This document shows positions 1 through 64,000 of a DNA stretch of 64,000 bases, in pieces (position 1 is the first letter of the stretch; every line of letters starts with the position of its first letter). Position numbers and translations under genes: made by a program. Where the stretch lies: contig NZ_KE386573.1 of NCBI RefSeq assembly GCF_000427685.1, positions 1,844,938 through 1,908,937 on the forward strand, given 5' to 3'. The notes below the pieces were generated by a model, which saw nothing but the letters and a program-made list of their open reading frames with translations, searched no databases and was not told the DNA's origin. The stretch is from Haloplanus natans DSM 17983 (GTDB taxonomy: Archaea; Halobacteriota; Halobacteria; Halobacteriales; Haloferacaceae).

Positions 1-107
1 CGTGTGTCATTGTGTCTGTCCGTGGGGAGTCGAACCGCCGTACGCCGTGTGGGTTCGTCGCTGTATGCGCGGCGATAGGGGTTAGGTATAGCTTCCGTAC
101 CCGGTGC

Positions 108-135
108 CCGCGGGTGGTAGGATCACCCTACCCAC
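108..135 (-). terminator. Hairpin overlapping the stop of the small SipW-type gene
   Basis: An inverted repeat (GGTAGG, 5-nt loop, CCTACC, extended by GGGT/ACCC with one bulge) overlaps the TAG stop at 128-130. It could be a transcript 3' end, but archaeal termination usually relies on T-tracts and none is obvious here. This is structure only. Confidence 0.3.
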
Positions 136-940
136 CCGAATCGACCGACTGCGACGTGGTGTTCGCGGTCGGCGTCTGGCCCTCGTCGTCGAACGGGTTC
201 CAGGCGTCGGGGTCGTGGCGACACTGGACGGCCCCGAACCGGCTGGCGAAGGCGACGCTGTCGGTGATCGCGCGGTTGTGATTCGGGCCGTCGAGCGGCA
301 GGCACCAGTCGAGGACGACGGTCAGCGTCGTCCCCGTGTCGGCGCAGGTCGGCCCGTCGTCGTCACGGGTCAGGAGTACGCCCGTCGCGGCCGTCGTCGC
401 CAGTCCCGCGAGCGTCCCCTCGTAGACGACGCGGTCGCCGTCAGGGGAATCCCGTTCCTCGCCGTCGATTCGGACCGTCACCGAAACGAGGTCCTGCAGT
501 TCGCCCGCGTCGGCCGTCCCGTCACCCGCCGCGATCTCTTCCGGACGGCGGTCGTTCTCCGCCGCGCCGAGGAGATCGACCGCGAGCCAGAGCCGCGAGG
601 GGTTCTCGCAGACGTACAGCGTCGTGGTGATCGTTCCGCAGTCGCCGGGTTTCACGTCCGCGAGGTCGACGACCGGGACGGCCGACCCGTCGACGAGGCC
701 CGGGGTGTCACAGTCGACGGGATCGTCCCCGCCCGGCGCGGCGCCGAGAACCGTGTCGTTGTACGTCGACGTGTAGCCGAGTTTGAGGTCGAGGCTGCCG
801 GCGGTCGTGACGTTGGGGACGCGTTCGCGGTCGCTGATGTAGCCGACCGAACCGAGGCCGGCCCCGGCGCTGCCCACTCCGACGGCGCCGAGGGCAAACA
901 GTATCTGTCGCCGCGACAGCGGCGGAGAGAGAGGACTCAT
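128..940 (-). CDS. SipW-type signal-region secreted protein (small paralogue)
   Basis: About 270 aa, the smallest of three adjacent paralogues. Its N-terminus carries a twin-arginine stretch (SRRQILFALG), a hydrophobic Gly/Ala-rich segment and then a GYISD motif, the arrangement of archaeal proteins annotated as SipW-dependent-type signal peptide-containing. The mature part shares with its neighbours a DVKPGDCGTI motif and a late EDD/QCRHDPD segment. It is probably exported and surface-located; its biochemical role is unknown. The start at 940 (MSPLSPP) is preferred over 967 because it places RR near the N-terminus as in the two paralogues. It lies 36 bp after the next paralogue and is probably co-transcribed with it. 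No SipW-like peptidase is visible in the window. Confidence 0.8.
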   Translation of the reverse strand: MSPLSPPLSRRQILFALGAVGVGSAGAGLGSVGYISDRERVPNVTTAGSLDLKLGYTSTYNDTVLGAAPGGDDPVDCDTPGLVDGSAVPVVDLADVKPGDCGTITTTLYVCENPSRLWLAVDLLGAAENDRRPEEIAAGDGTADAGELQDLVSVTVRIDGEERDSPDGDRVVYEGTLAGLATTAATGVLLTRDDDGPTCADTGTTLTVVLDWCLPLDGPNHNRAITDSVAFASRFGAVQCRHDPDAWNPFDDEGQTPTANTTSQSVDSGG

Positions 941-976
941 CGTCACTCCAGAGCGAGCGATCGGCACCGATGCCGA

Positions 977-2461
977 TCACCCGACGACCGTCACGACCTC
1001 CGTTCCGGTCTGCCCGCTCGTCTCGCCACGGTAGGTGAGGGTGATGGTGATCGACCGACCGCTCATGTCGACGCCCGCGCCGCCCGCGTCGCGGAACCCG
1101 GTCAGCGTAGCGGCCGCGACCTCACCGGCGGCCAGGATCGGCTCCTGGTCCGCGCCGTCGTTGTATCCGTCGCTCCCGAGGGCGATGGTGCCAGGGAGCG
1201 CGACGCCGCCGGCCACGTCCGTGTAGCCGGGTGTCGAGGCGGCGACGTACACCTCGTAGCCGTACGGACTCCCGGTGTCGGCCACGTCGTCGCTCAACAG
1301 CGTGAGCGACGGATCGGCGGGTGCGACGGTGATCCCCGTCAGCGCGACCGACTCGGCGAGGCCGTTCTCCACGTCGAACCCGATGGCAGTGGGGGCCGTT
1401 CCGGCGGAGTCGGTCGTCGACGAGTCGAGCAGGCTGATGGCCGCCGCGTTCCGAATCTCGACGGCCGCGCCCGTGTCGCTGCCGTCGTTGTGGCGGCACT
1501 GTTCGGCGTAGAAGCCCACGTCGAAGGTGAGGCCGTCGCTCTGGATCTGGTTCGCGTGGTCGACGGGGAGTTCCCACCGGACCCCCAGGTAGTACGTCGT
1601 CGAGTTCTCGAAACAGGCTCGACCGACGGCGCCGCCGTCGATCGCCCCTTCGCCGTCGAGGGGTATCCCGTTCCCCGTCGACAGGAGCGCGAGCACCTGT
1701 CCGAGGGTCGGGTTCGCCGTCGGATCGGCGTTGCCGCCGAGCAGGACGGGTTCGTCGGCGTCGATTTCGGCGTCGCCGTCGACGTCGTACCAGACGGTGA
1801 CCCGAATCTCGTCGAGGAGTTCCACGTCGTTGTCGAGGTCGGTCGCCACTTCGTCGGCGGGGCCGATGGTGTCGGGGTCCGACCCTTCGGGTTCGGTGTG
1901 GCCGTTCTCCCGGGCCTCGATCAGGCCACCGTTCAGCCAGATGTAGCCGGGGTTGTCGAACAGGTGGAGGCTGAACGAAATCGCCCCCTGGTCGCCGGGT
2001 TTCACGTCCGCGAGGTCGAGTACCGGCCCGTCGAGGTCCTGGGGAACGTCGGCGAACTGCGAGCGGAACGACGCCTCGACGATGGCGGCCTCCGTGTCGG
2101 AGAGCTCCTCGAAATGGTCGCCGAACGCTCGGTTCGCGATGGCGTCGCGGGAATCGACGGGATCACGGATGCCGTCCGCCTCCGAAATCGTCCGGAACAG
2201 CCCGTCCCGCGCGAGCGTGTTCAGGTCCTCGTTCCGGTACTGGTCCGGCGACGCGGTGACGTACTCGAACCCGTTCGGGCCGGCGTAGGTCACCTGCCAG
2301 TCCATCTTGAGGTCGAACTCGCCGGCGGTGAGTTCGTTGTTCCGGAACGTCTCCTGATCGGAGAAGTAGGCCGTCGTGCCGAGGCCGGCGCCCGCGGAGG
2401 CGATGCCGACGGTGCCGAGGCCGGCGAGCAGGCGGCGTCGAGTGAGTGTGAGTTCGGTCAT
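977..2461 (-). CDS. SipW-type signal-region secreted protein with extra C-terminal domain
   Basis: About 494 aa. It begins MTELTLTRRRLLAGLG, then a Gly/Ala-rich hydrophobic stretch and TTAYFSDQE, nearly identical to the following paralogue and typical of archaeal SipW-type exported proteins. Shared core motifs are DVKPGDQGAISFSLHLFDNP, a VWYDVDGDAEID stretch, LPVDHANQIQSD and VGFYAEQCRHNDGS. After the last motif it has roughly 150 further residues rich in Ser/Thr/Ala and beta-strand-like, absent from the small paralogue. It is inferred to be a cell-surface or fibre-type protein; the function is not established. The start at 2461 is chosen over 2551 because the upstream residues look untranslated and the RR motif then falls at residues 8-10. 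Confidence 0.82.
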   Translation of the reverse strand: MTELTLTRRRLLAGLGTVGIASAGAGLGTTAYFSDQETFRNNELTAGEFDLKMDWQVTYAGPNGFEYVTASPDQYRNEDLNTLARDGLFRTISEADGIRDPVDSRDAIANRAFGDHFEELSDTEAAIVEASFRSQFADVPQDLDGPVLDLADVKPGDQGAISFSLHLFDNPGYIWLNGGLIEARENGHTEPEGSDPDTIGPADEVATDLDNDVELLDEIRVTVWYDVDGDAEIDADEPVLLGGNADPTANPTLGQVLALLSTGNGIPLDGEGAIDGGAVGRACFENSTTYYLGVRWELPVDHANQIQSDGLTFDVGFYAEQCRHNDGSDTGAAVEIRNAAAISLLDSSTTDSAGTAPTAIGFDVENGLAESVALTGITVAPADPSLTLLSDDVADTGSPYGYEVYVAASTPGYTDVAGGVALPGTIALGSDGYNDGADQEPILAAGEVAAATLTGFRDAGGAGVDMSGRSITITLTYRGETSGQTGTEVVTVVG

Positions 2462-2594
2462 GGTATGGGGGGAAACCCATCGGCGGAATCGAACCGCCGG
2501 ATGGCCGCCGTCGCGGTGACGGTCCGGATGGGCGATGGTGAGCGGATACATGGATCAGCGAACGAAGACGGGGGCGCTCACCGGGTCGGAGGGG

Positions 2595-4427
2595 TTACTC
2601 CTGGGTCGGCGCCACGGGTGTTCCGTTCTGTGCGCTCCCGTTTTCGGGGGTCTGGCCGGCGCCGTCGTTGTGCCGGCTCTGTTCCGCGTAGAACCCGACG
2701 TCGAAGGCGACGGTGTCGCCCTGAATCTGGTTCGCGTGGTCGACGGGGAGCCACCACTGGAAGCCCAGGCAGTGGGTGACGCCCTGGCCCGTGAACGCGT
2801 CGCGGTCCGGGTCGTTCTCGGGGTCGGACACCTCGTCGAAGCCGGTCGTGCGGTCGCCGTCGAGCGGGATACCGCGGCCGTCGTTGGCCATCATCGCGTC
2901 GAGTGCGGCGCGGAGGGTGCCGTTGAAGAAGACCTCTTCCTCGACGGTGACCTCGTTCGCGATGTCGTCGGCGACGTCCGGGAAGTTGCTGACGGGGGTC
3001 TCGCGGTAGAACCCGGAGCTGGCGATTTCGGTCTGCAGGTAGACGCTCAGGTCCGTCCCGTCGCCCAGATCCGCGTTCGGGTCGTCGCCGATGTTGAGGA
3101 CGGCGATCCGGGAGCCACCGGCGCCGGCCTTGACGAGGTCCGCGACCACCGCTGTCTCGTCCTGTTCGGCCGCGTTGACCGAGGAGTCGGTGGACCCGCC
3201 GTCGTAGCCGACCGTCCCGTCGTTCGCCGAGAAGCCGGAGTCGGTGCGGGGGGCCGTGTACGAGGAGCCACCGACCGTCGCCGAGTAGGTCAGGGTGGTG
3301 TCGTCGCTGTAGTTCGGGCCGCCGTCGGAGATGACGACGATGACGGGCAGGGCGTCGGGCCGACCCTGATCGTCGAGCACCTGATCCGCGATGTCGATGG
3401 CCGCGGGTAGGGGTGTGTTACCACCGTAGCTCAGGCTCGGGAGGCTGAAGGAGCCGGGCGCTGCGAGCCCGGAGAGGCCGGTCACGTTGCCGCCGCCGAA
3501 GCTCACGGCACCCACTTGAGCGGAGCCGTCGGTCGGCAGCGCGGCGACGAACTGCCCGATACCGGCTTCGAGGTCGGTCTGTTCCTGCCCCTGGATCGAG
3601 CCGGACGTGTCGATGGCGAGCATGACGTCCACGTCGCCGGTCCGCTCGGCCTGGTTGTCACAGTCCGGGTCGTACCACATCCGCACTTGCAGCTCGTCGA
3701 GGAGTTCGACGACGCCGTCGACCTCCTGGGGGTCGTTGCGCTCGGGTTCGGTGATGACGCCTTCGCCCGTCAGTTCCTCGTCGAGCATGCCGTTGACCCA
3801 GACGTAGCCCGGGTTGTCACAGAGGTGGAAGCTGAAGGTTACCTCGCCGAAGTCGCCGGGCTTCACGTCGCCCAGATTGATGAGCGGGTCGCCCGCGCTG
3901 GTGTGGTCGTTGCTGGTGCGGTTGCTCTGGTAGAGCCCCTCGCTGCGCTCCTCGGCGTCCTCGTTGCCGACGTTGGCCAGTCGGAGGCCGTCTTCGGGGC
4001 CGAGCGCACACACGTCGACGTTGTCGAGGGAGTCCTGAATGCCGTCGTTGTCGGGGTCCGGGAGCGCCTCGATGGAGGTTGCGTCCCAGAAGGCGTCCTT
4101 GTTCTCCTGGTCGGTACCGTCACCCACGAAACGCACCGCGATGGCGCGGGCGTCGGGGTTCTCGACTGCGGGGAGGACGTACGCGCCCTCGTCCGTGGGG
4201 TCGACGTACTCGACGTACTCCATTCCCGCGGAGCCGTCGAAGTAGTGTTCTTCCCAGTCGACGAGCAGGTCGAGCGTGCCGGCCGTCAACTGGTTGTTCT
4301 GGAACGTCTCCTGGTCGCTGAAGTACGCAGTCGTGCCGAGGCCCGCGCCCGCGGAGGCGATACCGATCGTGCCGAGGCCTGCGAGTACTTTGCGCCGGGA
4401 AACGCTGAATTGTCGGTCGTTAGTCAT
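2595..4427 (-). CDS. SipW-type secreted protein with inserted von Willebrand factor A domain
   Basis: About 610 aa. Residues 1-40 hold MTNDRQFSVSRRKVLAGLG, a Gly/Ala-rich hydrophobic stretch and TTAYFSDQE. The core motifs of the neighbouring paralogues are present on both sides of an insertion: GDVKPGDFGEVTF near 186-198 before it, and LPVDHANQIQGD plus VGFYAEQSRHNDG after it. The insertion, about residues 266-500, is a vWA domain with the MIDAS residues DTSGS (273-277), Thr338 (GNTPL) and Asp368 (SDGG). The vWA suggests metal-dependent adhesion or assembly outside the cell. It is the first gene of the trio, 133 bp ahead of the next. The start at 4427 matches the paralogues. Confidence 0.85.
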   Translation of the reverse strand: MTNDRQFSVSRRKVLAGLGTIGIASAGAGLGTTAYFSDQETFQNNQLTAGTLDLLVDWEEHYFDGSAGMEYVEYVDPTDEGAYVLPAVENPDARAIAVRFVGDGTDQENKDAFWDATSIEALPDPDNDGIQDSLDNVDVCALGPEDGLRLANVGNEDAEERSEGLYQSNRTSNDHTSAGDPLINLGDVKPGDFGEVTFSFHLCDNPGYVWVNGMLDEELTGEGVITEPERNDPQEVDGVVELLDELQVRMWYDPDCDNQAERTGDVDVMLAIDTSGSIQGQEQTDLEAGIGQFVAALPTDGSAQVGAVSFGGGNVTGLSGLAAPGSFSLPSLSYGGNTPLPAAIDIADQVLDDQGRPDALPVIVVISDGGPNYSDDTTLTYSATVGGSSYTAPRTDSGFSANDGTVGYDGGSTDSSVNAAEQDETAVVADLVKAGAGGSRIAVLNIGDDPNADLGDGTDLSVYLQTEIASSGFYRETPVSNFPDVADDIANEVTVEEEVFFNGTLRAALDAMMANDGRGIPLDGDRTTGFDEVSDPENDPDRDAFTGQGVTHCLGFQWWLPVDHANQIQGDTVAFDVGFYAEQSRHNDGAGQTPENGSAQNGTPVAPTQE

Positions 4428-4717
4428 GGTGGTTGAGTGCCCGCCGCAGCCGACGGTCGCCGGCTTTCCGGTTCGGGACAACTTCCCCTGGGTGGCCAGG
4501 GTACATAGGTAATCACCGCCGCCCGCGTTCCAAACGGTAGCTTAGGACCTTCTATGGGTGCTATAGCGGTTTCTACGGACTCGTTGGGAGCTGGCAGGGC
4601 GGTCCTGACTCCGTGGATCGGCCGGCCTGCCGGTGCTTAACGATCAGTTTCGCGGGCCGTCGATCCGGGGATGCTGATCATACCTATAGCCGTCTCGCGC
4701 CTCGATGTCGATCAGTG
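4428..4717. other. Divergent intergenic region
   Basis: These 290 bp separate the vWA gene (leftward) from the wHTH gene (rightward). A TATA-like element for the rightward gene sits at about 4678-4688. For the leftward gene, AT-richer stretches near 4503-4514 and 4543-4570 are candidates. No further ORF or structured RNA is recognised. Confidence 0.4.
4678..4688 (+). promoter_or_regulatory. TATA-like element (CATACCTATAG)
   Basis: It lies about 30 nt upstream of the ATG at 4718, the spacing of a leaderless haloarchaeal transcript. A near-identical ATACCTATA occurs before the next gene at 5295. Confidence 0.55.
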
Positions 4718-5266
4718 ATGACTTGGGGGATTTCGCGACGACACATGACGGAGTGCCAGATTCACGGACTGCTCGCAAACGAGCGACGCCGGGCAGTGAT
4801 CGAACGGCTCGACGCCTCGCCCGGCACCGTCACCGTGCGTGACCTATCGACGGCCATCGCCGAGACGGAGACGGGGCAGTCGCCGCCGCCGGCCCGGGTC
4901 CGCGAGAGCGTCTACACGTCGCTTCACCAGACACACCTCCCGAAACTGCAGGCGTTGGGCGTGGTCGAGTACGACCGCGAACGAAGCCTCGTCCACGTTC
5001 GGCCCGCCGTCCGCGTCGTTGGCCGGCATATGGACGTGCTGAACGGGTTGGGAGTCACGTGGGGCGAGTACTACCGTGGGCTCGGGGTCTTCGGCCTGGT
5101 GCTAGTGATCGGGTCGCTGACCGGCCTCCCGGTCGTCGGCGCGCTCGACCCCCTGCTCTGGGCGAGCGGCACGCTCGCGACGTTCGCCGTCTCCGGAGCG
5201 GTCCAACTCTGGGACGGCCGCTGGCGCGTCCGACGGACGGTCGAGCGCCTGTTCCGACGGCGGTGA
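4718..5266 (+). CDS. DUF7344-like winged-helix membrane protein
   Basis: 182 aa. The N-terminal ~110 residues look like a haloarchaeal winged-helix module (CQIHGLLANERRRAVIERL ... LPKLQALGVVEYDRE), followed by two hydrophobic segments (roughly residues 118-138 and 142-162) and a basic C-terminus (RRTVERLFRRR). This is the layout of DUF7344-domain proteins, presumed membrane-tethered regulators; the targets are unknown. The start at 4718 fits the TATA element 30 nt upstream; ATG 4745 is an alternative, and the longer reading from 4613 is unlikely because it would include the promoter. It is followed in the same direction by a zinc-ribbon membrane protein. Confidence 0.75.
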   Translation: MTWGISRRHMTECQIHGLLANERRRAVIERLDASPGTVTVRDLSTAIAETETGQSPPPARVRESVYTSLHQTHLPKLQALGVVEYDRERSLVHVRPAVRVVGRHMDVLNGLGVTWGEYYRGLGVFGLVLVIGSLTGLPVVGALDPLLWASGTLATFAVSGAVQLWDGRWRVRRTVERLFRRR

Positions 5267-5294
5267 CCGCACCCGCTCCGGCCGGCAAGGCGGC

Positions 5295-5304
5295 CATACC
5301 TATA
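5295..5304 (+). promoter_or_regulatory. TATA-like element (ATACCTATAC)
   Basis: It sits about 60 nt upstream of the ATG at 5362 and nearly matches the element at 4678. It implies separate transcription of the zinc-ribbon gene with a leader of roughly 30-35 nt. Confidence 0.45.
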
Positions 5305-5361
5305 CCCGAATCGCGCGTTTCGACCGTCACCGACGCCGCCTTCGGACGGCGGCCCGCAATC

Positions 5362-6207
5362 ATGAGATCCATCACCAGATACCAGAACCCCGAGTACACC
5401 GGCGCGAACCGGTGTCTCCCCTGTACGATCACGAACGTGGCCGTCGCAGCCGTCGGCGCGCTAGCGCTCGGTCTCGTCACCCCACCGCTCGGCGCCCTCG
5501 CCTTCCTCGGTGCGCTGCTCACCATCTATCTCCGGGGCTACCTCGTCCCGGGGACGCCGACGGTCACCCGTCGGTACTTCCCCGACTGGCTCCTGGCGGT
5601 CTTCGACAAGATGGAACCGGCTGCCACCGACGTCGACGTAGAGGAGACGCTCGTCGCCGCGGGCGTCCTCGAAGACGGCGACGACGACCTGGTTCTGGCG
5701 CCGGCCTTCGCGGCGGCGTGGACCGAGCGCATGGCCGACGCCGAACGGGTCGGGCTGAGCGAGGCCGAGAGCGAACGCCTCGACGCGATGGAACTCGGTG
5801 CGTTGACCGACCTCGACGCCCACAGTCTCGACATCCAGCGCTACGGCGACGCGGTCGTCGCCAACCTCGACGGCGAGCGGATCGGCCGTTGGGAATCGCG
5901 GGCGGCCTTCGTCGCCGACGTGGCCGCCGCGCGCGAACTCGACGACTGGGTGCCACGCTGGCGCGCCATCCCGCTGGCCGCCCGGAGCGAACTCCTCGGC
6001 GCGCTTCGCCTCTTTCTGGAACGCTGTCCGGCGTGTGATGCCCCCGTCGAACTCGGCCAGGAGGTCGTTCGCTCCTGCTGTCGGAACTACGACGTGATCG
6101 CGGTGTCGTGTTCCGACTGTGGCGCACGCCTGCTCGAAGCCGACTTCGACGTGCGCGTACTGGAAGCGGGCGACACGCCCGCCGACGGCGCCGCCCCCGC
6201 GGCCTGA
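5362..6207 (+). CDS. Haloarchaeal membrane protein with paired zinc-ribbon motifs
   Basis: 281 aa. An N-terminal CLPC (residues 18-21) precedes two hydrophobic helices (about 22-60, including GALALGLV and ALAFLGALLTIYL). A soluble acidic region follows, and then a C-terminal treble-clef or zinc-ribbon-like cluster (CPACD, CC, CSDCGA). This form is common in haloarchaea and I cannot name a function; membrane-associated metal or nucleic-acid binding is inference. The start at 5362 is the only plausible one, since the longer reading from 5059 runs through the previous gene. Confidence 0.7.
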   Translation: MRSITRYQNPEYTGANRCLPCTITNVAVAAVGALALGLVTPPLGALAFLGALLTIYLRGYLVPGTPTVTRRYFPDWLLAVFDKMEPAATDVDVEETLVAAGVLEDGDDDLVLAPAFAAAWTERMADAERVGLSEAESERLDAMELGALTDLDAHSLDIQRYGDAVVANLDGERIGRWESRAAFVADVAAARELDDWVPRWRAIPLAARSELLGALRLFLERCPACDAPVELGQEVVRSCCRNYDVIAVSCSDCGARLLEADFDVRVLEAGDTPADGAAPAA

Positions 6208-6251
6208 CCGCGGTCGAAACCCACTAACCCTCCCCCCGCGAATCCCCGTCG

Positions 6252-7175
6252 ATGACTCCGCTGGAGCGGTACGAATCGCTCGTCGACGAACCCGACGCCT
6301 TCCGGGCGGCCTGTGATCGGCCCCTGCCGTCGGTCGTCCGCGTCAACACGATCAAAGCGACCGTCGAGCGGGTGCGCGACGCCCTCGACGCCGAGGGTAT
6401 CTATCACGTCCCGACCGACTGGCACCCCGGCGTTTTCCGCCTGCCCGGGGACTCCCCCGGCCGCAACTGGCCCCACGCCCACGGCTGGATTCACGGCCAG
6501 GAGGAGGTGTCGAACCTGCCGGCCCTGCTTCTCGACCCGCAACCCGGCGACCGGGTGTGGGACGCCTGCGCCGCCCCGGGCAGCAAGACCACGCAACTCG
6601 CGGCGCTCGTGGACGACGACGGCCTCCTCGTCGGCAACGACAACAACCTCGGTCGCCTCTCCGCGCTCCGCCACAACGCCGAACGCCTCGGAGTGACGAA
6701 CCTCGTCGTCACCAACCAAGACGCGCGCAACTTCTCGCTGAAGCCGCTCGGGGAGGCACGCGGCGGCGTCGACGCCTTCGACCGCGTCCTCGTCGACGCG
6801 CCCTGTTCCTGCGAGGGGACGATCCGCAAGAACCCCGACGCCTTCGACACCTGGAGCCTGGACCACGTCCACAGCGTCGCCGGCGTCCAGAAGGGAATCC
6901 TCCGGCGGGCGGTCCAGGCGACCCGCCCCGGCGGGACCGTCGTCTACTCCACCTGTACGTTCGCGCCCGAGGAGAACGAGGCGGTGCTTGATCACGTCCT
7001 CGACGCCGAGGACTGCCGTCTCGTCGAGGTCGATTCGCCGCTCGACGGCGTCCCCGGCGTCACCGAGTGGGACGGCGAGGAGTACGATCCGAGCGTCGCG
7101 AAGGCGCTCCGAATCTACCCACACCACAACGACACGGGCGGGTTCTTCTGTGCGAAAGTGGAGGTAGGAGGATGA
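6252..7175 (+). CDS. NSUN/RsmB-family RNA m5C methyltransferase
   Basis: 307 aa SAM-dependent RNA (cytosine-5) methyltransferase of the NOL1/NOP2/Sun family. Visible motifs are the SAM-binding DACAAPGSKT (104-113), motif IV DAPCSCEGT with the Pro-Cys pair at 184-185, and motif VI STCTFAPEENE with Cys235; the two cysteines are the family's release and nucleophilic residues. Archaeal relatives methylate tRNA or rRNA. It lacks the C-terminal PUA-like domain of RsmF-type enzymes; a small protein resembling that domain is encoded by the next gene, which overlaps by 4 nt (ATGA). Confidence 0.92.
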   Translation: MTPLERYESLVDEPDAFRAACDRPLPSVVRVNTIKATVERVRDALDAEGIYHVPTDWHPGVFRLPGDSPGRNWPHAHGWIHGQEEVSNLPALLLDPQPGDRVWDACAAPGSKTTQLAALVDDDGLLVGNDNNLGRLSALRHNAERLGVTNLVVTNQDARNFSLKPLGEARGGVDAFDRVLVDAPCSCEGTIRKNPDAFDTWSLDHVHSVAGVQKGILRRAVQATRPGGTVVYSTCTFAPEENEAVLDHVLDAEDCRLVEVDSPLDGVPGVTEWDGEEYDPSVAKALRIYPHHNDTGGFFCAKVEVGG

Positions 7176-7684
7176 AAAACGACGGCCAGCGCTTCGACCG
7201 CCTGCCCGCCACGGCCGCCGACCGCGAGGTAGCGGGGCGAGCGACCCGGCGCGAGGTGATCGAGTGGTGGGTCGACCGATTCGGCGTGCCCGCAGACACG
7301 TTCGACGGCGACACCTTCTGGGAGAAGGGCGCGGGGAAGGTGTGGATCTTCGCCGCCGATCTGCCTACCCCCACCGCTGTGGAGGGTCTCGGCATGACGT
7401 TCCTGCGCACCCGACAGGAACACTGGAAGCCGACGACCAACGCCGTCCAGCGGTTCGGACGGGAAGCGACACGGAACGTCATCACGCTCGAGGAAGCCGA
7501 CGCCCGGCGCTTTCTCGCCGGCGATGACCTCGAACCCGAGTGGGACGGCGACTGGGGCTATCTGATCGTCGCTCACGAACTCGCGGGCGGCGCCGAACCC
7601 ATCGGCGTCGGCCTCTACGTCCACGACGAGTTGCGGTCGGTGGTGCCGAAAGGGCGGCGTGCGTCGTTGTCGCCGCCGGAGTAA
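7172..7684 (+). CDS. PUA-like RNA-binding protein paired with the m5C methyltransferase
   Basis: 170 aa with overlapping start and stop (ATGA) relative to the methyltransferase, so translational coupling is likely. The C-terminal half (WGYLIVAHELAGGAEPIGVGLY, then a basic VPKGRR) resembles the detached C-terminal PUA-like domain of RsmF-type methyltransferases (haloarchaeal DUF7122 is my recollection). It is inferred to be a substrate-binding partner of the upstream enzyme. The family assignment is from memory and moderately sure. The true start is ATG 7172, after a GGAGG ribosome site ending at 7171. Confidence 0.75.
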   Translation: MKNDGQRFDRLPATAADREVAGRATRREVIEWWVDRFGVPADTFDGDTFWEKGAGKVWIFAADLPTPTAVEGLGMTFLRTRQEHWKPTTNAVQRFGREATRNVITLEEADARRFLAGDDLEPEWDGDWGYLIVAHELAGGAEPIGVGLYVHDELRSVVPKGRRASLSPPE

Positions 7685-7715
7685 GGGCGGCGTGCGTCGT
7701 CGCCGTCACGGGGGT

Positions 7716-7725
7716 AGGTATAACA
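7716..7725 (+). promoter_or_regulatory. TATA-like element (AGGTATAACA)
   Basis: Located 35-45 nt upstream of the hydrolase ATG at 7760, after the stop of the previous gene. It is the only AT-rich element in this gap. Confidence 0.5.
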
Positions 7726-7759
7726 CCCCACCTGTCGTTTCCCTGAACGGTGTTTCAGG

Positions 7760-8566
7760 ATGGCGTATTTCGAAGCTACCGACGGCGTACCGATCTACTA
7801 CACCGACCGCGGTGAAGGCGACCCAGTTCTCCTGATTCACGGGTGGACGATGAACTCGACGTACTGGTGGCAGCGCAACGTCGACGCCCTCGCCGAGGAG
7901 CACCGGGTCGTCGCGATGGACCTCCGGGGTCACGGCAAGTCGGGGAAGACGGACGCGGGGCATACGCTCGCGGGGTACGCCCGCGACGTACGCGGGTTGA
8001 TCGACCACCTCGACCTCGACGGCGTGACGCCCGTCGGGTGGTCGATGGGAACGGCGGTGATCCTCAACTACGTCGACCAGTTCGGGACCGACGGGCTGTC
8101 GAAGGTTGTCTTCGTCGACCAGAGCCCGAAGTTCCACACCGACGACGGGTGGGAGCACGGCCTGTTGGGCGAGTTCTCGGGGGAGGCGGCGACGGAACTC
8201 GCGACCAACTTGGAGTACAACCGGCCGTCGGCCGGCAAGCCGTTCGTGCAGGCGATGTTCGCCGACACGATCGACGACCGCCTCGTCGACGAGATGTACG
8301 CCGAGACGACGAAGACGCCGACGGGCGTCACCGTCGATATCTTCCTCGATATGACGTACTCGGATCTCCGGCCCGTGGTGAGCGAGGTGGACGTGCCCGC
8401 GCTCCTGATCTACGGCGAGCAAAGCGACATCTTTCCGACGGACGTGGGTGCGTGGCTCGAAGACGCGATGCCGAACGCGACCCACGTCCCCTTCACGGAC
8501 AGCGGCCACTGCCCGTTCTGGGAGGAAGCGGAACGGTTCAACGAGGAGGTCGCCCGGTTCGTCTAG
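7760..8566 (+). CDS. Alpha/beta-fold hydrolase
   Basis: 268 aa, the normal length for the family. It has the oxyanion motif LIHGW (25-29), a DLRGHGKS segment, the nucleophile elbow GWSMGT with Ser95, an acid loop near IYGEQSDIFP, and the catalytic His in DSGHCPFWEE. It is similar to chloroperoxidase or esterase-like hydrolases; the substrate cannot be told. It converges on the halocyanin gene, and their stop codons overlap by 4 bp at 8563-8566. Confidence 0.88.
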   Translation: MAYFEATDGVPIYYTDRGEGDPVLLIHGWTMNSTYWWQRNVDALAEEHRVVAMDLRGHGKSGKTDAGHTLAGYARDVRGLIDHLDLDGVTPVGWSMGTAVILNYVDQFGTDGLSKVVFVDQSPKFHTDDGWEHGLLGEFSGEAATELATNLEYNRPSAGKPFVQAMFADTIDDRLVDEMYAETTKTPTGVTVDIFLDMTYSDLRPVVSEVDVPALLIYGEQSDIFPTDVGAWLEDAMPNATHVPFTDSGHCPFWEEAERFNEEVARFV

Positions 8567-8967
8567 CGGACGACGACGCGACCGGTCATGCCCGACCCCT
8601 CGTGTGGGACACAGAAGTAGTCGTAGGTGCCGGCGGTGGCGAACGTGTGTTCGTAGGCGTCGTCCGGGGCGACGACGCCGCCGGTGATGTCGTTTCGCGC
8701 GGCGCGTTCGGACTCGAACCCGCCGCTGGCGAAGTAAGCGTCGTCGGCCGGAACCTTCCCGCCGTAGGCTGTCACCGTGTGTCCCACGTCGTCGTGGTTG
8801 ACCCAACGGACGGTCGTCCCGGCGTCGACGCCGAGGCGTTCCGGGTCGTACGTGAAGTCGCCGGCCATCGAGACGCGCTTCGCGTCGGCCGATCCGCCGA
8901 CGGACGAACAGCCGGCGAGGGCGACGAGCCCCGCCCCGCCGAGTCGAAGGACGCCTCGGCGTCTCAT
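8563..8967 (-). CDS. Halocyanin-like blue copper lipoprotein
   Basis: 134 aa plastocyanin-family protein. A short twin-arginine signal ends in the lipobox LAGC with Cys20, so it is likely lipid-anchored outside the membrane. Type-1 copper ligands are visible: His63 (VGHTVTA), Cys119, His122 and Met127 (FCVPHEGSGM). It probably shuttles electrons. It is the last gene of an operon with a ZIP transporter and a multicopper oxidase; its ATG overlaps the ZIP stop by 4 nt. Longer upstream readings are rejected because they lie inside the ZIP gene and lack a signal. Confidence 0.9.
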   Translation of the reverse strand: MRRRGVLRLGGAGLVALAGCSSVGGSADAKRVSMAGDFTYDPERLGVDAGTTVRWVNHDDVGHTVTAYGGKVPADDAYFASGGFESERAARNDITGGVVAPDDAYEHTFATAGTYDYFCVPHEGSGMTGRVVVR

Positions 8968-10193
8968 AGCGCGACGAGGAGGTCGGTGGCGTACATCACG
9001 ACGAGACCGACGAGGAAGGCGACGAGGTTGAGCGCCGTCCCAGTGCGGCCACGGCGGCCGATCATCCCGCGGAGTTCCCAGACGACCTGCAGGATGGCGC
9101 CGACGCCGACGGCGAGAAAGAGCGCCCCGAGCGTCGGCGAGTAGGCCAGACTGCCCAGCCACCCGCCGAGGATGACGGGCGCTCCTGCGAGGGCACCCAG
9201 AGCGGCGAACTGCGACAGCGGTGGGCGCTCGCCGCGGGCGACGGGCGCCACCACGGCAGGACCCTCCGTCACGTTGTGGATCATGAACCCGATGACGAGG
9301 AAGGCGCCGAGCGAGACGCGGCCGAGGGCGAACGAACTCCCGATGGCGAGACCCTCCGCGAGGTTGTGGAGGCCGATGCCGAGAGCGACGAGATAGGCGA
9401 TCCAGAGCCCGCTCCGTGCGCGTTCGTCGCCGTCCGCCGCCCGCCCCTCACGCCACGCGCTGACCGACTGCACCGCGAGGAGGGCACCGAGGATGCCGAG
9501 GGCAACGAGCGCCGGCCCCTCGAACGCGCCGGGCACCCGGTCGGCGAGTTCGAACGCCTCGAATCCGGCGTCGAACGCGAGGAAGACGAGGATGCCGGCT
9601 GAAAAGGCGAGGATGGCGTGGAGCCAGCGGTCGCTCATCGACTGCAGGAAGGGGAACCACAGCATCCCCAGGGCGACGGGGATGACGCCGACGAACAGGC
9701 CGATGACGACCATCGTCACGAGGAGGTCGGTCGTCAGCCCCGGCGACTCGCTGGGCGCGACGAGGGAGTGGTGGACCGTCGACCCGTCCGAGAGGACGAG
9801 CGCGAACTCGAGGTCCCAGCCGGGGTTCCAGTGGTACGGAACGACCACCCGCGCGCTCTGCCGGGGGGCGAGCGTGGCGTCCCCGCCCGCGCCCCGCACG
9901 TCGAAGTTCCAGTACGCCTCGGCGACGAGCACCTGCGAAATCGTCACCGAGTCGGGGCCGTTGTTCGTGACGTGGAGAACGACCGTCTCGTCGTCCGGCA
10001 GGGTGGTGTGGGTCACCGTCACGTCGGGCAGGGGGTCGCCGCCGGCATCGAGCGACGCGAACGGGCTTGTGACGACGAAACCGACGACGATGAGCGCCAG
10101 TAAGACGACGGGGAGGGCGGCCGCGACCCAGCGCGGCAGGCCAAGCGGCCGGTCGGCTCGGTGTAGCGTTCCGCCGTCGGTGGATTTGCTCAT
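8964..10193 (-). CDS. ZIP-family metal transporter with extracytoplasmic N-terminal domain
   Basis: 409 aa. The C-terminal ~260 residues are a ZIP transporter: about eight hydrophobic helices with the metal-site signatures HNLAEG (276-281) and HNVTEG (306-311). Ahead of them are a first TM (about 21-43) and ~110 residues of beta-rich sequence (residues 50-155, including VVLHVTNNGPDSVTISQV) expected outside the cell, unusual for ZIP proteins. Substrate is a divalent metal (Zn, Fe or Mn), not decidable here. It sits between the multicopper oxidase (1-bp gap) and halocyanin (4-nt overlap), which suggests coupled metal redox and transport. Confidence 0.88.
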   Translation of the reverse strand: MSKSTDGGTLHRADRPLGLPRWVAAALPVVLLALIVVGFVVTSPFASLDAGGDPLPDVTVTHTTLPDDETVVLHVTNNGPDSVTISQVLVAEAYWNFDVRGAGGDATLAPRQSARVVVPYHWNPGWDLEFALVLSDGSTVHHSLVAPSESPGLTTDLLVTMVVIGLFVGVIPVALGMLWFPFLQSMSDRWLHAILAFSAGILVFLAFDAGFEAFELADRVPGAFEGPALVALGILGALLAVQSVSAWREGRAADGDERARSGLWIAYLVALGIGLHNLAEGLAIGSSFALGRVSLGAFLVIGFMIHNVTEGPAVVAPVARGERPPLSQFAALGALAGAPVILGGWLGSLAYSPTLGALFLAVGVGAILQVVWELRGMIGRRGRTGTALNLVAFLVGLVVMYATDLLVAL

Positions 10194-10194
10194 C

Positions 10195-11469
10195 TCAGAC
10201 CACCTCGAAGAAGCTCATCCACCCGAGTTCGGCGAACTCGGACTGGTGGGCGTGGAACATATACAGGCCGGGGTCGTGGGTCGAGTAGTCCAGTTCGAGG
10301 ATGCCTCGCTGTGCCTGACACTGCATGATCGTATCGATCGTCTCGTGGGTCGGTCGCAACGTGGTCCCGTGGTCGTAGTAGTCGAAGAACTGCGAGTGGG
10401 TGTGAAAGGAGTTGACGAGGTCGAACTCGATGGCGTTGATGAGATACACCCGCTGGCGACGTGTCCGGTCGATCTGGATGGGGTGTTTCGTCTCGCCGGC
10501 CGCCCAGTTGCCCTCGCCGTCAGTCTCGCCGACGCCGTAGGCGAACGCGCGGGTGTTGACCGCGTACACCTCGTTACCCCCGTCGAAGTTCGTGTCGAAG
10601 CCGTTCATCACCATCACCATCTCGTCGACGGCGTCGTTTGCGGCGGACTCGTGGTTCCGCGACTCCGCCTCGCTGACGAGGTCGGCGCGGAGTTCCTCGG
10701 TGATCTGTGAGGAGTGGAAATCGCAGTACTCCGCGGGTCGCTCGGCGACCCGTACGGGGTCGGGATCGACGACGATCGCGCCGTAGAGGCCGCGGTGGAT
10801 GTGCTCCTTGAGCGGGAGCGAGTGGCAGTGATAGAAGTGACAGCCCGCGGGCTGGGCGATCCACTCGTAGGTGTAGGACTCGCCGGTGTCGAGGACGCCG
10901 GGGCCGTTGGTCGGAACCCCGTCCATCGCTGGGTTCGGGTTCCGCAGATGCGGGTGGATGGTGTGGGCGTGGCGCCCGAGGTTCTCGAAGTGGACGCGGA
11001 TCAGGTCGCCCTCGACGGCGCGGAGCGTGGGACCGGGCACCTGCCCGTTGTACGCCCACGCCGAGAACTCGATGCCCGGCGCGATAGCGACGGACGTATC
11101 GATGGCGGTGAGCGTGAACTCCCGGACCGTCCGGCCGTCCTCCTCGTAGACGTCCTGCGGGACGTTCTCGCTCTCGCCGTTCCCGGTGTTGAACCGCCTG
11201 AGGTAGTCGTGCGGATCGAAATCGAGGTCGCGGTACTCGCCGACGGCGCCGAAGTTGCCGTGGCGGTGGTCGTCCTCGTCGTGGCCCGCCGAGGCGTCGT
11301 GGCGATCCGCCCGGCCGACGCCGGCCAGGGCCGACCCGCCGGCGAGTCCGAGGCCGCCGAGGACCGCCCGTCGAGTGGTCGTCAACTCCGATTCGAGCGA
11401 ATCGGCCAACCGCGTCTCGAGTCGTTCGGTGAGCGCCCGTGCACGCCCGTACGTCGTCGAGGGCATCAC
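10195..11469 (-). CDS. Secreted two-domain multicopper oxidase
   Basis: 424 aa with a Tat-type signal region (TTRRAVLGGLGLAGGSALAG, residues 31-50) and a His/Asp-rich stretch after it. Copper motifs in domain 1 are HTIHPH (169-174) and YHCHS with Cys215 plus downstream His225. In domain 2, SFHTHSQF and FHAHQSEF (406-408) are present but no Cys, so the type-1 copper appears to be only in domain 1, with a trinuclear centre between domains. This resembles archaeal two-domain oxidases rather than NirK. The likely role is extracellular metal or phenol oxidation. First gene of the oxidase-ZIP-halocyanin operon. Confidence 0.88.
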   Translation of the reverse strand: MMPSTTYGRARALTERLETRLADSLESELTTTRRAVLGGLGLAGGSALAGVGRADRHDASAGHDEDDHRHGNFGAVGEYRDLDFDPHDYLRRFNTGNGESENVPQDVYEEDGRTVREFTLTAIDTSVAIAPGIEFSAWAYNGQVPGPTLRAVEGDLIRVHFENLGRHAHTIHPHLRNPNPAMDGVPTNGPGVLDTGESYTYEWIAQPAGCHFYHCHSLPLKEHIHRGLYGAIVVDPDPVRVAERPAEYCDFHSSQITEELRADLVSEAESRNHESAANDAVDEMVMVMNGFDTNFDGGNEVYAVNTRAFAYGVGETDGEGNWAAGETKHPIQIDRTRRQRVYLINAIEFDLVNSFHTHSQFFDYYDHGTTLRPTHETIDTIMQCQAQRGILELDYSTHDPGLYMFHAHQSEFAELGWMSFFEVV

Positions 11470-11531
11470 GGCCCCATCCCCGAAATCGACGCCGAAAGCG
11501 TCCCCAGTGGACGCGAATTCATCTTGGTACT

Positions 11532-11574
11532 TGATGACATCATGATTATAAATTAGATGTGTCTAAATATAAAC
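11532..11574 (-). promoter_or_regulatory. Promoter and palindromic operator of the oxidase-ZIP-halocyanin operon
   Basis: In the 177-bp gap before the oxidase lies an AT-rich block. TTAGA-TGTG-TCTAA (11553-11566) is a perfect 5-bp inverted repeat with a 4-nt spacer, the geometry of DtxR/SirR-type metalloregulator sites. Reading on the minus strand, a TATA-like TTTATAA lies at 11546-11552 adjacent to it. A second palindrome, TGATG-A-CATCA, is at 11532-11542. The regulator itself is not in the window. Confidence 0.5.
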
Positions 11575-11646
11575 TTTGGCAACGTCCGTCGCGTTCGCTA
11601 CGCGGTCACGGCGTCGGCGCTGTCGAGGCAGTGAACCAGGCGTCGC

Positions 11647-13149
11647 CTACTCCGCCCGTCGGAGCGTTCCACCGCTCAAGCCTTCCCACTCGACGCGGAG
11701 ATCGAGCGCCGAGAGGACGGCGCTTGCGTCGTCGAGTCCGTACTCGTCGAGGATCGCTTCCGCTTCCGCCAGTGTTCGGCCGGGTTCGAGACGGTCGCCC
11801 ACCGCGTCAAGGACGCCGGGGCGGACGAGCGTCCGCCCGACGCGTTCGTGATCGGGGAACGCCACCGAATCGAGAGCGTCCGCGCTCACCCCGTGGTCGG
11901 CGGCCAGAGCGTCGAGACCGATCACGTCCGCCTCGGGCCGGAGTTCGTCCGGCAGGGTGGCGCGGTTTTCCGTCACCAACTCCTCCTCGTACGCCCGAAG
12001 CGCGTCGACAACGTCCTTTACCCGCACCGATCCGGAGTAAGTGATCGCGCGGTGATCGCGTGTCTCTATCTCCTCCCCGACGCCGAGGCTCTCGTCGACG
12101 GCGACGAGCAGCTCAACGTCCTCGACATCGGCGAGTTGCCCGAGTTTCTTCTCGACGTATTCGGGCGTCCAGAAGCCCATGATCTCGAAGAAGACGGTGA
12201 AGTCGGCGAAGCGGTAGTCGAAGGCGAAGTCGGGGATCATCACCCGCGCGCCGGCGGCGAGGGGTTCGGGTTCGCGGGCGAGCTCCCAGTCGAGATCCAG
12301 TGCTCCGAATCGGGCGGCGAAGTCGGCCTCGACGCCGCTGTCGTAAGTCGGCTCCGCGACCGGTTCGACCCCCGGCACCGACACGTCGGCGTCGGTGAGG
12401 ACGAGTTCGCGGTCGGTGCCCCGGTCGTCGACCGTCGCTTCGAGACGCCACTCCGAACTCTTTGCGACCGAGCGAAGCAGGCGGGCGAACGCGGTGCCGT
12501 AACGGCGGGTGCGCCGAAAGAGATGATCGGGGCCGGTGACGACCACCTCCCGACCCGTGTCGGTCCGGCGCACCTCGTACATGAGGCCGAGGCGCTTCAC
12601 GGCCGAGATCAGCGCCTTCGGATCCGAGCTCCGGATTCGCACCTCGACGGCGTCGAACAGCGCCGTTTGCGCGAGCGAGAGGTTGTACTGGGTGAGCAGG
12701 CCGTCCGGACCCCACCGCGGATCGAAGGCGGCGAGGACCTGTCGGGGGTCGCGGTCGGCGTAGAGCGAGTCCGCCAGGGCGTCGGCGTCGACGCCGAGGC
12801 GGTCGGCCGCGCGGGAAAGCGCCCGGTCGCGGTCCGCCTCGCTGACGACGCCCACCGTCTCACCGGCCTCGAAGGCGACCCGTCGCGCGCGCTCCGGCGG
12901 CACCGCTGCCCGCGTCTCGAAGGCGGCGTCGCGTTCACACAGCGCCGCGAACCCGCGGACGAGTTTGAAGTGATCGGCCTCGGGTTCCAGATCGGCGAGG
13001 GCGGCCTCCAGATCCGCCCGCGGCCGGCCGACGTATGACTCGAAGAGTCCCATCACGCGTGCGGCCAGCGGCCGGTGGCTCCGGTCGGCGAACTGCGGGT
13101 GGTAGCCGCCGCCCGCCCGCGACACGCGGAGGAGGTCCTTCGTGAGCAC
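11647..13149 (-). CDS. bax1: Bax1-like XPB-associated nuclease (DUF790)
   Basis: 500 aa from a GTG start (LTKDLLRVSR), the usual N-terminus of DUF790 proteins; the upstream reading to 13368 overlaps the neighbouring lipoprotein gene and is rejected. The C-terminal nuclease-like segment reads PDFAFDYRF then FFEIMGFWTPEYVEKK. Bax1 binds the archaeal XPB helicase and acts as a structure-specific endonuclease in a repair complex. XPB is encoded 2.2 kb upstream on the same strand, separated here by an MBL/DUF3006 pair and an oppositely oriented lipoprotein gene. Confidence 0.85.
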   Translation of the reverse strand: MLTKDLLRVSRAGGGYHPQFADRSHRPLAARVMGLFESYVGRPRADLEAALADLEPEADHFKLVRGFAALCERDAAFETRAAVPPERARRVAFEAGETVGVVSEADRDRALSRAADRLGVDADALADSLYADRDPRQVLAAFDPRWGPDGLLTQYNLSLAQTALFDAVEVRIRSSDPKALISAVKRLGLMYEVRRTDTGREVVVTGPDHLFRRTRRYGTAFARLLRSVAKSSEWRLEATVDDRGTDRELVLTDADVSVPGVEPVAEPTYDSGVEADFAARFGALDLDWELAREPEPLAAGARVMIPDFAFDYRFADFTVFFEIMGFWTPEYVEKKLGQLADVEDVELLVAVDESLGVGEEIETRDHRAITYSGSVRVKDVVDALRAYEEELVTENRATLPDELRPEADVIGLDALAADHGVSADALDSVAFPDHERVGRTLVRPGVLDAVGDRLEPGRTLAEAEAILDEYGLDDASAVLSALDLRVEWEGLSGGTLRRAE

Positions 13150-13253
13150 GGTCGGGTCTGGGGGTGGTGGAAGTAAAGACCCGCCGCTCGGGACGGGGGC
13201 CGACGCGGCCGTCGTGGGAAACGCTCTTGTCCGTCGCGGGGGAGCCGTCGGGT

Positions 13254-13634
13254 ATGAAGCGGCGTCGCCTCCTCGCTCTCGGCATCGCCCTCCTCGGCGG
13301 CTGTTCTGATCTGCCGGGAGCGACCGGACCGCGAACCCCGCCGACGCCGAGCGAACCGACCGCCGCACCGACTCGATCGCTGCGCGTCACCGATCTGGCC
13401 GTCGAGGAGGCCGAGGACGGCCATCTGCGGGTCGTCGCGACGGTCCGTAACGAGACGACCACCCAGCGGACGCGGACGCTCCGCATCCGCGTCCGCGCTG
13501 GGGACATGCGCACCGAAAAGCGCCAGACGGTGACCGTCGCGGCCAACACGGAACGCGGCGTAGTCTTCGACTTTATCGACGTGGCCTACGACGACTTCTC
13601 GGGTAACGGTTCGCTGAACTCGACGTGGGTGTAG
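13254..13634 (+). CDS. Small lipoprotein
   Basis: 126 aa. The signal peptide MKRRRLLALGIALLGGC ends in a lipobox with Cys at residue 17, followed by a Pro/Thr-rich linker and a compact beta-rich domain (LRVTDLAVEEAEDGHLRVVATVRNET in two parts), similar to FxLYD/CARDB-like folds. Function unknown. It is inserted, in opposite orientation, between bax1 and the DUF3006 gene. Confidence 0.72.
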   Translation: MKRRRLLALGIALLGGCSDLPGATGPRTPPTPSEPTAAPTRSLRVTDLAVEEAEDGHLRVVATVRNETTTQRTRTLRIRVRAGDMRTEKRQTVTVAANTERGVVFDFIDVAYDDFSGNGSLNSTWV

Positions 13635-13649
13635 GGCCGGCGCCCCCGG

Positions 13650-13949
13650 CTACGACTCCCCGTCCGACGGCGGTCGTTCGGACAGGCGGTCGAACCGATC
13701 CTGGGCTCGTTCGGCCCGGTCAGCCGTCCGCTCGGCGTCGTACTCGCTCTCGACCAGTGCCCCGTCGACGACCGTGACCCGCAGTATAGCGTCGGCGTGC
13801 CGTGCCGCCTCGGGCAGCGCCGAGGCATCGAGTACCGCGTTCCCGACTTCTTCGCCGTCGTCCTCGAAGAATACGGTCGCGAAACCGTCCTCGACGGAAT
13901 CGACGACCGCCGTGTAACGGCCGTCCGCCAGCGCGTCGATATCGGTCAT
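13650..13949 (-). CDS. DUF3006 family protein
   Basis: 99 aa with the DUF3006 pattern: YTAVVDSVEDGFATVFFEDD, then VLDASALPEAA, then a D/E/R-rich helical tail. Its ATG overlaps the stop of the upstream MBL gene (ATGA, 13946-13949). DUF3006 genes are commonly next to ComEC-like MBL proteins, so joint function is likely although the biochemical role is unknown. Confidence 0.85.
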   Translation of the reverse strand: MTDIDALADGRYTAVVDSVEDGFATVFFEDDGEEVGNAVLDASALPEAARHADAILRVTVVDGALVESEYDAERTADRAERAQDRFDRLSERPPSDGES

Positions 13950-15337
13950 GGATACGTCTCCCGTAACACCGGGTCACCGTCACTGTTGCGGACGATCACC
14001 GTGTCGCCGTCGTTGTTCCAGATAGCCGATCCCGACCCCCAGTACATATCGGCGTCGGTGTCGGTTCCGGTGCCGGTCCGCAGCGTCACCGTCCCCCCGG
14101 CGTCGAGGACGTACCCGTCGGGGACGGTGTACGTCCGACCGGCCCCGTCCTCGACCGTCCAGCCGGAGAGATCCAGGGGTTCGTCACCCGCGTTCTCGAA
14201 GACCACGTACTCGTCGTCGAGGTTCTCCCGGTCGGAGCCGTCGGGGTCGGGGACGATTTCCCCGACGACCAGCGTCCCGTCGGTCCGGGTGCCGCCGTCG
14301 GTCACGGTCGGCGCCGCCGTCCGGGCCGTCACCGCACTGCCCCCGAGACGGGCGCGGTCGGCGACAATGCTCTGGTTTCCGGGGTCCACGTCGTCGGCGT
14401 CGCGGAGGGCGAGCGGATCGGTGGGGGCCGCCGCCTGCGTCCGGACGGTGATCCCGCGTCCGTCGCTGACGAAGACGATGTCGCCGTGGGTCGCCGTCCA
14501 GTAAGTCGGCAGCGAGCGGTCGGACAACCGCCCAAGCACCGCCTCGGTCGGGTGGCCATACTGGGAGTCGTAGGCGCTCGACACGACGACGGCGCTCGGC
14601 CGAACCGCGTCCAGGAGGGCGCCGCTGGAGGAACTCGACGAGCCGTGATGGCCGGCCTTCAGTACGGTCGATCGGAGCCGGTCGCCGTACCGATCGACGA
14701 GGTAGGCCTCCTGGTCGTCCTCGGCGTCACCGGTGAGGAGGAAACTCGTCTCGCCGTGGGTGAGTTTGAGGACGATGCTGTTATCGTTTCGAGCACCGTC
14801 TTCCAGGTAGGGTTCGGGAGGTCCAAACACCGCCACGCCGACGCCCTCGAACCGGATCTCGTCACCTTGACGCGTCTCGTACAGCGTCACGTCGTGTGTC
14901 TCGACGGCGTCGAGGTAGCGTTCGTACGTCCGGGTGCTCGCCGCGATGCCCGGGTCGTAGACGGCGCCGATACCGCCGGCCTCCGTCTCGTAGTGGTCGA
15001 TGATCGCCGCGTTGCCGCCGATGTGGTCCGCGTCGTTGTGCGAGACGACGAGGTGGTCGATGCGGTCGATGCCCCGGCGCTCCAGATACGTCAGCACGTA
15101 CGCGCCGTCGTCGTTGTAGTGGCCCGTATCGATCAGCATCGTCTCGCCGGTCGGTCCGACGACGAGCGTGCTCACCGACTGCCCGACGTTGATGGAGTGT
15201 ACTTCGAGCGTCCCGTCGGCGCCCGCCGTCGCCGTCGGTGCCGAAGTCTCGGCGAGTTCGTCGGTCGACCCGGCGCCGCCACACCCCGCGAGGACGACGA
15301 CGAGAGCGAGTAGGGCCACCCGGGCCGTTCGCGACAT
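13946..15337 (-). CDS. ComEC-like exported MBL hydrolase with lamin-tail domain
   Basis: 463 aa. A lipobox (VVVLAGC, Cys near residue 16) indicates a lipoprotein. Residues ~40-300 are a ComEC/Rec2-type metallo-beta-lactamase: NVGQS, DTGHYNDDGAY, the HNDADHIGG metal motif, LTGDAEDDQE and LKAGHHGSS. The last ~109 residues (about 355-463) form a lamin-tail-like domain (VVFENAGDEPLDLSGWTVED). It has none of the ComEC membrane helices. Likely an extracellular nuclease or phosphodiesterase; the substrate is inferred. The start at 15337 gives a proper signal; 15391 does not. Confidence 0.85.
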   Translation of the reverse strand: MSRTARVALLALVVVLAGCGGAGSTDELAETSAPTATAGADGTLEVHSINVGQSVSTLVVGPTGETMLIDTGHYNDDGAYVLTYLERRGIDRIDHLVVSHNDADHIGGNAAIIDHYETEAGGIGAVYDPGIAASTRTYERYLDAVETHDVTLYETRQGDEIRFEGVGVAVFGPPEPYLEDGARNDNSIVLKLTHGETSFLLTGDAEDDQEAYLVDRYGDRLRSTVLKAGHHGSSSSSSGALLDAVRPSAVVVSSAYDSQYGHPTEAVLGRLSDRSLPTYWTATHGDIVFVSDGRGITVRTQAAAPTDPLALRDADDVDPGNQSIVADRARLGGSAVTARTAAPTVTDGGTRTDGTLVVGEIVPDPDGSDRENLDDEYVVFENAGDEPLDLSGWTVEDGAGRTYTVPDGYVLDAGGTVTLRTGTGTDTDADMYWGSGSAIWNNDGDTVIVRNSDGDPVLRETYP

Positions 15338-15398
15338 GGTTCGGCTACGGCGTGCCACGTCAAAGGTGGTTCGCCCGTCGGCACAGCGCACTCGACGC

Positions 15399-16745
15399 CT
15401 ACCGCCTGCGTTCGGCCACCCGTTCTTCGGCCGTCTCGGCGCTCACGACTTCGTAACAGAGCGCCCGCCCGCCGTCCGATTTGGGGCGCAGGACACGGCC
15501 CAGCCGTTGCGTGAACTCGCGTTCGCTCCCGCTCCCCGAGAGGACGACGGCGACGTTGGCGTCGGGCACGTCGATCCCCTCGTCGAGGACGTTCGCGGTC
15601 ACGATACGGCCGTAGGTCCCCTCGCGAAAGCGGTCGAGGACCGCCCGACGCTCGCTCGCCCCCGTCTCGCCCGTGATCGCCGGGAGCAGGAAGCGTTCGG
15701 AGAGGCGGTAGACGAGGTCGGTGTGAGCGGTGAAGACGATGACCCGGTCGTCGCGGTGGCGATCCAGCAGGCGAGCCAGCGCGTCGACTTTCGCGTCCGC
15801 GTTCATCATGATCTCGCGAGCCTCCTGCTTGGCCAGGAGGGCTTCTCGCGCCCGCGGGTCCGACCCCGACCGCATCACGAGTTCCTGATAGTCGCTGCCG
15901 GAGGAGAGGGAGAGCCCCGACGTTTTGAGGTAGTCGACGAAGGTTCCCTGTGCCGCCTCGTAGGCCTCGCGTTCCGCGTCCGTGAGGTCGACCTCGATCC
16001 GCCGGAGTTCGTAGTCGGCGAGATGTTCGCCCGCTAGGTCGTCCACGTCGAGGTCGTAGACGACGGGGCCGACCAGTTCCGCGATCACCTCGTGGGCGCC
16101 GTCCGGGCGTTCGAACGTCGCCGTGAGGCCGAGACGGGCAGGTGCGGCCAGGAGCCGCGCGATGTCGCGGTAGCCCTCGGCGCCGAGGTGGTGTACCTCG
16201 TCGAAAACGACGAACTCGAAGCGGTCGCCGACCTCGTCGGCGCGGAGATACGCGGAGTCGTAGGTGGCGACGGTCAGGTCCTCGATGCGTTGCTCGCCGC
16301 CCCCGAGTTGTCCCACGTCGACGCCGAACTCCGTCTCCACCTCGCGGCGCCACTGGGTGAGGAGGTCGACGGTAGGGACGACGACGAGCGTCGGCGCTCC
16401 GAGCGCGGCCATCGCGGCGACGGCGACGACCGTCTTGCCGCTCCCCGTCGGGAGTTCGAGGACGCCCCGACGGCCGTTGGCCGCCCAGGCGTCGAGCGCC
16501 GCGGACTGGTAGTCACGGAGGTCGTAGTCGGTCGCGAGCGAGAGGCGGTCGGAGTCGAACACCCGGTCCTCGTAGTCGAGGCCGGCCGCATCGAGGGCGT
16601 CTCGGAGGTCGGCGTAGCGGTGGGCGGGAGCACGGAGCGTCTCGCTGCGGTCGTCGACGGTCAGCGAGAGGGCGTCGCGAAGGCGTTGCGACCGCTCTCC
16701 ACGGAGGACGATCGCACCGTCGGCGAACCGGAGGCGAAGCGTCAC
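15399..16745 (-). CDS. XPB-type DNA repair helicase
   Basis: 448 aa SF2 helicase. Walker A is GSGKT (101-105), the Walker B box DEVH (182-185), motif III LTATFERPDG, and a C-terminal motif VI QRLGRVLRP. Archaeal XPB partners Bax1 in opening and incising DNA. Starts with GTG at 16745, 24 nt from a TATA-like element, so it is probably leaderless. It shares this promoter region with a divergent small gene. Confidence 0.9.
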   Translation of the reverse strand: MTLRLRFADGAIVLRGERSQRLRDALSLTVDDRSETLRAPAHRYADLRDALDAAGLDYEDRVFDSDRLSLATDYDLRDYQSAALDAWAANGRRGVLELPTGSGKTVVAVAAMAALGAPTLVVVPTVDLLTQWRREVETEFGVDVGQLGGGEQRIEDLTVATYDSAYLRADEVGDRFEFVVFDEVHHLGAEGYRDIARLLAAPARLGLTATFERPDGAHEVIAELVGPVVYDLDVDDLAGEHLADYELRRIEVDLTDAEREAYEAAQGTFVDYLKTSGLSLSSGSDYQELVMRSGSDPRAREALLAKQEAREIMMNADAKVDALARLLDRHRDDRVIVFTAHTDLVYRLSERFLLPAITGETGASERRAVLDRFREGTYGRIVTANVLDEGIDVPDANVAVVLSGSGSEREFTQRLGRVLRPKSDGGRALCYEVVSAETAEERVAERRR

Positions 16746-16766
16746 GCCGCCGGCTTCGAGGGGTGG

Positions 16767-16775
16767 AAATATATG
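16767..16775. promoter_or_regulatory. Bidirectional TATA element
   Basis: AAATATATG contains a palindromic ATATAT core. It lies ~24 nt from the GTG of XPB (16745, minus) and ~24-29 nt from the ATG of the small gene (16798, plus). It is the only AT-rich stretch in the 52-bp gap, so it must serve both leaderless genes if they have promoters here. Confidence 0.6.
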
Positions 16776-16797
16776 CCCTCCGCCCCGCCGATGGGGT

Positions 16798-16956
16798 ATG
16801 ACCGACGACCTCGATACGGCGGTGGCGGACTTTCTCGACGCTGCCGAACGCGTCTACGACGAGTACGACGACGGTTACGTCGACGCCGACGCCGCGCTCT
16901 CGCGACTGGGCGATCACGTCTCGACCCTCCGCGACACCTACGAGGGCGAGGAATGA
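16798..16956 (+). CDS. Small acidic protein upstream of aminotransferase
   Basis: 52 aa, highly acidic, with an all-helical pattern (MTDDLDTAVADFLDAAERVYDEY ... DAALSRLGDHVSTLRDTYEGEE). Its stop TGA overlaps the aminotransferase ATG (ATGA at 16953-16956), so the pair is likely translated in a coupled manner. The TATA element at 16767 gives a leaderless start. Function not recognised; there is no close bacterial family I can name. Confidence 0.7.
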   Translation: MTDDLDTAVADFLDAAERVYDEYDDGYVDADAALSRLGDHVSTLRDTYEGEE

Positions 16957-18086
16957 GCGGCGACGGCGAGTTCGCCGCCCGCGTCGAAGCCATCTCCATC
17001 AGCGGCATCCGCGAGGTGTTCGAGGCTGCCGGCGACGACGCCATCAACCTCGGTCTCGGCCAACCGGACTTCCCGGCGCCGACCCACGCCCGGCAGGCGG
17101 CCGTCGAGGCAATCGAGGCCGGGAAGGCCGACGCCTACACGAGCAACAAGGGGATCGAGTCCCTGCGCGAGGCCATCGCCGCGAAACACCGACGCGATCA
17201 GGGGATCGACGTCGACCCCGGCGATATCGTCGCGACGGCCGGCGGGAGCGAGGCGCTCCACCTCGCCATCGAGGCGCACGTCGACCCCGGCGAGGAGGTC
17301 ATCTTCCCCGATCCGGGCTTCGTCTCCTACGACGCGCTGACCAAGGTGGCCGGCGGGACGCCCAAGCCCGTCCCCCTGCGTGACGACCTGACGCTCGATC
17401 CGGCGACGGTCGAGGAGGCCATCACCGACGACACGGCGATGTTCGTCGTCAACAGCCCCGGCAACCCGACGGGTGCGGTGTCGCCCGAAGCCGACATCCG
17501 CGAGTTCGCCCGCATCGCCGACGAACACGACGTGGTCTGTCTCTCCGACGAAGTGTACGAACCCTTCGTCTTCGAGGGCGCCCACCACTCCCCCATCTCC
17601 TACGCCGACACCGACAGCGTGGTCGTCGTCAACGGCTGTTCGAAGACCTACTCGATGACCGGGTGGCGACTGGGGTGGGTGGTCGCCTCCACCCGTCGGA
17701 TCGAGCGGATGCTCCGCGTCCACCAGTACGTGCAGGCCTGCGCGTCGGCGCCGGCGCAGTACGCCGCCGAGGCCGCCCTCACCGGCCCACAGGGCGTCAT
17801 CGACGAGATGCGCGAGACGTTCGAGGAGCGCCGGAACCTCCTTTTGAGTCGCTTCGAGGAGATGGGCGTCGAAGTGCCGAGACCGAAGGGCGCGTTCTAC
17901 GCGATGCCGAAGGTGCCCGAGGGGTTCGTCGACGCCTGCATCGACCGCGGCGTCGTCGTCGTCCCCGGCGAGGCGTTCGGCGACGGGGGGGCTGGACACG
18001 CGCGCCTCTCCTACGCCAACGACACCGAGTCGCTCCGCGAGGCGCTTGACGTGATGGAGCGAGTGCTGACCGACCTGCGCGCGTAG
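16953..18086 (+). CDS. PLP-dependent aminotransferase (class I/II)
   Basis: 377 aa. It has the fold-type I signatures: LGLGQPDFPAP near the N-terminus, NSPGNPTG, SDEVYEPF, and the PLP-lysine motif CSKTYSMTGWRLGW. Likely transfers the amino group of aspartate or an aromatic/branched amino acid; specificity is not decided by sequence inspection. Coupled to the preceding 52-aa gene. Confidence 0.9.
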   Translation: MSGDGEFAARVEAISISGIREVFEAAGDDAINLGLGQPDFPAPTHARQAAVEAIEAGKADAYTSNKGIESLREAIAAKHRRDQGIDVDPGDIVATAGGSEALHLAIEAHVDPGEEVIFPDPGFVSYDALTKVAGGTPKPVPLRDDLTLDPATVEEAITDDTAMFVVNSPGNPTGAVSPEADIREFARIADEHDVVCLSDEVYEPFVFEGAHHSPISYADTDSVVVVNGCSKTYSMTGWRLGWVVASTRRIERMLRVHQYVQACASAPAQYAAEAALTGPQGVIDEMRETFEERRNLLLSRFEEMGVEVPRPKGAFYAMPKVPEGFVDACIDRGVVVVPGEAFGDGGAGHARLSYANDTESLREALDVMERVLTDLRA

Positions 18087-18269
18087 CGCCGTCTTTGCGG
18101 TAGGCCGATCACTTAGGCGACGACCCGCCACGGTCACCGTCGAGGCGTTCGCCCTCGACGGGAGAATAAACTCGAATAAACTGGTCCGAGTGGCACGAAC
18201 GCTACGTTAAACTATCCACGCGTCGTAAGTTTCTTCGCCCGCTGACGATTCGGGCGGCAACCCCCTCCC
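18087..18269. other. Convergent intergenic region
   Basis: It lies between the 3' ends of the aminotransferase and YchF. It contains a 10-bp-period direct repeat GAATAAACT (18164-18172 and 18174-18182) and a 6-bp perfect hairpin CGCCCG/CGGGCG (18236-18256) just beyond the YchF stop, a possible 3'-end structure. Confidence 0.4.
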
Positions 18270-19451
18270 TCACTTCGCGGTGCTGACGATTTTGATGACG
18301 TCGCCTTCGGACAGGTCGTGGTCTTCGCCGATCCGGCGGTCCGACCGGGCGTCGACAGCGTGGAGGTAGCCCTCCCCGATGTCGGTGTGGATGGCGTAGG
18401 CGAGATCCGGCGGCGTCGACTCGCGGGGCAGGAGGACGGCGTCGGGCAGGACATTCCCGCTTCCGTCGGTCCATTTCGTCTCGTTTTGCACCGGAAAGAC
18501 GGTGATGCGATCGAGCAGGTCGTAGACGGCGTGGTCGATGGCGGCCTGCACGCCCGTGCCGCCGTACGTCTCCATCACGTCACGGATGCGGTTCAGGCCC
18601 TCGCGCTGGGCGTCGGTCACGTCGCCGATGATTTCGAAGTCCGTGTCCCCGGGGTCGTAGTCGACGACGCCGGCTTCCGCCGCGGTGCGCAGGGCGAGTT
18701 CGCCGTCCGCCGTCGCGGGGATCACGGGTTTGTCCGTCTCGCGGAGGCGCCGCATGTTCTCCGGCGGCGCCACGTCGGCCTTGTTGGCGACGACGACGAG
18801 GGGTTTGGTGCGCGCGCGAATCTCGCGGGCGAGTTCGGCGCGATTCTCGTCGGTCCACTGGATCGGGTCCTCGGGGTAGTCGAGCGTACGGAGGCTGGCA
18901 GCCACGTCGGCAACTGTCGCTCCGAACCCCGTGAGCAGTTCCGTCAGCGCCTCGTCGATGTCGAACTCCGGTGATCGGGACTTTCGCTCGACGGACTCCC
19001 AGTTGCGGGAAATGATCCCCGCGAGCCACTGGTCCATCTCGCGTTCGACGAAGTCGACTTCCTCGACGGGGTCGTACGTGCCGACTTCGACGGGGTCGCC
19101 CTCGGCGTTCGTCCCGCCGGAGGCGTCGACGACGTTCAGGATGGCGTCCGCGTTCGTGAGTTCGTCGAGAAACTGGTTGCCGAGCCCCTTCCCCTCGTGG
19201 GCGCCCGGCACTAGCCCCGCCACGTCGAGGAGTTCGACGGGGACGTACCGCTTCCCGTCGTGACAGCGCTCGTTGCCACACCGCTCGTCGCGGGCGAGAC
19301 AGGGACACTCCGTGCGGGCGTGGGTGACGCCGCGGTTGGCGTCGATGGTGGTGAAGGGGTAGTTCGCCACGTCGACGTCCGCGCGCGTCGCCGCCTTGAA
19401 AACCGTAGACTTGCCCGCGTTGGGCTTGCCCGCGAGCGCGAGAGAGAGCAT
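18270..19451 (-). CDS. ychF: YchF-type Obg-family GTPase/ATPase
   Basis: 393 aa P-loop protein. G1 is GKPNAGKST (8-16), G3 lies in DVAGLVPGAHEGKGLG, and NKAD is the G4-like motif. An insertion with four cysteines (CPCLARDERCGNERC) follows G2, and a TGS domain (about 320-393) ends the protein. YchF homologues bind ribosomes and hydrolyse ATP; the archaeal role is translation-associated by inference. Confidence 0.88.
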   Translation of the reverse strand: MLSLALAGKPNAGKSTVFKAATRADVDVANYPFTTIDANRGVTHARTECPCLARDERCGNERCHDGKRYVPVELLDVAGLVPGAHEGKGLGNQFLDELTNADAILNVVDASGGTNAEGDPVEVGTYDPVEEVDFVEREMDQWLAGIISRNWESVERKSRSPEFDIDEALTELLTGFGATVADVAASLRTLDYPEDPIQWTDENRAELAREIRARTKPLVVVANKADVAPPENMRRLRETDKPVIPATADGELALRTAAEAGVVDYDPGDTDFEIIGDVTDAQREGLNRIRDVMETYGGTGVQAAIDHAVYDLLDRITVFPVQNETKWTDGSGNVLPDAVLLPRESTPPDLAYAIHTDIGEGYLHAVDARSDRRIGEDHDLSEGDVIKIVSTAK

Positions 19452-19530
19452 AGTGGACTCTGGTCGGTCGCGGGGAATTTAGTTTCGGTCGACTCGACGC
19501 GGGATCGGTGTTGGTGGTAACATTTACGCA

Positions 19531-19544
19531 GTAGAAGATACTAC
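19531..19544 (+). promoter_or_regulatory. Candidate operator/promoter of vapBC
   Basis: The inverted repeat GTAG-AAGATA-CTAC ends 8 bp before the vapB ATG at 19552, with AT-rich TAACATTTACG (about 19518-19528) as the TATA region. The placement suits autorepression by a ribbon-helix-helix antitoxin. Confidence 0.4.
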
Positions 19545-19551
19545 CGACCGT

Positions 19552-19827
19552 ATGGCCACGTCGGTGAAGATGGACGACGACACCAAGGCCCGTCTCGAAC
19601 GGCTACAGGCCGAAATTCGGCTGCAAACGGGGAGAAGAGTCACCCAGCAGGAACTGCTGGCGCGACTCGTCGAGGAGGCAATCGAGTCCAAGGCCGACCT
19701 CGTCGACTCGTTCCGCGAGGAGCGCGTACCCCTCGCTGACGCCGAACGCGAAGCGTTTCACGAGGGGATGGTCTCCTCCGGGACTACGACGAGCGAGGAG
19801 GACATCGACGACGTGCTGTACGGATGA
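19552..19827 (+). CDS. VapB-type ribbon-helix-helix antitoxin
   Basis: 91 aa. The N-terminal region (MATSVKMDDDTKARLERL) has the RHH beta-strand and first helix; the rest is helical and acidic, expected to wrap the toxin. It directly precedes a PIN-domain gene with ATGA overlap (19824-19827), the classic VapBC layout. Confidence 0.82.
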   Translation: MATSVKMDDDTKARLERLQAEIRLQTGRRVTQQELLARLVEEAIESKADLVDSFREERVPLADAEREAFHEGMVSSGTTTSEEDIDDVLYG

Positions 19828-20252
19828 GCGTCCTCGTCGACACGGGCGTGTTCTTCGCGCATCACGATACGGACGCGGAGCGACACGAGGCGGCCGTCGA
19901 CGCGTTCGACGAACTGCTCGACGGGGCGTACGGCCAGCCCTACACGAACGATTACGTACTGGACGAGACGGTGACGCTCACGCGGACGCGAACGGGATCG
20001 TTCGGGGCGGCGAACACCGTCGCCAAGCGAATCCTCGGCGACGGATCGTTTCCACAGACCGTCGAGACCTTACACGTCGAACCGGACGACGTTCGGGCGT
20101 CGCTCGCTGTCTTTCGTCGGTACGACGATCACGACCTGAGTTTCACCGACGCGACGATCGTCGCGCAGTGTGAGTCGCGGGGCATCGACGCCGTGTTGAG
20201 TTTCGACACCGACTTCGACGGACTCGTCGACCGCATCGAACCGGGACGGTAA
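19824..20252 (+). CDS. VapC-type PIN-domain ribonuclease toxin
   Basis: 142 aa PIN domain. Acidic active-site residues are seen at Asp6 (LVDTG), Glu48 (LDETV), Asp109 (SFTDA) and Asp128/Asp130 (SFDTDFD). The arrangement is that of intact VapC RNases, which cleave tRNA or rRNA. Its start overlaps the antitoxin stop, so both are co-expressed. Confidence 0.88.
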   Translation: MSVLVDTGVFFAHHDTDAERHEAAVDAFDELLDGAYGQPYTNDYVLDETVTLTRTRTGSFGAANTVAKRILGDGSFPQTVETLHVEPDDVRASLAVFRRYDDHDLSFTDATIVAQCESRGIDAVLSFDTDFDGLVDRIEPGR

Positions 20253-20271
20253 ACGGCTCGTCGACTCTCAG

Positions 20272-21123
20272 TCACTCGATCTCCCGTTTCGCCTCGGGCC
20301 GAACGATCCGCATCTCGCCACGCGACCGAATCGAGCCGTCGACCACCGCGTCCTCGTGGAGTTCGAGGTCGGTACAGGAGACGTCGCCGAGGACGCGCAC
20401 GCCGTCGGCCAGTTCGACGGTGCCGCCGCGGGTGGTCACGTCGCCGTGGATACGGGTGCCCGACTCGACGGCGATGTCGCCGCGGGCGCGCAAACTCCCG
20501 AAGACGTTGTTGTCGGCGCCCATGTCGATGGATTTCGCGCGGACGTTGCCGTGGAGCCGACAGCCGTCGCCGACGTGGGCGGGCGTCGACACCTGCCACG
20601 AGTCGTCGGAGACGTCGCCGCCGCGGGGGATCACCAGCGGGTCGTCGGGGGCGTCGCCGCCGAGAGCCTCCGCGATTTCGTCGGCGGCGTCCGTCTCCCC
20701 CACCCGCAGGAGTTGCGAGAGGACGATGAAATAGAAGACGAGCGTCGGGACGGGGTTCCGGATGACGATCCAGCCGTTGGCCTCGAACCCCTCCTCTATC
20801 TCCACGTCGTCGCCGATGTCCAGGTCGCCCGAGACCATCAGCTGTCCGCCGACGTGGACGCGTTCGCCGAGGTAGGCGTCGTCGCCGACGAGGACGTTCC
20901 CGGCCACGTCACACCACATATCGAGCCGGCAGTCGCCCTCGGCCTCGATGTCGCCGCCGAAGCGGACGCGCTCGCCCGCGACGACGTTGCGGCCGCGGAC
21001 GCCGAACTCGACGGTGCTCTGCCCGCCGACGATCACGTCCCCATCGACGACCAGGTCGTGCTCCTCGACGGTCGTCCCGTCCGGAATCTCCAGCGCATCG
21101 AGGGGGTCCCTCCCGAGTGCCAC
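20272..21123 (-). CDS. Bactofilin-like polymer-forming protein with central hydrophobic segment
   Basis: 283 aa, GTG start. Repeated beta-helix-type turns (VVDGDVIVGGQSTVEF, VGDDAYLGERVHVGG, IHGDVTTRGGTVELADG) resemble bactofilins. Two such blocks flank a hydrophobic segment near residues 120-140 (NPVPTLVFYFIVLSQLLRVG), which could anchor the filament to the membrane. It may belong to the recently described haloarchaeal halofilin-type cytoskeletal proteins; that link is recalled, not checked. The GTG at 21123 is supported by a TATA element at 21144-21153. Confidence 0.72.
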   Translation of the reverse strand: MALGRDPLDALEIPDGTTVEEHDLVVDGDVIVGGQSTVEFGVRGRNVVAGERVRFGGDIEAEGDCRLDMWCDVAGNVLVGDDAYLGERVHVGGQLMVSGDLDIGDDVEIEEGFEANGWIVIRNPVPTLVFYFIVLSQLLRVGETDAADEIAEALGGDAPDDPLVIPRGGDVSDDSWQVSTPAHVGDGCRLHGNVRAKSIDMGADNNVFGSLRARGDIAVESGTRIHGDVTTRGGTVELADGVRVLGDVSCTDLELHEDAVVDGSIRSRGEMRIVRPEAKREIE

Positions 21124-21143
21124 GCGGGTTCTTTCGCACTTCT

Positions 21144-21153
21144 CGTATTAAAA
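21144..21153 (-). promoter_or_regulatory. TATA element of the bactofilin-like gene
   Basis: Minus-strand TTTTAATACG lies 21-30 nt upstream of the GTG start at 21123, typical of a leaderless transcript. It also favours this start over any internal ATG. Confidence 0.55.
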
Positions 21154-21277
21154 CGGCCGTCAGACGCAAGGCTGACGGTGTGGCCGTCGACGGCGAGGAG
21201 CCACGCTCCGTGGCCACGGACGCCGCCGACGCCCGCGTGACGGCAGGGTTTTTTGCGGCCGTCGACTACGGCCCGCC

Positions 21278-21475
21278 ATGACCGCGCTCTCCTTCGACGA
21301 GAACGGCGTCGACGTCGTCTACGAGGGAACCGAATTCCGACTGGAGAAGTCCCTGATCGAGGAGGCGGTCGGGAAGTCGTACCCGGACGTGACCGACCAC
21401 GAGGTGTTACAGATGGTCGAGAAAAGCCCCGCACTCAGCGGCGAACCGCGGCGGATCGGCGATATTATCCGCTAG
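21278..21475 (+). CDS. DUF5800 family small protein
   Basis: 65 aa, acidic. The sequence (LSFDENGVDVVYEGTEF then VTDHEVLQMVEKSP) matches my recollection of the haloarchaeal DUF5800 family, whose function is unknown. It lies between the divergent bactofilin-like gene and the convergent glycosyltransferase, overlapping the latter's stop by 4 bp. Confidence 0.75.
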   Translation: MTALSFDENGVDVVYEGTEFRLEKSLIEEAVGKSYPDVTDHEVLQMVEKSPALSGEPRRIGDIIR

Positions 21476-22200
21476 GTACGCTCCACGCGGTCGGTCGTCG
21501 TCACCGAATCGAGCGAGGTGCCGAAGCGTTCCTCGATACCGATTCGGAGGATGGATTTCGCGATGGCGGCGCCGCCGCGGAACGGATCGAGTTTCGTCTC
21601 GCCCGCTCGCTCGTCGTAGTCGATGGGCACCTCCGTCACTCGGTCGTTGCGGGCGACGGGACGCATCAGGAGTTCCGCCGAGAGGCCCGTATTCTCGGTC
21701 CACTCGATGCGGTGGAGCAGGTCGCGCCGGTAGGCGCGCATCCCCGTCGTCACGTCGTGGAGTCGGCGACCGAGGAGGACGCTGGCGAGACCCGCGAACG
21801 CGCGGTTCCCGAGTCGGTTGAGCGCCGGCATCGTCTCCGGGCCGGGCGTGATCCGGTCGCCGCTCACCACGTCGTACCCCTCGTTGATGCGGTCGAGAAA
21901 GTCCGGAATCCGCTCCATCGGGTAGGTGTCGTCACAGTCGGTGGTGACGATCACCGGCCGATCCGGCGTGAGGACGGCCTCACGGACGGCGACGCCGTAG
22001 CCCTGTGGCTCCTGTTCGATCACTCGGGCACCCATCCCGCGCGCAATCGCCGGCGTCCGGTCGCTCGATCCGTCGACACAGACCACCTCGGCCCGGCCGT
22101 CGGTCACCCGGTCGATGTCCGCGAGTACGCTCCCGATGGCCTCCTCCTCGTTGTACGTCCCCATGACGACGGCCACGTCGTCGACGGTGTACTCGTCCAT
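21472..22200 (-). CDS. GT2-family glycosyltransferase (dolichyl-phosphate sugar synthase-like)
   Basis: 242 aa GT-A fold enzyme. It has VVMGTYNEEEAIG at the N-terminus, VDGSSDRT, and the metal/nucleotide motif TTDCDDTYPMERIPDF. The length and lack of C-terminal membrane helices match dolichyl-phosphate mannose/glucose synthases used in archaeal surface N-glycosylation; the sugar is unknown. A perfect DtxR-like palindrome sits at 22232-22247, near its promoter position. Confidence 0.85.
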   Translation of the reverse strand: MDEYTVDDVAVVMGTYNEEEAIGSVLADIDRVTDGRAEVVCVDGSSDRTPAIARGMGARVIEQEPQGYGVAVREAVLTPDRPVIVTTDCDDTYPMERIPDFLDRINEGYDVVSGDRITPGPETMPALNRLGNRAFAGLASVLLGRRLHDVTTGMRAYRRDLLHRIEWTENTGLSAELLMRPVARNDRVTEVPIDYDERAGETKLDPFRGGAAIAKSILRIGIEERFGTSLDSVTTTDRVERT

Positions 22201-22231
22201 ATCCGTACCAACGAGTCCCCGTACTTGAGCG

Positions 22232-22247
22232 TTTAGGTTTGCCTAAA
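22232..22247 (-). promoter_or_regulatory. DtxR/SirR-like palindrome before the glycosyltransferase
   Basis: TTTAGG-TTTG-CCTAAA is a perfect 6+6 palindrome. Its centre spacing equals that of the DtxR-family consensus. It sits 32-47 bp upstream of the glycosyltransferase ATG, across the stop codon of the upstream gene. Regulation by a metal-dependent repressor is inference. Confidence 0.45.
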
Positions 22248-22992
22248 ACGTCGCGTCGGCGGGACAGCAGGTGTCGTGGAGGCGTGTCGTGACCAGATCG
22301 GCGAGTCGTTCGAGGTTCTCCGTGTCCTCGCGGTTGTACGAGACGAGCGTATCGAGGGCGTCGTCGTCGCCGCGTTCGTACTCCCGCCAGAGGCGGACGG
22401 CGTCCTCGCCGGAGATGTCGGGGCGGTCGCGGTCTATTCCCACAGCCGTCTCGATGCGCTTGAGGCCGCCGGTCAGGTCGAGGCGCCGACAGGGGTACAT
22501 CAAGTCGAGGTGGGGGGCATCGATGGAGAGCGGGAACGACTCCTCGAGGAAGGGCACGTCGAAGCGGGCGCCGTTGAACGAGACGATCAGCGGGGCGTCC
22601 GCGAACTGCTCGCGGAGCGCCCCGGCGGTGAGGTTGTCGCCGCGGACGAGCGTCGTCGTCTCGCCGTCGCGGTAGCAACTGACCGTCGTCACGTCGTTGC
22701 GCGCGGCGTCGAGGCCGGTGGTCTCGATGTCGAAGAAACAGGCATCGTCGCGGAAGTTCTCGTAGAGACGCCAGCGCTCGCCGGCGGGGAAGGCCTCGTC
22801 GAAAAAGCGGGCGTCGCCCCGTCGGAGGTGGTCGGTCGCCACGTCGACGAAGTCGTGGATACGGTCGGCGGTCGTCGGACCGACGACGGAGCCGTCGAAC
22901 GCGTCCCAGTGGGTGACGCCGGCCTCCCAGAGGCGGCGCTCGGTCGTCTCGCCGACGCCCCGGATCGGGATGAAACTGTTCTCGATGCGCAC
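22243..22992 (-). CDS. RNase H-like (DEDD) 3'-5' exonuclease domain protein with helix-hairpin-helix
   Basis: 249 aa. The N-terminus contains an HhH-like segment (FIPIRGVGETTERRLWEAGV). Then comes an RNase_H_2/YprB-like exonuclease: FFDIETTGLDA (first D-E), VSFNGARFDVPFLEE, HLDLMYPCRR and YNREDTENL, which supply the DEDD carboxylates. Probably acts on DNA or RNA during repair or processing. Confidence 0.82.
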   Translation of the reverse strand: MRIENSFIPIRGVGETTERRLWEAGVTHWDAFDGSVVGPTTADRIHDFVDVATDHLRRGDARFFDEAFPAGERWRLYENFRDDACFFDIETTGLDAARNDVTTVSCYRDGETTTLVRGDNLTAGALREQFADAPLIVSFNGARFDVPFLEESFPLSIDAPHLDLMYPCRRLDLTGGLKRIETAVGIDRDRPDISGEDAVRLWREYERGDDDALDTLVSYNREDTENLERLADLVTTRLHDTCCPADATF

Positions 22993-23029
22993 ACCGGTAG
23001 TGGTGAGCCGGGGGTCAAAAACGTCGCGT

Positions 23030-23809
23030 TTACGCGAACGGCGAGGGCGAACCCAGCCCGGGCGACCAGCCGTCGGGTTTCAACTGAACGTACGCCCGCG
23101 CGCCGATGGCGACACCGATCAGGCCCGCCACGGCGCCGAGGGCGACGCTGACCGCGGTGACGACGAGCGTCGGCGCGCCGACGAATCCGAGCAGGATGCC
23201 GGGGACGGCACTCGCCAGTCCGATGGCGAAGATGACGAGCAAGAGGAGAAAGACGGCGAGTCGGTCCCCCTTCGTCAGCTCCCAGCCGGTCCGCAGGGCG
23301 TCGATGGCGTTTCTCTCCTCGACGATCACCTCGAACTGGACGAAATAGAGCGCCACGGCGAGGTAGATGCCCGGGATGACGAGCAGGATTGCACCGAGGC
23401 CGATCAACACGTTGACGACGAAGCCGGCGACGAGGGCGTTGAGCACCACCCACGGCAGGTGGCTGGTCAGCCCCGTCGGGAACGACGCCCGGGCGTCGCT
23501 GACGAACGTCCGGATGGCGACGACGCCGACGACCTGTGCGAGCACGACCTGTGCCAGAAAGAGGGCAACCGCGACGGGGAGGCTCACGTCGAGGGCGAAT
23601 GCGCCTCCGCCCATCCCGGGCGTCGTCGGCGCGGTGGCGTCGGCGGGTATCGTCGTCTGGAGGGCGTCGACGACGGCGCGGCTGAGTGTACTCCCGATGA
23701 CGGTCGATATCGTGCCGATGGCGAGGTACACCGCGAACAGGATGGCCGCGACGCGAGTCGGGAGGCGGGCGAGTCCGTCCTCGAGGGCAGCGGGGATGTC
23801 GAGCGACAT
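23030..23809 (-). CDS. Multi-spanning membrane protein (DUF7847-like)
   Basis: About 259 aa with five or six hydrophobic helices (for example AAILFAVYLAIGTIST, VALFLAQVVLAQVVGVVAI, VFLLLLVIFAIGLAS) and an amphipathic start SLDIPAALEDGLARL. It resembles haloarchaeal integral proteins related to the membrane domain of GdpP/glycerophosphodiester proteins. Function not known. The start is set at 23809 because the 30 upstream residues are not membrane-like and run into the coaBC promoter. Confidence 0.72.
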   Translation of the reverse strand: MSLDIPAALEDGLARLPTRVAAILFAVYLAIGTISTVIGSTLSRAVVDALQTTIPADATAPTTPGMGGGAFALDVSLPVAVALFLAQVVLAQVVGVVAIRTFVSDARASFPTGLTSHLPWVVLNALVAGFVVNVLIGLGAILLVIPGIYLAVALYFVQFEVIVEERNAIDALRTGWELTKGDRLAVFLLLLVIFAIGLASAVPGILLGFVGAPTLVVTAVSVALGAVAGLIGVAIGARAYVQLKPDGWSPGLGSPSPFA

Positions 23810-23921
23810 GAGGGCAGGTCGACGGACTCGGCCGACGGACAAATAGGTGCGGGACACGGCGCCGTCGTCGCTCGCGACGCCGGCGTGTGCCAGGGGCACA
23901 CGGCGGCCGGGACGGCCGACG

Positions 23922-23930
23922 CTTAATACC
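23922..23930 (+). promoter_or_regulatory. TATA element of coaBC
   Basis: CTTAATACC lies about 25-30 nt upstream of the coaBC ATG at 23953, consistent with a leaderless transcript and with that start rather than 23887. Confidence 0.5.
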
Positions 23931-23952
23931 CTCGCTACGGAAAGGGGGACGA

Positions 23953-25122
23953 ATGCTGGCAGACACCAACGTCGCCCTGGGCGTCACCGGGAGTATCGCG
24001 ACGGTGAAGACGGTGGAACTCGCCCACGAACTCCGCCGGGAGGGGGCGAGCGTCCGCGCCGTCACGACGCCGAGTGCGACGGGCATCGTCCATCCCTGGG
24101 CACTGGAGTTCGCGACGGAGCGCCCGCCGGTGACGGAGATCACGGGCGCGGTCGAACACGTCGCCCTCTGCGGGCGCGAGGGCTGGGCCGACGTGCTCCT
24201 GATCGCGCCCGCGACGGCGAACACGGTGGGAAAGATCGCCGCCGCCGTCGACGATACGCCCGTGACGACGTGTGCGACGACCGCCCTCGGCGCCGGGGTG
24301 CCGGTCGTGATCGCTCCCGCGATGCACGAACCGATGTACGACCATCCCGGCGTGCTAGAGGCCATCGACGCCGTCGAATCCTGGGGCGTCGACTTCGTCG
24401 ACCCGCGGATCGAGGAGGGGAAAGCGAAGATAGCGAGCGAGGACGCCATCGTGACCGCGACGGCGCGGGCGACGACGCCAGCGACGCTTTCGGGCCAACA
24501 CGTCGTCGTCACCAGCGGCGCGACGACGGAGTCGATCGACCCCATCCGGACGCTCTCGAACCGCGCCTCCGGGCGGACCGGCCGCGCCGTCGCCCGCGCC
24601 TGCTACGTCCGGGGCGCCGACGTGACGCTCGTCCACGACGGCCCGGACGTGCCCTACGCCGACGTGCGCCGCGCCGAGAGCGCGGCCGCGATGCTCGACG
24701 CCGTGAAGTTGGCGGTCGGCGGCGACGGTGTCGCCCCCGCGGACGCCCTCGTCTCCGCCGCCGCCATCTCCGATTTCACGGTCGAGACGGCACCCGAGAA
24801 GATCCGGTCGGGCAAGCCCCGGACCCTCGATCTGGAGCCGACGCCGAAACTGCTCGATACCGTTCGCGACGCCCATCCCGACCTCACGATGGTCGGGTTC
24901 AAAGCCGAGACGAGCGGCGACGACGACGCGATGGTCGCGCAAGCACGCGCGCTCCGGGACCGGGTGGGTCTCGCCTTCGTCGTCGCCAACGACGCCACGG
25001 CCGTGATGGGCGGGTCGGGGACGCGGGCGCTCGTCGTCGATGACGGGGTCGAGACGTACGCGGGATCGAAAGCCGGCCTCGGCGACCGCGTCGCGGACGG
25101 GGTCGCGGCGGCACTGGAGTGA
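23953..25122 (+). CDS. coaBC: Bifunctional phosphopantothenoylcysteine decarboxylase / phosphopantothenate-cysteine ligase
   Basis: 389 aa, the usual CoaBC length. The N-terminal flavoprotein domain has GVTGSIATVKT, PATANTVGKIA and the PAMHEPMY motif of the decarboxylase. The C-terminal ligase has VVVTSGATTESIDPIRTL, NRASGRTG and VGFKAETSG. It catalyses two central steps of coenzyme A synthesis. A palindromic element begins at its stop codon. Confidence 0.92.
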   Translation: MLADTNVALGVTGSIATVKTVELAHELRREGASVRAVTTPSATGIVHPWALEFATERPPVTEITGAVEHVALCGREGWADVLLIAPATANTVGKIAAAVDDTPVTTCATTALGAGVPVVIAPAMHEPMYDHPGVLEAIDAVESWGVDFVDPRIEEGKAKIASEDAIVTATARATTPATLSGQHVVVTSGATTESIDPIRTLSNRASGRTGRAVARACYVRGADVTLVHDGPDVPYADVRRAESAAAMLDAVKLAVGGDGVAPADALVSAAAISDFTVETAPEKIRSGKPRTLDLEPTPKLLDTVRDAHPDLTMVGFKAETSGDDDAMVAQARALRDRVGLAFVVANDATAVMGGSGTRALVVDDGVETYAGSKAGLGDRVADGVAAALE

Positions 25123-25199
25123 TACGGTTTGCTGTGAGTCCGCACTGGTGGCTCGCCACGGCGGGCGAACCACCAGTAACTACGTACAGAAATCCGTCT
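25122..25199. repeat. Palindromic intergenic element, copy A
   Basis: The left arm (25122-25157) starts with the last base of the coaBC stop: ATACGG, ..., GGTGGCTCGCC. The right arm is its imperfect reverse complement, ending AATCCGT at 25191-25197. The left arm matches the left arm of copy B at 49025 at 26 of 36 positions with no gaps. It may form a long hairpin in RNA or be a miniature mobile element. Confidence 0.7.
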
Positions 25200-25242
25200 G
25201 CGGAATTCGTCGGTCCCGGGCGGTGTCACGGCCCCGACGGGT

Positions 25243-25255
25243 GTTGTATAGCAAT
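25243..25255 (+). promoter_or_regulatory. Promoter region of the Mrp antiporter operon
   Basis: GTTGTATAGCAAT is the main AT-rich element in the gap, about 90 nt ahead of the first antiporter gene, giving a leader of ~65 nt. The leader holds a 19-codon ORF (25295-25351) that overlaps the start of the first gene. Confidence 0.45.
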
Positions 25256-25294
25256 AGTTATCAAACCGGAACCGAACGCTACAGAGTGACAAGA

Positions 25295-25351
25295 ATGAAC
25301 GGGGGAGCCACCGCTAGAATCGCCGGAGGTCGACCGCCAGATGGCGGCTGA
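25295..25351 (+). CDS. Possible 18-residue leader peptide
   Basis: A short ORF (MNGGATARIAGGRPPDGG) in the leader of the antiporter operon. Its stop lies 11 bp inside the first gene in another frame. Termination there could couple translation, but nothing shows that it is expressed. Confidence 0.2.
   Translation: MNGGATARIAGGRPPDGG
25324..25329 (+). promoter_or_regulatory. Shine-Dalgarno site of the first antiporter gene
   Basis: GGAGGT lies 11 nt before the ATG at 25341. It supports that start and implies a leadered transcript, unlike most neighbours. Confidence 0.5.
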
Positions 25352-26408
25352 CGCGCGCGACGTGCTCGTCCCCGTCGGCGACTCGGAGACGCTCCGACGG
25401 TCGGTCACGTACGCGGTCGAGCAGGCACACGAGACGGCAGTCGAGTCCGGCGAACCGACGACGGTACATTTCGTCTTTCCCGCCCGGTGGCGCATCTTCG
25501 AGACCGACCGATCGGCGGTCGACGCCGCAACGTCGCTACTGGATCGGGTCGTCGCGTGGGCCGAGGAGGACCTCGACGACCTGATCGGCGAGGACGAACC
25601 GCCGACCGTCACGTTCGACGCGGGAACCGTCGGAACGGGCGAGTACGTCTTTAGCCCCGCCGACTTCGCGGACGTGGTCGGCCGGTACGCCGACGCGAAC
25701 GGCGTCGGACGGATCGTCGTCGACCCCTCCTTTCGCCCCGGCGGGAGCGTCCCGATCCTCCGGTCGTTCGAGGAGGAACTCGTCCAGCGGGGGTTCGACG
25801 TACTGGAGGCACCGGTCACGCGTCGCACCCGCCGCCGCCTCCCCTTTACCGAGATCGGACTCCCGGAGTTCGCGCTGATATACAGCGTCTCCTTTCTGTT
25901 CTATCTCGCCCTCGGTGGCTGGAAGATCACCGACCCGTACGAACTGATCACCGGCGTCGTCACCGCGAGCGTGGTCACGCTGACGCTGTCCCGCATCGCG
26001 CTCAAAAGCGAACTGCCGAAGCTCCGGTTCGTCGGCGTCTCGGTCCTTCGGCTGGCGGCGTATACGCCGATCCTGCTCTGGGAGATCGCGAAGGCGAACG
26101 TCGCGCTCGCGTACGTGGTGTTGCATCCACGCCTCCCAATCGACCCGCGGATCGTCGAGTTCGACGCCGCGGTCTGGGGCGATATGCCCGTCACGACGCT
26201 CGCCAACTCGATCACGCTGACGCCGGGGACGCTGACGATAGACGTATCCCGTCAGCATTTCCTCGTCCACGCCCTGATCCCCGACGCCGAGGACGACTTA
26301 CTGGAGGGGACACTCGAACGACTCGTGCGCTTTGTCTTCTACGGCCGCGAGTCGGCGCGTATCGCCACGCCACGGGAGCGACTCGAAGATCAGGAGGGGG
26401 ACGCGTGA
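25341..26408 (+). CDS. Na+/H+ antiporter subunit E with Usp-like N-terminal domain
   Basis: 355 aa. The first ~165 residues look like a universal-stress-protein-type domain (DVLVPVGDSETLRRSVTYAV; GVGRIVVDPS). The rest is MnhE/MrpE: TM segments such as FALIYSVSFLFYLALGGW and the conserved tail NSITLTPGTLTIDV. MrpE is a structural subunit of the multisubunit cation/proton antiporter. It heads a nine-gene operon and overlaps the next gene by 4 nt. Confidence 0.9.
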   Translation: MAADARDVLVPVGDSETLRRSVTYAVEQAHETAVESGEPTTVHFVFPARWRIFETDRSAVDAATSLLDRVVAWAEEDLDDLIGEDEPPTVTFDAGTVGTGEYVFSPADFADVVGRYADANGVGRIVVDPSFRPGGSVPILRSFEEELVQRGFDVLEAPVTRRTRRRLPFTEIGLPEFALIYSVSFLFYLALGGWKITDPYELITGVVTASVVTLTLSRIALKSELPKLRFVGVSVLRLAAYTPILLWEIAKANVALAYVVLHPRLPIDPRIVEFDAAVWGDMPVTTLANSITLTPGTLTIDVSRQHFLVHALIPDAEDDLLEGTLERLVRFVFYGRESARIATPRERLEDQEGDA

Positions 26409-26731
26409 TCGCCTCGCTCCCCCTCGTCGCCGCCGGTGGCCCGGACGTGACCATCTCGTCGACGTTCTCGGCCGTTCTGCTGGCCGCCGCGGGGGCCTTC
26501 GCCCTCTTCGCGGTCGTCCTCCTCTACCGGGTGGTCCGGGGGCCGACCACACAGGATCGCATCGTCGCGATCAACGTCGTCGGGACGAACACCGTCATCG
26601 TCATCGCCCTGTTGAGTGTCGCCTTCGGCGAGTACGGCTACCTCGACGTGGCGCTAGTGTATGCCCTGCTCAACTTCGTCATGAGCATCGCCGTCTCGAA
26701 GTTCACCGTCGAGTGGGGAGGCGTCATATGA
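26405..26731 (+). CDS. mnhF: Na+/H+ antiporter subunit F
   Basis: 108 aa from a GTG start overlapping the previous stop (GTGA). Three hydrophobic helices and the family segment VVRGPTTQDRIVAINVVGTN identify MnhF/MrpF, a small subunit of the cation/proton antiporter complex. It overlaps the next gene by 4 nt. Confidence 0.9.
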   Translation: MIASLPLVAAGGPDVTISSTFSAVLLAAAGAFALFAVVLLYRVVRGPTTQDRIVAINVVGTNTVIVIALLSVAFGEYGYLDVALVYALLNFVMSIAVSKFTVEWGGVI

Positions 26732-27069
26732 CGCCGCTGGAACTCGTCGCGACGGCCTTCATCGTCGTCGGGACCTTCTTTGGCCTCGTCGCAACCATCG
26801 GGATCATCCGCCTGCCCGATCTCTACTCGCGCCTGCACGCGGCGTCGAAAAGCGACACGCTCGGCTCCGTCCTCTCGCTCGCCGGGCTCGCCGTCGTCCT
26901 CGGCCTCTCCACCGAGTCGGTGAAGCTCGTCTTCCTGCTCGTCTTCCTGTTCGTGACGAGCCCGACCGCCGCCCACGCCATCGCCCGCGCCGCGAAAGAA
27001 CAGGAGGTCGAACCGATCGGAGAGGGGTCGGTGCCGTGGATCGACGACACGGAGGAGGGCGACGGATGA
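26728..27069 (+). CDS. mnhG: Na+/H+ antiporter subunit G
   Basis: 113 aa with three TMs. The conserved IGIIRLPDLYSRLHAASK and LVFLFVTSPTAAHAIARAA are the MnhG/MrpG signature. The start at 26728 overlaps the mnhF stop. It has a short acidic C-terminal tail. Confidence 0.92.
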   Translation: MTPLELVATAFIVVGTFFGLVATIGIIRLPDLYSRLHAASKSDTLGSVLSLAGLAVVLGLSTESVKLVFLLVFLFVTSPTAAHAIARAAKEQEVEPIGEGSVPWIDDTEEGDG

Positions 27070-27602
27070 GCCTCTCGCTTCCCGTCGCGGCCGTCCTCCT
27101 GTTCATGCTCGGGAGCGCGCTCGCGGCCGCCGTCCTGCGCGACGTGGTCGGCAGCATCGTCGCCTTCGCCGGCTACAGCTTCGGCGTCGCCGTCCTCTGG
27201 GCGTTCCTCCGTGCCCCCGACGTGGCGCTCACCGAGGCGGCCGTCGGGGCGGGCATCACGACCGTCCTCTTTTTGCTCACCATCGCCCGAACGAGCGTCT
27301 CGCGCTCCGAACGGTTCGAGGGCATCAGTCTCCGCTCCGGGCTCGCCGTCGTCGCCATCGTCGTCACCGTCGGCGCGACGGTACCGGCGCTCCCCCCGGT
27401 CGGCGCCGCGGGCACCCCGATCCTCTCGGGCGACGTGAGCCAGTACTACCTGGACAACGCGTACGAACAGACCGGCGTGACGAACGTCGTGACTGCCGTG
27501 CTCGTCGGCTACCGCGGGTTCGACACACTCGGCGAGGTGGCCGTCGTCTTCGCCGCCGGCATCGCGATGTTGCTCGTCCTCCGGCGGGAGGCGTTCGTAT
27601 GA
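27066..27602 (+). CDS. DUF4040 domain antiporter subunit (MrpA C-terminal part)
   Basis: 178 aa, about five TMs, with AVGAGITTVLFLLTIARTS typical of the DUF4040/MbhD segment and then a region like MbhE (TNVVTAVLVGYRGFDTLGE). In bacteria this is fused to the C-terminus of MrpA; here it is a separate gene. ATGA overlap with neighbours on both sides. Confidence 0.87.
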   Translation: MSLSLPVAAVLLFMLGSALAAAVLRDVVGSIVAFAGYSFGVAVLWAFLRAPDVALTEAAVGAGITTVLFLLTIARTSVSRSERFEGISLRSGLAVVAIVVTVGATVPALPPVGAAGTPILSGDVSQYYLDNAYEQTGVTNVVTAVLVGYRGFDTLGEVAVVFAAGIAMLLVLRREAFV

Positions 27603-28132
27603 GCGAACGCGACGCCGACGCCCCGACCGATCGCGGGGGGACGCTCACCCGTCCCGCCGCCGAGCGCCCGCCCTACGTCGAGAGCACGATCATCATGACG
27701 ACCGTCCGGGTGATCGCCCCCTTCGTGTTGACCCTCGGCGCCTTCGTGATGCTCCACGGCGCGAGTTCGGCCGGCGGTGGCTTCCAGGGCGGCGTCATCG
27801 CCGCGACGACCGTCGTCATGCTCGGGTTCGCGTTCGGGATCGAACCCATCGCCGCCCACCTGCGCAACGAGCATCTCGCCCTCCTCGTTCTCTCCGGAGT
27901 CGGCACCTTCCTGCTCATCGGATTCGGCGGCTATCTCGTCGGCGGCAACTTCCTCCAGGTGTCCGGATACGAGCGCCTGTTCCATCATGGTAGCAAGTAC
28001 AGCATCGAACTCGTCGAAGTCGGCATCGGCGTCGTCGTCTCGGGGGTCATCACCGGCCTCTTTTTCCTGCTCGGGACGGGCGTCGACGTCTCCCGTGACG
28101 CGAACGAACCCGAGAGGGAGGAGGAGTCGTAG
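27599..28132 (+). CDS. mnhB: Na+/H+ antiporter subunit B (MnhB)
   Basis: 177 aa. After ~25 hydrophilic residues it has four TMs with the MnhB hallmark HGASSAGGGFQGGVIAATT. The C-terminal tail is acidic (EPEREEES). Ends immediately before the ATG of mnhC. Confidence 0.9.
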   Translation: MSERDADAPTDRGGTLTRPAAERPPYVESTIIMTTVRVIAPFVLTLGAFVMLHGASSAGGGFQGGVIAATTVVMLGFAFGIEPIAAHLRNEHLALLVLSGVGTFLLIGFGGYLVGGNFLQVSGYERLFHHGSKYSIELVEVGIGVVVSGVITGLFFLLGTGVDVSRDANEPEREEES

Positions 28133-28498
28133 ATGATCGACCTGATCACGACGAAGTACACGTACCTCGTCGTCGTGGCGCTGCTCGCCATCGGCGCGTA
28201 CGTGATGATCGAGAGCGACAACTTCGTGAAAAAGATCATCGGCCTGAACGTGTTTCAGACCGGCATCTTCGTCTTCTTCATCTCCGCCGCCTTCCGCACG
28301 AGCGGGAAGTCACCCGTCGTCCAGTCCGGCGGCGGTGGCGGCCCGTTCGTCTCGCCGCTTCCCCACGTCCTGATCCTGACGGCCATCGTCGTCGGCGTGA
28401 GCCTGACCGCCGTGGCCCTCGGCCTCGTCGTCCGCGTCTACGAGAGCTACGGCACGGTCAACGAGGACACCTTAGAGGAGGTGCTGGCGAATGACTGA
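28133..28498 (+). CDS. mnhC: Na+/H+ antiporter subunit C (NuoK-like)
   Basis: 121 aa, three TMs, related to NuoK (AIGAYVMIESDNFVKKIIGLNV; LTAIVVGVSLTAVALGLVVR). MnhC lies next to the large subunits in the complex. It overlaps the next gene by 8 nt. Confidence 0.9.
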   Translation: MIDLITTKYTYLVVVALLAIGAYVMIESDNFVKKIIGLNVFQTGIFVFFISAAFRTSGKSPVVQSGGGGGPFVSPLPHVLILTAIVVGVSLTAVALGLVVRVYESYGTVNEDTLEEVLAND

Positions 28499-29984
28499 CG
28501 CGCTCGTCCCCCTCCTGGTCGCGGTGCCGCTTCTCGGCGCCCTGTTCGTCGTCGCGGCGGGGCTGGTGAGCGAACGCGGCCCGCCGGCGGTCACCGCGCT
28601 CGTCCTCGTCGCCCAGACGGCGCTCGCGGGCTGGATCGGCTCGCGAGCCCTCCTGACCGGCGAACTGTCGAACGCGGTCGGCGGCTTCGTCGCTCCGTAC
28701 GGGATCGAACTCGTCGTCGACGGCCTCTCGGCGGTCGTGGTCGTCCTCGTCGCCGTCGTCTCGCTCGCGGTCCTCGTCTACACCGTCCACGACGACCCCG
28801 GCGGCACCGCCTTCTACACCGAGTATCTCCTCCTCGTCACCGGCCTGACGGGGATGTCAGTCACCGGCGACGTGTTCAACCTGTACGTCTTCCTCGAAAT
28901 CTCGGGACTAGCGACCTACGCACTCGTCGCGAGCGCCGGCACGGGTCGCTCCGCGGTGTCGGCGCTCAAATACCTGCTCTTCGGCACCGTCGCCGCCTCC
29001 CTGTACCTGCTCGGCGTCGGCTACGCGCTGGTGGCGACGGGAACGCTCAACATGGCCGACCTCTCGGTCAAGCTCGCCCAAGTGGGCTACGACTCGCCGC
29101 TCGTGCTCGCCTCTTTCGGCTTCGTCGTCGTCGGCCTCGCGACCAAGACGGCGCTCTTTCCGCTGCACACCTGGCAGCCCGACGCCTACAACGACTCGCC
29201 GGACAGCGTGAGCGCGCTTATTTCGGCGCTCGTCTCGACGGTGGCCGCCTACGCCCTCCTGCGGATCGTCTACACCGTCTACACGCCTGCGTTCTTCGAG
29301 GCCGTCCCCGTCGCCCGTGATGCGCTCGTCCTCTTCGCGTGCGTGAGCATCGTCGTCGGGAGCATCCTCGCCGTTGCCCAGTCCGAGGTGAAGCGGATGC
29401 TCGCGTACTCCTCGGTGTCGCAGTACGGCCTGGTCGTCGTCGGACTAGCTATCGGGACGCGGGCGGCGGTGTTTGGCGCCATCGTCCACCTCGTCGGCCA
29501 CGCGATCATGAAGGGTGGCCTGTTCGTCGCCGCGGGCACCGTCGACGACCTGACTGGCGCGACGACGGTCGAGGGGTACGCCGGCCTCGCCGATCGCTTC
29601 CCCGTTCTCGGCGGGGCGAGCGCCGTCCTCATGCTCGCGATGGTGGGCGTCCCGCCCGCCGTCGGCTTCGCCGGGAAGTGGTATATCGCGCTCGGCGCCG
29701 TCCGCGCGGGCGTCTGGCCCGTCGCGGTCGTTATCTTCGCGTCGACGCTCCTGACGCTCGCGTACTTCGCCATCCTCGTCGAGCGGATGTTCGTCGCGCC
29801 GGCGTCGCCGAGCGTCCGGGCCGCCACCGACGGCGGCGCCGAACGCCTCGGCGGCGCGGCCACCCCGCCACGCCGCCTTCTCGTGCTCGTCGTCGGCGCC
29901 GCCGTCGTCGCCGTCGCCCTCGGGTTCGCCGTGACCGGCCTCGAAACCGCGCTCGAACCGACACTCGATACGCTCCTCTCATGA
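28491..29984 (+). CDS. mnhD: Na+/H+ antiporter subunit D, first copy (MrpD1)
   Basis: 497 aa, ~14 TMs, NuoL/M/N-like. It keeps the TM5 Glu (Glu136 in VFLEISGL) and the TM7 Lys (Lys219 in TKTALFPLHTW) used for ion translocation. Typical MnhD length. It overlaps the next gene by 4 nt. Confidence 0.92.
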   Translation: MTDALVPLLVAVPLLGALFVVAAGLVSERGPPAVTALVLVAQTALAGWIGSRALLTGELSNAVGGFVAPYGIELVVDGLSAVVVVLVAVVSLAVLVYTVHDDPGGTAFYTEYLLLVTGLTGMSVTGDVFNLYVFLEISGLATYALVASAGTGRSAVSALKYLLFGTVAASLYLLGVGYALVATGTLNMADLSVKLAQVGYDSPLVLASFGFVVVGLATKTALFPLHTWQPDAYNDSPDSVSALISALVSTVAAYALLRIVYTVYTPAFFEAVPVARDALVLFACVSIVVGSILAVAQSEVKRMLAYSSVSQYGLVVVGLAIGTRAAVFGAIVHLVGHAIMKGGLFVAAGTVDDLTGATTVEGYAGLADRFPVLGGASAVLMLAMVGVPPAVGFAGKWYIALGAVRAGVWPVAVVIFASTLLTLAYFAILVERMFVAPASPSVRAATDGGAERLGGAATPPRRLLVLVVGAAVVAVALGFAVTGLETALEPTLDTLLS

Positions 29985-31750
29985 CCGACATCGCCTCACT
30001 CAGACCGGCTCTGGCCGTCGCCATCGCGGCGGTCGCCGTCGTACCGATCCTCGCCTCCGGCCGCCGGCCGAACGTCCGCGAGGGCTGGACCGTCCTCGCG
30101 GCGGCGGGCGCCTTCGCCGTCGTCGCCAGCATGCTCCCCGCCGCCATCTCCGGCACCACGTACGTCTCCACGTTCGGCACCTTAGTGGCCGGCGTCGAAC
30201 TCTCACTGCAGGCCGACCCGCTCGGCCTCCTCTTCGGGACCGTCGCGAGCCTCCTCTGGCTCATCACGAGTTTCTACAGCATCGGCTACATGCGCGGGCT
30301 CTCCGAACACGCCCAGACCCGCTACTTCGCGGCCTTCGCCGCGTCCGTCGCCGCCGCCCTCGGCGTCGCCTTCGCCGACAACCTCGTCACCATCTTCGTC
30401 TTCTACGAACTCCTGACGGTGGCGACGTACCCGCTCGTTACCCACGACGAGACGGCCGAAGCGCGGGCCGCCGGTCGCAAATACCTGGCCTACACCTTCG
30501 GGGGCGGCGTCGCCGTCCTCGCGGGGACGGTCATGATCGCCACGATGACCGGCACCACCGCCTTCTCCCCCGGCGGCATCGCCGGCCTCGCGAACGCCGA
30601 CCCCGTCCTCGCGCGGGCGGCCTTCGTCCTCCTCGTCTCCGGTTTCGGCGTCAAGGCGGCGCTCATGCCCCTGCACTCCTGGCTCCCCGACGCGATGGTG
30701 GCGCCGACGCCCGTCTCGGGCCTCCTCCATGCCGTCGCCGTCGTCAAAAGCGGGGTGTTCGGCATCGCGCGCGTCCTGCTGGACGTCTACGGCGTCGACC
30801 TCACCGCCTCGCTCGGGATGGGCCTCCCGCTCGCCATCGTCGCCGCCGCGACGCTCCTCCTCGCCAGCATCATCGCGCTCAGACAGGACAACCTCAAGCG
30901 ACGGCTGGCGTACTCGACGGTGTCACAGCTCTCTTACATCGTCCTCGGCCTCGCCATCCTCGATCCCACCTCCATCGTCGGCGGCTTGCTGCACATCCCT
31001 GCTCACGCGTTCATGAAGCTCACCCTCTTCTTTACCGCCGGCGCCATCCACGTCGAGACCCACACCGACGACATCAGCGAGATGGCCGGCATCGGAAAAC
31101 GGATGCCGCTGACCATGCTCGCTTTCGGTGTCGCCGCGGCGGGCATGGCGGGTATCCCCCTCGTCGCCGGCTTCGTCAGCAAGTGGTATCTCCTGATCGG
31201 GAGCGTCGACGCCGGCCAGTCGGTGTTCGCCGTCGTCCTCCTGCTCTCCGGCGTCCTCAACATCGCGTACTTCTGGCCCGTCTTCTACCAGGCCTTCTTC
31301 GAGAGCGAGGACGCCGCCGACGCCAAGCCACTGATCGAGTTCCCCCTCGGCGGCCAGGAGTGGTCGATCCGGCCCGAGGAACCGACGTACGACCCCGACC
31401 CGGTGACCGACGGGGGCCCCGCGAGCGACGCGAGCGGGGAGTCGTCGGAACATCGGTCCGACGGAAGTCCCGCGAGCGACGCGAGCGGGGAGTCGTCGGA
31501 GCATCGGTCCGAGGGTGACGAGGTGGTCGAAGAAGCGCCTCACGGCGGGCAGGAGAGCCACCACGGCGGCCCGCCCGCCGAGGGCTGGGAGCGCCGCGGC
31601 TGGCGCGGCGGCGAGAGCACGTGGTTCATGCTCGGCCCCATCCTCGCCGCCATGACGGGCGCCGTCGTGCTCGGGGTGATTCCGCGGACCGCCGTCTTCC
31701 TCCGCCTGATCGAGGTCATCGTCGCCGCGGCCACGGGGGTGAGCGTCTGA
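29981..31750 (+). CDS. Antiporter subunit D-like, second copy (MrpD2), with repeat-bearing loop
   Basis: 589 aa NuoL/M-like protein. Glu143 (FYELLTV) and Lys225 (GVKAALMPLHSW) are retained. Between the last two TMs is a ~95-residue hydrophilic loop with two near-identical 17-residue repeats (PASDASGESSEHRSDGS type, residues about 480-513) followed by His/Gly-rich sequence. It overlaps the third copy by 1 nt. Confidence 0.9.
   Translation: MTDIASLRPALAVAIAAVAVVPILASGRRPNVREGWTVLAAAGAFAVVASMLPAAISGTTYVSTFGTLVAGVELSLQADPLGLLFGTVASLLWLITSFYSIGYMRGLSEHAQTRYFAAFAASVAAALGVAFADNLVTIFVFYELLTVATYPLVTHDETAEARAAGRKYLAYTFGGGVAVLAGTVMIATMTGTTAFSPGGIAGLANADPVLARAAFVLLVSGFGVKAALMPLHSWLPDAMVAPTPVSGLLHAVAVVKSGVFGIARVLLDVYGVDLTASLGMGLPLAIVAAATLLLASIIALRQDNLKRRLAYSTVSQLSYIVLGLAILDPTSIVGGLLHIPAHAFMKLTLFFTAGAIHVETHTDDISEMAGIGKRMPLTMLAFGVAAAGMAGIPLVAGFVSKWYLLIGSVDAGQSVFAVVLLLSGVLNIAYFWPVFYQAFFESEDAADAKPLIEFPLGGQEWSIRPEEPTYDPDPVTDGGPASDASGESSEHRSDGSPASDASGESSEHRSEGDEVVEEAPHGGQESHHGGPPAEGWERRGWRGGESTWFMLGPILAAMTGAVVLGVIPRTAVFLRLIEVIVAAATGVSV
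31418..31519 (+). repeat. Two tandem 51-bp units inside MrpD2
   Basis: Units at 31418-31468 and 31469-31519 differ at only a few positions and keep the reading frame, encoding two 17-residue copies in a hydrophilic loop. This is a recent in-frame duplication. Confidence 0.85.
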
Positions 31751-33498
31751 TGGCCAGCCCACTGACTGCCGTGCCGCCCGTCGTCCTCGTCCTCGCAGCG
31801 GCGCTCGTGGCCGGCGTCGCCGGGGATCGGCGGCGACTCGGCCACCTCGTCGGTGGCGGCGTCACGGCCATCGTCACCGTCTGGATCTGGCTCGTCCCGG
31901 CGGGCACCCACCTCACCGGCCAACTGTTCGGCTTCGACGCCGTCTTCTTCGCCGTCGATCCCTTCTCGCGGCTCGTCGGTCTCGTCTTCGCCTTCATCGC
32001 CACCGTCGCCGTTATTTACTCGTGGGCGACGGGCGCGGAGTGCAAGCAAACGGCATATGCCCTCACCTACGTCGGCTCCAGCCTTGGCGCCGTCTTCGCC
32101 GGCGACTGGCTGACGATGGTCGTCTGGTGGGAGCTGATGGCCGTGACGAGTACGATCCTCGTCTGGGACTACGGCGGCGAGGCCGTCCGGGCGGGCTTTC
32201 GCTACGCCGTCCTGCACGGCATCGGCGGCAGCCTCGTCCTCGCGGCCATCGCGTGGCACTACGTCGAAGTCGGCTCGTTCCTCTTTACCGCCGCCGACGG
32301 CATGGTGGGGACGGTGCCACAGCTTCTGGCGGCGATCGGCATCGGCGTCAACGTCGGCTTCATCGGCCTGCACGCGTGGCTCCCCGACACCTACCCCCGG
32401 CCACACATCGCTGCCAGCGTCTTTCTCTGTGTCTACACCACGAAGACCGGCGTCTACGCCATGTATCGGGCGTTCCCCGAGGGCAACCTCTGGATCGCCT
32501 ACATGGGCGGGGCGATGGCCGTCTTCGGCGCCGCCGCCGCCCTCCTCCAGAACGATATGCGCCGCCTCCTCTCCTATCATATCCAGTCACAGGTTGGCTA
32601 TATGGTCGCCGGCGTCGGCATCGGCAGCGCGCTGGCACAAGCAGGCGCATTCGGCCACGTCTTCAACCACATCCTCTATAAGAGCCTTCTGTTCATGACG
32701 GCTGGCGCAGTGGTCTACCGCACCGGCGAGGAGAACCTGAAGTATCTCGGCGGCCTCGCACGGAAGATGCCCGTCACCTGTGTGGCCTTCACCGTCGCCG
32801 CGCTCTCTATCGCCGGCTTCCCGGGCTTCAACGGGTTCGTCAGCAAGGGAATCGTCATCTCCGCCAGCCACTACACGTTCGTGAAAGGGCCACTCGTCGT
32901 CGGCGACTTCTACACGCTGGAGATACTGCTCCTGATCGGCGGCGTCGGAACCTTCCTCTCCTTCATCAAGTTCGGCTACTACGCCTTCCTCCACGGGCCG
33001 TACGAGGGCGGCACCGTGACGCCGGCGCCGCGGACACAGCAGGTCGCGATGACCCTCGTCGCGGGGCTGTGTGTGTTCTACGGCGTCTTCGACGGGGCGC
33101 TGTTCGGTCTGCTACCGTTCGACGTGACCGACGGGGCCGTCGTCGACCACGTCTATCACACCTACACGGTCGTTCACATCCTCGAGGGCCTCGCGCTCGC
33201 CGCGGCGGGCGTCGTCGGCTTCGCCCTGTTGAGAAAGCCGCTGTCGAAGGTGGGACGCGTGCCCGACGTGGACGCCGCGTACAACCCGCTGGCGTTCTAC
33301 GGGACGCGCGTCCTCGTCCGTGGCGTGACGGAGACGTACGCCGCGGTGGACCGGGTCGCCGTCGTCGCCGCGGACGCCGCCGCCGACGTTCGCACCGACC
33401 CCGAGATGCTCTCGCGGTACCGCGCGAACATCGGAGGAAGCATCTTCATCCTGATGATCGTCCTCGGCGGCGTGCTGGCGTGGTTGGGGATCGTCTGA
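31750..33498 (+). CDS. Antiporter subunit D-like, third copy (MrpD3), lacking the TM7 lysine
   Basis: 582 aa NuoL/M-like protein, last gene of the operon. Glu128 of TM5 is present (WWELMAVTS), but the TM7 Lys position is Asn201 (NVGFIGLHAWLPDTY) and the usual Pro in PLHxW is Gly206. The PRPHIAAS stretch replaces the common APTPVSA. It is therefore a divergent member whose pumping role is uncertain. The start is ATG 31750, sharing its A with the upstream TGA. Confidence 0.88.
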   Translation: MASPLTAVPPVVLVLAAALVAGVAGDRRRLGHLVGGGVTAIVTVWIWLVPAGTHLTGQLFGFDAVFFAVDPFSRLVGLVFAFIATVAVIYSWATGAECKQTAYALTYVGSSLGAVFAGDWLTMVVWWELMAVTSTILVWDYGGEAVRAGFRYAVLHGIGGSLVLAAIAWHYVEVGSFLFTAADGMVGTVPQLLAAIGIGVNVGFIGLHAWLPDTYPRPHIAASVFLCVYTTKTGVYAMYRAFPEGNLWIAYMGGAMAVFGAAAALLQNDMRRLLSYHIQSQVGYMVAGVGIGSALAQAGAFGHVFNHILYKSLLFMTAGAVVYRTGEENLKYLGGLARKMPVTCVAFTVAALSIAGFPGFNGFVSKGIVISASHYTFVKGPLVVGDFYTLEILLLIGGVGTFLSFIKFGYYAFLHGPYEGGTVTPAPRTQQVAMTLVAGLCVFYGVFDGALFGLLPFDVTDGAVVDHVYHTYTVVHILEGLALAAAGVVGFALLRKPLSKVGRVPDVDAAYNPLAFYGTRVLVRGVTETYAAVDRVAVVAADAAADVRTDPEMLSRYRANIGGSIFILMIVLGGVLAWLGIV

Positions 33499-33502
33499 GA
33501 GG

Positions 33503-33880
33503 TCACGCTCCGTCCTGCCAGTCGACGTAGACGCTCACGGCCCGCCGAATCAGGGCGTCGTGTGGATCGACCGCGTCCCGGCACGCCCGGACGCGCCGAA
33601 ACGCCTCGTCGAGACCGATCCCCTCCGAGAGCGCGAACGCCGTCGCGGCGACGGTGGGGCTTCGAGACGCGCCGGCCGAACAGTGGACGAGGACGGTGTG
33701 GTCGTCGAGTCGTGACGACACCGCCGTCACCGCCCGATCGAACGCGGCTCGGTCGTTTCGCGGCCCGTCGATCATCGGCACGTCGACGACGGTCGTCCGG
33801 ACGAACAATCCGCTCACGACTTCGTCCATGGCCACTGATGGATCGAACGCGCCATCAAAAGCCGTCAGACGGACGTACAT
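33503..33880 (-). CDS. Dual-specificity protein phosphatase-like protein
   Basis: 125 aa. It carries the Cys-based phosphatase loop [10 protein letters not shown], with nucleophile Cys67 and Arg73, and an upstream Asp in VVDVPMID as candidate general acid. Predicted to dephosphorylate Ser/Thr/Tyr-phosphate proteins. Converges on the antiporter operon (4 bp gap). The start is uncertain: 33880 is used, and an internal Met at 33829 is possible. Confidence 0.8.
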
Positions 33881-33895
33881 CCGCACGAATCGCCA

Positions 33896-33905
33896 GCTTT
33901 TATTC
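33896..33905 (+). promoter_or_regulatory. TATA element of the Hpt-like gene
   Basis: GCTTTTATTC lies 22-31 nt upstream of the ATG at 33927, supporting a leaderless transcript. It sits within the region upstream of the divergent phosphatase gene. Confidence 0.5.
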
Positions 33906-33926
33906 TCGACCCACAGTACGGTCGAC

Positions 33927-34493
33927 ATGGACCAGTTGCGGCAGTCGCTTCTCGACGCGCCGATCATCCAGAAAGGCGATTACGAGTACTTCGTTCATCC
34001 CGTCAGCGACGGCGTCCCGATGCTCCGACCCGAACTCCTGCGGGAAATCGTCATCAAGATCATCCGCAAGGCGGATCTGGAGGACATCGACAAGATCGTC
34101 ACGCCGGCCGCGATGGGGATTCACATCTCTACGGCCGTCTCGTTGATGACCGACATCCCCCTCGTCGTCATCCGTAAGCGCCAGTACGGCCTGGACGGCG
34201 AGGTGTCGCTCGCGGCCCAGACCGGCTACTCCGAGAGCGAGATGTACATCAACGACGTAGAAGAGGGCGACCGGGTCCTCGTCCTCGACGACGTGCTATC
34301 GACGGGCGGGACGATGAAGGCCATCCTCGACGCCCTCGAACACATCGGGGCGGAGGTGATCGACGTGGTCGCGGTGATCAAGAAGGCGGGGCCGAACGAA
34401 CTCGACGACGCGGGCTACAGCGTCAAGACGCTGATCAACGTCACCGTCGAGGACGGCGAAGTCGTCATCACCGACGCACACGGCGACGGCTAG
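33927..34493 (+). CDS. Hypoxanthine/guanine phosphoribosyltransferase-like protein
   Basis: 188 aa type I PRTase. The PRPP-binding loop is [13 protein letters not shown], preceded by an acidic flexible-loop region. The N-terminal [25 protein letters not shown] matches archaeal HGPRTase-like (Hpt) proteins. Likely purine salvage. Confidence 0.88.
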
Positions 34494-34567
34494 CGGCGAA
34501 CGTCGCCGTCGTCTGCCGATTCTGGGTGACCGATGGCTATTAGTGCGCACCGCCGTTTTGAACAGGT

Positions 34568-36433
34568 ATGCCGTCTGGTAACGACCGCCGAAGCGACTCG
34601 GGCACGGCGGGTCGTCGGGGACGACGCGACGTGTTGAAACTCATCGGAGCGACGGGGGTCGCCGGACTCGCTGGCTGCTCGGGGAACGGAAGCAGCGACG
34701 GTAACGGGAGTGCCACTCCCGGTGCCGGCAGCCGAAACCTCCAGGGAACGTACGTCTCGGCGTCCAGCGTCGACGCGCAGTCGCTCAACTGGCTGACCAT
34801 CGCCGACGCCACCTCGGGGTCGTACGTCACCGCTACGCTCGACGGGACGTGGGCGATCAAGCCGAACCGCGAAATCTTCCCGCTGTGGGCCGACTACTCG
34901 ACCGACGACGGTCGGGTCTACGAGATAGAGCTCCGGGAGAACCTGGAGTGGGGGGCGGGCTACGGGCAGATGACCGCCGAGGACTGGGTGTACATGATCG
35001 AGAACGTCTTCCAGGCCCAGCCCAACTGGAGCGGCTACCCCAACGCCGACGCGTGGTTCCGGACGAATCCGGACTCCGGGCAGCGCGAACCCCTCCCAGT
35101 CGAACGGACGGGGACCCGAACCTTCGAGATCAGCCTGTTCGAGGTCGACCCCTCGTTCCCGTTCAAACCGATCCTGTGGCGCCAGCAGTGTATTCCCAAG
35201 GAGATTCTGGAGAAGTACGTCCCGGATCAGGACACCGAGGGCCTCCAACAGGACGAGGAACTCAACACGCTGGCTTACACCGGGAACCTGGGGCCGTACT
35301 CCTACGACACGTGGGAGCGGTCGGCCCGCTACACCGTCACGCGAAACGAGGACTACTACCTCAGAGACGTCGAGGGCGTCCCCGAGCGGTTCCGGGAGGC
35401 ACCGTATTTCGAGAAACAGACCGTTCGCGTTATCAAAGAGGAGAGTACGCGCCTGGGCGCTCTGCAGTCGGGCGAGGTGGACTCCTCGGGCATCCCGCCG
35501 GATAAGGCCACCCGCTTCGAGAACCTGCCGAACGTCAACGTCAACGTCACCCCCCAGCCATACGCCCGTATCATCGTTTACAACATGCGGGCGAACGGGT
35601 GGGAACCGTTCCGCTCGAAGGCGGTGCGACAGGCCCTCGGCTTCGCCGTCGACAAGGAGACGGTGGTCGGAAACGTGTTGCGTGGCTACGGACAGATCGC
35701 CCAGACCATGCAGCCGAAGTGGTCGCAGTGGTACGACGACAGCCAGGTGATGGAGTTCGGCGTCGGCGACCGGTACGGACCGGAGCGGACCCGGTCGGCG
35801 CTGGAGTCGGCGCTCTCGGACACCGAATACGGCTACGACGGCGACCGACTCGTCGACGGGTCGGGCGAGCAGGTGACCCTCTCGATCTACTACGACTCCG
35901 GCCAGCCCACCGAGGGGACCATCGCCGAGTTCGTCGCCCAGGAGTTCTCCGAGAACGCCGGCATCGACGTCCAGCCCGAAGCCGTCTCGTCGTCGACGTT
36001 CCAGAGCAACTACGTCCAGACCTCGGCTCCGGAGGGAACGCAGCCGGAGTGGACCGCCGGCGTCTTCAACGGCGGCCCGCGCGACGTGGCGACCAGCGCC
36101 GAGCCGTGGGACATGTCGATCAACCTCCAGTTCAACACCTATCCCTTCACGCCCGCCTCCAGCAAGGGCTTTTTCGAGAAGCGCGGCGGGATCAACTTCT
36201 ACGGCTACTACCCCGAGGAGGACATCGCGTCGCTGTACGAGCAGGCGTCGGCGACGACGGACGAGACGCGTCGACAGGAACTGTTCGGTGAGGCGTTCGG
36301 CCTCATCAGCGAGGAACAGCCCTTCGGCTTCCTGGCGATGCCGTCGAGCGTGAGCGGCTACGCCCGGAACGTCCGCGGCTACGACGAAGAGTTCAACACG
36401 GGGTGGGACTCCCAGACATGGTACTTCGCGTGA
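34568..36433 (+). CDS. ABC transporter substrate-binding lipoprotein (peptide/family 5)
   Basis: 621 aa. A Tat-like signal (GRRGRRDVLKLIGATGV) ends in the lipobox LAGC (Cys near residue 37), followed by a Gly/Ser-rich linker. The mature protein is a family-5 (DppA/OppA-like) solute-binding protein. The next four genes in the same direction form the matching importer; ligand unknown. Confidence 0.9.
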   Translation: MPSGNDRRSDSGTAGRRGRRDVLKLIGATGVAGLAGCSGNGSSDGNGSATPGAGSRNLQGTYVSASSVDAQSLNWLTIADATSGSYVTATLDGTWAIKPNREIFPLWADYSTDDGRVYEIELRENLEWGAGYGQMTAEDWVYMIENVFQAQPNWSGYPNADAWFRTNPDSGQREPLPVERTGTRTFEISLFEVDPSFPFKPILWRQQCIPKEILEKYVPDQDTEGLQQDEELNTLAYTGNLGPYSYDTWERSARYTVTRNEDYYLRDVEGVPERFREAPYFEKQTVRVIKEESTRLGALQSGEVDSSGIPPDKATRFENLPNVNVNVTPQPYARIIVYNMRANGWEPFRSKAVRQALGFAVDKETVVGNVLRGYGQIAQTMQPKWSQWYDDSQVMEFGVGDRYGPERTRSALESALSDTEYGYDGDRLVDGSGEQVTLSIYYDSGQPTEGTIAEFVAQEFSENAGIDVQPEAVSSSTFQSNYVQTSAPEGTQPEWTAGVFNGGPRDVATSAEPWDMSINLQFNTYPFTPASSKGFFEKRGGINFYGYYPEEDIASLYEQASATTDETRRQELFGEAFGLISEEQPFGFLAMPSSVSGYARNVRGYDEEFNTGWDSQTWYFA

Positions 36434-36518
36434 GCGGGAGTGTCGTCGCGACCGTACGAACTGGCGACCCGCCGTCGACGGTCACAGTGCGTAGCGGGGG
36501 TCGAACGGACCGGTGAGC

Positions 36519-37487
36519 ATGCGCTGGTACGTGGTTCGGCGGGTCGTATGGGCCGTCGTCGCCACGTTTCTCATCCTCTCGATCACGTGGGGGTTGCTCG
36601 CGATCACGCCGAACCCCGCGGCCGAGCAGATGCAGTTCCGGGCGGCCGCGAGCGGCGGGTCGGCGGAGGCGGCCCAGGAGGCGTTCGAGGCGCGGCGCGG
36701 CCTCGACCGCTCCCCCTGGGTCCGGTACCGCGAGTACATGACGAATATGGTGACGCTCAACTGGGGGTGGTCACAGAGCCGCTCACAGCCCGTGACCGAC
36801 GCCATCGCCAGCGCGCTCCCCTACACCGCCATCTACTCCGTCCCGACGACGATACTCTCGATTCTGGTCGGGCTCTCTATCGGCCTCTACTCCGCGACCC
36901 ATCAGTACACACGAACCGACTACGCCGCCACCTTCTTCGCCTTCTTCGGTTACGCCATCCCAAACTTCTGGTTCGGGATCATCCTCCTGCTCGTCTTCGG
37001 CGTGCAACTCGGCTGGTTCCCCGTCGTCTTCGACTCGGACGTCCCGTTTCTCAGCCTCGCGATGGCCCGACAACTCGTCCTGCCCGTCGTCGTCCTCGTG
37101 ACGGGCACCATCGCGGGCATCATGCGCTACTCGCGGGCGGAGGCGCTGGAGTACGTCGAGGCCGAGTTCGTCAAGACCGCGAAATCGAAGGGTGCGGACG
37201 GCTACCGCATCCTCACCCGACACGTCCTCCGGCCGGCGGCGGTGCCGCTGATGACGATTCTCGTCGGCGACATCCTCGGCATCTTCCTCGCGGCCTCCTA
37301 TCTGGTCGAAGTCGTCTTCGGCATCCCCGGGCTCGGCCAACTGTCGTACAACGCCATCATCGCTCAGGACACGTCGCTCGTGTTGGGGACGACGCTCATC
37401 TTCACCTTCATTTCGGTGATCGGCAACCTGATACAGGACGTGGCCTACACCGTCTTGGACCCGCGGATCGACTACGGTGATCGCTGA
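36519..37487 (+). CDS. Peptide-type ABC transporter permease 1 (DppB-like)
   Basis: 322 aa, six TMs. N-terminal helix WYVVRRVVWAVVATFLILSI is typical of DppB/OppB; the EAA-like loop reads VEAEFVKTAKSKGADGYRILTRH. The ATG at 36519 is used; a GTG at 36513 would add two residues. Stop overlaps the next ATG (TGATG). Confidence 0.9.
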   Translation: MRWYVVRRVVWAVVATFLILSITWGLLAITPNPAAEQMQFRAAASGGSAEAAQEAFEARRGLDRSPWVRYREYMTNMVTLNWGWSQSRSQPVTDAIASALPYTAIYSVPTTILSILVGLSIGLYSATHQYTRTDYAATFFAFFGYAIPNFWFGIILLLVFGVQLGWFPVVFDSDVPFLSLAMARQLVLPVVVLVTGTIAGIMRYSRAEALEYVEAEFVKTAKSKGADGYRILTRHVLRPAAVPLMTILVGDILGIFLAASYLVEVVFGIPGLGQLSYNAIIAQDTSLVLGTTLIFTFISVIGNLIQDVAYTVLDPRIDYGDR

Positions 37488-38650
37488 TGGCGGGTGAGGA
37501 CACCTTCGAATCGGTCGACTGGGACGAGACGGGGAGCCGACTGTCGACGCTCTCGCGGCGCGACTGGGGGGCGCTCCTGTCGGGACTCGCGGTCGTCGTC
37601 GTCTTCCTCTACGACTACCTCGTCCTGCCCGCGAGTCGGCCGACGATCACGGTCCCCGTCGGGTGGAACGTCACGCAACTCGACTGGCTGTTCGTGGCGA
37701 CGCTGCTCGCCATCGTCTTCTACGTCGCCGTCCCGCTCTACGACAACCGCCGACTCACCGCCTACTACTGGCGGGAGTTCCGCAAGAACCGGATGGCCGT
37801 GGTGAGTCTGGGCTACCTGCTCGTCGTCTTCTGTATCGGCGTCGTCGGCCCCATCCTGCTCGAGAAGCCGACGCTCGCCCTCGATCAGGCCTACCAGCCG
37901 CCGGCCTACATGAGCGTCGACTCGACGGTGCCGGTGAACTGCCTCGGCGAGGTGGTCGACGGTCGGTGTCGGGGGACGATGGCCCATCCCCTCGGCACCA
38001 CCGGCGACGGCAAGGACATCCTCGTCCTCGTCGTCTACGGGATGCAGGTGAGCATGAAAGTCGGTCTCATCTCCACCCTGCTGGTGGTGACCATCGGGAC
38101 GGCCGTCGGCACCGTCGCCGCCTACGGGAGCGGCCTCGTCGACGAACTCCTGATGCGCTACGTCGACATCCAACTCGTCTTCCCCGCCTTCTTTCTCTAT
38201 CTCCTGCTCACCTACCTCTTCGGCGGGAGCCTGTTCATGTTCATCGTCATCTTCGGGCTGACGGGGTGGGGCTCTATCGCACGGCTCGTCCGCTCGGAGG
38301 CCCTCCAGCGGGCCGAGGAGGAGTACATCACTGCCGCCCGGAGCGCCGGCGCGGGGACGCTCTACGTGATTCGGCGCCACCTCGTCCCCAACGTCTCGAA
38401 CAGCGTCATCACCGCCGCGACCCTGTTGATTCCCGGCTTCATTCTCTTCGAGGCGTCGCTCTCTTTCCTCTCGCTCGGCGATCCGACCGTCCCGTCGTGG
38501 GGGCAGGTGATCGCCAACGGGCGGAGCGACCTCTCGACTGCGTGGTGGGTCTCCACCGTCCCCGGCGTGTTCCTCTTTACCACCATCCTCGCGTTCAACT
38601 TCATGGGCGACGCGCTCCGAGACGCGTTAGACCCGCGACAGGAGACATGA
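37487..38650 (+). CDS. Peptide-type ABC transporter permease 2 (DppC-like)
   Basis: 387 aa. A long N-terminal part holds an additional TM pair and the DppC hallmark [14 protein letters not shown]. The permease core has [13 protein letters not shown] and [22 protein letters not shown]. It completes the channel with permease 1. It overlaps the ATPase gene by 4 nt. Confidence 0.9.
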
Positions 38651-39795
38651 CAGGACCACTACTCTCGATCCGCGATCTGCGCACCGTCTTCCACACCGAC
38701 GAGGGGCTCGTCCGCGCCGTCGACGGCGTGAGTTTCGACGTGGGGCGGGGCGAGACGGTCTGTCTGGTCGGCGAGTCCGGCAGCGGCAAGACCGTCACCG
38801 GCGAGTCGATCACCCGTCTCATCCGAACCCCGCCGGGCGAAATCGCGGGGGGCGAAATCGTCTTCGACGGCCGGGATCTGACGACGCTCTCGGACCGCGA
38901 CCTGCGCGACCTCCGGGGCGACCGCATCGCCCACGTCTTCCAGAACCCCCAGGGCGCGCTCAACCCGGTCTACACCGTCGGCTGGCAGATCGTCGAGGCG
39001 ATCCAACTCCACGCGGACGTGTCCCGGGCGGAAGCACGGGCGCGCGGGGTCGACCTGCTGGACCGGGTCGGCATCCCCGAGGCCACCCGCCGGTTCGACG
39101 ACTACCCACACGAGTTCTCGGGCGGCATGAAACAGCGCGTCGCGCTGGCGATGGCGCTCGCCACCAACCCCGACCTCCTGATCGCGGACGAGCCGACGAC
39201 GGCGCTCGACGTGACGATCCAGAACCAGATCCTCGGCCTCCTCGACGAACTGCAGGAGGAGTTCGACATGAGCATCCTGCTCATCACACACGACCTCGGC
39301 GTCGTCGCGGAGGTGGCCGACCGCGTCGTCGTCATGTACGCGGGCAAGGTGATGGAGCGCGGCGGCGTCTTCGACGTGTTCGAACGGCCATCCCACCCCT
39401 ACACCCGCGCCTTGCTCGAGTGCCTGCCGGGACGCGGCGACGGCGCACGATCCATCGGCGGCAAACTCCCGCCCCCGACCGACCCGCCCGACGGCTGCCG
39501 GTTCCACCCGCGGTGTGCGTACGCCGTCGACGCCTGCAAGCGTGGCGACCAACCCCCCGACTACGCCGTCGACGGCGACGACGACCACGTCGTCTCGTGT
39601 GTTCACTACGAACCCGGCGGCGATCCGTCGGTGGTTCGAGCGGACCGCCGCGAACCCGGCGACGAACCGGTCACCGACGACGACCACAGTCCGGGCACGG
39701 TCGGCACCCCACCGGCGGATCGGACGATCCACGCCGATGCGATGCAGGAGCGCCGCGACGAGACCGACGCCGACGCGGACGAGGAGGACACGTGA
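38647..39795 (+). CDS. Peptide-type ABC transporter ATPase 1 (DppD-like)
   Basis: 382 aa. Walker A GESGSGKT, signature FSGGMKQRV, Walker [13 protein letters not shown] and the H-loop LLITHDLG are present. The C-terminal oligo/dipeptide domain has [14 protein letters not shown]. The last ~45 residues are Asp/Glu-rich, probably disordered. Overlaps the next gene by 4 nt. Confidence 0.92.
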
Positions 39796-41342
39796 CCCGG
39801 CCGCTCCTGGACGTTGAGGGGCTGGTCAAACATTACCCGGTGACCGAGGGCCTCCTCCGGAACGAGGTGGGTCGGGTCCGCGCCGTCGACGGCGTGAGCT
39901 TCACCGTCGACCGCGGCGAGACGCTGGGACTGGTCGGCGAGTCGGGATGTGGCAAGTCGACGGCCGCCACCACCGCGCTGCGACTGGAGGAGCCGACCGA
40001 GGGCCACGTCGTCTTCGACGGCGAGGACGTGACCGAGTACGACGACAGGGCGCTCAAGCGGTTCCGGCGCCGCGCGCAGATGGTGTTTCAGGACCCCACG
40101 TCGAGTTTCGACCCGCGCATGAGCATCGGCGAGTCGGTGGCCGAACCCCTCCGGGTCCACGGGATGCGAGACCGGGAGCGCCGGCGGCGGATCGTCGGCG
40201 ACCTCTTGGAGCGGGTGGGCCTCGACGCCGCCGACATGGATCGCTACCCCCACGAGTTCTCGGGCGGGCAGAAACAGCGCGTGGGGTTGGCACGGGCCTT
40301 GGTCATCAACCCCGACCTGATCGTCGCCGACGAACCCGTGAGTGCCCTCGACGTGAGCGTGCAGGCGGATATCCTCGATTTGATCGAGGAGATTCAGGCG
40401 GCGTTCGGCCTCGCCATCGTCGTCATCAGTCACGACATGGGCGTCGTCCGGGAGGTGTGTGACCGCGTCGCGGTGATGTATCTCGGCGAAATCGTCGAGA
40501 CGGCACCGACCGAGGAACTGTTCGAGGACCCACAGCACCCGTACACCCGCGCGTTGCTGGGGTCGACGCCGATAGCCGACCCGCGCCGTCGGGGACAGGG
40601 GACGACTCTCACCGGCGACGTGCCGAGCCCGTCGGACCCGCCGCCGGGCTGTCGGTTCCACACGCGGTGTCCGGAGGTGATTCCCGACGAGGCGTACGAC
40701 ATCGATGCCGGGACGTGGCGGGCGGTGTTGAACCTCCGTCTGCGCGCGGCGTCGGGGGGGATCGACGTCGAGGCGGTGCGAACCTACGCCGCCGGGGGCG
40801 CCGACCCCGGGGGCGCCGACCCGGAGGCGGTACGGGCGGCGATCCGCGAGGAGTTCGACCTGCCCGCCGAACTCCCCGACCGGCGCGCCGAGGAGGCGTT
40901 GTCGGGGGCGCTCGACCGGATCGTCGTCGGCGACACCGAGAGTGCCGCCGAGCGCCTCGCCGACGCCTTTCCCACCGTCTGCCGGCGCGAGCGCCCCGGC
41001 CTCGTCCCCGAGGAGACCGATCTGTCGGCGGACGAGTGGGCGGCGATCAAGCGCTTCCGGACGTGGCTCGCGACCCTCGTCGACGCGGACGCCGACCGGG
41101 TGACCGACCGCCTCGACCGACGGTGTGCCGCGGAGACGGACCGCGAGGGCGGGGTCGACCGCCTCGCCGTCCGGGCGGCCTTCCGTCTCCCCGAACCGCT
41201 GTCGGATTCGGACGCCGAGCGGTCGGTCGGCGCGGCCATCGACGCCTTGCTCGCCGGCAAGGCGGCCGACGCCGCCGACGAACTCTACGACACCTTCGGC
41301 CCGCTCCGGGAGAGCGCCTGCCACCTGAACCGCCGGGACTGA
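39792..41342 (+). CDS. Peptide-type ABC transporter ATPase 2 (DppF-like) with duplicated C-terminal domain
   Basis: 516 aa from a GTG start. Walker A GESGCGKS, signature FSGGQKQRV, Walker B LIVADEPVSALD, H-loop VVISHDMG, and CRFHTRCPEV of the oligopeptide domain. About 190 residues beyond the usual end contain two related ~55-residue units (about 347-398 and 460-516; each begins VRAA, then F-[DR]-LP ... AADxLxDxF), separated by a hydrophilic spacer. The function of this extension is unknown. The stop is also the start of element C. Confidence 0.9.
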   Translation: MTRPLLDVEGLVKHYPVTEGLLRNEVGRVRAVDGVSFTVDRGETLGLVGESGCGKSTAATTALRLEEPTEGHVVFDGEDVTEYDDRALKRFRRRAQMVFQDPTSSFDPRMSIGESVAEPLRVHGMRDRERRRRIVGDLLERVGLDAADMDRYPHEFSGGQKQRVGLARALVINPDLIVADEPVSALDVSVQADILDLIEEIQAAFGLAIVVISHDMGVVREVCDRVAVMYLGEIVETAPTEELFEDPQHPYTRALLGSTPIADPRRRGQGTTLTGDVPSPSDPPPGCRFHTRCPEVIPDEAYDIDAGTWRAVLNLRLRAASGGIDVEAVRTYAAGGADPGGADPEAVRAAIREEFDLPAELPDRRAEEALSGALDRIVVGDTESAAERLADAFPTVCRRERPGLVPEETDLSADEWAAIKRFRTWLATLVDADADRVTDRLDRRCAAETDREGGVDRLAVRAAFRLPEPLSDSDAERSVGAAIDALLAGKAADAADELYDTFGPLRESACHLNRRD

Positions 41343-41377
41343 GACGGGCTATCGTAACGGTGTCCCGGTGGTTCGCC
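41342..41377. repeat. Palindromic intergenic element, half-copy C
   Basis: The left arm AGACGGG ... GTGGTTCGCC aligns without gaps to copy B's left arm (26 of 36). It begins at the last base of the ATPase stop, as in copies A and B. No convincing right arm follows: only CGACCC-CCG matches, so this copy is degenerate or truncated. Confidence 0.5.
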
Positions 41378-41420
41378 GGACCGTCTCGGCGGACGACCCG
41401 CCGCCCACGCAGGACGACGC

Positions 41421-41705
41421 TCAGTCGATCAGAAACGCGGGTTCGGCGACACTCTCGCTTCGGCACTCGGGGCAGGTTGACGGATGGTTGATCGGATCGT
41501 CGAAGCGGTCGAACCCACAGTCCCGACAGGTCGGCGGCGAGACCAGCACTTGCTCGTCGCCGTCGCCGCGGAGCGACCGGGCGACGTGTCGGACGTGATC
41601 GTAGACGGCGGACCGGGAGGTGCCGACGCGGGCCGAGAGGTCGCTCGCCGTCGCCGGCGACTCACGGAGTGCCGCGGCGATGCGTTCCCGTGTCGTCGAT
41701 TCCAT
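41421..41705 (-). CDS. Small wHTH and zinc-ribbon transcriptional regulator
   Basis: 94 aa. An N-terminal winged helix (TTRERIAAALRESPATASDL ... TSRSAVYDHVRHVARSL) and a C-terminal rubredoxin-type ribbon CRDCGFDRF then CPECRSE. Common predicted haloarchaeal regulator form. The ATG at 41705 is preferred over 41756, whose extra residues are not conserved-looking. Confidence 0.78.
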   Translation of the reverse strand: MESTTRERIAAALRESPATASDLSARVGTSRSAVYDHVRHVARSLRGDGDEQVLVSPPTCRDCGFDRFDDPINHPSTCPECRSESVAEPAFLID

Positions 41706-41811
41706 GACCGCCGTTGGCGGGGTGGGGTGAAATCCCTTTCCTCCGGGGGCGACCATTTATGCCCGTGCCGGCCGGCCACCGACGCATGCATCCCGATCCG
41801 CGGAGGCGACG

Positions 41812-42762
41812 ATGACCGACCGCGCGCCCGAACTCCACCCCGAGGCGGCGACGATTCTCGACCGGGTCGACCTCCCGCCGACCCACGCGCTATCCGTCGC
41901 GGGCGCCCGCGAGGCGCTCCGGGACCTGCTGGTGGACGACGACCTGACGGTTCGTGACCTGTCGATTCCGGGGCCGGAGGGGCCGACGACGCCGCTTTCG
42001 GTGCGGGCGTACACGCCGGCCGAGGCGTCGGAGGCCCCCGGCGACGGCGGCGAGCGCCCCGTCCTCGTCTACTTCCACGGCGGTGGCTGGGTGCGCGGCG
42101 ACCTAGACACCCACGACGGCCTCTGTCGACTGCTTGCCGAGGCGGCCGACTGCGTCGTCGTCTCGGCCGACTACCGGCGCGCACCGGAGCACCCGTTCCC
42201 GACACCGGTCCACGACGCCTACGCGGCGACGGCGTGGGCCGCGGAGCACGCGGACATCGTCGGCGGCGACCCGGATCGGATCGCGGTCGGCGGCGACAGC
42301 GCCGGCGGCAACCTCGCGGCGGTGGTGACGCTTCTCGCGCGGGAGCGCGGCGGCCCCGAACTCTCCCATCAGGTGCTTCTCTACCCGGTGACGGACTTCG
42401 ACCTTGACACCGACTCCTACCACGAGAACGCGTCGGGCTACCTGCTCTCGCGGGCGAGCATGCGCTGGTACTGGGACCGGTATCTCGACGACGCGGTGGA
42501 TGGCGCCAACCCCTACGCGTCGCCGCTTCGGGCGCCCGATCTCTCCGGCCTGCCGTCGGCGACGGTCGTGACGGCGGGGTACGACCCCCTGCGGGACGAG
42601 GGGGCGGCGTACGCGGACCGCCTGCGTGAGGCGGCCGTGCCGGTCACGCACGCGAACTACCCGGGGATGGTGCACGTCTTCGCCTCGTTCCCGGAGCTAG
42701 AGCGGGCGCGGGACGCACGGGAGACGATCGCGGAGAATCTGGACGCCGCGTTCGCTCGGTGA
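41812..42762 (+). CDS. HSL-family esterase/lipase
   Basis: 316 aa alpha/beta hydrolase of the acetyl-esterase type. Oxyanion-hole motif HGGGW (89-93), nucleophile GDSAGG with Ser163, acid in the AGYDPLRDEG region and His near GMVHVF. Cleaves short-chain esters by family; the natural substrate is unknown. Confidence 0.9.
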   Translation: MTDRAPELHPEAATILDRVDLPPTHALSVAGAREALRDLLVDDDLTVRDLSIPGPEGPTTPLSVRAYTPAEASEAPGDGGERPVLVYFHGGGWVRGDLDTHDGLCRLLAEAADCVVVSADYRRAPEHPFPTPVHDAYAATAWAAEHADIVGGDPDRIAVGGDSAGGNLAAVVTLLARERGGPELSHQVLLYPVTDFDLDTDSYHENASGYLLSRASMRWYWDRYLDDAVDGANPYASPLRAPDLSGLPSATVVTAGYDPLRDEGAAYADRLREAAVPVTHANYPGMVHVFASFPELERARDARETIAENLDAAFAR

Positions 42763-42777
42763 CGGTTCTCGCGGGGG

Positions 42778-42786
42778 TGTTTTATC
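42778..42786 (+). promoter_or_regulatory. TATA element before the DUF7113-like gene
   Basis: TGTTTTATC is 24-32 nt upstream of the ATG at 42810. It supports that start rather than 42759, which lies within the preceding gene. Confidence 0.5.
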
Positions 42787-42809
42787 TCGGGCGCTCGTAT
42801 CGGTGGAAT

Positions 42810-43148
42810 ATGCTACTGATCCGCGGCACCGGCGGCGACACGACGCTCACCGGCACCGTCTTCGAACGGGGTGAGCGCGCGCCGTCGTTCCAGGGTGCGC
42901 CCGACGAGGACGCGCCCTACGTCTGGGTCTGCGACGAGTTCTACGAGGTCGAGAGCGGCGGGTCGACCACCCTGATCGACGGCGAGGAGAAACGGATCGC
43001 CTTCGAATCGCCGATGCCCCGCGGATTCGACACGCGCGAGCAGGCAGTCGAGGCGGCGAAAGAACACCTCCGGACCCAGTTCGCCCGCGTCGGCGTCCCC
43101 GAGTCGACGGTCGTCATCGAGGTCGAGAAGGCCGACCCGATCGACTGA
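42810..43148 (+). CDS. Small haloarchaeal protein (DUF7113-like)
   Basis: 112 aa. It begins MLLIRGTGGDTTLTGTVFERG and is rich in beta-like sequence, ending in a helix (REQAVEAAKEHLRTQFARVG). I recall DUF7113 for such sequences but cannot confirm it. Function unknown. Confidence 0.65.
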   Translation: MLLIRGTGGDTTLTGTVFERGERAPSFQGAPDEDAPYVWVCDEFYEVESGGSTTLIDGEEKRIAFESPMPRGFDTREQAVEAAKEHLRTQFARVGVPESTVVIEVEKADPID

Positions 43149-43244
43149 TCGCGGCGACGAACACCACCTCGGACGGCAGTCGCCGCTCCCGCCGCCCGGT
43201 GACGATCCACGCCGGCGACCCGCCCTGGCCCGTCGCCTACTACC

Positions 43245-44480
43245 TCAGAACTCCGCGTCCCACCGCACGTCGTCGTAGGTGCGGACGAACGGCGAATCGA
43301 GACGCTCCTCGAACTTTCGGCGGAGCGCCGCCTTCTCGTCGACGCCGATACGCGCCAGCGCGTCGGCTCGCTCGACGACCGTCGGCGGGCCGCGCGAGAC
43401 GGCCACGTCGCGGAGGATCTGTCGGGTGAGGCGGTCCCGCGCGTCGGCGTCGCGCGTGAGGCCGGCCGGCGCCTCGACGCGGAAACACAGGTCCTCGCGG
43501 GGGTCGTAGACGACGAAAAACGTCACCTCGTAGTCGGCGGGGTCGCGCCGTCGCTCGACGCCGAGGGCGTCGCCGTCGGCCGCGAGAGTGCGGTCCGATC
43601 CCCCGCGGGATCGAAACCAGTTGGTGAAGGTGAGACGGTGGCCGTCCGCGTCGCCGTCGCTCGGCTCCAACAGCCGCGTGAAGAAGGCGGTGTCGTCGAC
43701 CCACGGGGCGTCGACGCCGTTCTCGCGCAGCGTCCGGGTGACGAGTTTCGACGAGGGGTTCTTCACGAAGCCCGCGACGGCCACGTCCCGATCCAGCAGC
43801 CGTTCGACGAGGCGGACGTAGTTCTCGACGATAGCTCGGGGTTTGGCCTCCGTCGTCAGCGCGCCGAGTTCGGCGTCCCGATCCTGCCAGTTGAGAAGTT
43901 CCTTCGGGTACAGCGGGCCGTCGAGGAGGAGGCAGTCCGAGACGGCGTCGGCGTGTTCGAGAGCGTGGGAGCTCTCTGCGAGATAGAGCGCGAGGGCGTG
44001 GACCACCCCCTCGGCGTAGCGGTTCACGCGCGGGGCATGGAGGATCTTCCGCCGGAAGTAGCCCTCGTCGCGACGCACCCAGTCGAAATCGAGCGAGAGG
44101 GTCGGATCGTTCGCGTGGACGGTCGTCACCAAGCTCCGCGCGCGGTGGAGGTCCAGATCCGAGGGATCGGACGCCATCGCGGCGTGGGCCACGTCGAGGA
44201 CGAGCCCGTTTTTGAACGTGGTGGGGTTGATCGTCCCCGAGTCGAGGCCGTGGACGGTCGAATACGGAGCGTCGACGAGGGCCACGTCGTCGACGGCGGC
44301 GGCGCTGCAGCGACGCTCGCCCAGCGGTTCGAGCACCGTTCGCCCGTCGACGGTGAGGGGATCGAGCCACTCCTCGAACGCCGTCCGCGCCAGGTCGTCG
44401 TGATCCCGGTCGTCGACGCGGCCGCCGAGCAGCCCCGCGAGGTCGGCCACCTCGTCGACGTGGACCGGATCGAGTGTCAT
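43245..44480 (-). CDS. NurA-like 5'-3' nuclease
   Basis: 411 aa with a NurA-domain layout: VALVDAPYSTVHGLDSGTIN with the putative metal aspartates near the N-terminus, a central VAGFVKNPSSKLVTRTL and the ending FVRTYDDVRWDAEF. NurA works with the HerA translocase in DNA end resection; herA is not nearby. The start is ATG 44480. Confidence 0.8.
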   Translation of the reverse strand: MTLDPVHVDEVADLAGLLGGRVDDRDHDDLARTAFEEWLDPLTVDGRTVLEPLGERRCSAAAVDDVALVDAPYSTVHGLDSGTINPTTFKNGLVLDVAHAAMASDPSDLDLHRARSLVTTVHANDPTLSLDFDWVRRDEGYFRRKILHAPRVNRYAEGVVHALALYLAESSHALEHADAVSDCLLLDGPLYPKELLNWQDRDAELGALTTEAKPRAIVENYVRLVERLLDRDVAVAGFVKNPSSKLVTRTLRENGVDAPWVDDTAFFTRLLEPSDGDADGHRLTFTNWFRSRGGSDRTLAADGDALGVERRRDPADYEVTFFVVYDPREDLCFRVEAPAGLTRDADARDRLTRQILRDVAVSRGPPTVVERADALARIGVDEKAALRRKFEERLDSPFVRTYDDVRWDAEF

Positions 44481-44653
44481 ACTCCTCCCTCCCGGCCGAC
44501 GCACAAATACAGTAGCGGTTGTCGGCCATCACACACCCGAACGACCGGCCTGTGAACGGTCACGAACGCTACGGTCGGCGTCGCCGTCGACCGAAGCCGG
44601 GGATTCCCGCCGGAAGGCGCCATGCTCATACCTGTCGATCGGCTACGGGTGGT

Positions 44654-45310
44654 ATGGATACGGCCGCGGTGGCGTTCGACCTCGACGATACCCTCGCAGT
44701 CACGCGGGTCGATCGCGCGACGCTCCTGACGGAGGCGCTCCGCGAGGCGGGGGCCCCCCAGCGCTCGCGGGAGGCGTATCTCCAGGCCCACGCCGAGAAC
44801 CTGACGGCGCGGAGCCGGGAGCCGGTGTTCGAGCGACTGTTCGCCGGCGTGGACGATGTCGACCCCGCCGCCGTCGCCGAGGCGTACCGGAACCGGGTGA
44901 ACGCGGCGCTCGAACCCGTGCCGGGAGTCGAGGCGATGCTCTCCGATCTGCGAGAGCGGTACCGGCTCGGACTGCTGACGAACGGGCCGGTGGTCGCCCA
45001 GCGGTCGAAACTCGAGGCGCTCGGCTGGACCGACGCCTTCGACGCCGCCCTCGTGACGGGCGAACTCGCCGCCGGCAAACCCGAACCGGCGGCATTCGAG
45101 TCGCTGCTCGCCGAACTCGGCACCGACGCGTCGGCGACGGTGTTCGTCGGCAACGACGTGACCGCCGACGTACAGGGGGCGGTCGCCGCCGGTATCGACG
45201 CGGTACAGGTCTGCTATCCGGGCGGCCCGGGGCGCGACCCCGACGCGTTCGCCCATATCGAGCGCGACGAACTGGCCCCCGAACTACCGCGGCTTCTCGC
45301 GACGCGTTAG
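44654..45310 (+). CDS. HAD-superfamily hydrolase
   Basis: 218 aa. Motif I FDLDDTLAV with nucleophilic Asp, motif II LLTNGP, motif III Lys in GELAAGKPEP, motif IV VGNDVTADVQGAV. A helical cap lies between motifs I and II. Small phosphoester phosphatase; substrate unknown. Starts at ATG 44654. Converges on the next gene with overlapping stops. Confidence 0.85.
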   Translation: MDTAAVAFDLDDTLAVTRVDRATLLTEALREAGAPQRSREAYLQAHAENLTARSREPVFERLFAGVDDVDPAAVAEAYRNRVNAALEPVPGVEAMLSDLRERYRLGLLTNGPVVAQRSKLEALGWTDAFDAALVTGELAAGKPEPAAFESLLAELGTDASATVFVGNDVTADVQGAVAAGIDAVQVCYPGGPGRDPDAFAHIERDELAPELPRLLATR

Positions 45311-45684
45311 TCCCGGCTCTCGACTACGGCCTCGACGACGCCGAGCGCCCGCTTCACCTCGGCGCCGTTCTCGACGAAGATGACGGTCCGGGGCGGGTCG
45401 ACCAGTTTGGGACGGACCCGGAGGCCGGCCTCGCGGGCGGCGTCGAGGGCGGCCTCCTGGCCCGCCTCGAACTCGATGCGGGCGCGGTCGGGGTGGACGA
45501 AGACGCTCGCGAGCGGTCGGTCCGCGGCGCGAACGCGGTAGGCCCGTGTGCCGTCTGCCGTCGGCTCCACCTCCGGGTCGGCGTCGGTCACCGTCACGGC
45601 CGCGAGGCCGTCCTCGTGGCCGACGAGGTCAGAGGCGAGCAGTTGGGCGATGCGCACGCCGTCGTCGAGTTCGTGGGAGACCAT
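45307..45684 (-). CDS. Hypothetical haloarchaeal protein
   Basis: 125 aa. It begins MVSHELDDGVRIAQLLASDL and has alternating beta-like segments (YRVRAADRPLASVFVHPDRA; RTVIFVENGAEVKRA). I do not recognise the family. It lies just downstream of the DUF2240 gene in the same direction (25-bp gap). Confidence 0.62.
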   Translation of the reverse strand: MVSHELDDGVRIAQLLASDLVGHEDGLAAVTVTDADPEVEPTADGTRAYRVRAADRPLASVFVHPDRARIEFEAGQEAALDAAREAGLRVRPKLVDPPRTVIFVENGAEVKRALGVVEAVVESRD

Positions 45685-45709
45685 ATCCGTGGTAGGGTCG
45701 GCCGGGATT

Positions 45710-46195
45710 TCAAGGCTCCCCGTCCGAGGGCTGGCCTGTCTCTCCCCGTCGGTCCTCGAGGTCGGCCAGCGCACGGTCGGCGGCGTCCGCGACGGCGACG
45801 TTCCGCCGGCGGGCATAGAGGACGGCGGCGGCCTCGATGGTGACGCCGAGTTCCCGCTGGCGTTCGTTGATGGCGGCGACGGCGTCCTGTTTCTCGACGC
45901 CGGCGTCGGTCAGCGCCGAGAGGACACGCTCGAAGGTGGACTGCTCGCGGAGAACGGACTCGTCGGGGACGAAGCCGTCGGGGATGGTGACGTCCGCGGG
46001 GTCGAAGTCGGCGACGAGGTCGTCGCCCTCGCGGGAGAGGAGGCCCCGGCCGGCGGCCACGTCGACGAGGCGTTTGGCCTGGTCGGGCGTGAACCAGTCG
46101 CGGTCGAGCGACAGGGCAACGACGAACTCCCCCTCGCCGAGGCGCTCACGCCCCCGGTCGCGGAAGGGCGCCGCCACGGCGGCCTCGAGACTCAT
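45710..46195 (-). CDS. DUF2240 family protein
   Basis: 161 aa. The N-terminus has the DUF2240 look (LEAAVAAPFRDRGRERLGEGEFVVAL). A wHTH-like stretch follows (SLDRDWFTPDQAKRLVDVA), then a helical C-terminus. Archaeal protein of unknown role. The start is ATG 46195; longer readings run into S8e on the other strand. Confidence 0.8.
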   Translation of the reverse strand: MSLEAAVAAPFRDRGRERLGEGEFVVALSLDRDWFTPDQAKRLVDVAAGRGLLSREGDDLVADFDPADVTIPDGFVPDESVLREQSTFERVLSALTDAGVEKQDAVAAINERQRELGVTIEAAAVLYARRRNVAVADAADRALADLEDRRGETGQPSDGEP

Positions 46196-46288
46196 GACAC
46201 ACAGACCGGCGACCCGCCCACTAAATCCTGTCGTGTTCGGAGGCTCCGTTTCGAGCCATTCAAGTACCTGCTGAGACTGGATAGGCGT

Positions 46289-46663
46289 ATGCAAGATCAG
46301 GGACGCTCTACGCGGAAGCGTACTGGGGGCCGCCTTCGGCCCTTCCGAAACAAGAAGCGATACCAGCTGGGCCGCCAACCGGCCGAGACGACGGTCGGCG
46401 AACCCCGGTTTCAGACCGTCGACTCCCGCGGCAACGGGACGAAGATGCGGGCGCTCGCGACGAACGTCGCCCACGTCGCCGTCGACGGCGAGACGGTCGA
46501 GGCCGACATCGAGAACGTCGTCGACAACCCCTCGAACACCAACTACGCCCGCCGAAACATCATCACGAAGGGTGCCATCCTCGAGACGAGCGAGGGTCGT
46601 GCCCGCGTCACGTCCCGACCTGGCCAGAGCGGCCAGGTCAACGCGGTGTTGATCGACGAGTAA
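46289..46663 (+). CDS. rps8e: Ribosomal protein S8e
   Basis: 124 aa, the archaeal length. It starts with basic MQDQGRSTRKRTGGRLRPFR and has NPSNTNYARRNIITKGAIL and the C-terminal RPGQSGQVNAVLIDE of S8e. Small-subunit ribosomal protein. Confidence 0.95.
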   Translation: MQDQGRSTRKRTGGRLRPFRNKKRYQLGRQPAETTVGEPRFQTVDSRGNGTKMRALATNVAHVAVDGETVEADIENVVDNPSNTNYARRNIITKGAILETSEGRARVTSRPGQSGQVNAVLIDE

Positions 46664-46700
46664 GCGTCTCCACTGTTCTTTCGCGTACCGTCGGTCGGTC

Positions 46701-47702
46701 CTACGGCGTCGGTGCCGCCTTCTGTAGCGCCGTTTCGGCGATGTTGCCCCCGTAGTCGGCGCTCCGGGAGAGCGAGTCGACGACGAGGCCGAGCAGTTGC
46801 GCGCGCGTCGGATCGAGTTCGCGGAGGAGTTCGTCGATGGAGCGGGCGTGGCTGTCGATGCCCTGGACGGACTCGCGGGCCTCGTTGGCCTGGCGGGTCG
46901 CCTCGTCGCTCTCGTCGAGAAAGAGCGCGTCCATCCCCACGTCGATGACCTTCGCGGCGTCGGCGTGGAGGCCGTTGAGCGCGTCGACCACGTCCTCGGG
47001 AAGCGGCTCGTCGAAGTTGAGGGAGAGGTGGGCGATTTTGGTCGCGTGGTCGGCGACGCGTTCGAGCTGTCGGGCCGCGGACTGGTAGTCGAAACACACC
47101 TCGCGGGTGACGCCGAGTTCCTCGGCCGCACGCGGACTCCGGAGCGTCGCCCGGAAGATTCGCGAGACGACCATCCACAGGCGGTCCACGTCGTCGTCGC
47201 GCTGGATCACGTCGCGCGCGAGATCCTCGTCGAGATCGATCAGTGCCGTCACGGCGTCCTCGAGCATCGAGAGGGCGATCAGTCGCATCCGCGTGACCGC
47301 GTTGTTGATCGACAGCTCGGAGGAGTCGAGCAGGTCCCGGATGACGACCCGGTCGCGGGTCTCTTCCAGCACTTCGAGACCCACGAGGCTCTGGGTCGCC
47401 TGCCTGATCGTGCGGCGCTGATCGGTCGTGATCCGCGCGCTCTCCAGAGCGATGATGTCGAACCCGCTGACGTACATCGTCATGACGGCGCGGACGAGCT
47501 CCTCGCCGGCCAGGTCGCCGATGTCGAGCGTGCCTTCGGTCCGGTCGTCGCCGGTCCGGGGCGTCATGAAAAGCGAGTCGCCCTCGGGGTAGAAGGCCAC
47601 CTCGCTGCCAGCCGATACGTCGTTGTCGGTTGCCCAGTCTTTCGGAATCGACACCGTATACGTCGATCCACCCGTCACCTGCACCTTTCGGGTCTCGACC
47701 AT
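46701..47702 (-). CDS. AbrB-PhoU phosphate uptake regulator
   Basis: 333 aa. Residues 1-45 form a SpoVT/AbrB-type DNA-binding domain (RKVQVTGGSTYTVSIPKDWA). Two PhoU helical-bundle repeats follow (for example YQSAARQLERVADHATKIAH). In archaea such fusions are thought to combine PhoU signalling with direct promoter binding. Divergent from the pst operon across a 324-bp region that contains matching AT-rich palindromes. Confidence 0.87.
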   Translation of the reverse strand: MVETRKVQVTGGSTYTVSIPKDWATDNDVSAGSEVAFYPEGDSLFMTPRTGDDRTEGTLDIGDLAGEELVRAVMTMYVSGFDIIALESARITTDQRRTIRQATQSLVGLEVLEETRDRVVIRDLLDSSELSINNAVTRMRLIALSMLEDAVTALIDLDEDLARDVIQRDDDVDRLWMVVSRIFRATLRSPRAAEELGVTREVCFDYQSAARQLERVADHATKIAHLSLNFDEPLPEDVVDALNGLHADAAKVIDVGMDALFLDESDEATRQANEARESVQGIDSHARSIDELLRELDPTRAQLLGLVVDSLSRSADYGGNIAETALQKAAPTP

Positions 47703-47737
47703 ACGCGGAGAGAACGGGCTCGCCGAAATAAAACCTC

Positions 47738-47751
47738 GTATATCTATATAC
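47738..47751 (-). promoter_or_regulatory. AT-rich palindrome at the AbrB-phoU promoter
   Basis: GTATAT-CT-ATATAC is a perfect 6+6 inverted repeat 36-49 nt upstream of the AbrB-PhoU ATG. It resembles the CTATATAG motif of the other two phosphate-gene promoters, and may combine TATA box and operator. Confidence 0.45.
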
Positions 47752-47969
47752 TATTGCCGGAGTGCCGCATCGTGCGAGCCAGCGCGAGACGATCGACCGC
47801 CGATTCGCGCCCGATTTCGACGGGTCACCATCACCCGGCGGCATTGAATTACGCTTGTAAAAGCCAGTATGAGCGCCCTTTACGGCTCTATAGTCGATTC
47901 CGATGTCCACGCTCGGCGTGCCGTCCGCCCCTGATGTATCCGAATACCACGTTATCTGTTGTCGTACAA

Positions 47970-47981
47970 AATTCTATATAG
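47970..47981 (+). promoter_or_regulatory. Phosphate promoter motif, pstS copy
   Basis: AATTCTATATAG lies 46-57 nt upstream of the pstS start. The same 12 bases occur at 52636-52647 before phoU. A shared TATA-plus-operator (P-box-like) element is inferred. Confidence 0.5.
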
Positions 47982-48026
47982 TTATCATAGAAGTCTACTT
48001 ACGTCACAGTCGACCAAAACCGAGTG

Positions 48027-49025
48027 ATGACTGAGGGATCCACGAGTGGACGTGTGTCGCGTCGGAAGTTCCTCGCGGCGACCGGGACGGTCGGCGCGGC
48101 CGGTCTCGCCGGGTGTACGCAGAGCGGGTCCGGCGGTGGCGGCGGTGGAGACGGTCTCTCCGGCACCATCGATATCGCGGGCAGTTCCACGGTGTTCCCG
48201 CTGGCGACGGCGATGGCGGAGCGATTCCAGGAGGAGCATTCGGGCGTCAACATCAACATCCAGTCGACGGGCTCCGGTGGCGGCTTCGCCAACCACTTCT
48301 GTCCCGGCCGCACCGACTTCAACAACGCCTCGCGTCCCATCCAACCCGAAGAGGAGCAGGCGTGCTCGGAGAACAACATCACCCCGGTCGAACTCACCGT
48401 CGCGACGGACGCGCTGACGGTCATCGTCAACAACGACGCGGACTGGGTCGACTGCATCACCGTCGAGGAACTCCGACAGATCTGGTCGGCCGAGGAGCCG
48501 CCGTCGACGTGGAGCGAGGTGAACTCCGACTGGCCGGATCGGGAACTCGAACTCTACGGCCCGACCGACGCCTCGGGGACTTACGACTACTTCATCGAGG
48601 CGATCCTGGGCGAGGAGGGACCGGGCCACCGCCAGGACTACTCCGCGACCGAACAGGACCGCACGATCATCCAGGGTGTCGAAGGGTCGGCGAACGCGAT
48701 GGGCTATCTCGGCTTCGCGTACTACTCCCAGAACCAGGACCGCGTGAAGGCACTCGGCGTCGACGACGGGAGCGGGTGCACCGAGCCATCGCTCGAAACC
48801 GCGCGTGCCGGCGAGTACACCCCCCTCGCTCGCCCCCTGTTCACCTACGCCAAACAGGAGTCGCTGGCGGAGGACCACGTCGCGGAGTTCGCCCGCTACT
48901 GGATCGAGAACGCCACGAGCCAAGAAATCGTCGCCAACGAGGTCGGCTACGTTCCCCTGAGCGACGCGGACCAACAGGAAGCGATGGATGCGCTGGAATC
49001 GGCTATCGAGAACGCCCAGGGCTGA
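48027..49025 (+). CDS. pstS: Phosphate ABC transporter substrate-binding lipoprotein
   Basis: 332 aa. Tat-like signal SRRKFLAATGTVGAAGL followed by lipobox LAGC (Cys near residue 30). The mature part has IAGSSTVFPLATAMAERF, STGSGGGFANHFCPGRTDF and YGPTDASGTYDYF, the PstS phosphate-binding residues. ATG 48027 is used, but an adjacent GTG at 48024 is possible. First gene of the pst cluster. Confidence 0.92.
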   Translation: MTEGSTSGRVSRRKFLAATGTVGAAGLAGCTQSGSGGGGGGDGLSGTIDIAGSSTVFPLATAMAERFQEEHSGVNINIQSTGSGGGFANHFCPGRTDFNNASRPIQPEEEQACSENNITPVELTVATDALTVIVNNDADWVDCITVEELRQIWSAEEPPSTWSEVNSDWPDRELELYGPTDASGTYDYFIEAILGEEGPGHRQDYSATEQDRTIIQGVEGSANAMGYLGFAYYSQNQDRVKALGVDDGSGCTEPSLETARAGEYTPLARPLFTYAKQESLAEDHVAEFARYWIENATSQEIVANEVGYVPLSDADQQEAMDALESAIENAQG

Positions 49026-49106
49026 TACGGATTAGTGTAACTGTTCACCGGTGGGTCGCCAGGACGGGTCGGCGACCCACCGGTAATGACTTACACTAAA
49101 CCGTAT
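49025..49106. repeat. Palindromic intergenic element, full copy B
   Basis: An 82-bp inverted repeat with ATACGG at 49025-49030 and CCGTAT at 49101-49106. The 36-nt arms are complementary at 31 positions, separated by a ~10-nt centre. It begins at the last base of the pstS stop and lies between pstS and pstC, so in mRNA it would form a strong hairpin that could protect or terminate the pstS transcript. Related to copies A and C. Confidence 0.8.
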
Positions 49107-49162
49107 GAATCGGAGCCGAACGAAGAGCTTTTTCCACCGAGCGCAGAATCGACCCACGTTAG

Positions 49163-50122
49163 ATGAGCACGGACGACCTACAACGGGATCTCACCCGTCG
49201 AACGGAGAACTCGCCACAGGAGCTCCTGACGCGCTCGTTTTTCTTCCTGTGTGCGGTGCTGTCCATCGTCACGACGGTCAGCATCATCCTCATGCTGACC
49301 ACGGAGGCGGCGAAGTTCTTCACCATCACCGCGCCGTTGATGGGCATCGAGGGACCGACCGCGTCGGTCGTCGACTTCCTCACCGGAACGGAGTGGATCA
49401 TCAACAACGAACAGTTCGGCGTCCTGCCGCTGGTGTCGGCGACGTTCGCCATCACCATCGGGTCGGCCGTCGTCGCCCTGCCGCTCGGCGTCGCGACGGC
49501 GATCTATTTGAGCGAGTACGCGACACCGCGCGCCCAGCGCGTGTTGAAACCCGCACTGGAGGTGCTCGCGGGCGTCCCGACGGTCGTCTACGGCTTCTTC
49601 GCCGTCGTCTACATTACGCCCGCCCTCCGGACGATCATCCCCGGCCTCGGCACGTTCAACATGCTCTCGGCGAGCATCGTCGTCGGCATCATGATCATTC
49701 CAATGGTCGCCTCGATCAGCGAGGACGCGATGTCGGCCGTCCCCGACTCGCTCCGACAGGCCGGCTACGGCATGGGCGCGACGAAGTTCGATGTCTCCGT
49801 CGGCATCGTCGTCCCCGCCTCCCTCTCCGGCATCTTCTCCTCTTTTATTCTCGCGCTCTCGCGAGCCATCGGCGAGACGATGGCCGTCACCGTCGCCGCG
49901 GGGTCACAGGCAAACCTGCTCAACCCCCTGAACCCGGCGTCGTATCTGGAGGGCGCGCTCCCGATGACCGCCGCGATGGTGAACCTCCTGACCGGCGACG
50001 TCACCGGCGGCGGCGTCGCCTACCGCAGCCTCTTCGCCATCGGCCTCACGCTTTTCATCATCACGCTCATCATGAACATCATCAGCGACCTCGTCGCACA
50101 GCGGTACCGGGAGGAGTACTGA
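49163..50122 (+). CDS. pstC: Phosphate ABC transporter permease PstC
   Basis: 319 aa, six TMs. EVLAGVPTVVYGFFAVVYITP and the EAA-type loop DSLRQAGYGMGATKFDV are PstC-like, plus FILALSRAIGETMAVTV. Forms the channel with PstA, which starts 1 bp after its stop. Confidence 0.92.
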   Translation: MSTDDLQRDLTRRTENSPQELLTRSFFFLCAVLSIVTTVSIILMLTTEAAKFFTITAPLMGIEGPTASVVDFLTGTEWIINNEQFGVLPLVSATFAITIGSAVVALPLGVATAIYLSEYATPRAQRVLKPALEVLAGVPTVVYGFFAVVYITPALRTIIPGLGTFNMLSASIVVGIMIIPMVASISEDAMSAVPDSLRQAGYGMGATKFDVSVGIVVPASLSGIFSSFILALSRAIGETMAVTVAAGSQANLLNPLNPASYLEGALPMTAAMVNLLTGDVTGGGVAYRSLFAIGLTLFIITLIMNIISDLVAQRYREEY

Positions 50123-50123
50123 G

Positions 50124-51722
50124 ATGGCGACGAGCGACCGGGTGATCGAGGACTTCGGCAACGTCAGCCGGACCGTCGGCACCGTCTTCCGCTATCTCCT
50201 CCTCGCGGCGACGCTCTTTGGCATCGTCGCGCTGGTGATCCTCCTCGTCTACGTCGCCAACGACGCGATCCAGCCGCTGACGGCCGATCCGCGCTGGCAT
50301 CTCACCTTCTTTCTGACGCTCGTTCTCCCGACGCTCGCCGTCGGGGGCTACCTCTTCCGGACCGACCCCGACTCGTTCAAGTTCGGCGCGAGCGTCGTCG
50401 GCCTCCTGGCCGTCAGCACCATGTTCGGCGGCGGCGCCGCGATGATCTTCGTCGACATCGTGCCGCCGGTCGTCTGGTTCAGCTACGTCCTCGCGCTCGG
50501 CCTCGCTCTCGCCGGCGTCGTCGGGATCGAACGCTTCGACCGACAACTCCCCTTCCTCGCACGCTTCGCGGGGGCGGCCGCAGCCATCGTCGGATCATTC
50601 CTGCTCATCCCCGGTCTCGTGCAGGGGCTGCCGGTCTACCCGGCCGACGGGATCATGCTCACCGCCTCGCTCGGCGCACCGGTCGCGCTCGTCGTCGGCC
50701 GGTACGCCGCCGCCGAGGCAGGACGGCGAGGAACGATTCTCGCGGTCCTCGCAGGTGTCGCCGCCGTCGGCGCCGGCGAGGTGCTTGGCCCAGCCCTCGC
50801 CCTCGGGGCGGTGCCCGCGACGGTGTTGCTCTCCGTCGCCGTGGTGCCCACCGCGGGATACGCCGTCGGAGCAACCCGCCGGAATCCGGCCGTCCGGTCC
50901 GGGCTGCTTTTTACTGCCGTGATCCTCGGTGGCGCCGTCGTCGGTGCCGCCGCGGTGGAGGCCCTCGGCTTCGCCGGGCCGCAGTCGTGGGTCGACTGGC
51001 AGTTCCTCACCAGCGCCCACAGCGGGACGGCGGCCGACGCCGGCCTCTACCCCGCCATCGGCGGTTCGATCCTCCTGATGGTCACCGTCGCCGCCCTCTC
51101 GTTCCCGCTCGGCGTCGGCGCCGCGGTGTATCTGGAGGAGTACGCCCCGAACAACCGCTTCACCCGCTTCATCGACGTGAACATCTCCAACCTCGCGGGC
51201 GTCCCCTCCGTCGTCTACGGGTTACTCGGTCTCGGCGTGTTCGTCACGTATCTCGGCCAGCCGACCGGGACCGTCCTCATCGGCGGCGGGACCCTCGCCT
51301 TGCTCATCCTGCCCATCGTCATCATCTCCGCCCGCGAGGCGCTCCGGAGCGTCCCGAACGAGATGCGCCAGGCCTCCTACGGCATGGGCGCGACGCGGTG
51401 GCAGACGATCAGAAACGTCGTCCTCCCGCGGGCGTTCCCCGGGATTCTGACGGGGACGATCCTGGCGCTCGGTCGCGCCATCGGCGAGACGGCACCGCTC
51501 ATCATGATCGGCGCGCCGAACGTCCTCTTCTCCCTGCCGACGGCCCTCTCCTCGAAAGTGAGCGCGATGCCTCTGCAGGTGTACGCCTGGGCGAGCCTCT
51601 TCGCCAGCGATCCCTTCTATCAGGCGGCCGTCCCCGCGGGCGTCGTCGTCTTGCTCATCGTCCTGCTCAGCATGAACTCCGTCGCCATCGTGTTGCGCAA
51701 CAAATACCAGAACCAGCAGTGA
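50124..51722 (+). CDS. pstA: Phosphate ABC transporter permease PstA with extended N-terminus
   Basis: 532 aa. The last ~240 residues are the PstA core (NISNLAGVPSVVYGLLGLGV; EMRQASYGMGATRWQTIRNV; AIGETAPLIMIGAP). The first ~270 residues hold additional hydrophobic helices (about seven or eight), much longer than bacterial PstA. PstB follows after 6 bp. Confidence 0.9.
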   Translation: MATSDRVIEDFGNVSRTVGTVFRYLLLAATLFGIVALVILLVYVANDAIQPLTADPRWHLTFFLTLVLPTLAVGGYLFRTDPDSFKFGASVVGLLAVSTMFGGGAAMIFVDIVPPVVWFSYVLALGLALAGVVGIERFDRQLPFLARFAGAAAAIVGSFLLIPGLVQGLPVYPADGIMLTASLGAPVALVVGRYAAAEAGRRGTILAVLAGVAAVGAGEVLGPALALGAVPATVLLSVAVVPTAGYAVGATRRNPAVRSGLLFTAVILGGAVVGAAAVEALGFAGPQSWVDWQFLTSAHSGTAADAGLYPAIGGSILLMVTVAALSFPLGVGAAVYLEEYAPNNRFTRFIDVNISNLAGVPSVVYGLLGLGVFVTYLGQPTGTVLIGGGTLALLILPIVIISAREALRSVPNEMRQASYGMGATRWQTIRNVVLPRAFPGILTGTILALGRAIGETAPLIMIGAPNVLFSLPTALSSKVSAMPLQVYAWASLFASDPFYQAAVPAGVVVLLIVLLSMNSVAIVLRNKYQNQQ

Positions 51723-51728
51723 TTCCCC

Positions 51729-52604
51729 ATGTCAGATAACCCAGATCAAGAGTACGCGACCGACGAATCGACCGACGACCCGACCATCAACGACATGGCA
51801 ATCGAGACCGACGTGAGCGCGAGCGTGGACTCGTCGGGGCCGACGATGGCCGCAAACACCGTCGTCCGCGCCGAACACGTCGACGTCTGGTACAACGACG
51901 AGCAGGCCCTCCAAGACATCTCGCTGGAGATCCCCGAGAACCAGGTGACCGCCATGATCGGGCCGTCGGGCTGTGGGAAATCCACGTTCCTCCGGTGTAT
52001 CAACCGAATGAACGACCTGATCGACGCCGCACGTGTCGAGGGCGACCTCTATCTCCGTGGGAAGAACGTCTACGACGACGACGTAGACCCCGTGGCGCTC
52101 CGTCGGCGGGTCGGCATGGTGTTCCAGTCGCCGAACCCCTTCCCCAAGAGCATCTACGACAACGTCGCGTACGGGCTGAAGATCCAGAACAAGGAGGGCG
52201 ACTACGACGAAATCGTCGAGGAGTCGCTGAAGCGGGCGGCGCTGTGGGACGAGGTGAAAGATCAACTCGACCAGTCCGGCCTCGAACTCTCCGGCGGACA
52301 ACAACAGCGCCTCTGTATCGCCCGGGCCATCGCTCCCGACCCCGAAGTCATCCTGATGGACGAACCCGCATCCGCGCTCGACCCCGTCGCCACCTCCCAG
52401 ATCGAGGACCTCATCTCCGAACTCGCCGAGGAGTACACCGTCGTCATCGTCACCCACAACATGCAGCAGGCGGCGCGCATCTCCAATAAGACGGCCGTGT
52501 TTCTCACCGGCGGCGAGCTCGTCGAGTTCGACGACACCGAGAAAATCTTCGAGAATCCCGAGAGCCAGCGCGTCGAGGACTACATCACCGGCAAGTTCGG
52601 ATAG
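51729..52604 (+). CDS. pstB: Phosphate ABC transporter ATPase PstB
   Basis: 291 aa. About 45 acidic residues precede the ABC domain. Walker [10 protein letters not shown], signature [14 protein letters not shown], Walker [14 protein letters not shown]-loop VIVTHNM, and the PstB-specific [11 protein letters not shown]. Energises phosphate import with PstSCA. Confidence 0.94.
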
Positions 52605-52630
52605 CAGCTACGGACTTCGCGCCGGTGAAC

Positions 52631-52647
52631 TATAGAATTCTATATAG
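52631..52647 (+). promoter_or_regulatory. Phosphate promoter motif, phoU copy
   Basis: TATAGAATTCTATA (52631-52644) is a perfect 14-bp palindrome and overlaps AATTCTATATAG (52636-52647), shared with the pstS promoter. It lies 53-69 nt before the phoU ATG, giving phoU its own regulated promoter. Confidence 0.5.
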
Positions 52648-52699
52648 GCAACAGTAGACATGGGAAAACGTTTTAGGCCGACCGCGTCGAGGCGTAGGT

Positions 52700-53383
52700 A
52701 TGGCGCGAACGGATTATCAGTCGTCGCTGGAGGAGCTTCGCGACGACGTTCTCTACATGAGCGAACTGGTTGCGGAGCGGCTCCGGACGGGGCTCGACGC
52801 CCTCGAACGGAAGGACGAACGACTCGCACGGGAGGTTATCGAGGGCGACGACGAAATCAACGAGATGTATCTCGAACTCGAAGGCGAGTGCGTCGACCTG
52901 ATCGCCCTGCAGCAACCCGTCGCCAGCGACCTGCGCTTCATCGCGGCGTCGTTCAAGATCATCACCGACCTCGAACGCATCGGTGACCTGGCGGTCAATC
53001 TCGGTGGCTACACCCTCGACGCCGAGCGCGACCTCTTTCCCGACGTCGACATGCAACGTATCGGAATGACGACGCTCGATATGCTGGAGGACGCGATGGA
53101 CGCCTACGCCAACGAGGACGTAGAGCGGTGTTACGCGGTCGCCGACCGTGACGACGAGGTGGACGCGATGTGCGAGGCCGCAAGCGAAGTCGTGGTCCGC
53201 GACCTCATCGAGGGCGACTACCTCGCCGACGAGGGGGGCGACGCCGAGACGAAGTCGTTGATGCAGGACGTGTCCCGTCTCCTGCTCACCATCCGCGACC
53301 TGGAGCGGGTTGGCGACCACGCCGTCAATATCGCCGCCCGGACGCTCTACATGGTCGAGAACGACGACGAACTACTCTACTAA
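52700..53383 (+). CDS. phoU: PhoU phosphate signalling regulator
   Basis: 227 aa with two PhoU repeats, each with the metal-binding-type acidic motif (IKFxxDLERIGD-like: FKIITDLERIGDLAVNL and IRDLERVGDHAVNI). No DNA-binding domain, unlike the AbrB-PhoU at 46701. Expected to modulate PstSCAB activity. Its 3' end overlaps the convergent regulator by 12 bp. Confidence 0.92.
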   Translation: MARTDYQSSLEELRDDVLYMSELVAERLRTGLDALERKDERLAREVIEGDDEINEMYLELEGECVDLIALQQPVASDLRFIAASFKIITDLERIGDLAVNLGGYTLDAERDLFPDVDMQRIGMTTLDMLEDAMDAYANEDVERCYAVADRDDEVDAMCEAASEVVVRDLIEGDYLADEGGDAETKSLMQDVSRLLLTIRDLERVGDHAVNIAARTLYMVENDDELLY

Positions 53384-54025
53384 TCGGGCCATCACCCTCG
53401 CCTCCGCCTTCCGGAGGTGTTCGGCCGCCGTCCCCGGCGCGACACCCAACGCGTCGGCCACATCCTCGACCGTCCCCGCCCGCGGCGAGTCGTAGTACCC
53501 GCAGTCGACGGCGGCGGCGACGGCCGCTCGTTGTCGGTCGGTGAGCCGAACCGCGTCCGCCCCCGCCCGCCGACGGTACGGGCCGACCGACCGAACGGTC
53601 GCCCGCAAGCCGTCGGGCAGCCCCGAGACGGCCGCGTCGACGTCCGCCGGCGTTCCGACCAGCGTCAGATCGGTCGTCCCGTCGGGGTTGAACGCGACGG
53701 GCGGCACCACGACGAGCGTACCACGAGCGACGGCTTCGATGTAGTTCCGGTCGGCGTCGATCGCGCGGTCACGGACACAGCAGTAGAAGGTGCCCTCGAC
53801 CGCCTCCGTGAGGCTGTACTCCACCGTCGCCGTCCGAGCGTCGAGTTTCGCCCGGAACGGCTCGGGGTCGCCCCGAACCCGGAACACCATCGTGTTCGTC
53901 CCGTCGAGCACCGTGTTCCAGTGCAACAGCGCCGCGCGCTCGATGGCCTCGTGGCGCATCTCGAACGCGTGCATAGGGTGGAGACTCCCCGACTCGTGGT
54001 AGATGCGCAGTTCGACGTATTTCAT
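53372..54025 (-). CDS. Bat-type helix-turn-helix regulator (HTH_10)
   Basis: 217 aa. A haloarchaeal sensor-like N-terminal domain (KYVELRIYHESGSLHPMHAF) precedes a C-terminal HTH_10: LTDRQRAAVAAAVDCGYYDS ... VEDVADALGVAPGTAAEHLR. This family includes the bacterio-opsin activator. No PAS/GAF domain is seen. Start set at 54025 from the TATA element; longer readings are artefacts. Confidence 0.88.
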   Translation of the reverse strand: MKYVELRIYHESGSLHPMHAFEMRHEAIERAALLHWNTVLDGTNTMVFRVRGDPEPFRAKLDARTATVEYSLTEAVEGTFYCCVRDRAIDADRNYIEAVARGTLVVVPPVAFNPDGTTDLTLVGTPADVDAAVSGLPDGLRATVRSVGPYRRRAGADAVRLTDRQRAAVAAAVDCGYYDSPRAGTVEDVADALGVAPGTAAEHLRKAEARVMARLVE

Positions 54026-54044
54026 CGAGTCGACGGTTTCGGCG

Positions 54045-54054
54045 CTTAAATAAA
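54045..54054 (-). promoter_or_regulatory. TATA element of the Bat-type regulator
   Basis: Minus-strand TTTATTTAAG is 20-29 nt upstream of the ATG at 54025, a strong leaderless promoter. Confidence 0.6.
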
Positions 54055-54109
54055 AGCCTCGGGGGTGAGGCAGTTCGGACTCGGGCGCTCGCCGACAAGG
54101 CCACGCCGT

Positions 54110-54697
54110 ATGACACCGACACGACTCGCGTTCGGGGGCGGCCTCCTCGCCGCCGCGGGCGTCTACGGTATCGTCCTCGGAACGCTCCTGACCGACCACG
54201 AGTGGTGGCCGCCCGGCGACCGGACGCCCGCGTACTACGTCCACTGGACGCTCGTGGGCGTCTTCGACCTCTCGCTGATCGCCACCGCAGTGCTGGACTT
54301 CGGCGGGTGGGGCCTCCCACTTCCGGCCGCCGTCGTCGGCGTCGTCCTCGCCTCTCTCGGAACCGCCCTGTTCGTCCGGGGCGCGCGGACGATGCAGTCC
54401 GCGGAGACGATGGGCGTGACCGGCCACCTCCACACTGACGGCCCGTACGCCTACACGCGCAATCCGCAGTACGTCGGCATGATCGTCGGCGTGATGGGGT
54501 TCGCGCTCGCCGTCGATTCGGCGTTCGTGGCCGGCCTCGCCGCCGCCCACGTCGGTTGGGTGTGGCTCCTCCCCCGTGCCGAGGAGCCACACCTTCGCGC
54601 CGAGTTCGGCGACGCCTACGACCGCTACGCCGCCCGCGTCCCACGGTTCGTCGGCATCGCGACGCTCCGCCGCGCCGTCGCCCCTGAAAACAGTTAA
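54110..54697 (+). CDS. Isoprenylcysteine/phospholipid methyltransferase-like membrane protein
   Basis: 195 aa with about five TMs and the ICMT/PEMT motif LHTDGPYAYTRNPQYVGMIV, then EEPHLRAEFGDAYDRYAARV. This family methylates membrane-associated substrates using SAM; the substrate here is unknown. Confidence 0.83.
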   Translation: MTPTRLAFGGGLLAAAGVYGIVLGTLLTDHEWWPPGDRTPAYYVHWTLVGVFDLSLIATAVLDFGGWGLPLPAAVVGVVLASLGTALFVRGARTMQSAETMGVTGHLHTDGPYAYTRNPQYVGMIVGVMGFALAVDSAFVAGLAAAHVGWVWLLPRAEEPHLRAEFGDAYDRYAARVPRFVGIATLRRAVAPENS

Positions 54698-54721
54698 CCG
54701 CCGTCGGGGAGACGATGGCGT

Positions 54722-55111
54722 ATGAACGCGGCGGCGACCATCCGCGAGTACTACGAGGCGCTCCGGCGGGGCGAACCGCTCTATCCCTACTTCGCGGAGC
54801 GCCCGGACGTGGTGAAGTTCGGCGTCGGCGAGCGACTCGTCGGCTACGACGCCGTCGCCGAGGGGCTGCGCGAACAGAGCCGAACGACGGAAGACTGGAC
54901 CGTAGAGAGTCAGGACCTCCGGGTCTCCGAACGCGACGGCTACGCCTACTTTTCCGACTCGGTGTTCCTGTCGTGGACCGACCGCGAGGCCGACCACGAG
55001 TACGCCGTCCCGACGCGGTGGAGCGGGACGATGGAACGCCGTGGGGTGGAGGACGACGAGGTCGAGTGGCTCTTCGTCGGGATGCACGTCAGTACGCCAC
55101 ACGTCGAGTGA
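54722..55111 (+). CDS. SnoaL-like NTF2-fold protein
   Basis: 129 aa. N-terminal helix ATIREYYEALRRGEPLYPYF, then alternating beta segments ending in VEWLFVGMHVS, the pattern of NTF2/SnoaL-like domains. Overlaps the following small gene by 1 nt. Function unknown. Confidence 0.78.
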   Translation: MNAAATIREYYEALRRGEPLYPYFAERPDVVKFGVGERLVGYDAVAEGLREQSRTTEDWTVESQDLRVSERDGYAYFSDSVFLSWTDREADHEYAVPTRWSGTMERRGVEDDEVEWLFVGMHVSTPHVE

Positions 55112-55338
55112 TGGTGGGGCCGAGCCTCAGTGAGGCGGACCGAGCCGTCGCCTCCCGCCGGCTCAAATACGGCTTCGTCGTCCTCATCGGCTGTTCGGGA
55201 GGGCTCGTCGCCCTCGCCGCCGACGCCACGGCCGTGCAGGCACTCGGCGCCGTCGTCGCCGGCCTCCTCGTCGGCGGGGCGCTGCTTTCCTATCTCGGGT
55301 ACGTCGGCCGGCAGTGGCGCGAGAAACGCCGGCGCTAG
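55111..55338 (+). CDS. Small two-TM membrane protein
   Basis: 75 aa with two helices (LKYGFVVLIGCSGGLVALA and AVVAGLLVGGALLSYLGYVG) and a basic tail REKRRR. Coupled to the SnoaL-like gene by the TGATG overlap. No known family recognised. Converges on the metalloprotease gene with a 4-bp overlap. Confidence 0.65.
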   Translation: MVGPSLSEADRAVASRRLKYGFVVLIGCSGGLVALAADATAVQALGAVVAGLLVGGALLSYLGYVGRQWREKRRR

Positions 55339-56297
55339 ATCCGCGCCAACCACCGCTCGGGGTGGTCGAGTTCCGCGTCCGTCGGGAGGTTCTCCGGCCG
55401 CTCCCACACCGCGCTCGCGCCCTCTAGCCCCCGCGCGTCGGCGACGGCCCGGAAGAAGGCCGCCCCGCGTTCGTACTGTCGGCGTTTCAACCCCAGTCCG
55501 AGGAGCCGGCGGGCCAGCCGAGCGACCGGGCCGCCGCCCTGTCGCCGTGCGTCGAGTTTCGCCCGCAAGTCGGCGTAGTCGTCGTCGAACGCCCGGTCCA
55601 TCAGGAGTTCGGCGTACCCCTCGACGGCCGTCATCGCGGTGTCGAGTTCGGCGAAGGCCTCCCGATCCAACTCGCCCGTCGCGAGCGCGTCGACACCGCG
55701 TTCGAGGCGGGTTTCGAGGTGGTCCGAGAGCCACGGGGCGGCGCCGAACTCCGCGGCGTGGGACACCTCGTGGAACGCGATCCATCGCCGGAATCGAGCG
55801 GTGTCCACGGACAGCGTCTCGGCCACGTCGACGATGTTCGGGTGGACGAAATAGAGGGCGTGATCCCGGTCCGCGGGCGCCGCCTCGGCGAGGAGCAGCG
55901 GGTCGTACTGCCCGAGGACGTTCCGGCCGAGGAAGGCGAGCATGAAAGAGAGCGAGCCGGTGTTGACGACGCGGGTGAGGTCGGGAAAGAGCGCGCGCGG
56001 CGCTTCGCGTTCGACGGGCGCCATCACCCGTCGGAAGGTGTCGACGTTGGCGTCGATCCAGTGGTGCCGGTTCTGGATTTCGACCGTCTCCGGCAGGTCG
56101 AACGTGACACCGCCGAGGGCGTGGAGGCGGTCGCGCGCGTCGCGCACGTCGGTCGCGTACCCCTCGCGTTCCGTGTCGCTCAGGTCGAGCGCGCCGGCGT
56201 CCGTGCTGGCTTTGGCCGCCTCTCCGACGGCTGGCCAGTCCACGTAGCCGTCGCCGGAGGCCGTGGTGACGGTCCGGACGCTCCGAAACAGATCCAT
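55335..56297 (-). CDS. Zinc-dependent metalloprotease (DUF2342-like)
   Basis: 320 aa. HEVSH at 176-180 provides a zinc-binding HExxH and Glu226/Glu230 (EGYAELLMD) are candidate third ligands. The N-terminal DLFRSVRTVT and the NIVDVAETLSVD segment fit the DUF2342/'F420-associated' metalloprotease type. Substrate unknown. Confidence 0.82.
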   Translation of the reverse strand: MDLFRSVRTVTTASGDGYVDWPAVGEAAKASTDAGALDLSDTEREGYATDVRDARDRLHALGGVTFDLPETVEIQNRHHWIDANVDTFRRVMAPVEREAPRALFPDLTRVVNTGSLSFMLAFLGRNVLGQYDPLLLAEAAPADRDHALYFVHPNIVDVAETLSVDTARFRRWIAFHEVSHAAEFGAAPWLSDHLETRLERGVDALATGELDREAFAELDTAMTAVEGYAELLMDRAFDDDYADLRAKLDARRQGGGPVARLARRLLGLGLKRRQYERGAAFFRAVADARGLEGASAVWERPENLPTDAELDHPERWLARI

Positions 56298-56364
56298 ACC
56301 AAACCGTGTCGGTACCGACTAAAAACGCTTCCGTGCGCCGCAGTCGTGAAACGGGTCCGTTGCT

Positions 56365-57159
56365 CTAGATGCCCGCCTCGAAGTCGTCGAGTGCGTAGGC
56401 GGGTTCGGCGCCGCGGCGGTCGAGCGTCTCGTTGGCGAGCAGCCAGTAGACGACCGACAGGGCGCGTCGACCCTTGTTGTTCGTCGGGATGACCAGGTCG
56501 ACGTTGCTGAGTTGGTTGTTCGAGTCGCACATGGCGATGACGGGGATGCCGACAGTGATGGCCTCCTTGACCGCCTGCGAGTCGCCGATGGGGTCGGTGA
56601 CGACCACCACGTCCGGCTCGATGTAGCCGTCGTAGTCCGGGTTGGTGAGGGTCCCGGGGATGAACCGTCCCGTCCGGGCGCGGGCGCCGATGGCCTCCGC
56701 GAACTTCTCGGCCGGGAACCGGCCGTACTGGCGCGAGGAGGTCACGAGGATCTGCTCGGGCGCGTAGTTCGCGAGGAAGTCCGCGGCCGTGCGGATGCGC
56801 TTGTCCGTCTGGCTCACGTCCAGTACGTACAGGCCGTCGTCACGGACGCGGTGGATGAACCGCTCCATGTCCTCGGTCTTTTGCTGGGTCCCGATGTGGA
56901 CGCCGGCGCCGAGATAGTCCTCGACCGGGATGAGGAGGTCCGCCTCGTCGTCGGGCATCACGTCGTCGTCGAACGGGGTGGCCTCCTCCTCGGCCTCCAC
57001 GTCTTCGGCTTCTTCTGCCTCTGCCTCGGCCGCCTCCGTGGCCGCCTCGGCGGTCGGTTCCTCAGTGTCCGCGGGCTCGGCGTCTTCGGGAGCGTCGGCC
57101 TCGTCGGCCGCCGCCTCGTCGCCGTCCGGGGTTTCGAGTTCGTTGTCGTTGTCTGTCAT
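56365..57159 (-). CDS. rps2: Ribosomal protein S2
   Basis: 264 aa. The first ~70 residues are an acidic Asp/Glu/Ala extension. The S2 core follows with [26 protein letters not shown] and [15 protein letters not shown]. Last gene of the ribosomal/RNAP cluster; overlaps enolase by 4 nt. Confidence 0.95.
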
Positions 57160-58361
57160 ACTGCGTCCTCCGCGATGCGGATGAGTTCGTTGAGTTTGGC
57201 GGTTCGCTCGCCCCCGACCGTCCCCGTCTTGATGAACGGGGCGTCGGCCGCCACGGCGAGGTGTGCGATGGTCGTGTCTTCTGTCTCGCCCGATCGGTGC
57301 GAGACGACGGCCTGTAGGCCGTTCCGGGTCGCGAGCTCTACCGCGTCCACGGCGTCGGAGAGCGTCCCGATCTGGTTAGGCTTGACCAGGATGGCGTTGC
57401 CCGCTCCCTCGTCGATGCCACGTCGCAGGCGCTCGACGTTCGTGACGAACAGGTCGTCGCCACAGAGTATCGTCCGGTCGCCGACCCGGTCGGTCAGATC
57501 GGCGAAGCCGGCGAAGTCGTCCTCGTCGACGGGGTCCTCGACGTACGCGAGGTCGTACTCGGAGACGAGGCCGGCGATGTAGTCGACCTGCTCGTCCGGC
57601 GTCCGCTCGACATCGCCGTAGCGGTACACCCCGTCGTCGGGGTCGTAGAGCTCCGACGCCGCCACGTCGAGGCCGATTCCGACCTCGAAGCCGACGTCGG
57701 CGGCCACGTCGTCGGTCGCCTCCGCGACGAGTTCGAACGCCACTGCGTCCTCGACCGGGGGCGCCCACGCGCCCTCGTCGCCCTTGCCGGCGGCGATGCC
57801 ACGCTCGTCCAACAGGTCGCCGATTCGGTCGTGGACGGCGGCGTTGGCGAAGACGGCTTCGACGACGCTCGGCGCGCCCACGGGCGCGGCCAGGAACTCC
57901 TGGATGTGGGTGGCGTCCGTGGCGTGTTCGCCGCCGCCGACGACGTTCCCGAGCGGAACCGGGAAGTTGTCGCCGCGGAAGGCGCCGCCCAGGTGTTGAT
58001 ACAGCGGCGCACCGAGCACGTCGGCACCGGCCTTCGCGGCCGCCATCGAGATGGCGACGGCGCTGTTGGCGCCGATGGCCGAGAAGTCGTCGGTGCCGTC
58101 CGCGGCGTGCAAGGCGGCGTCGACTTCCCGCTGGTTGCCCGCGTGCACCTCGTCGACCAGTCGCGGGACGGCGTGCTGTCGGGCGGCGGCGATGGCCTCG
58201 CCCGTCGGCAGTTCGATCGCCTCGTACTCGCCGGTCGACGCACCGCTCGGTGCGGCCGCGCGGCCGAAGCCGCCCGACTCGGTCAACACGTCCGCCTCGA
58301 CGGTCGCCGACCCACGCGAGTCGAGGACCCGACGCAGGCTCACCGAGCGAATCAGCGTCAT
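57156..58361 (-). CDS. eno: Enolase
   Basis: 401 aa, slightly short for the family. Signature regions are [15 protein letters not shown], the metal Asp/Glu residues in DPVDEDDF and [17 protein letters not shown], and [18 protein letters not shown]. Converts 2-phosphoglycerate to PEP. Its ATG overlaps the rpoK stop. Confidence 0.95.
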
Positions 58362-58537
58362 TTGCCCTCCCGCCTCACCGTGAAGGGGAGTACACCGGCG
58401 TCGTACTCCTCGGCCGCGACCAGGATCGGTTCGCTCTGCTCCGTCTCGACGAGCACCGGCGCCCCGTAGGACACCTGCAGGGCTCGCGCCCCGAGGATGC
58501 GCGCCTTCTCGTAGCGGTTGTAGCGACCCTGACTCAT
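58358..58537 (-). CDS. rpoK: RNA polymerase subunit K (Rpb6)
   Basis: 59 aa ([20 protein letters not shown] ... ending PFTVRREGK). Archaeal RpoK/Rpb6-type with [19 protein letters not shown]. Overlaps eno and rpoN by 4 nt each. Confidence 0.93.
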
Positions 58538-58725
58538 TGGTAGGGTGAGACGACGTCCACGAGGTCCTTATGCGAGACGAACATCCGTCGACAGCAGTGC
58601 CGGGTCACGCCCAGGTCGTCGAGCACCTCCGCGGGGTCCTCGCCGTCGTCGAGGCGAGCCTGGTACTCCTCCCAGTGCTCGCCGATGACTTTCCCGCACG
58701 TGAAACACCGGACTGGGATCATCAT
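58534..58725 (-). CDS. rpoN: RNA polymerase subunit N (Rpb10)
   Basis: 63 aa zinc-binding subunit: [11 protein letters not shown] and TRHCCRRMF carry the four cysteines. Two adjacent Met codons open the ORF; the first is used. Confidence 0.95.
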
Positions 58726-58737
58726 GGGTGGATCACC

Positions 58738-59136
58738 TCAGCGGTAGGACTTCTGGTAGCGGGCCCGAGCGCCGGGACCGCCCCACTTCTTGGGTTCGGA
58801 CTGCCGGACGTCGTTGACCAGCAGCGACCGATCGAACTCCATGAACGCGTCGCGGAGTTCGGCATCGTTGTGATGCTGTACCAGCCCGCGAGCGATGGCG
58901 GTCCGGACGGCGTCGGCCTGTCCGGCGAAGCCGCCACCCGAGACGCTCACGTCGATGTCGACGGTGTCCCGAAGCTCCTCGTCGGCGATGCGGAACGGCT
59001 CCAGCATCTTCAGCTTCGCGAGCTCCGGTTCGACCAGTTCGACGGGCTGGGAGTTGATACGCACGCGTCCCTCGCCCTCGCGCACCGTGGCGCGGGCGAC
59101 GGCCGTCTTCTTCTTGCCGCTCGTGTTGGTTACCAT
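58738..59136 (-). CDS. rps9: Ribosomal protein S9
   Basis: 132 aa. [17 protein letters not shown] at the start and the basic C-terminus [14 protein letters not shown] are conserved for S9. The ATG at 59136 overlaps the rpl13 3' end by 7 nt. Confidence 0.95.
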
Positions 59137-59567
59137 GTGACGTTCGCACCCAGTTGTTCGGAGACGTCTCCGAGGGAGACGAATTTGATATTCGAGAGGC
59201 GATCCAGCGACGTGCCTTCGAGCACGTCGCCGTCCTCGTCGAAGGGGTTGCCGACGTAGATACGGACGTTCTCGAAGGCCTCGCGGCCCCGCGGCTTCTT
59301 GTAAGGGACCATCCCGCGGACGGCCCGCTTGAAGATGCGGTCCGGACGCTTGGGGTAGTACGGCCCGCTGTCGGAGCCGAGTTCCGCACGCTTGCGGTAG
59401 GTCTCCATCGTCGATTCCTCGTTGCCAGTGATGACCGCGTCCTCGGCGTTGATGACGGCGACCGTCTCGCCACCGAGGGCGCGCTGGGCCACCTCGCTGG
59501 CGACCCGGCCCATGATACAATCACGGGCGTCGACAACCACGTCGGCATCGAACTCTGCGAGACTCAT
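59130..59567 (-). CDS. rpl13: Ribosomal protein L13
   Basis: 145 aa. [19 protein letters not shown] near the N-terminus, [20 protein letters not shown] in the centre. Overlaps rpl18e by 4 nt. Confidence 0.95.
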
Positions 59568-59914
59568 CGAATCACCCGGACGTTGGATCCTTCGGGGTTC
59601 TCCTCGGCGACCCGTGCTAGCTGCTCGGCGTCGCCGACCTGTTCGATCTTCGTGCGCGCCGTCGACGAGAAGTCGACCGCGGCGACCGTTACCTCTTTTT
59701 CGAGCACACCGCTTCCCAGCACCTTGCCGGGTACGACGACGGTCTCGTCCTCGCGGGCATACCGTTCGATCTGCCCGAGGTTGACCTCCGCGTGGGTGCG
59801 CCGTGGCTTCTCCAGGCGGTCCGCGACGTCCTGCCAGACACCGGCACCGGACTCGCGAGACACCGCCTTCAACTCGGCGATGAGACTATTCAGTCTCGGA
59901 TTCGTCTTACTCAT
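59564..59914 (-). CDS. rpl18e: Ribosomal protein L18e
   Basis: 116 aa. It starts [19 protein letters not shown] and has the L18e core [20 protein letters not shown]. First protein gene downstream of the tRNA-Leu. Confidence 0.94.
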
Positions 59915-59934
59915 TGTCTTCCTCCAAAAGGGAG

Positions 59935-60019
59935 TGCAGGGAGCAGGATTTGAACCTGCGGACCCCTATGGGACAGCGCCCTGAACGCTGCGCCGTTGGC
60001 CTGACTTGGCTATCCCTGC
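59935..60019 (-). tRNA. tRNA-Leu (CAG)
   Basis: An 85-nt class II tRNA. The acceptor GCAGGGA pairs with TCCCTGC, the anticodon stem is CAGCG/CGCTG with loop TTCAGGG (anticodon CAG), there is a long variable arm, and the T arm contains GGTTCAAAT. No CCA is encoded and no intron is seen. Confidence 0.93.
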
Positions 60020-60148
60020 ACGCATAGCGCAGTATCCGTCGCCCCTTCAAACCACTTTCGGTCCCCATCCCGTGTCGGATCGAGCCGGGGGCGTCGCTCG
60101 CGGCCGCGGCGAGCGTCGGCGTGGGTGGGGTTCGGGGCATCGTGGGGT

Positions 60149-60898
60149 CTAAACGGCGACTTTCGATTCCAGTTCCGCCGCGCGGTCGCCGATGGACTCG
60201 ACGGCGCGCGTGACCAGTTCCTCGACGCTGAACGACCCGTCCGTCTCCACGTGGAAGACGAACGCGCCGGGCACGTCCGTTACCTCGAGTTCCTTGCCGG
60301 GGTATCGCTCGGTGAGGTCGTGGTCGAACTCGCCCGTCGCCACGAGTTCGCCGTCGGCCGTCTCGATGACCCCGCGAAGGATGTTCGGCTCCTGTTCGTC
60401 GAACTCGCCGGCGTCGTCGACGACCTCGACACGCTGGAGGTGACGGTAGCCGACGGCCACGCCGCCCTGATGTTTGGCGTGGTCGCGGCCACGGTCCAGC
60501 ACGGCGTCGGCCTCGAGTTCGATCCGCTGTTGCTCTTTGAGTTCGATGATCGGGATGTTGTCGTCGGCCGGCTGAACCAGCGCGTCGGACGACTCGATGT
60601 CGCCCGAGTAGGCCGTCGCCGGCCCCTCCACGTCCAGCGCCAGCGTCACTTCGTCGCCCACCTCGAAGTCGTCGAGAGGGGTCGAAAGCGGCACCAGTCC
60701 CAGACGGAGGCCGATCATCTCGTCGAACATGACCGACGAGTTCTCGACGAACCGGACGGTGTCGATGGAGAACGTCGGCACGTCGGCGATCATCGCCCGG
60801 CGGATGCCGTTGGCGAAGGCCGGCGTCGCTCCACGGACCAGAAATCGTGCGTTCCGGTCGTCGCGTTCGATGAACTCGATGTCGAAGTCGGCTACCAT
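60149..60898 (-). CDS. rpoD: RNA polymerase subunit D (Rpb3/alpha-like)
   Basis: 249 aa. [38 protein letters not shown] and RLGLVPLST are conserved in archaeal RpoD. No Fe-S-type cysteine cluster is visible, unlike some archaea. Confidence 0.94.
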
Positions 60899-60902
60899 GA
60901 TG

Positions 60903-61292
60903 TTAGAGGCGGCTGTTCTTCGGCGCGCGCGTCCCGTCGTGCGGGATCGGGGTCACGTCCTCGATACGACCGATCTCGAGACCGGCACGGGCCAGCGCCC
61001 GGATCGTCGCCTGGGCACCGGGGCCGGGCGACTTGTTGCCGTTGCCACCGGGGCCACGCACGCGAACGTGCACGCCCTCGACGCCGGCCGCGAGGACTTC
61101 CTCGGCGACCACTTCGGCCATCTGCATCGCCGCGTACGGCGACGCCTCGTCGCGGTTCTGTTTCACGACCGTCCCGCCGCTCGACTTCGCGATCGTCTCC
61201 GCCCCCGTCTGATCCGTGATCGTGATGAGGGTGTTGTTGAACGACGCGTGGACGTGGGCGATACCCCATTTCTCCTCTTCTTCGGCGCTCAT
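60903..61292 (-). CDS. rps11: Ribosomal protein S11
   Basis: 129 aa. [18 protein letters not shown] and the C-terminal [17 protein letters not shown] are the S11 signatures. Overlaps rps4 by 4 nt. Confidence 0.96.
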
Positions 61293-61816
61293 TCCTGGGC
61301 CTCCGCGCGTTCGGGATGGAGGTCATCGGCGAGCGGACTCGTCTCGTCGAAGGCGACGGACGCCTGCTCGTCGGCCTCCACTTTTTTCGACGGCGTCTGC
61401 ACGCGCGCGCCGTCGACCGTGACGTGTCCGTGCGAGACGAACTGGCGGGCCTGCTGGGGCGTGTGTGCCAGCCCCTTCCGGTAGACGACCGTCTGCAGTC
61501 GCCGTTCGAGCAGGTCCGTCACTTCCAGCGACAGCACGTCGCTGATGTCGTCCTCGCCCCCGAGGATGCCGAGTCGCTGGAGCCGAGCGACGAACTCGCC
61601 GCCCGCGTCCGCGGCAACCTCGACGTCACCCTGTGCGTCGCCGAGCAGTCGCCGCGCCTCGCGGCGCATCTCGCGTAGTTCGGACTGGGCGCGCCAGAGC
61701 TCTTCTTTGTTTTTCAGACCGTAACGCCCGAGGAGATCGGCCTCTTCGGCGATGCGCTCGCCCTGGTACGGGTGGTTCGGGGTCTCGTAGAACTTGGTGT
61801 TCTTGCCGGTGGTCAT
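61289..61816 (-). CDS. rps4: Ribosomal protein S4
   Basis: 175 aa. [20 protein letters not shown], and an S4 RNA-binding domain [20 protein letters not shown]. Acidic tail. Stop is adjacent to rps13 (1-bp offset). Confidence 0.95.
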
Positions 61817-62344
61817 CTATCCGTCCTCCTCCTCTTCGGCGGCTTCCTCGGCCATGTCTTCCTTGATCGCCTCGACGTTGACGCCGATGGTGCCTTCGGT
61901 GCGGCCCGTGGACTTCGTCCGCTGGCCGCGCACCTTCTGTCCACGCTTGTGTCGGACGCCACGGTAGGAGTCGATCATCTTCATCCGGTTGATGTCCTGC
62001 GTGCGCGTCTGTCCGAGGTTGGAGCCGACGATGTGGTCGTTCTCGCCGGTGTAGAAGTCGTTTCGCCGGTTGACCATCCACTCGGGGACTTCGTCGGCGA
62101 AGTTCTCCACCGCCTCGATCACGCGGTCGATTTCGTCGTCGCTGAGGCGTCCGAACGTGGCCGTTCGGTCCACGTCGGCCGCGTCGGCGACGATGCGCGC
62201 CGTGCGCTTGCCGATGCCGTTCATGTCGGTGAGGCTCCGCTCGACGGCTTTCGTCCCGTCGAGGTCGGTCTGGCCGATTCGGACGAAGTACCGAAGGTCT
62301 TCGTCGTCATCGGGGGAGCCGTCCTGTGGTTCTTCTGCACTCAT
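61817..62344 (-). CDS. rps13: Ribosomal protein S13
   Basis: 175 aa. After an acidic N-terminus comes LRYFVRIGQTDLDGTKAVE, helix-two-turn-helix GIGKRTARIVADAAD and RGVRHKRGQKVRGQRTKS. ATG 62344 is used; the longer reading overlaps the tRNA-Ser. Confidence 0.95.
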   Translation of the reverse strand: MSAEEPQDGSPDDDEDLRYFVRIGQTDLDGTKAVERSLTDMNGIGKRTARIVADAADVDRTATFGRLSDDEIDRVIEAVENFADEVPEWMVNRRNDFYTGENDHIVGSNLGQTRTQDINRMKMIDSYRGVRHKRGQKVRGQRTKSTGRTEGTIGVNVEAIKEDMAEEAAEEEEDG

Positions 62345-62359
62345 TGGTATGGGTGTGAG

Positions 62360-62444
62360 CGTTGCGGCGGGGATTCGAACCCCGGAGGCTTGACGCCACA
62401 GAGTTAGCAACCCTGCGCCTTGGGCCAGGCTTGGCTACCGCAAC
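62360..62444 (-). tRNA. tRNA-Ser (GCT)
   Basis: An 85-nt class II tRNA. Acceptor GTTGCGG pairs with CCGCAAC, anticodon stem CAGGG/CTCTG with loop TTGCTAA (anticodon GCT), long variable arm, T-loop GGTTCGAAT. It is the first element of the ribosomal transcript, 15 nt before rps13. Confidence 0.93.
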
Positions 62445-62700
62445 ACTCGCGTTCTGTATCGTCGCCCTCACAAATCCACGCGGATTTGTTGGCAGATGAT
62501 TCGCCGTCCGAATCATCGCGCTTGCGGACTCGGGGCCGAGCGCCCCTGCAGCATGCATCCGAAGGAACCCGGGGCCGATACTTAAACATCACGAAAGGCC
62601 GGGGGCGTGCGACCTGCTCCCATACGGACCGTTCGAGTTCGAAGCCGGCACTGGTCGTCAACGGTGGACGGAAGATGCGGTTCGCGTGAAAAACGCCCGC
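62445..62700 (-). other. Leader/promoter region of the tRNA-Ser/ribosomal cluster with two hairpins
   Basis: A TATA-like minus-strand GTTTAAGTATC is at about 62577-62588. Downstream are two perfect hairpins: GATGATTC/GAATCATC (62495-62517) and CAAATCC/GGATTTG (62471-62488). They would fold in the leader before the tRNA. No ORF is convincing here. Confidence 0.5.
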
Positions 62701-63669
62701 CTACGCCGTCGGCGCGCCGATGTACTCCTCGTTGATCTCCCACTCGTCGTCGTCGTTTTTGATCATGTACTCGCCGTAGTAGGGCACGCGGTTGGCGACG
62801 GTCTCGCGAAAGGTCTCGCGGATCTCCGGCTTGGTCATCTCGCCCATCGATCGGAGGTCGTCGTTACGGTTGAGACAGCCTTTCAGGTAACCCTCGTGAG
62901 TGACCCGAACCCGGTGGCAGTTGGCACAGAAGGTGGCGTTCTCGACGGGGTCGACGATTTCGACCATGCCGCCGTCGACCCAGTAGCGCTTGCGGTCGTG
63001 CATCTCTCGGTGCTCCACCTCGTCGGCGATGTCGGCCAGCCAGTCGTGGACACGCCCGATGTCGATGTTCCACTCGGGCTTGCCCGTCAGTTCGGGCATA
63101 TATTCGATCAACTGGAGCTGGAGCCCGTCGTTCTCGGCGACGTGGTTCACCATCCCCTCGACGTAGCCCGCGGTGTGCTCGAAGACGACCATGTTCAGCT
63201 TGACGGGATCGAGCCCCGCGTCGAGCGCCGCCTCGACGCCCTCCATCACCTTCTCGTAGGCGCCGGATTTCGTGATCTCCGCGAACGCCTCGGGGTCGAG
63301 CGCGTCCTGCGAGACGTTGACGCGTTCGAGGCCGGCGTCGACGAGATCGCCCGCCCGCCCCGGCAGATAGGTGCCGTTGGTCGTCATGGACACTTCCATC
63401 GAGTCCGGCGTCCGGCGGATGATCTCCTCCAAGTCGCCGCGGAGCATCGGCTCGCCGCCGGTGAACTTCACGCTGTCGACGCCGAACTCCGCGGCCACCT
63501 CCAGAAACCGAACCACGTCGTCCGCCGACATCTCGTCGTCTTGGGCCTCCATCGGGCCGCGTGTATCACCGAGCCCCTCGTTGTGACAGTAAACACAGTC
63601 GAAGTTACACCGGTCGGTGAGGGACACGCGAACCCCCGTCACCTCTCGACCGAAATCGTCCTCCAGCAT
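62701..63669 (-). CDS. moaA: GTP 3',8-cyclase (molybdenum cofactor synthesis)
   Basis: 322 aa radical-SAM enzyme. The N-terminal cluster motif CNFDCVYC has Cys21, Cys25, Cys28. The C-terminal cluster cysteines are Cys248, Cys251 and Cys265 (CANC ... GC). It catalyses the first step of molybdopterin synthesis. The protein ends IGAPTA; the usual terminal Gly-Gly of bacterial MoaA is not present. Confidence 0.93.
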
Positions 63670-63695
63670 ACTATCGGATCGTTCGTCCCGAGACG

Positions 63696-63703
63696 CTTAA
63701 ATT
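63696..63703 (-). promoter_or_regulatory. TATA element of moaA
   Basis: Minus-strand AATTTAAG is 27-34 nt upstream of the ATG at 63669, consistent with a leaderless transcript. Confidence 0.55.
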
Positions 63704-63830
63704 GGGGCCATCGGAACCGGGCGAAGTAACTGAAATTGATTACGCAACGCCCCTCGAAGTGTGTCACTGTGGTTGCATTCGGTGTGGGTGCGACAAAACC
63801 CTTATGCGGCCCTCACACCCACGCTACGCC

Positions 63831-64000
63831 ATGGACGAAGCCGACGTACGGGAGTTGCTCGGCCGGGTCGAGGATTCGGACCTCGGCGACGACATCGTGT
63901 CGCTCGGACTGGTCAACGGCGTCGATGTCGCCGACGGCGTGGCGAAGGTGTCGCTCGCGCTCGGCGCGCCGTACGCGCCAACCGAAAGCGCCATCGCCGC
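63831..64000 (+). CDS. Mrp/NBP35-type P-loop protein, N-terminal part (partial)
   Basis: It begins MDEADVRELLGRVEDSDLGD and runs off the window after 56 codons. The visible part (DIVSLGLVNGVDVADGVAKV) looks like the DUF59/MIP18-type N-terminal domain of archaeal Mrp proteins, which carry Fe-S clusters. TATA-like TTATG lies about 25-30 nt upstream. Confidence 0.75.
   Translation, partial: MDEADVRELLGRVEDSDLGDDIVSLGLVNGVDVADGVAKVSLALGAPYAPTESAIA

Follow-up and report, generated by a model that had tools for sequence, protein, structure and literature searches.

Three genes on the minus strand of the window, the 64,000-nucleotide stretch of the Haloplanus natans DSM 17983 genome analysed here, form an operon that encodes a multicopper oxidase (MCO), a ZIP-type metal transporter with an extracellular beta domain (beta-ZIP), and a blue copper lipoprotein (Table 1). 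The earlier note had described them as joined by a 1-bp gap and a 4-nt overlap, which is borne out by the reading frames: one free base (10194) separates the MCO and beta-ZIP genes, and the beta-ZIP and blue copper genes share ATGA at 8967–8964. The neighbours are ordinary, with an alpha/beta hydrolase gene on the other strand (7760–8566) and a Bax1 nuclease gene upstream (11647–13368). The Bax1 gene, or an ORF resembling it, is also found on the same strand and directly upstream of the MCO operon in other loci (L112–L114, L126, and L129). Because this adjacency extends to a different haloarchaeal family, the chromosomal site itself seems to be conserved. The ORF at 15399–16745 is helicase-like (XPB-like by eye), and a metallo-beta-lactamase-like ORF (13946–15391) and small genes lie between it and Bax1. 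XPB-like helicases and Bax1 are usually partners.

Table 1. Features of the MCO/beta-ZIP operon in the window.
Feature	Position	Strand	Basis
Two-domain multicopper oxidase (MCO), 423 aa, Tat signal (RR)	10195..11466	-	Family search, ligand alignment
Beta-ZIP metal transporter, 409 aa	8964..10193	-	Sequence, predicted fold, motif alignment
Extracellular beta-sandwich domain of beta-ZIP, residues 45–153	9735..10061	-	AF2 pLDDT 89
Blue copper lipoprotein, plastocyanin family, 134 aa	8563..8967	-	PF00127, ligand alignment
Putative MntR-type operator TTTAGACACATCTAA, overlapping the AT-rich core promoter	11553..11567	-	Motif search, upstream alignment
Operon promoter and leader, TTTATAT adjoining the operator	11468..11580	-	Sequence, upstream-region alignment

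The Pfam search assigned the MCO to the families Cu-oxidase_3 and Cu-oxidase_2, and its start was placed at the ATG at 11466 because the N-terminus is conserved in relatives. Among 141 relatives (61 haloarchaeal and 80 bacterial), the RR Tat motif is kept in at least 97%, and the copper ligands are invariant in all. The single type-1 (T1) copper site is located in domain 1 and consists of His168, Cys214, His222, and the axial Leu227. Eight histidines (171, 173, 213, 215, 355, 357, 405, and 407) belong to the trinuclear cluster. The axial residue is Leu in 96 of the relatives and Met in 45; we take the axial Leu to be the arrangement of Fet3p and other ferroxidases. The pattern of HxxHxH and YHCHxxxxxxxHxxxxL/M in domain 1 and of HxH and HxH without Cys in domain 2 restricts the T1 copper to domain 1, which is the hallmark of two-domain MCOs of type C. 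The Tat signal, the family assignment, and the intact ligands thus support a secreted two-domain oxidase, as had been proposed. The nearest solved structures are PDB 7rab and 3gdc. We also considered NirK, which is recognized by the TIGR02376 cut-off of 296, Asp98, and a T2-only centre instead of a full trinuclear cluster. This identity was rejected because the protein scores 69.8 bits and has all eight cluster histidines. CueO/CopA was likewise rejected on the basis of curated cut-offs and ligands.

The transporter matches the ZIP model PF02535 below its cut-off (26 versus 35 bits), and its identity was confirmed by a sequence match to BbZIP and by a Foldseek match of the predicted fold to BbZIP. 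An N-terminal helix (residues 21–42) is predicted to be followed by a beta-sandwich of ~90 residues (about 58–144) and by the eight helices of the ZIP fold. Two of these helices hold the HNxxEG-type metal motifs, HNxAEG (276–281) and HNxTEG (306–311), which are invariant in relatives. The description of the protein as a ZIP with an extracellular beta domain therefore agrees with both the BbZIP matches and the all-beta sandwich, which is predicted with high confidence (Table 1). Fold matches of this domain are weak, being to FlaF/FlaG and PCuAC domains with general sandwich likeness only. A metal-binding role, which the PCuAC matches had brought up, was dismissed because the domain has no conserved metal ligands. 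Its invariant residues are Gln87, Trp122, and Gly137, and the conservation of these residues rather than of ligands suggests protein docking. Among the ZIPs inspected, the domain was seen only in those linked to an MCO. ZIPs lacking it are present in many further haloarchaeal genomes, and no MCO was adjacent in the three that were examined.

The MCO occurs at 66 places in 58 of 391 haloarchaeal genomes, covering 31 of 86 genera. The earlier note had suggested checking gene-order conservation across Halobacteria, and the check was passed: a full beta-ZIP gene follows on the same strand for 65 of the 66 MCO genes, and the single exception is a truncated MCO (G298:C1:1318968–1319714). This truncated gene without a ZIP and a split beta-ZIP gene elsewhere (L113, G274:C152:119253–120543) have the look of module copies in decay. 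In all 80 best bacterial matches, taken with the alignment led by 7rab, the order is the same and the ZIP gene lies directly downstream. These loci belong to Deinococcota, Chloroflexota, Cyanobacteria, Proteobacteria, and Balneolota, and every bacterial ZIP with a placeable start (77/77) carries the beta domain. Actinobacterial plasmids also bear the pair, the gene of PDB 3gdc being one such case, and at least six bacterial phyla are spanned. The two genes mostly overlap or are separated by gaps of tens of bases. Several haloarchaeal genomes have two to four copies of the module, many of them on plasmid-size contigs, and it is also found on named haloarchaeal plasmids. A tree of 67 MCOs groups the haloarchaeal proteins in one clade (100/100), with Chloroflexota as its neighbour (94/94). 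Within this limited sample, the topology is compatible with one acquisition from bacteria. The module is real and conserved across Bacteria and Archaea, with a gene order far beyond chance.

The blue copper protein belongs to PF00127 and has a lipobox (Cys20) and intact copper ligands (His63, Cys119, His122, and Met127). Of the anchored halocyanin in the earlier note, the anchor and the copper site stand, whereas the halocyanin model TIGR03102 gives 45.3 bits against a cut-off of 93.8; "halocyanin" is a loose name for this plastocyanin/azurin-family lipoprotein. Of 61 haloarchaeal loci, 45 have a blue copper gene within 1.2 kb downstream of the pair; in the other 16, none was found. After the best 80 bacterial pairs, no cupredoxin gene was detected beyond chance motif matches. 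Because it is absent from these 16 and from nearly all bacterial loci, the blue copper gene was discarded as an essential part of the module, whose core is the MCO and beta-ZIP, with the blue copper protein as an accessory. The proposal of a device that works jointly on a metal is well supported for the pair, which is nearly inseparable and under the control of a metal regulator, but its core is not the trio. In the Actinobacteria Rubrobacter and Nocardia, the downstream position held by the blue copper gene in haloarchaea is occupied by a gene for a Rieske protein (L361:5832–6293 and L364:5200–5481). The occurrence of either gene at the same position hints that the MCO exchanges electrons with a partner.

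A palindrome, TTTAGAYNNRTCTAA, is located upstream of the operon in most haloarchaeal loci. With at most one mismatch, it precedes the MCO gene or the linked regulator gene in 52 of 61 loci, compared with 7 of 685 control promoters from the same regions. The perfect match occurs once in the 3.8 Mb host genome, at the window's operon, and a one-mismatch copy lies directly upstream of the host's own mntR-GDT1 operon. A DtxR/MntR-type regulator gene was detected by tblastn upstream of the MCO gene in at least 26 of the 61 haloarchaeal loci, often overlapping it or a few bases away, and is divergent in two or more further loci. The window's own operon has no adjacent regulator gene, and the palindrome is kept. 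The best curated model for the linked regulator is NF047407 (Mn-dependent MntR) with about 190–218 bits, which is below the cut-off of 350; the regulator scores 218 bits with the manganese model versus 109 bits with the iron model. Asp occupies the positions equivalent to Met10 and Cys102 of DtxR, which we take to be the metal-ligand sites that distinguish MntR from DtxR. The regulator has the FeoA-like C-terminal domain of DtxR/IdeR. The mntR homologue of the host genome, at C7:2302208–2302864, is 48% identical to the linked type and is followed by a gene for a GDT1-type divalent cation antiporter.

Regulators of this kind accompany the bacterial pair as well: an annotated MntR in Rhodobacterales, and DtxR-type regulators in Arthrobacter, Rubrobacter, Trueperaceae, and Chloroflexota. 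A recognizable MntR/DtxR gene lies within 1.5 kb in just 10 of the best 80 bacterial loci. In two Halomonas loci (L158:7624–8350 and L164), a Mn riboswitch and a gene for the efflux protein MntP are convergent with the pair, and a MerA-like ORF is nearby. Rfam scans of 24 bacterial loci detected no Mn riboswitch before the MCO gene, only those near MntP in Halomonas.

The exact operator was searched in 45 genomes without the operon and 60 with it, in which the backward pattern gave only a handful of matches. Among 63 distinct exact sites inspected, 55 lie upstream of genes of six types: mntR (22, mostly with GDT1 behind), GDT1 (2), a ZnuA-type binding protein (16), an ArsP_2 10TM transporter (13), a beta-less ZIP (1), and MgtE (1). 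Eight precede none of these types, three of them near DoxX-like genes. No siderophore or Feo genes were seen behind the inspected sites. Within a genome, mntR and transporter genes of the Mn type have this operator in common, as expected of an MntR regulon. Its occurrence before mntR-GDT1, ZnuA-type, and 10TM genes points to Mn (possibly Fe) rather than Cu. As judged from the annotated genes, the targets constitute a manganese-type regulon. The MntR-type control of the pair that these sequences indicate is new, and we consider it the decisive finding. The earlier note had left the imported metal as Fe, Mn, Zn, or Cu; the regulator and the operator narrow this list to Mn in the first place and Fe in the second.

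Some of these targets deserve comment in their own right. The ArsP_2 transporter (PF11449; "arsenic efflux" in NCBIfam) is repeatedly found behind the operator (L259, L260, L262, L264, L265, L274, L281, and others) and may be a transporter of Mn rather than arsenic. DoxX-like genes lie near the operator in haloarchaea (L278, L336, and L337), a DoxX gene follows the pair in Rubrobacter marinus (L361:5226–5678), and DoxX may be a member of the Mn regulon. A beta-less ZIP without an MCO lies near the operator in two loci (L275 in genome G044 and L354 in G206) and is possibly an oxidase-free alternative.

The near-obligate pairing, the close spacing, the common destination at the outer face, and the docking-type domain together suggest that the oxidase and the importer are a working unit, and Mn-type regulation suggests a need for this unit under shortage of Mn (or Fe). 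We consider it probable that the operon is an oxidase-coupled acquisition module for Mn, with Fe as the second choice, which an MntR/DtxR-type regulator represses while metal is abundant. The overlap between operator and core promoter is naturally read as a means of repression in cells replete with the metal. Under metal scarcity, the repressor would leave the operator and the three proteins would be made. The MCO would be exported in the folded state by Tat and act as a cell-surface oxidase that passes electrons to O2 by way of its T1 and trinuclear copper sites. Metal would be carried into the cell by the beta-ZIP, using the binuclear site conserved in ZIPs. The beta domain of this transporter is most likely a docking site for the MCO or the blue copper protein, coupling oxidation to entry as a driving force or for selectivity, and the anchored blue copper protein may relay electrons to or from the MCO. 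The passage of electrons from the metal itself through the copper proteins, which the earlier note had envisaged, is a conjecture. Oxidation by O2 could thereby drive or gate metal entry, as in Fet3p-Ftr1p. A more specific version, in which the MCO oxidizes Mn(II) with O2 and the resulting Mn(III) travels by way of the docked beta domain to a ZIP able to take the oxidized metal, would be a Mn counterpart of Fet3p-Ftr1p in Archaea and Bacteria, spread on plasmids. We regard this version as doubtful. ZIPs are known for divalent ions, so the oxidation of Mn(II) or Fe(II) would be of no obvious help, and this is the main objection to the entry of Mn(III).

The same objection does not touch a scheme in which the beta-ZIP imports Mn(II) and the MCO acts as a selectivity filter, oxidizing rival Fe(II) or Cu(I) at the mouth to forms incompatible with the ZIP. 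It retains normal divalent ZIP chemistry and accounts for both the obligate pairing and the Mn regulation; however, Fe(II) is already scarce in aerated brine, and we give this scheme a small share of the probability. Iron uptake, with the MCO as a ferroxidase, an Fe-importing beta-ZIP, and an Fe(II)-sensing DtxR-type repressor, would make the module the prokaryotic counterpart of Fet3p-Ftr1p. DtxR-family regulators can respond to both Mn(II) and Fe(II), iron-transporter genes lie downstream of the Haloprofundus plasmid locus, and the axial Leu, presumably a ferroxidase feature, and the FeoA-like domain are consistent with this function. However, the Met/Cys ligands typical of iron sensors are missing from the regulator, its score with the manganese model is double that with the iron model, and the regulon holds GDT1 and ZnuA/MntC-type genes with no siderophore or Feo genes seen. 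Iron uptake therefore appears unlikely to us.

Phenol oxidation in vitro is common for two-domain MCOs, and many of the loci lie on plasmids that bear further metal genes, so that the MCO might be a laccase for organics or serve in copper or oxidative-stress defence, with the ZIP co-regulated but working alone. This would leave unexplained a pair that is almost never split in 145 archaeal and bacterial loci and an extracellular domain seen only in MCO-linked ZIPs among those inspected; we hold it to be quite improbable. Copper uptake would suit an operon so rich in copper proteins. In the ammonia-oxidizing archaeon N. viennensis, MCO1 and the adjacent permease (NVIE_000600/000590) rise modestly under copper limitation, and a model in which the MCO makes Cu(II) for import by the permease was proposed (PMC7785015). 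Here, the operator and its regulon, with their MntR-type regulator and Mn/Zn-type transporters, lead us to downgrade copper as the imported metal, and making three copper-demanding proteins to obtain copper would be odd. Copper uptake is thus a very unlikely function of the present module.

The subfamily of the present MCO includes the MCO of Arthrobacter sp. FB24 (PDB 3gdc) and 7rab/7rac, all crystal structures of the oxidase alone. To our knowledge, no metal-uptake function is known for these proteins, yet the 3gdc gene itself lies upstream of a beta-ZIP gene and next to a divergent gene for a metal-dependent regulator. Yeast Fet3p-Ftr1p resembles the module in its surface multicopper oxidase, the one-to-one pairing of this oxidase with a permease, and its control by metal starvation. 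In contrast, Ftr1 has REXXE motifs whereas the permease here is a ZIP and not a member of the Ftr1 family, Fet3p has three domains and the present MCO two, and the regulator and the probable metal differ. Metal channelling has been shown in yeast and would be analogous here.

The nearest precedent for an oxidase-permease module is the MCO1/zinc-iron permease pair of ammonia-oxidizing archaea, described as a two-domain MCO with an axial Leu and an adjacent ZIP-type permease gene (PMC7785015). It differs in being proposed for Cu, and a blue copper gene and an MntR operator are not described there. With this precedent and the occurrence of the pair in bacteria, the system is not peculiar to haloarchaea. 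We found no publication that describes the MCO/beta-ZIP module, the beta domain, or control by MntR, and no experimental work on any module member; earlier mention is possible in Leyn and Rodionov 2015, on the DtxR regulons of archaea, and in Green 2013 (MntX). Known Mn importers under MntR/SirR control (the ABC system zurMA-ycdH of Halobacterium, and bacterial MntH and SitABCD) share the regulator family, and the same operator precedes ZnuA-type genes in related genomes, but these importers lack an oxidase. The SirR protein of Halobacterium has been described as an autorepressor that acts on Mn uptake genes in a Mn(II)-dependent manner (PMC3600143). The Mn oxidases MnxG and McoA of Pseudomonas putida GB-1 are different MCOs with no dedicated permease known. 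Nevertheless, MCO-catalysed Mn oxidation raises intracellular Mn in this bacterium by a mechanism that was unknown in that report, where coupling between oxidation and transport was raised as a possibility (PMC3798386).

Oxidase-coupled metal uptake built on a ZIP, with a logic like that of Fet3p-Ftr1p, is our best reading by analogy, and the pair is probably an O2-using route to manganese. Why bacteria apply multicopper oxidases to manganese is an old open question, for which the cassette provides a genetically tractable object. A likely role can now be proposed for PDB 3gdc and for the many genes annotated as "multicopper oxidase domain-containing protein" or "metal transporter", and the operator may serve as a tool to read the manganese regulon of haloarchaea.
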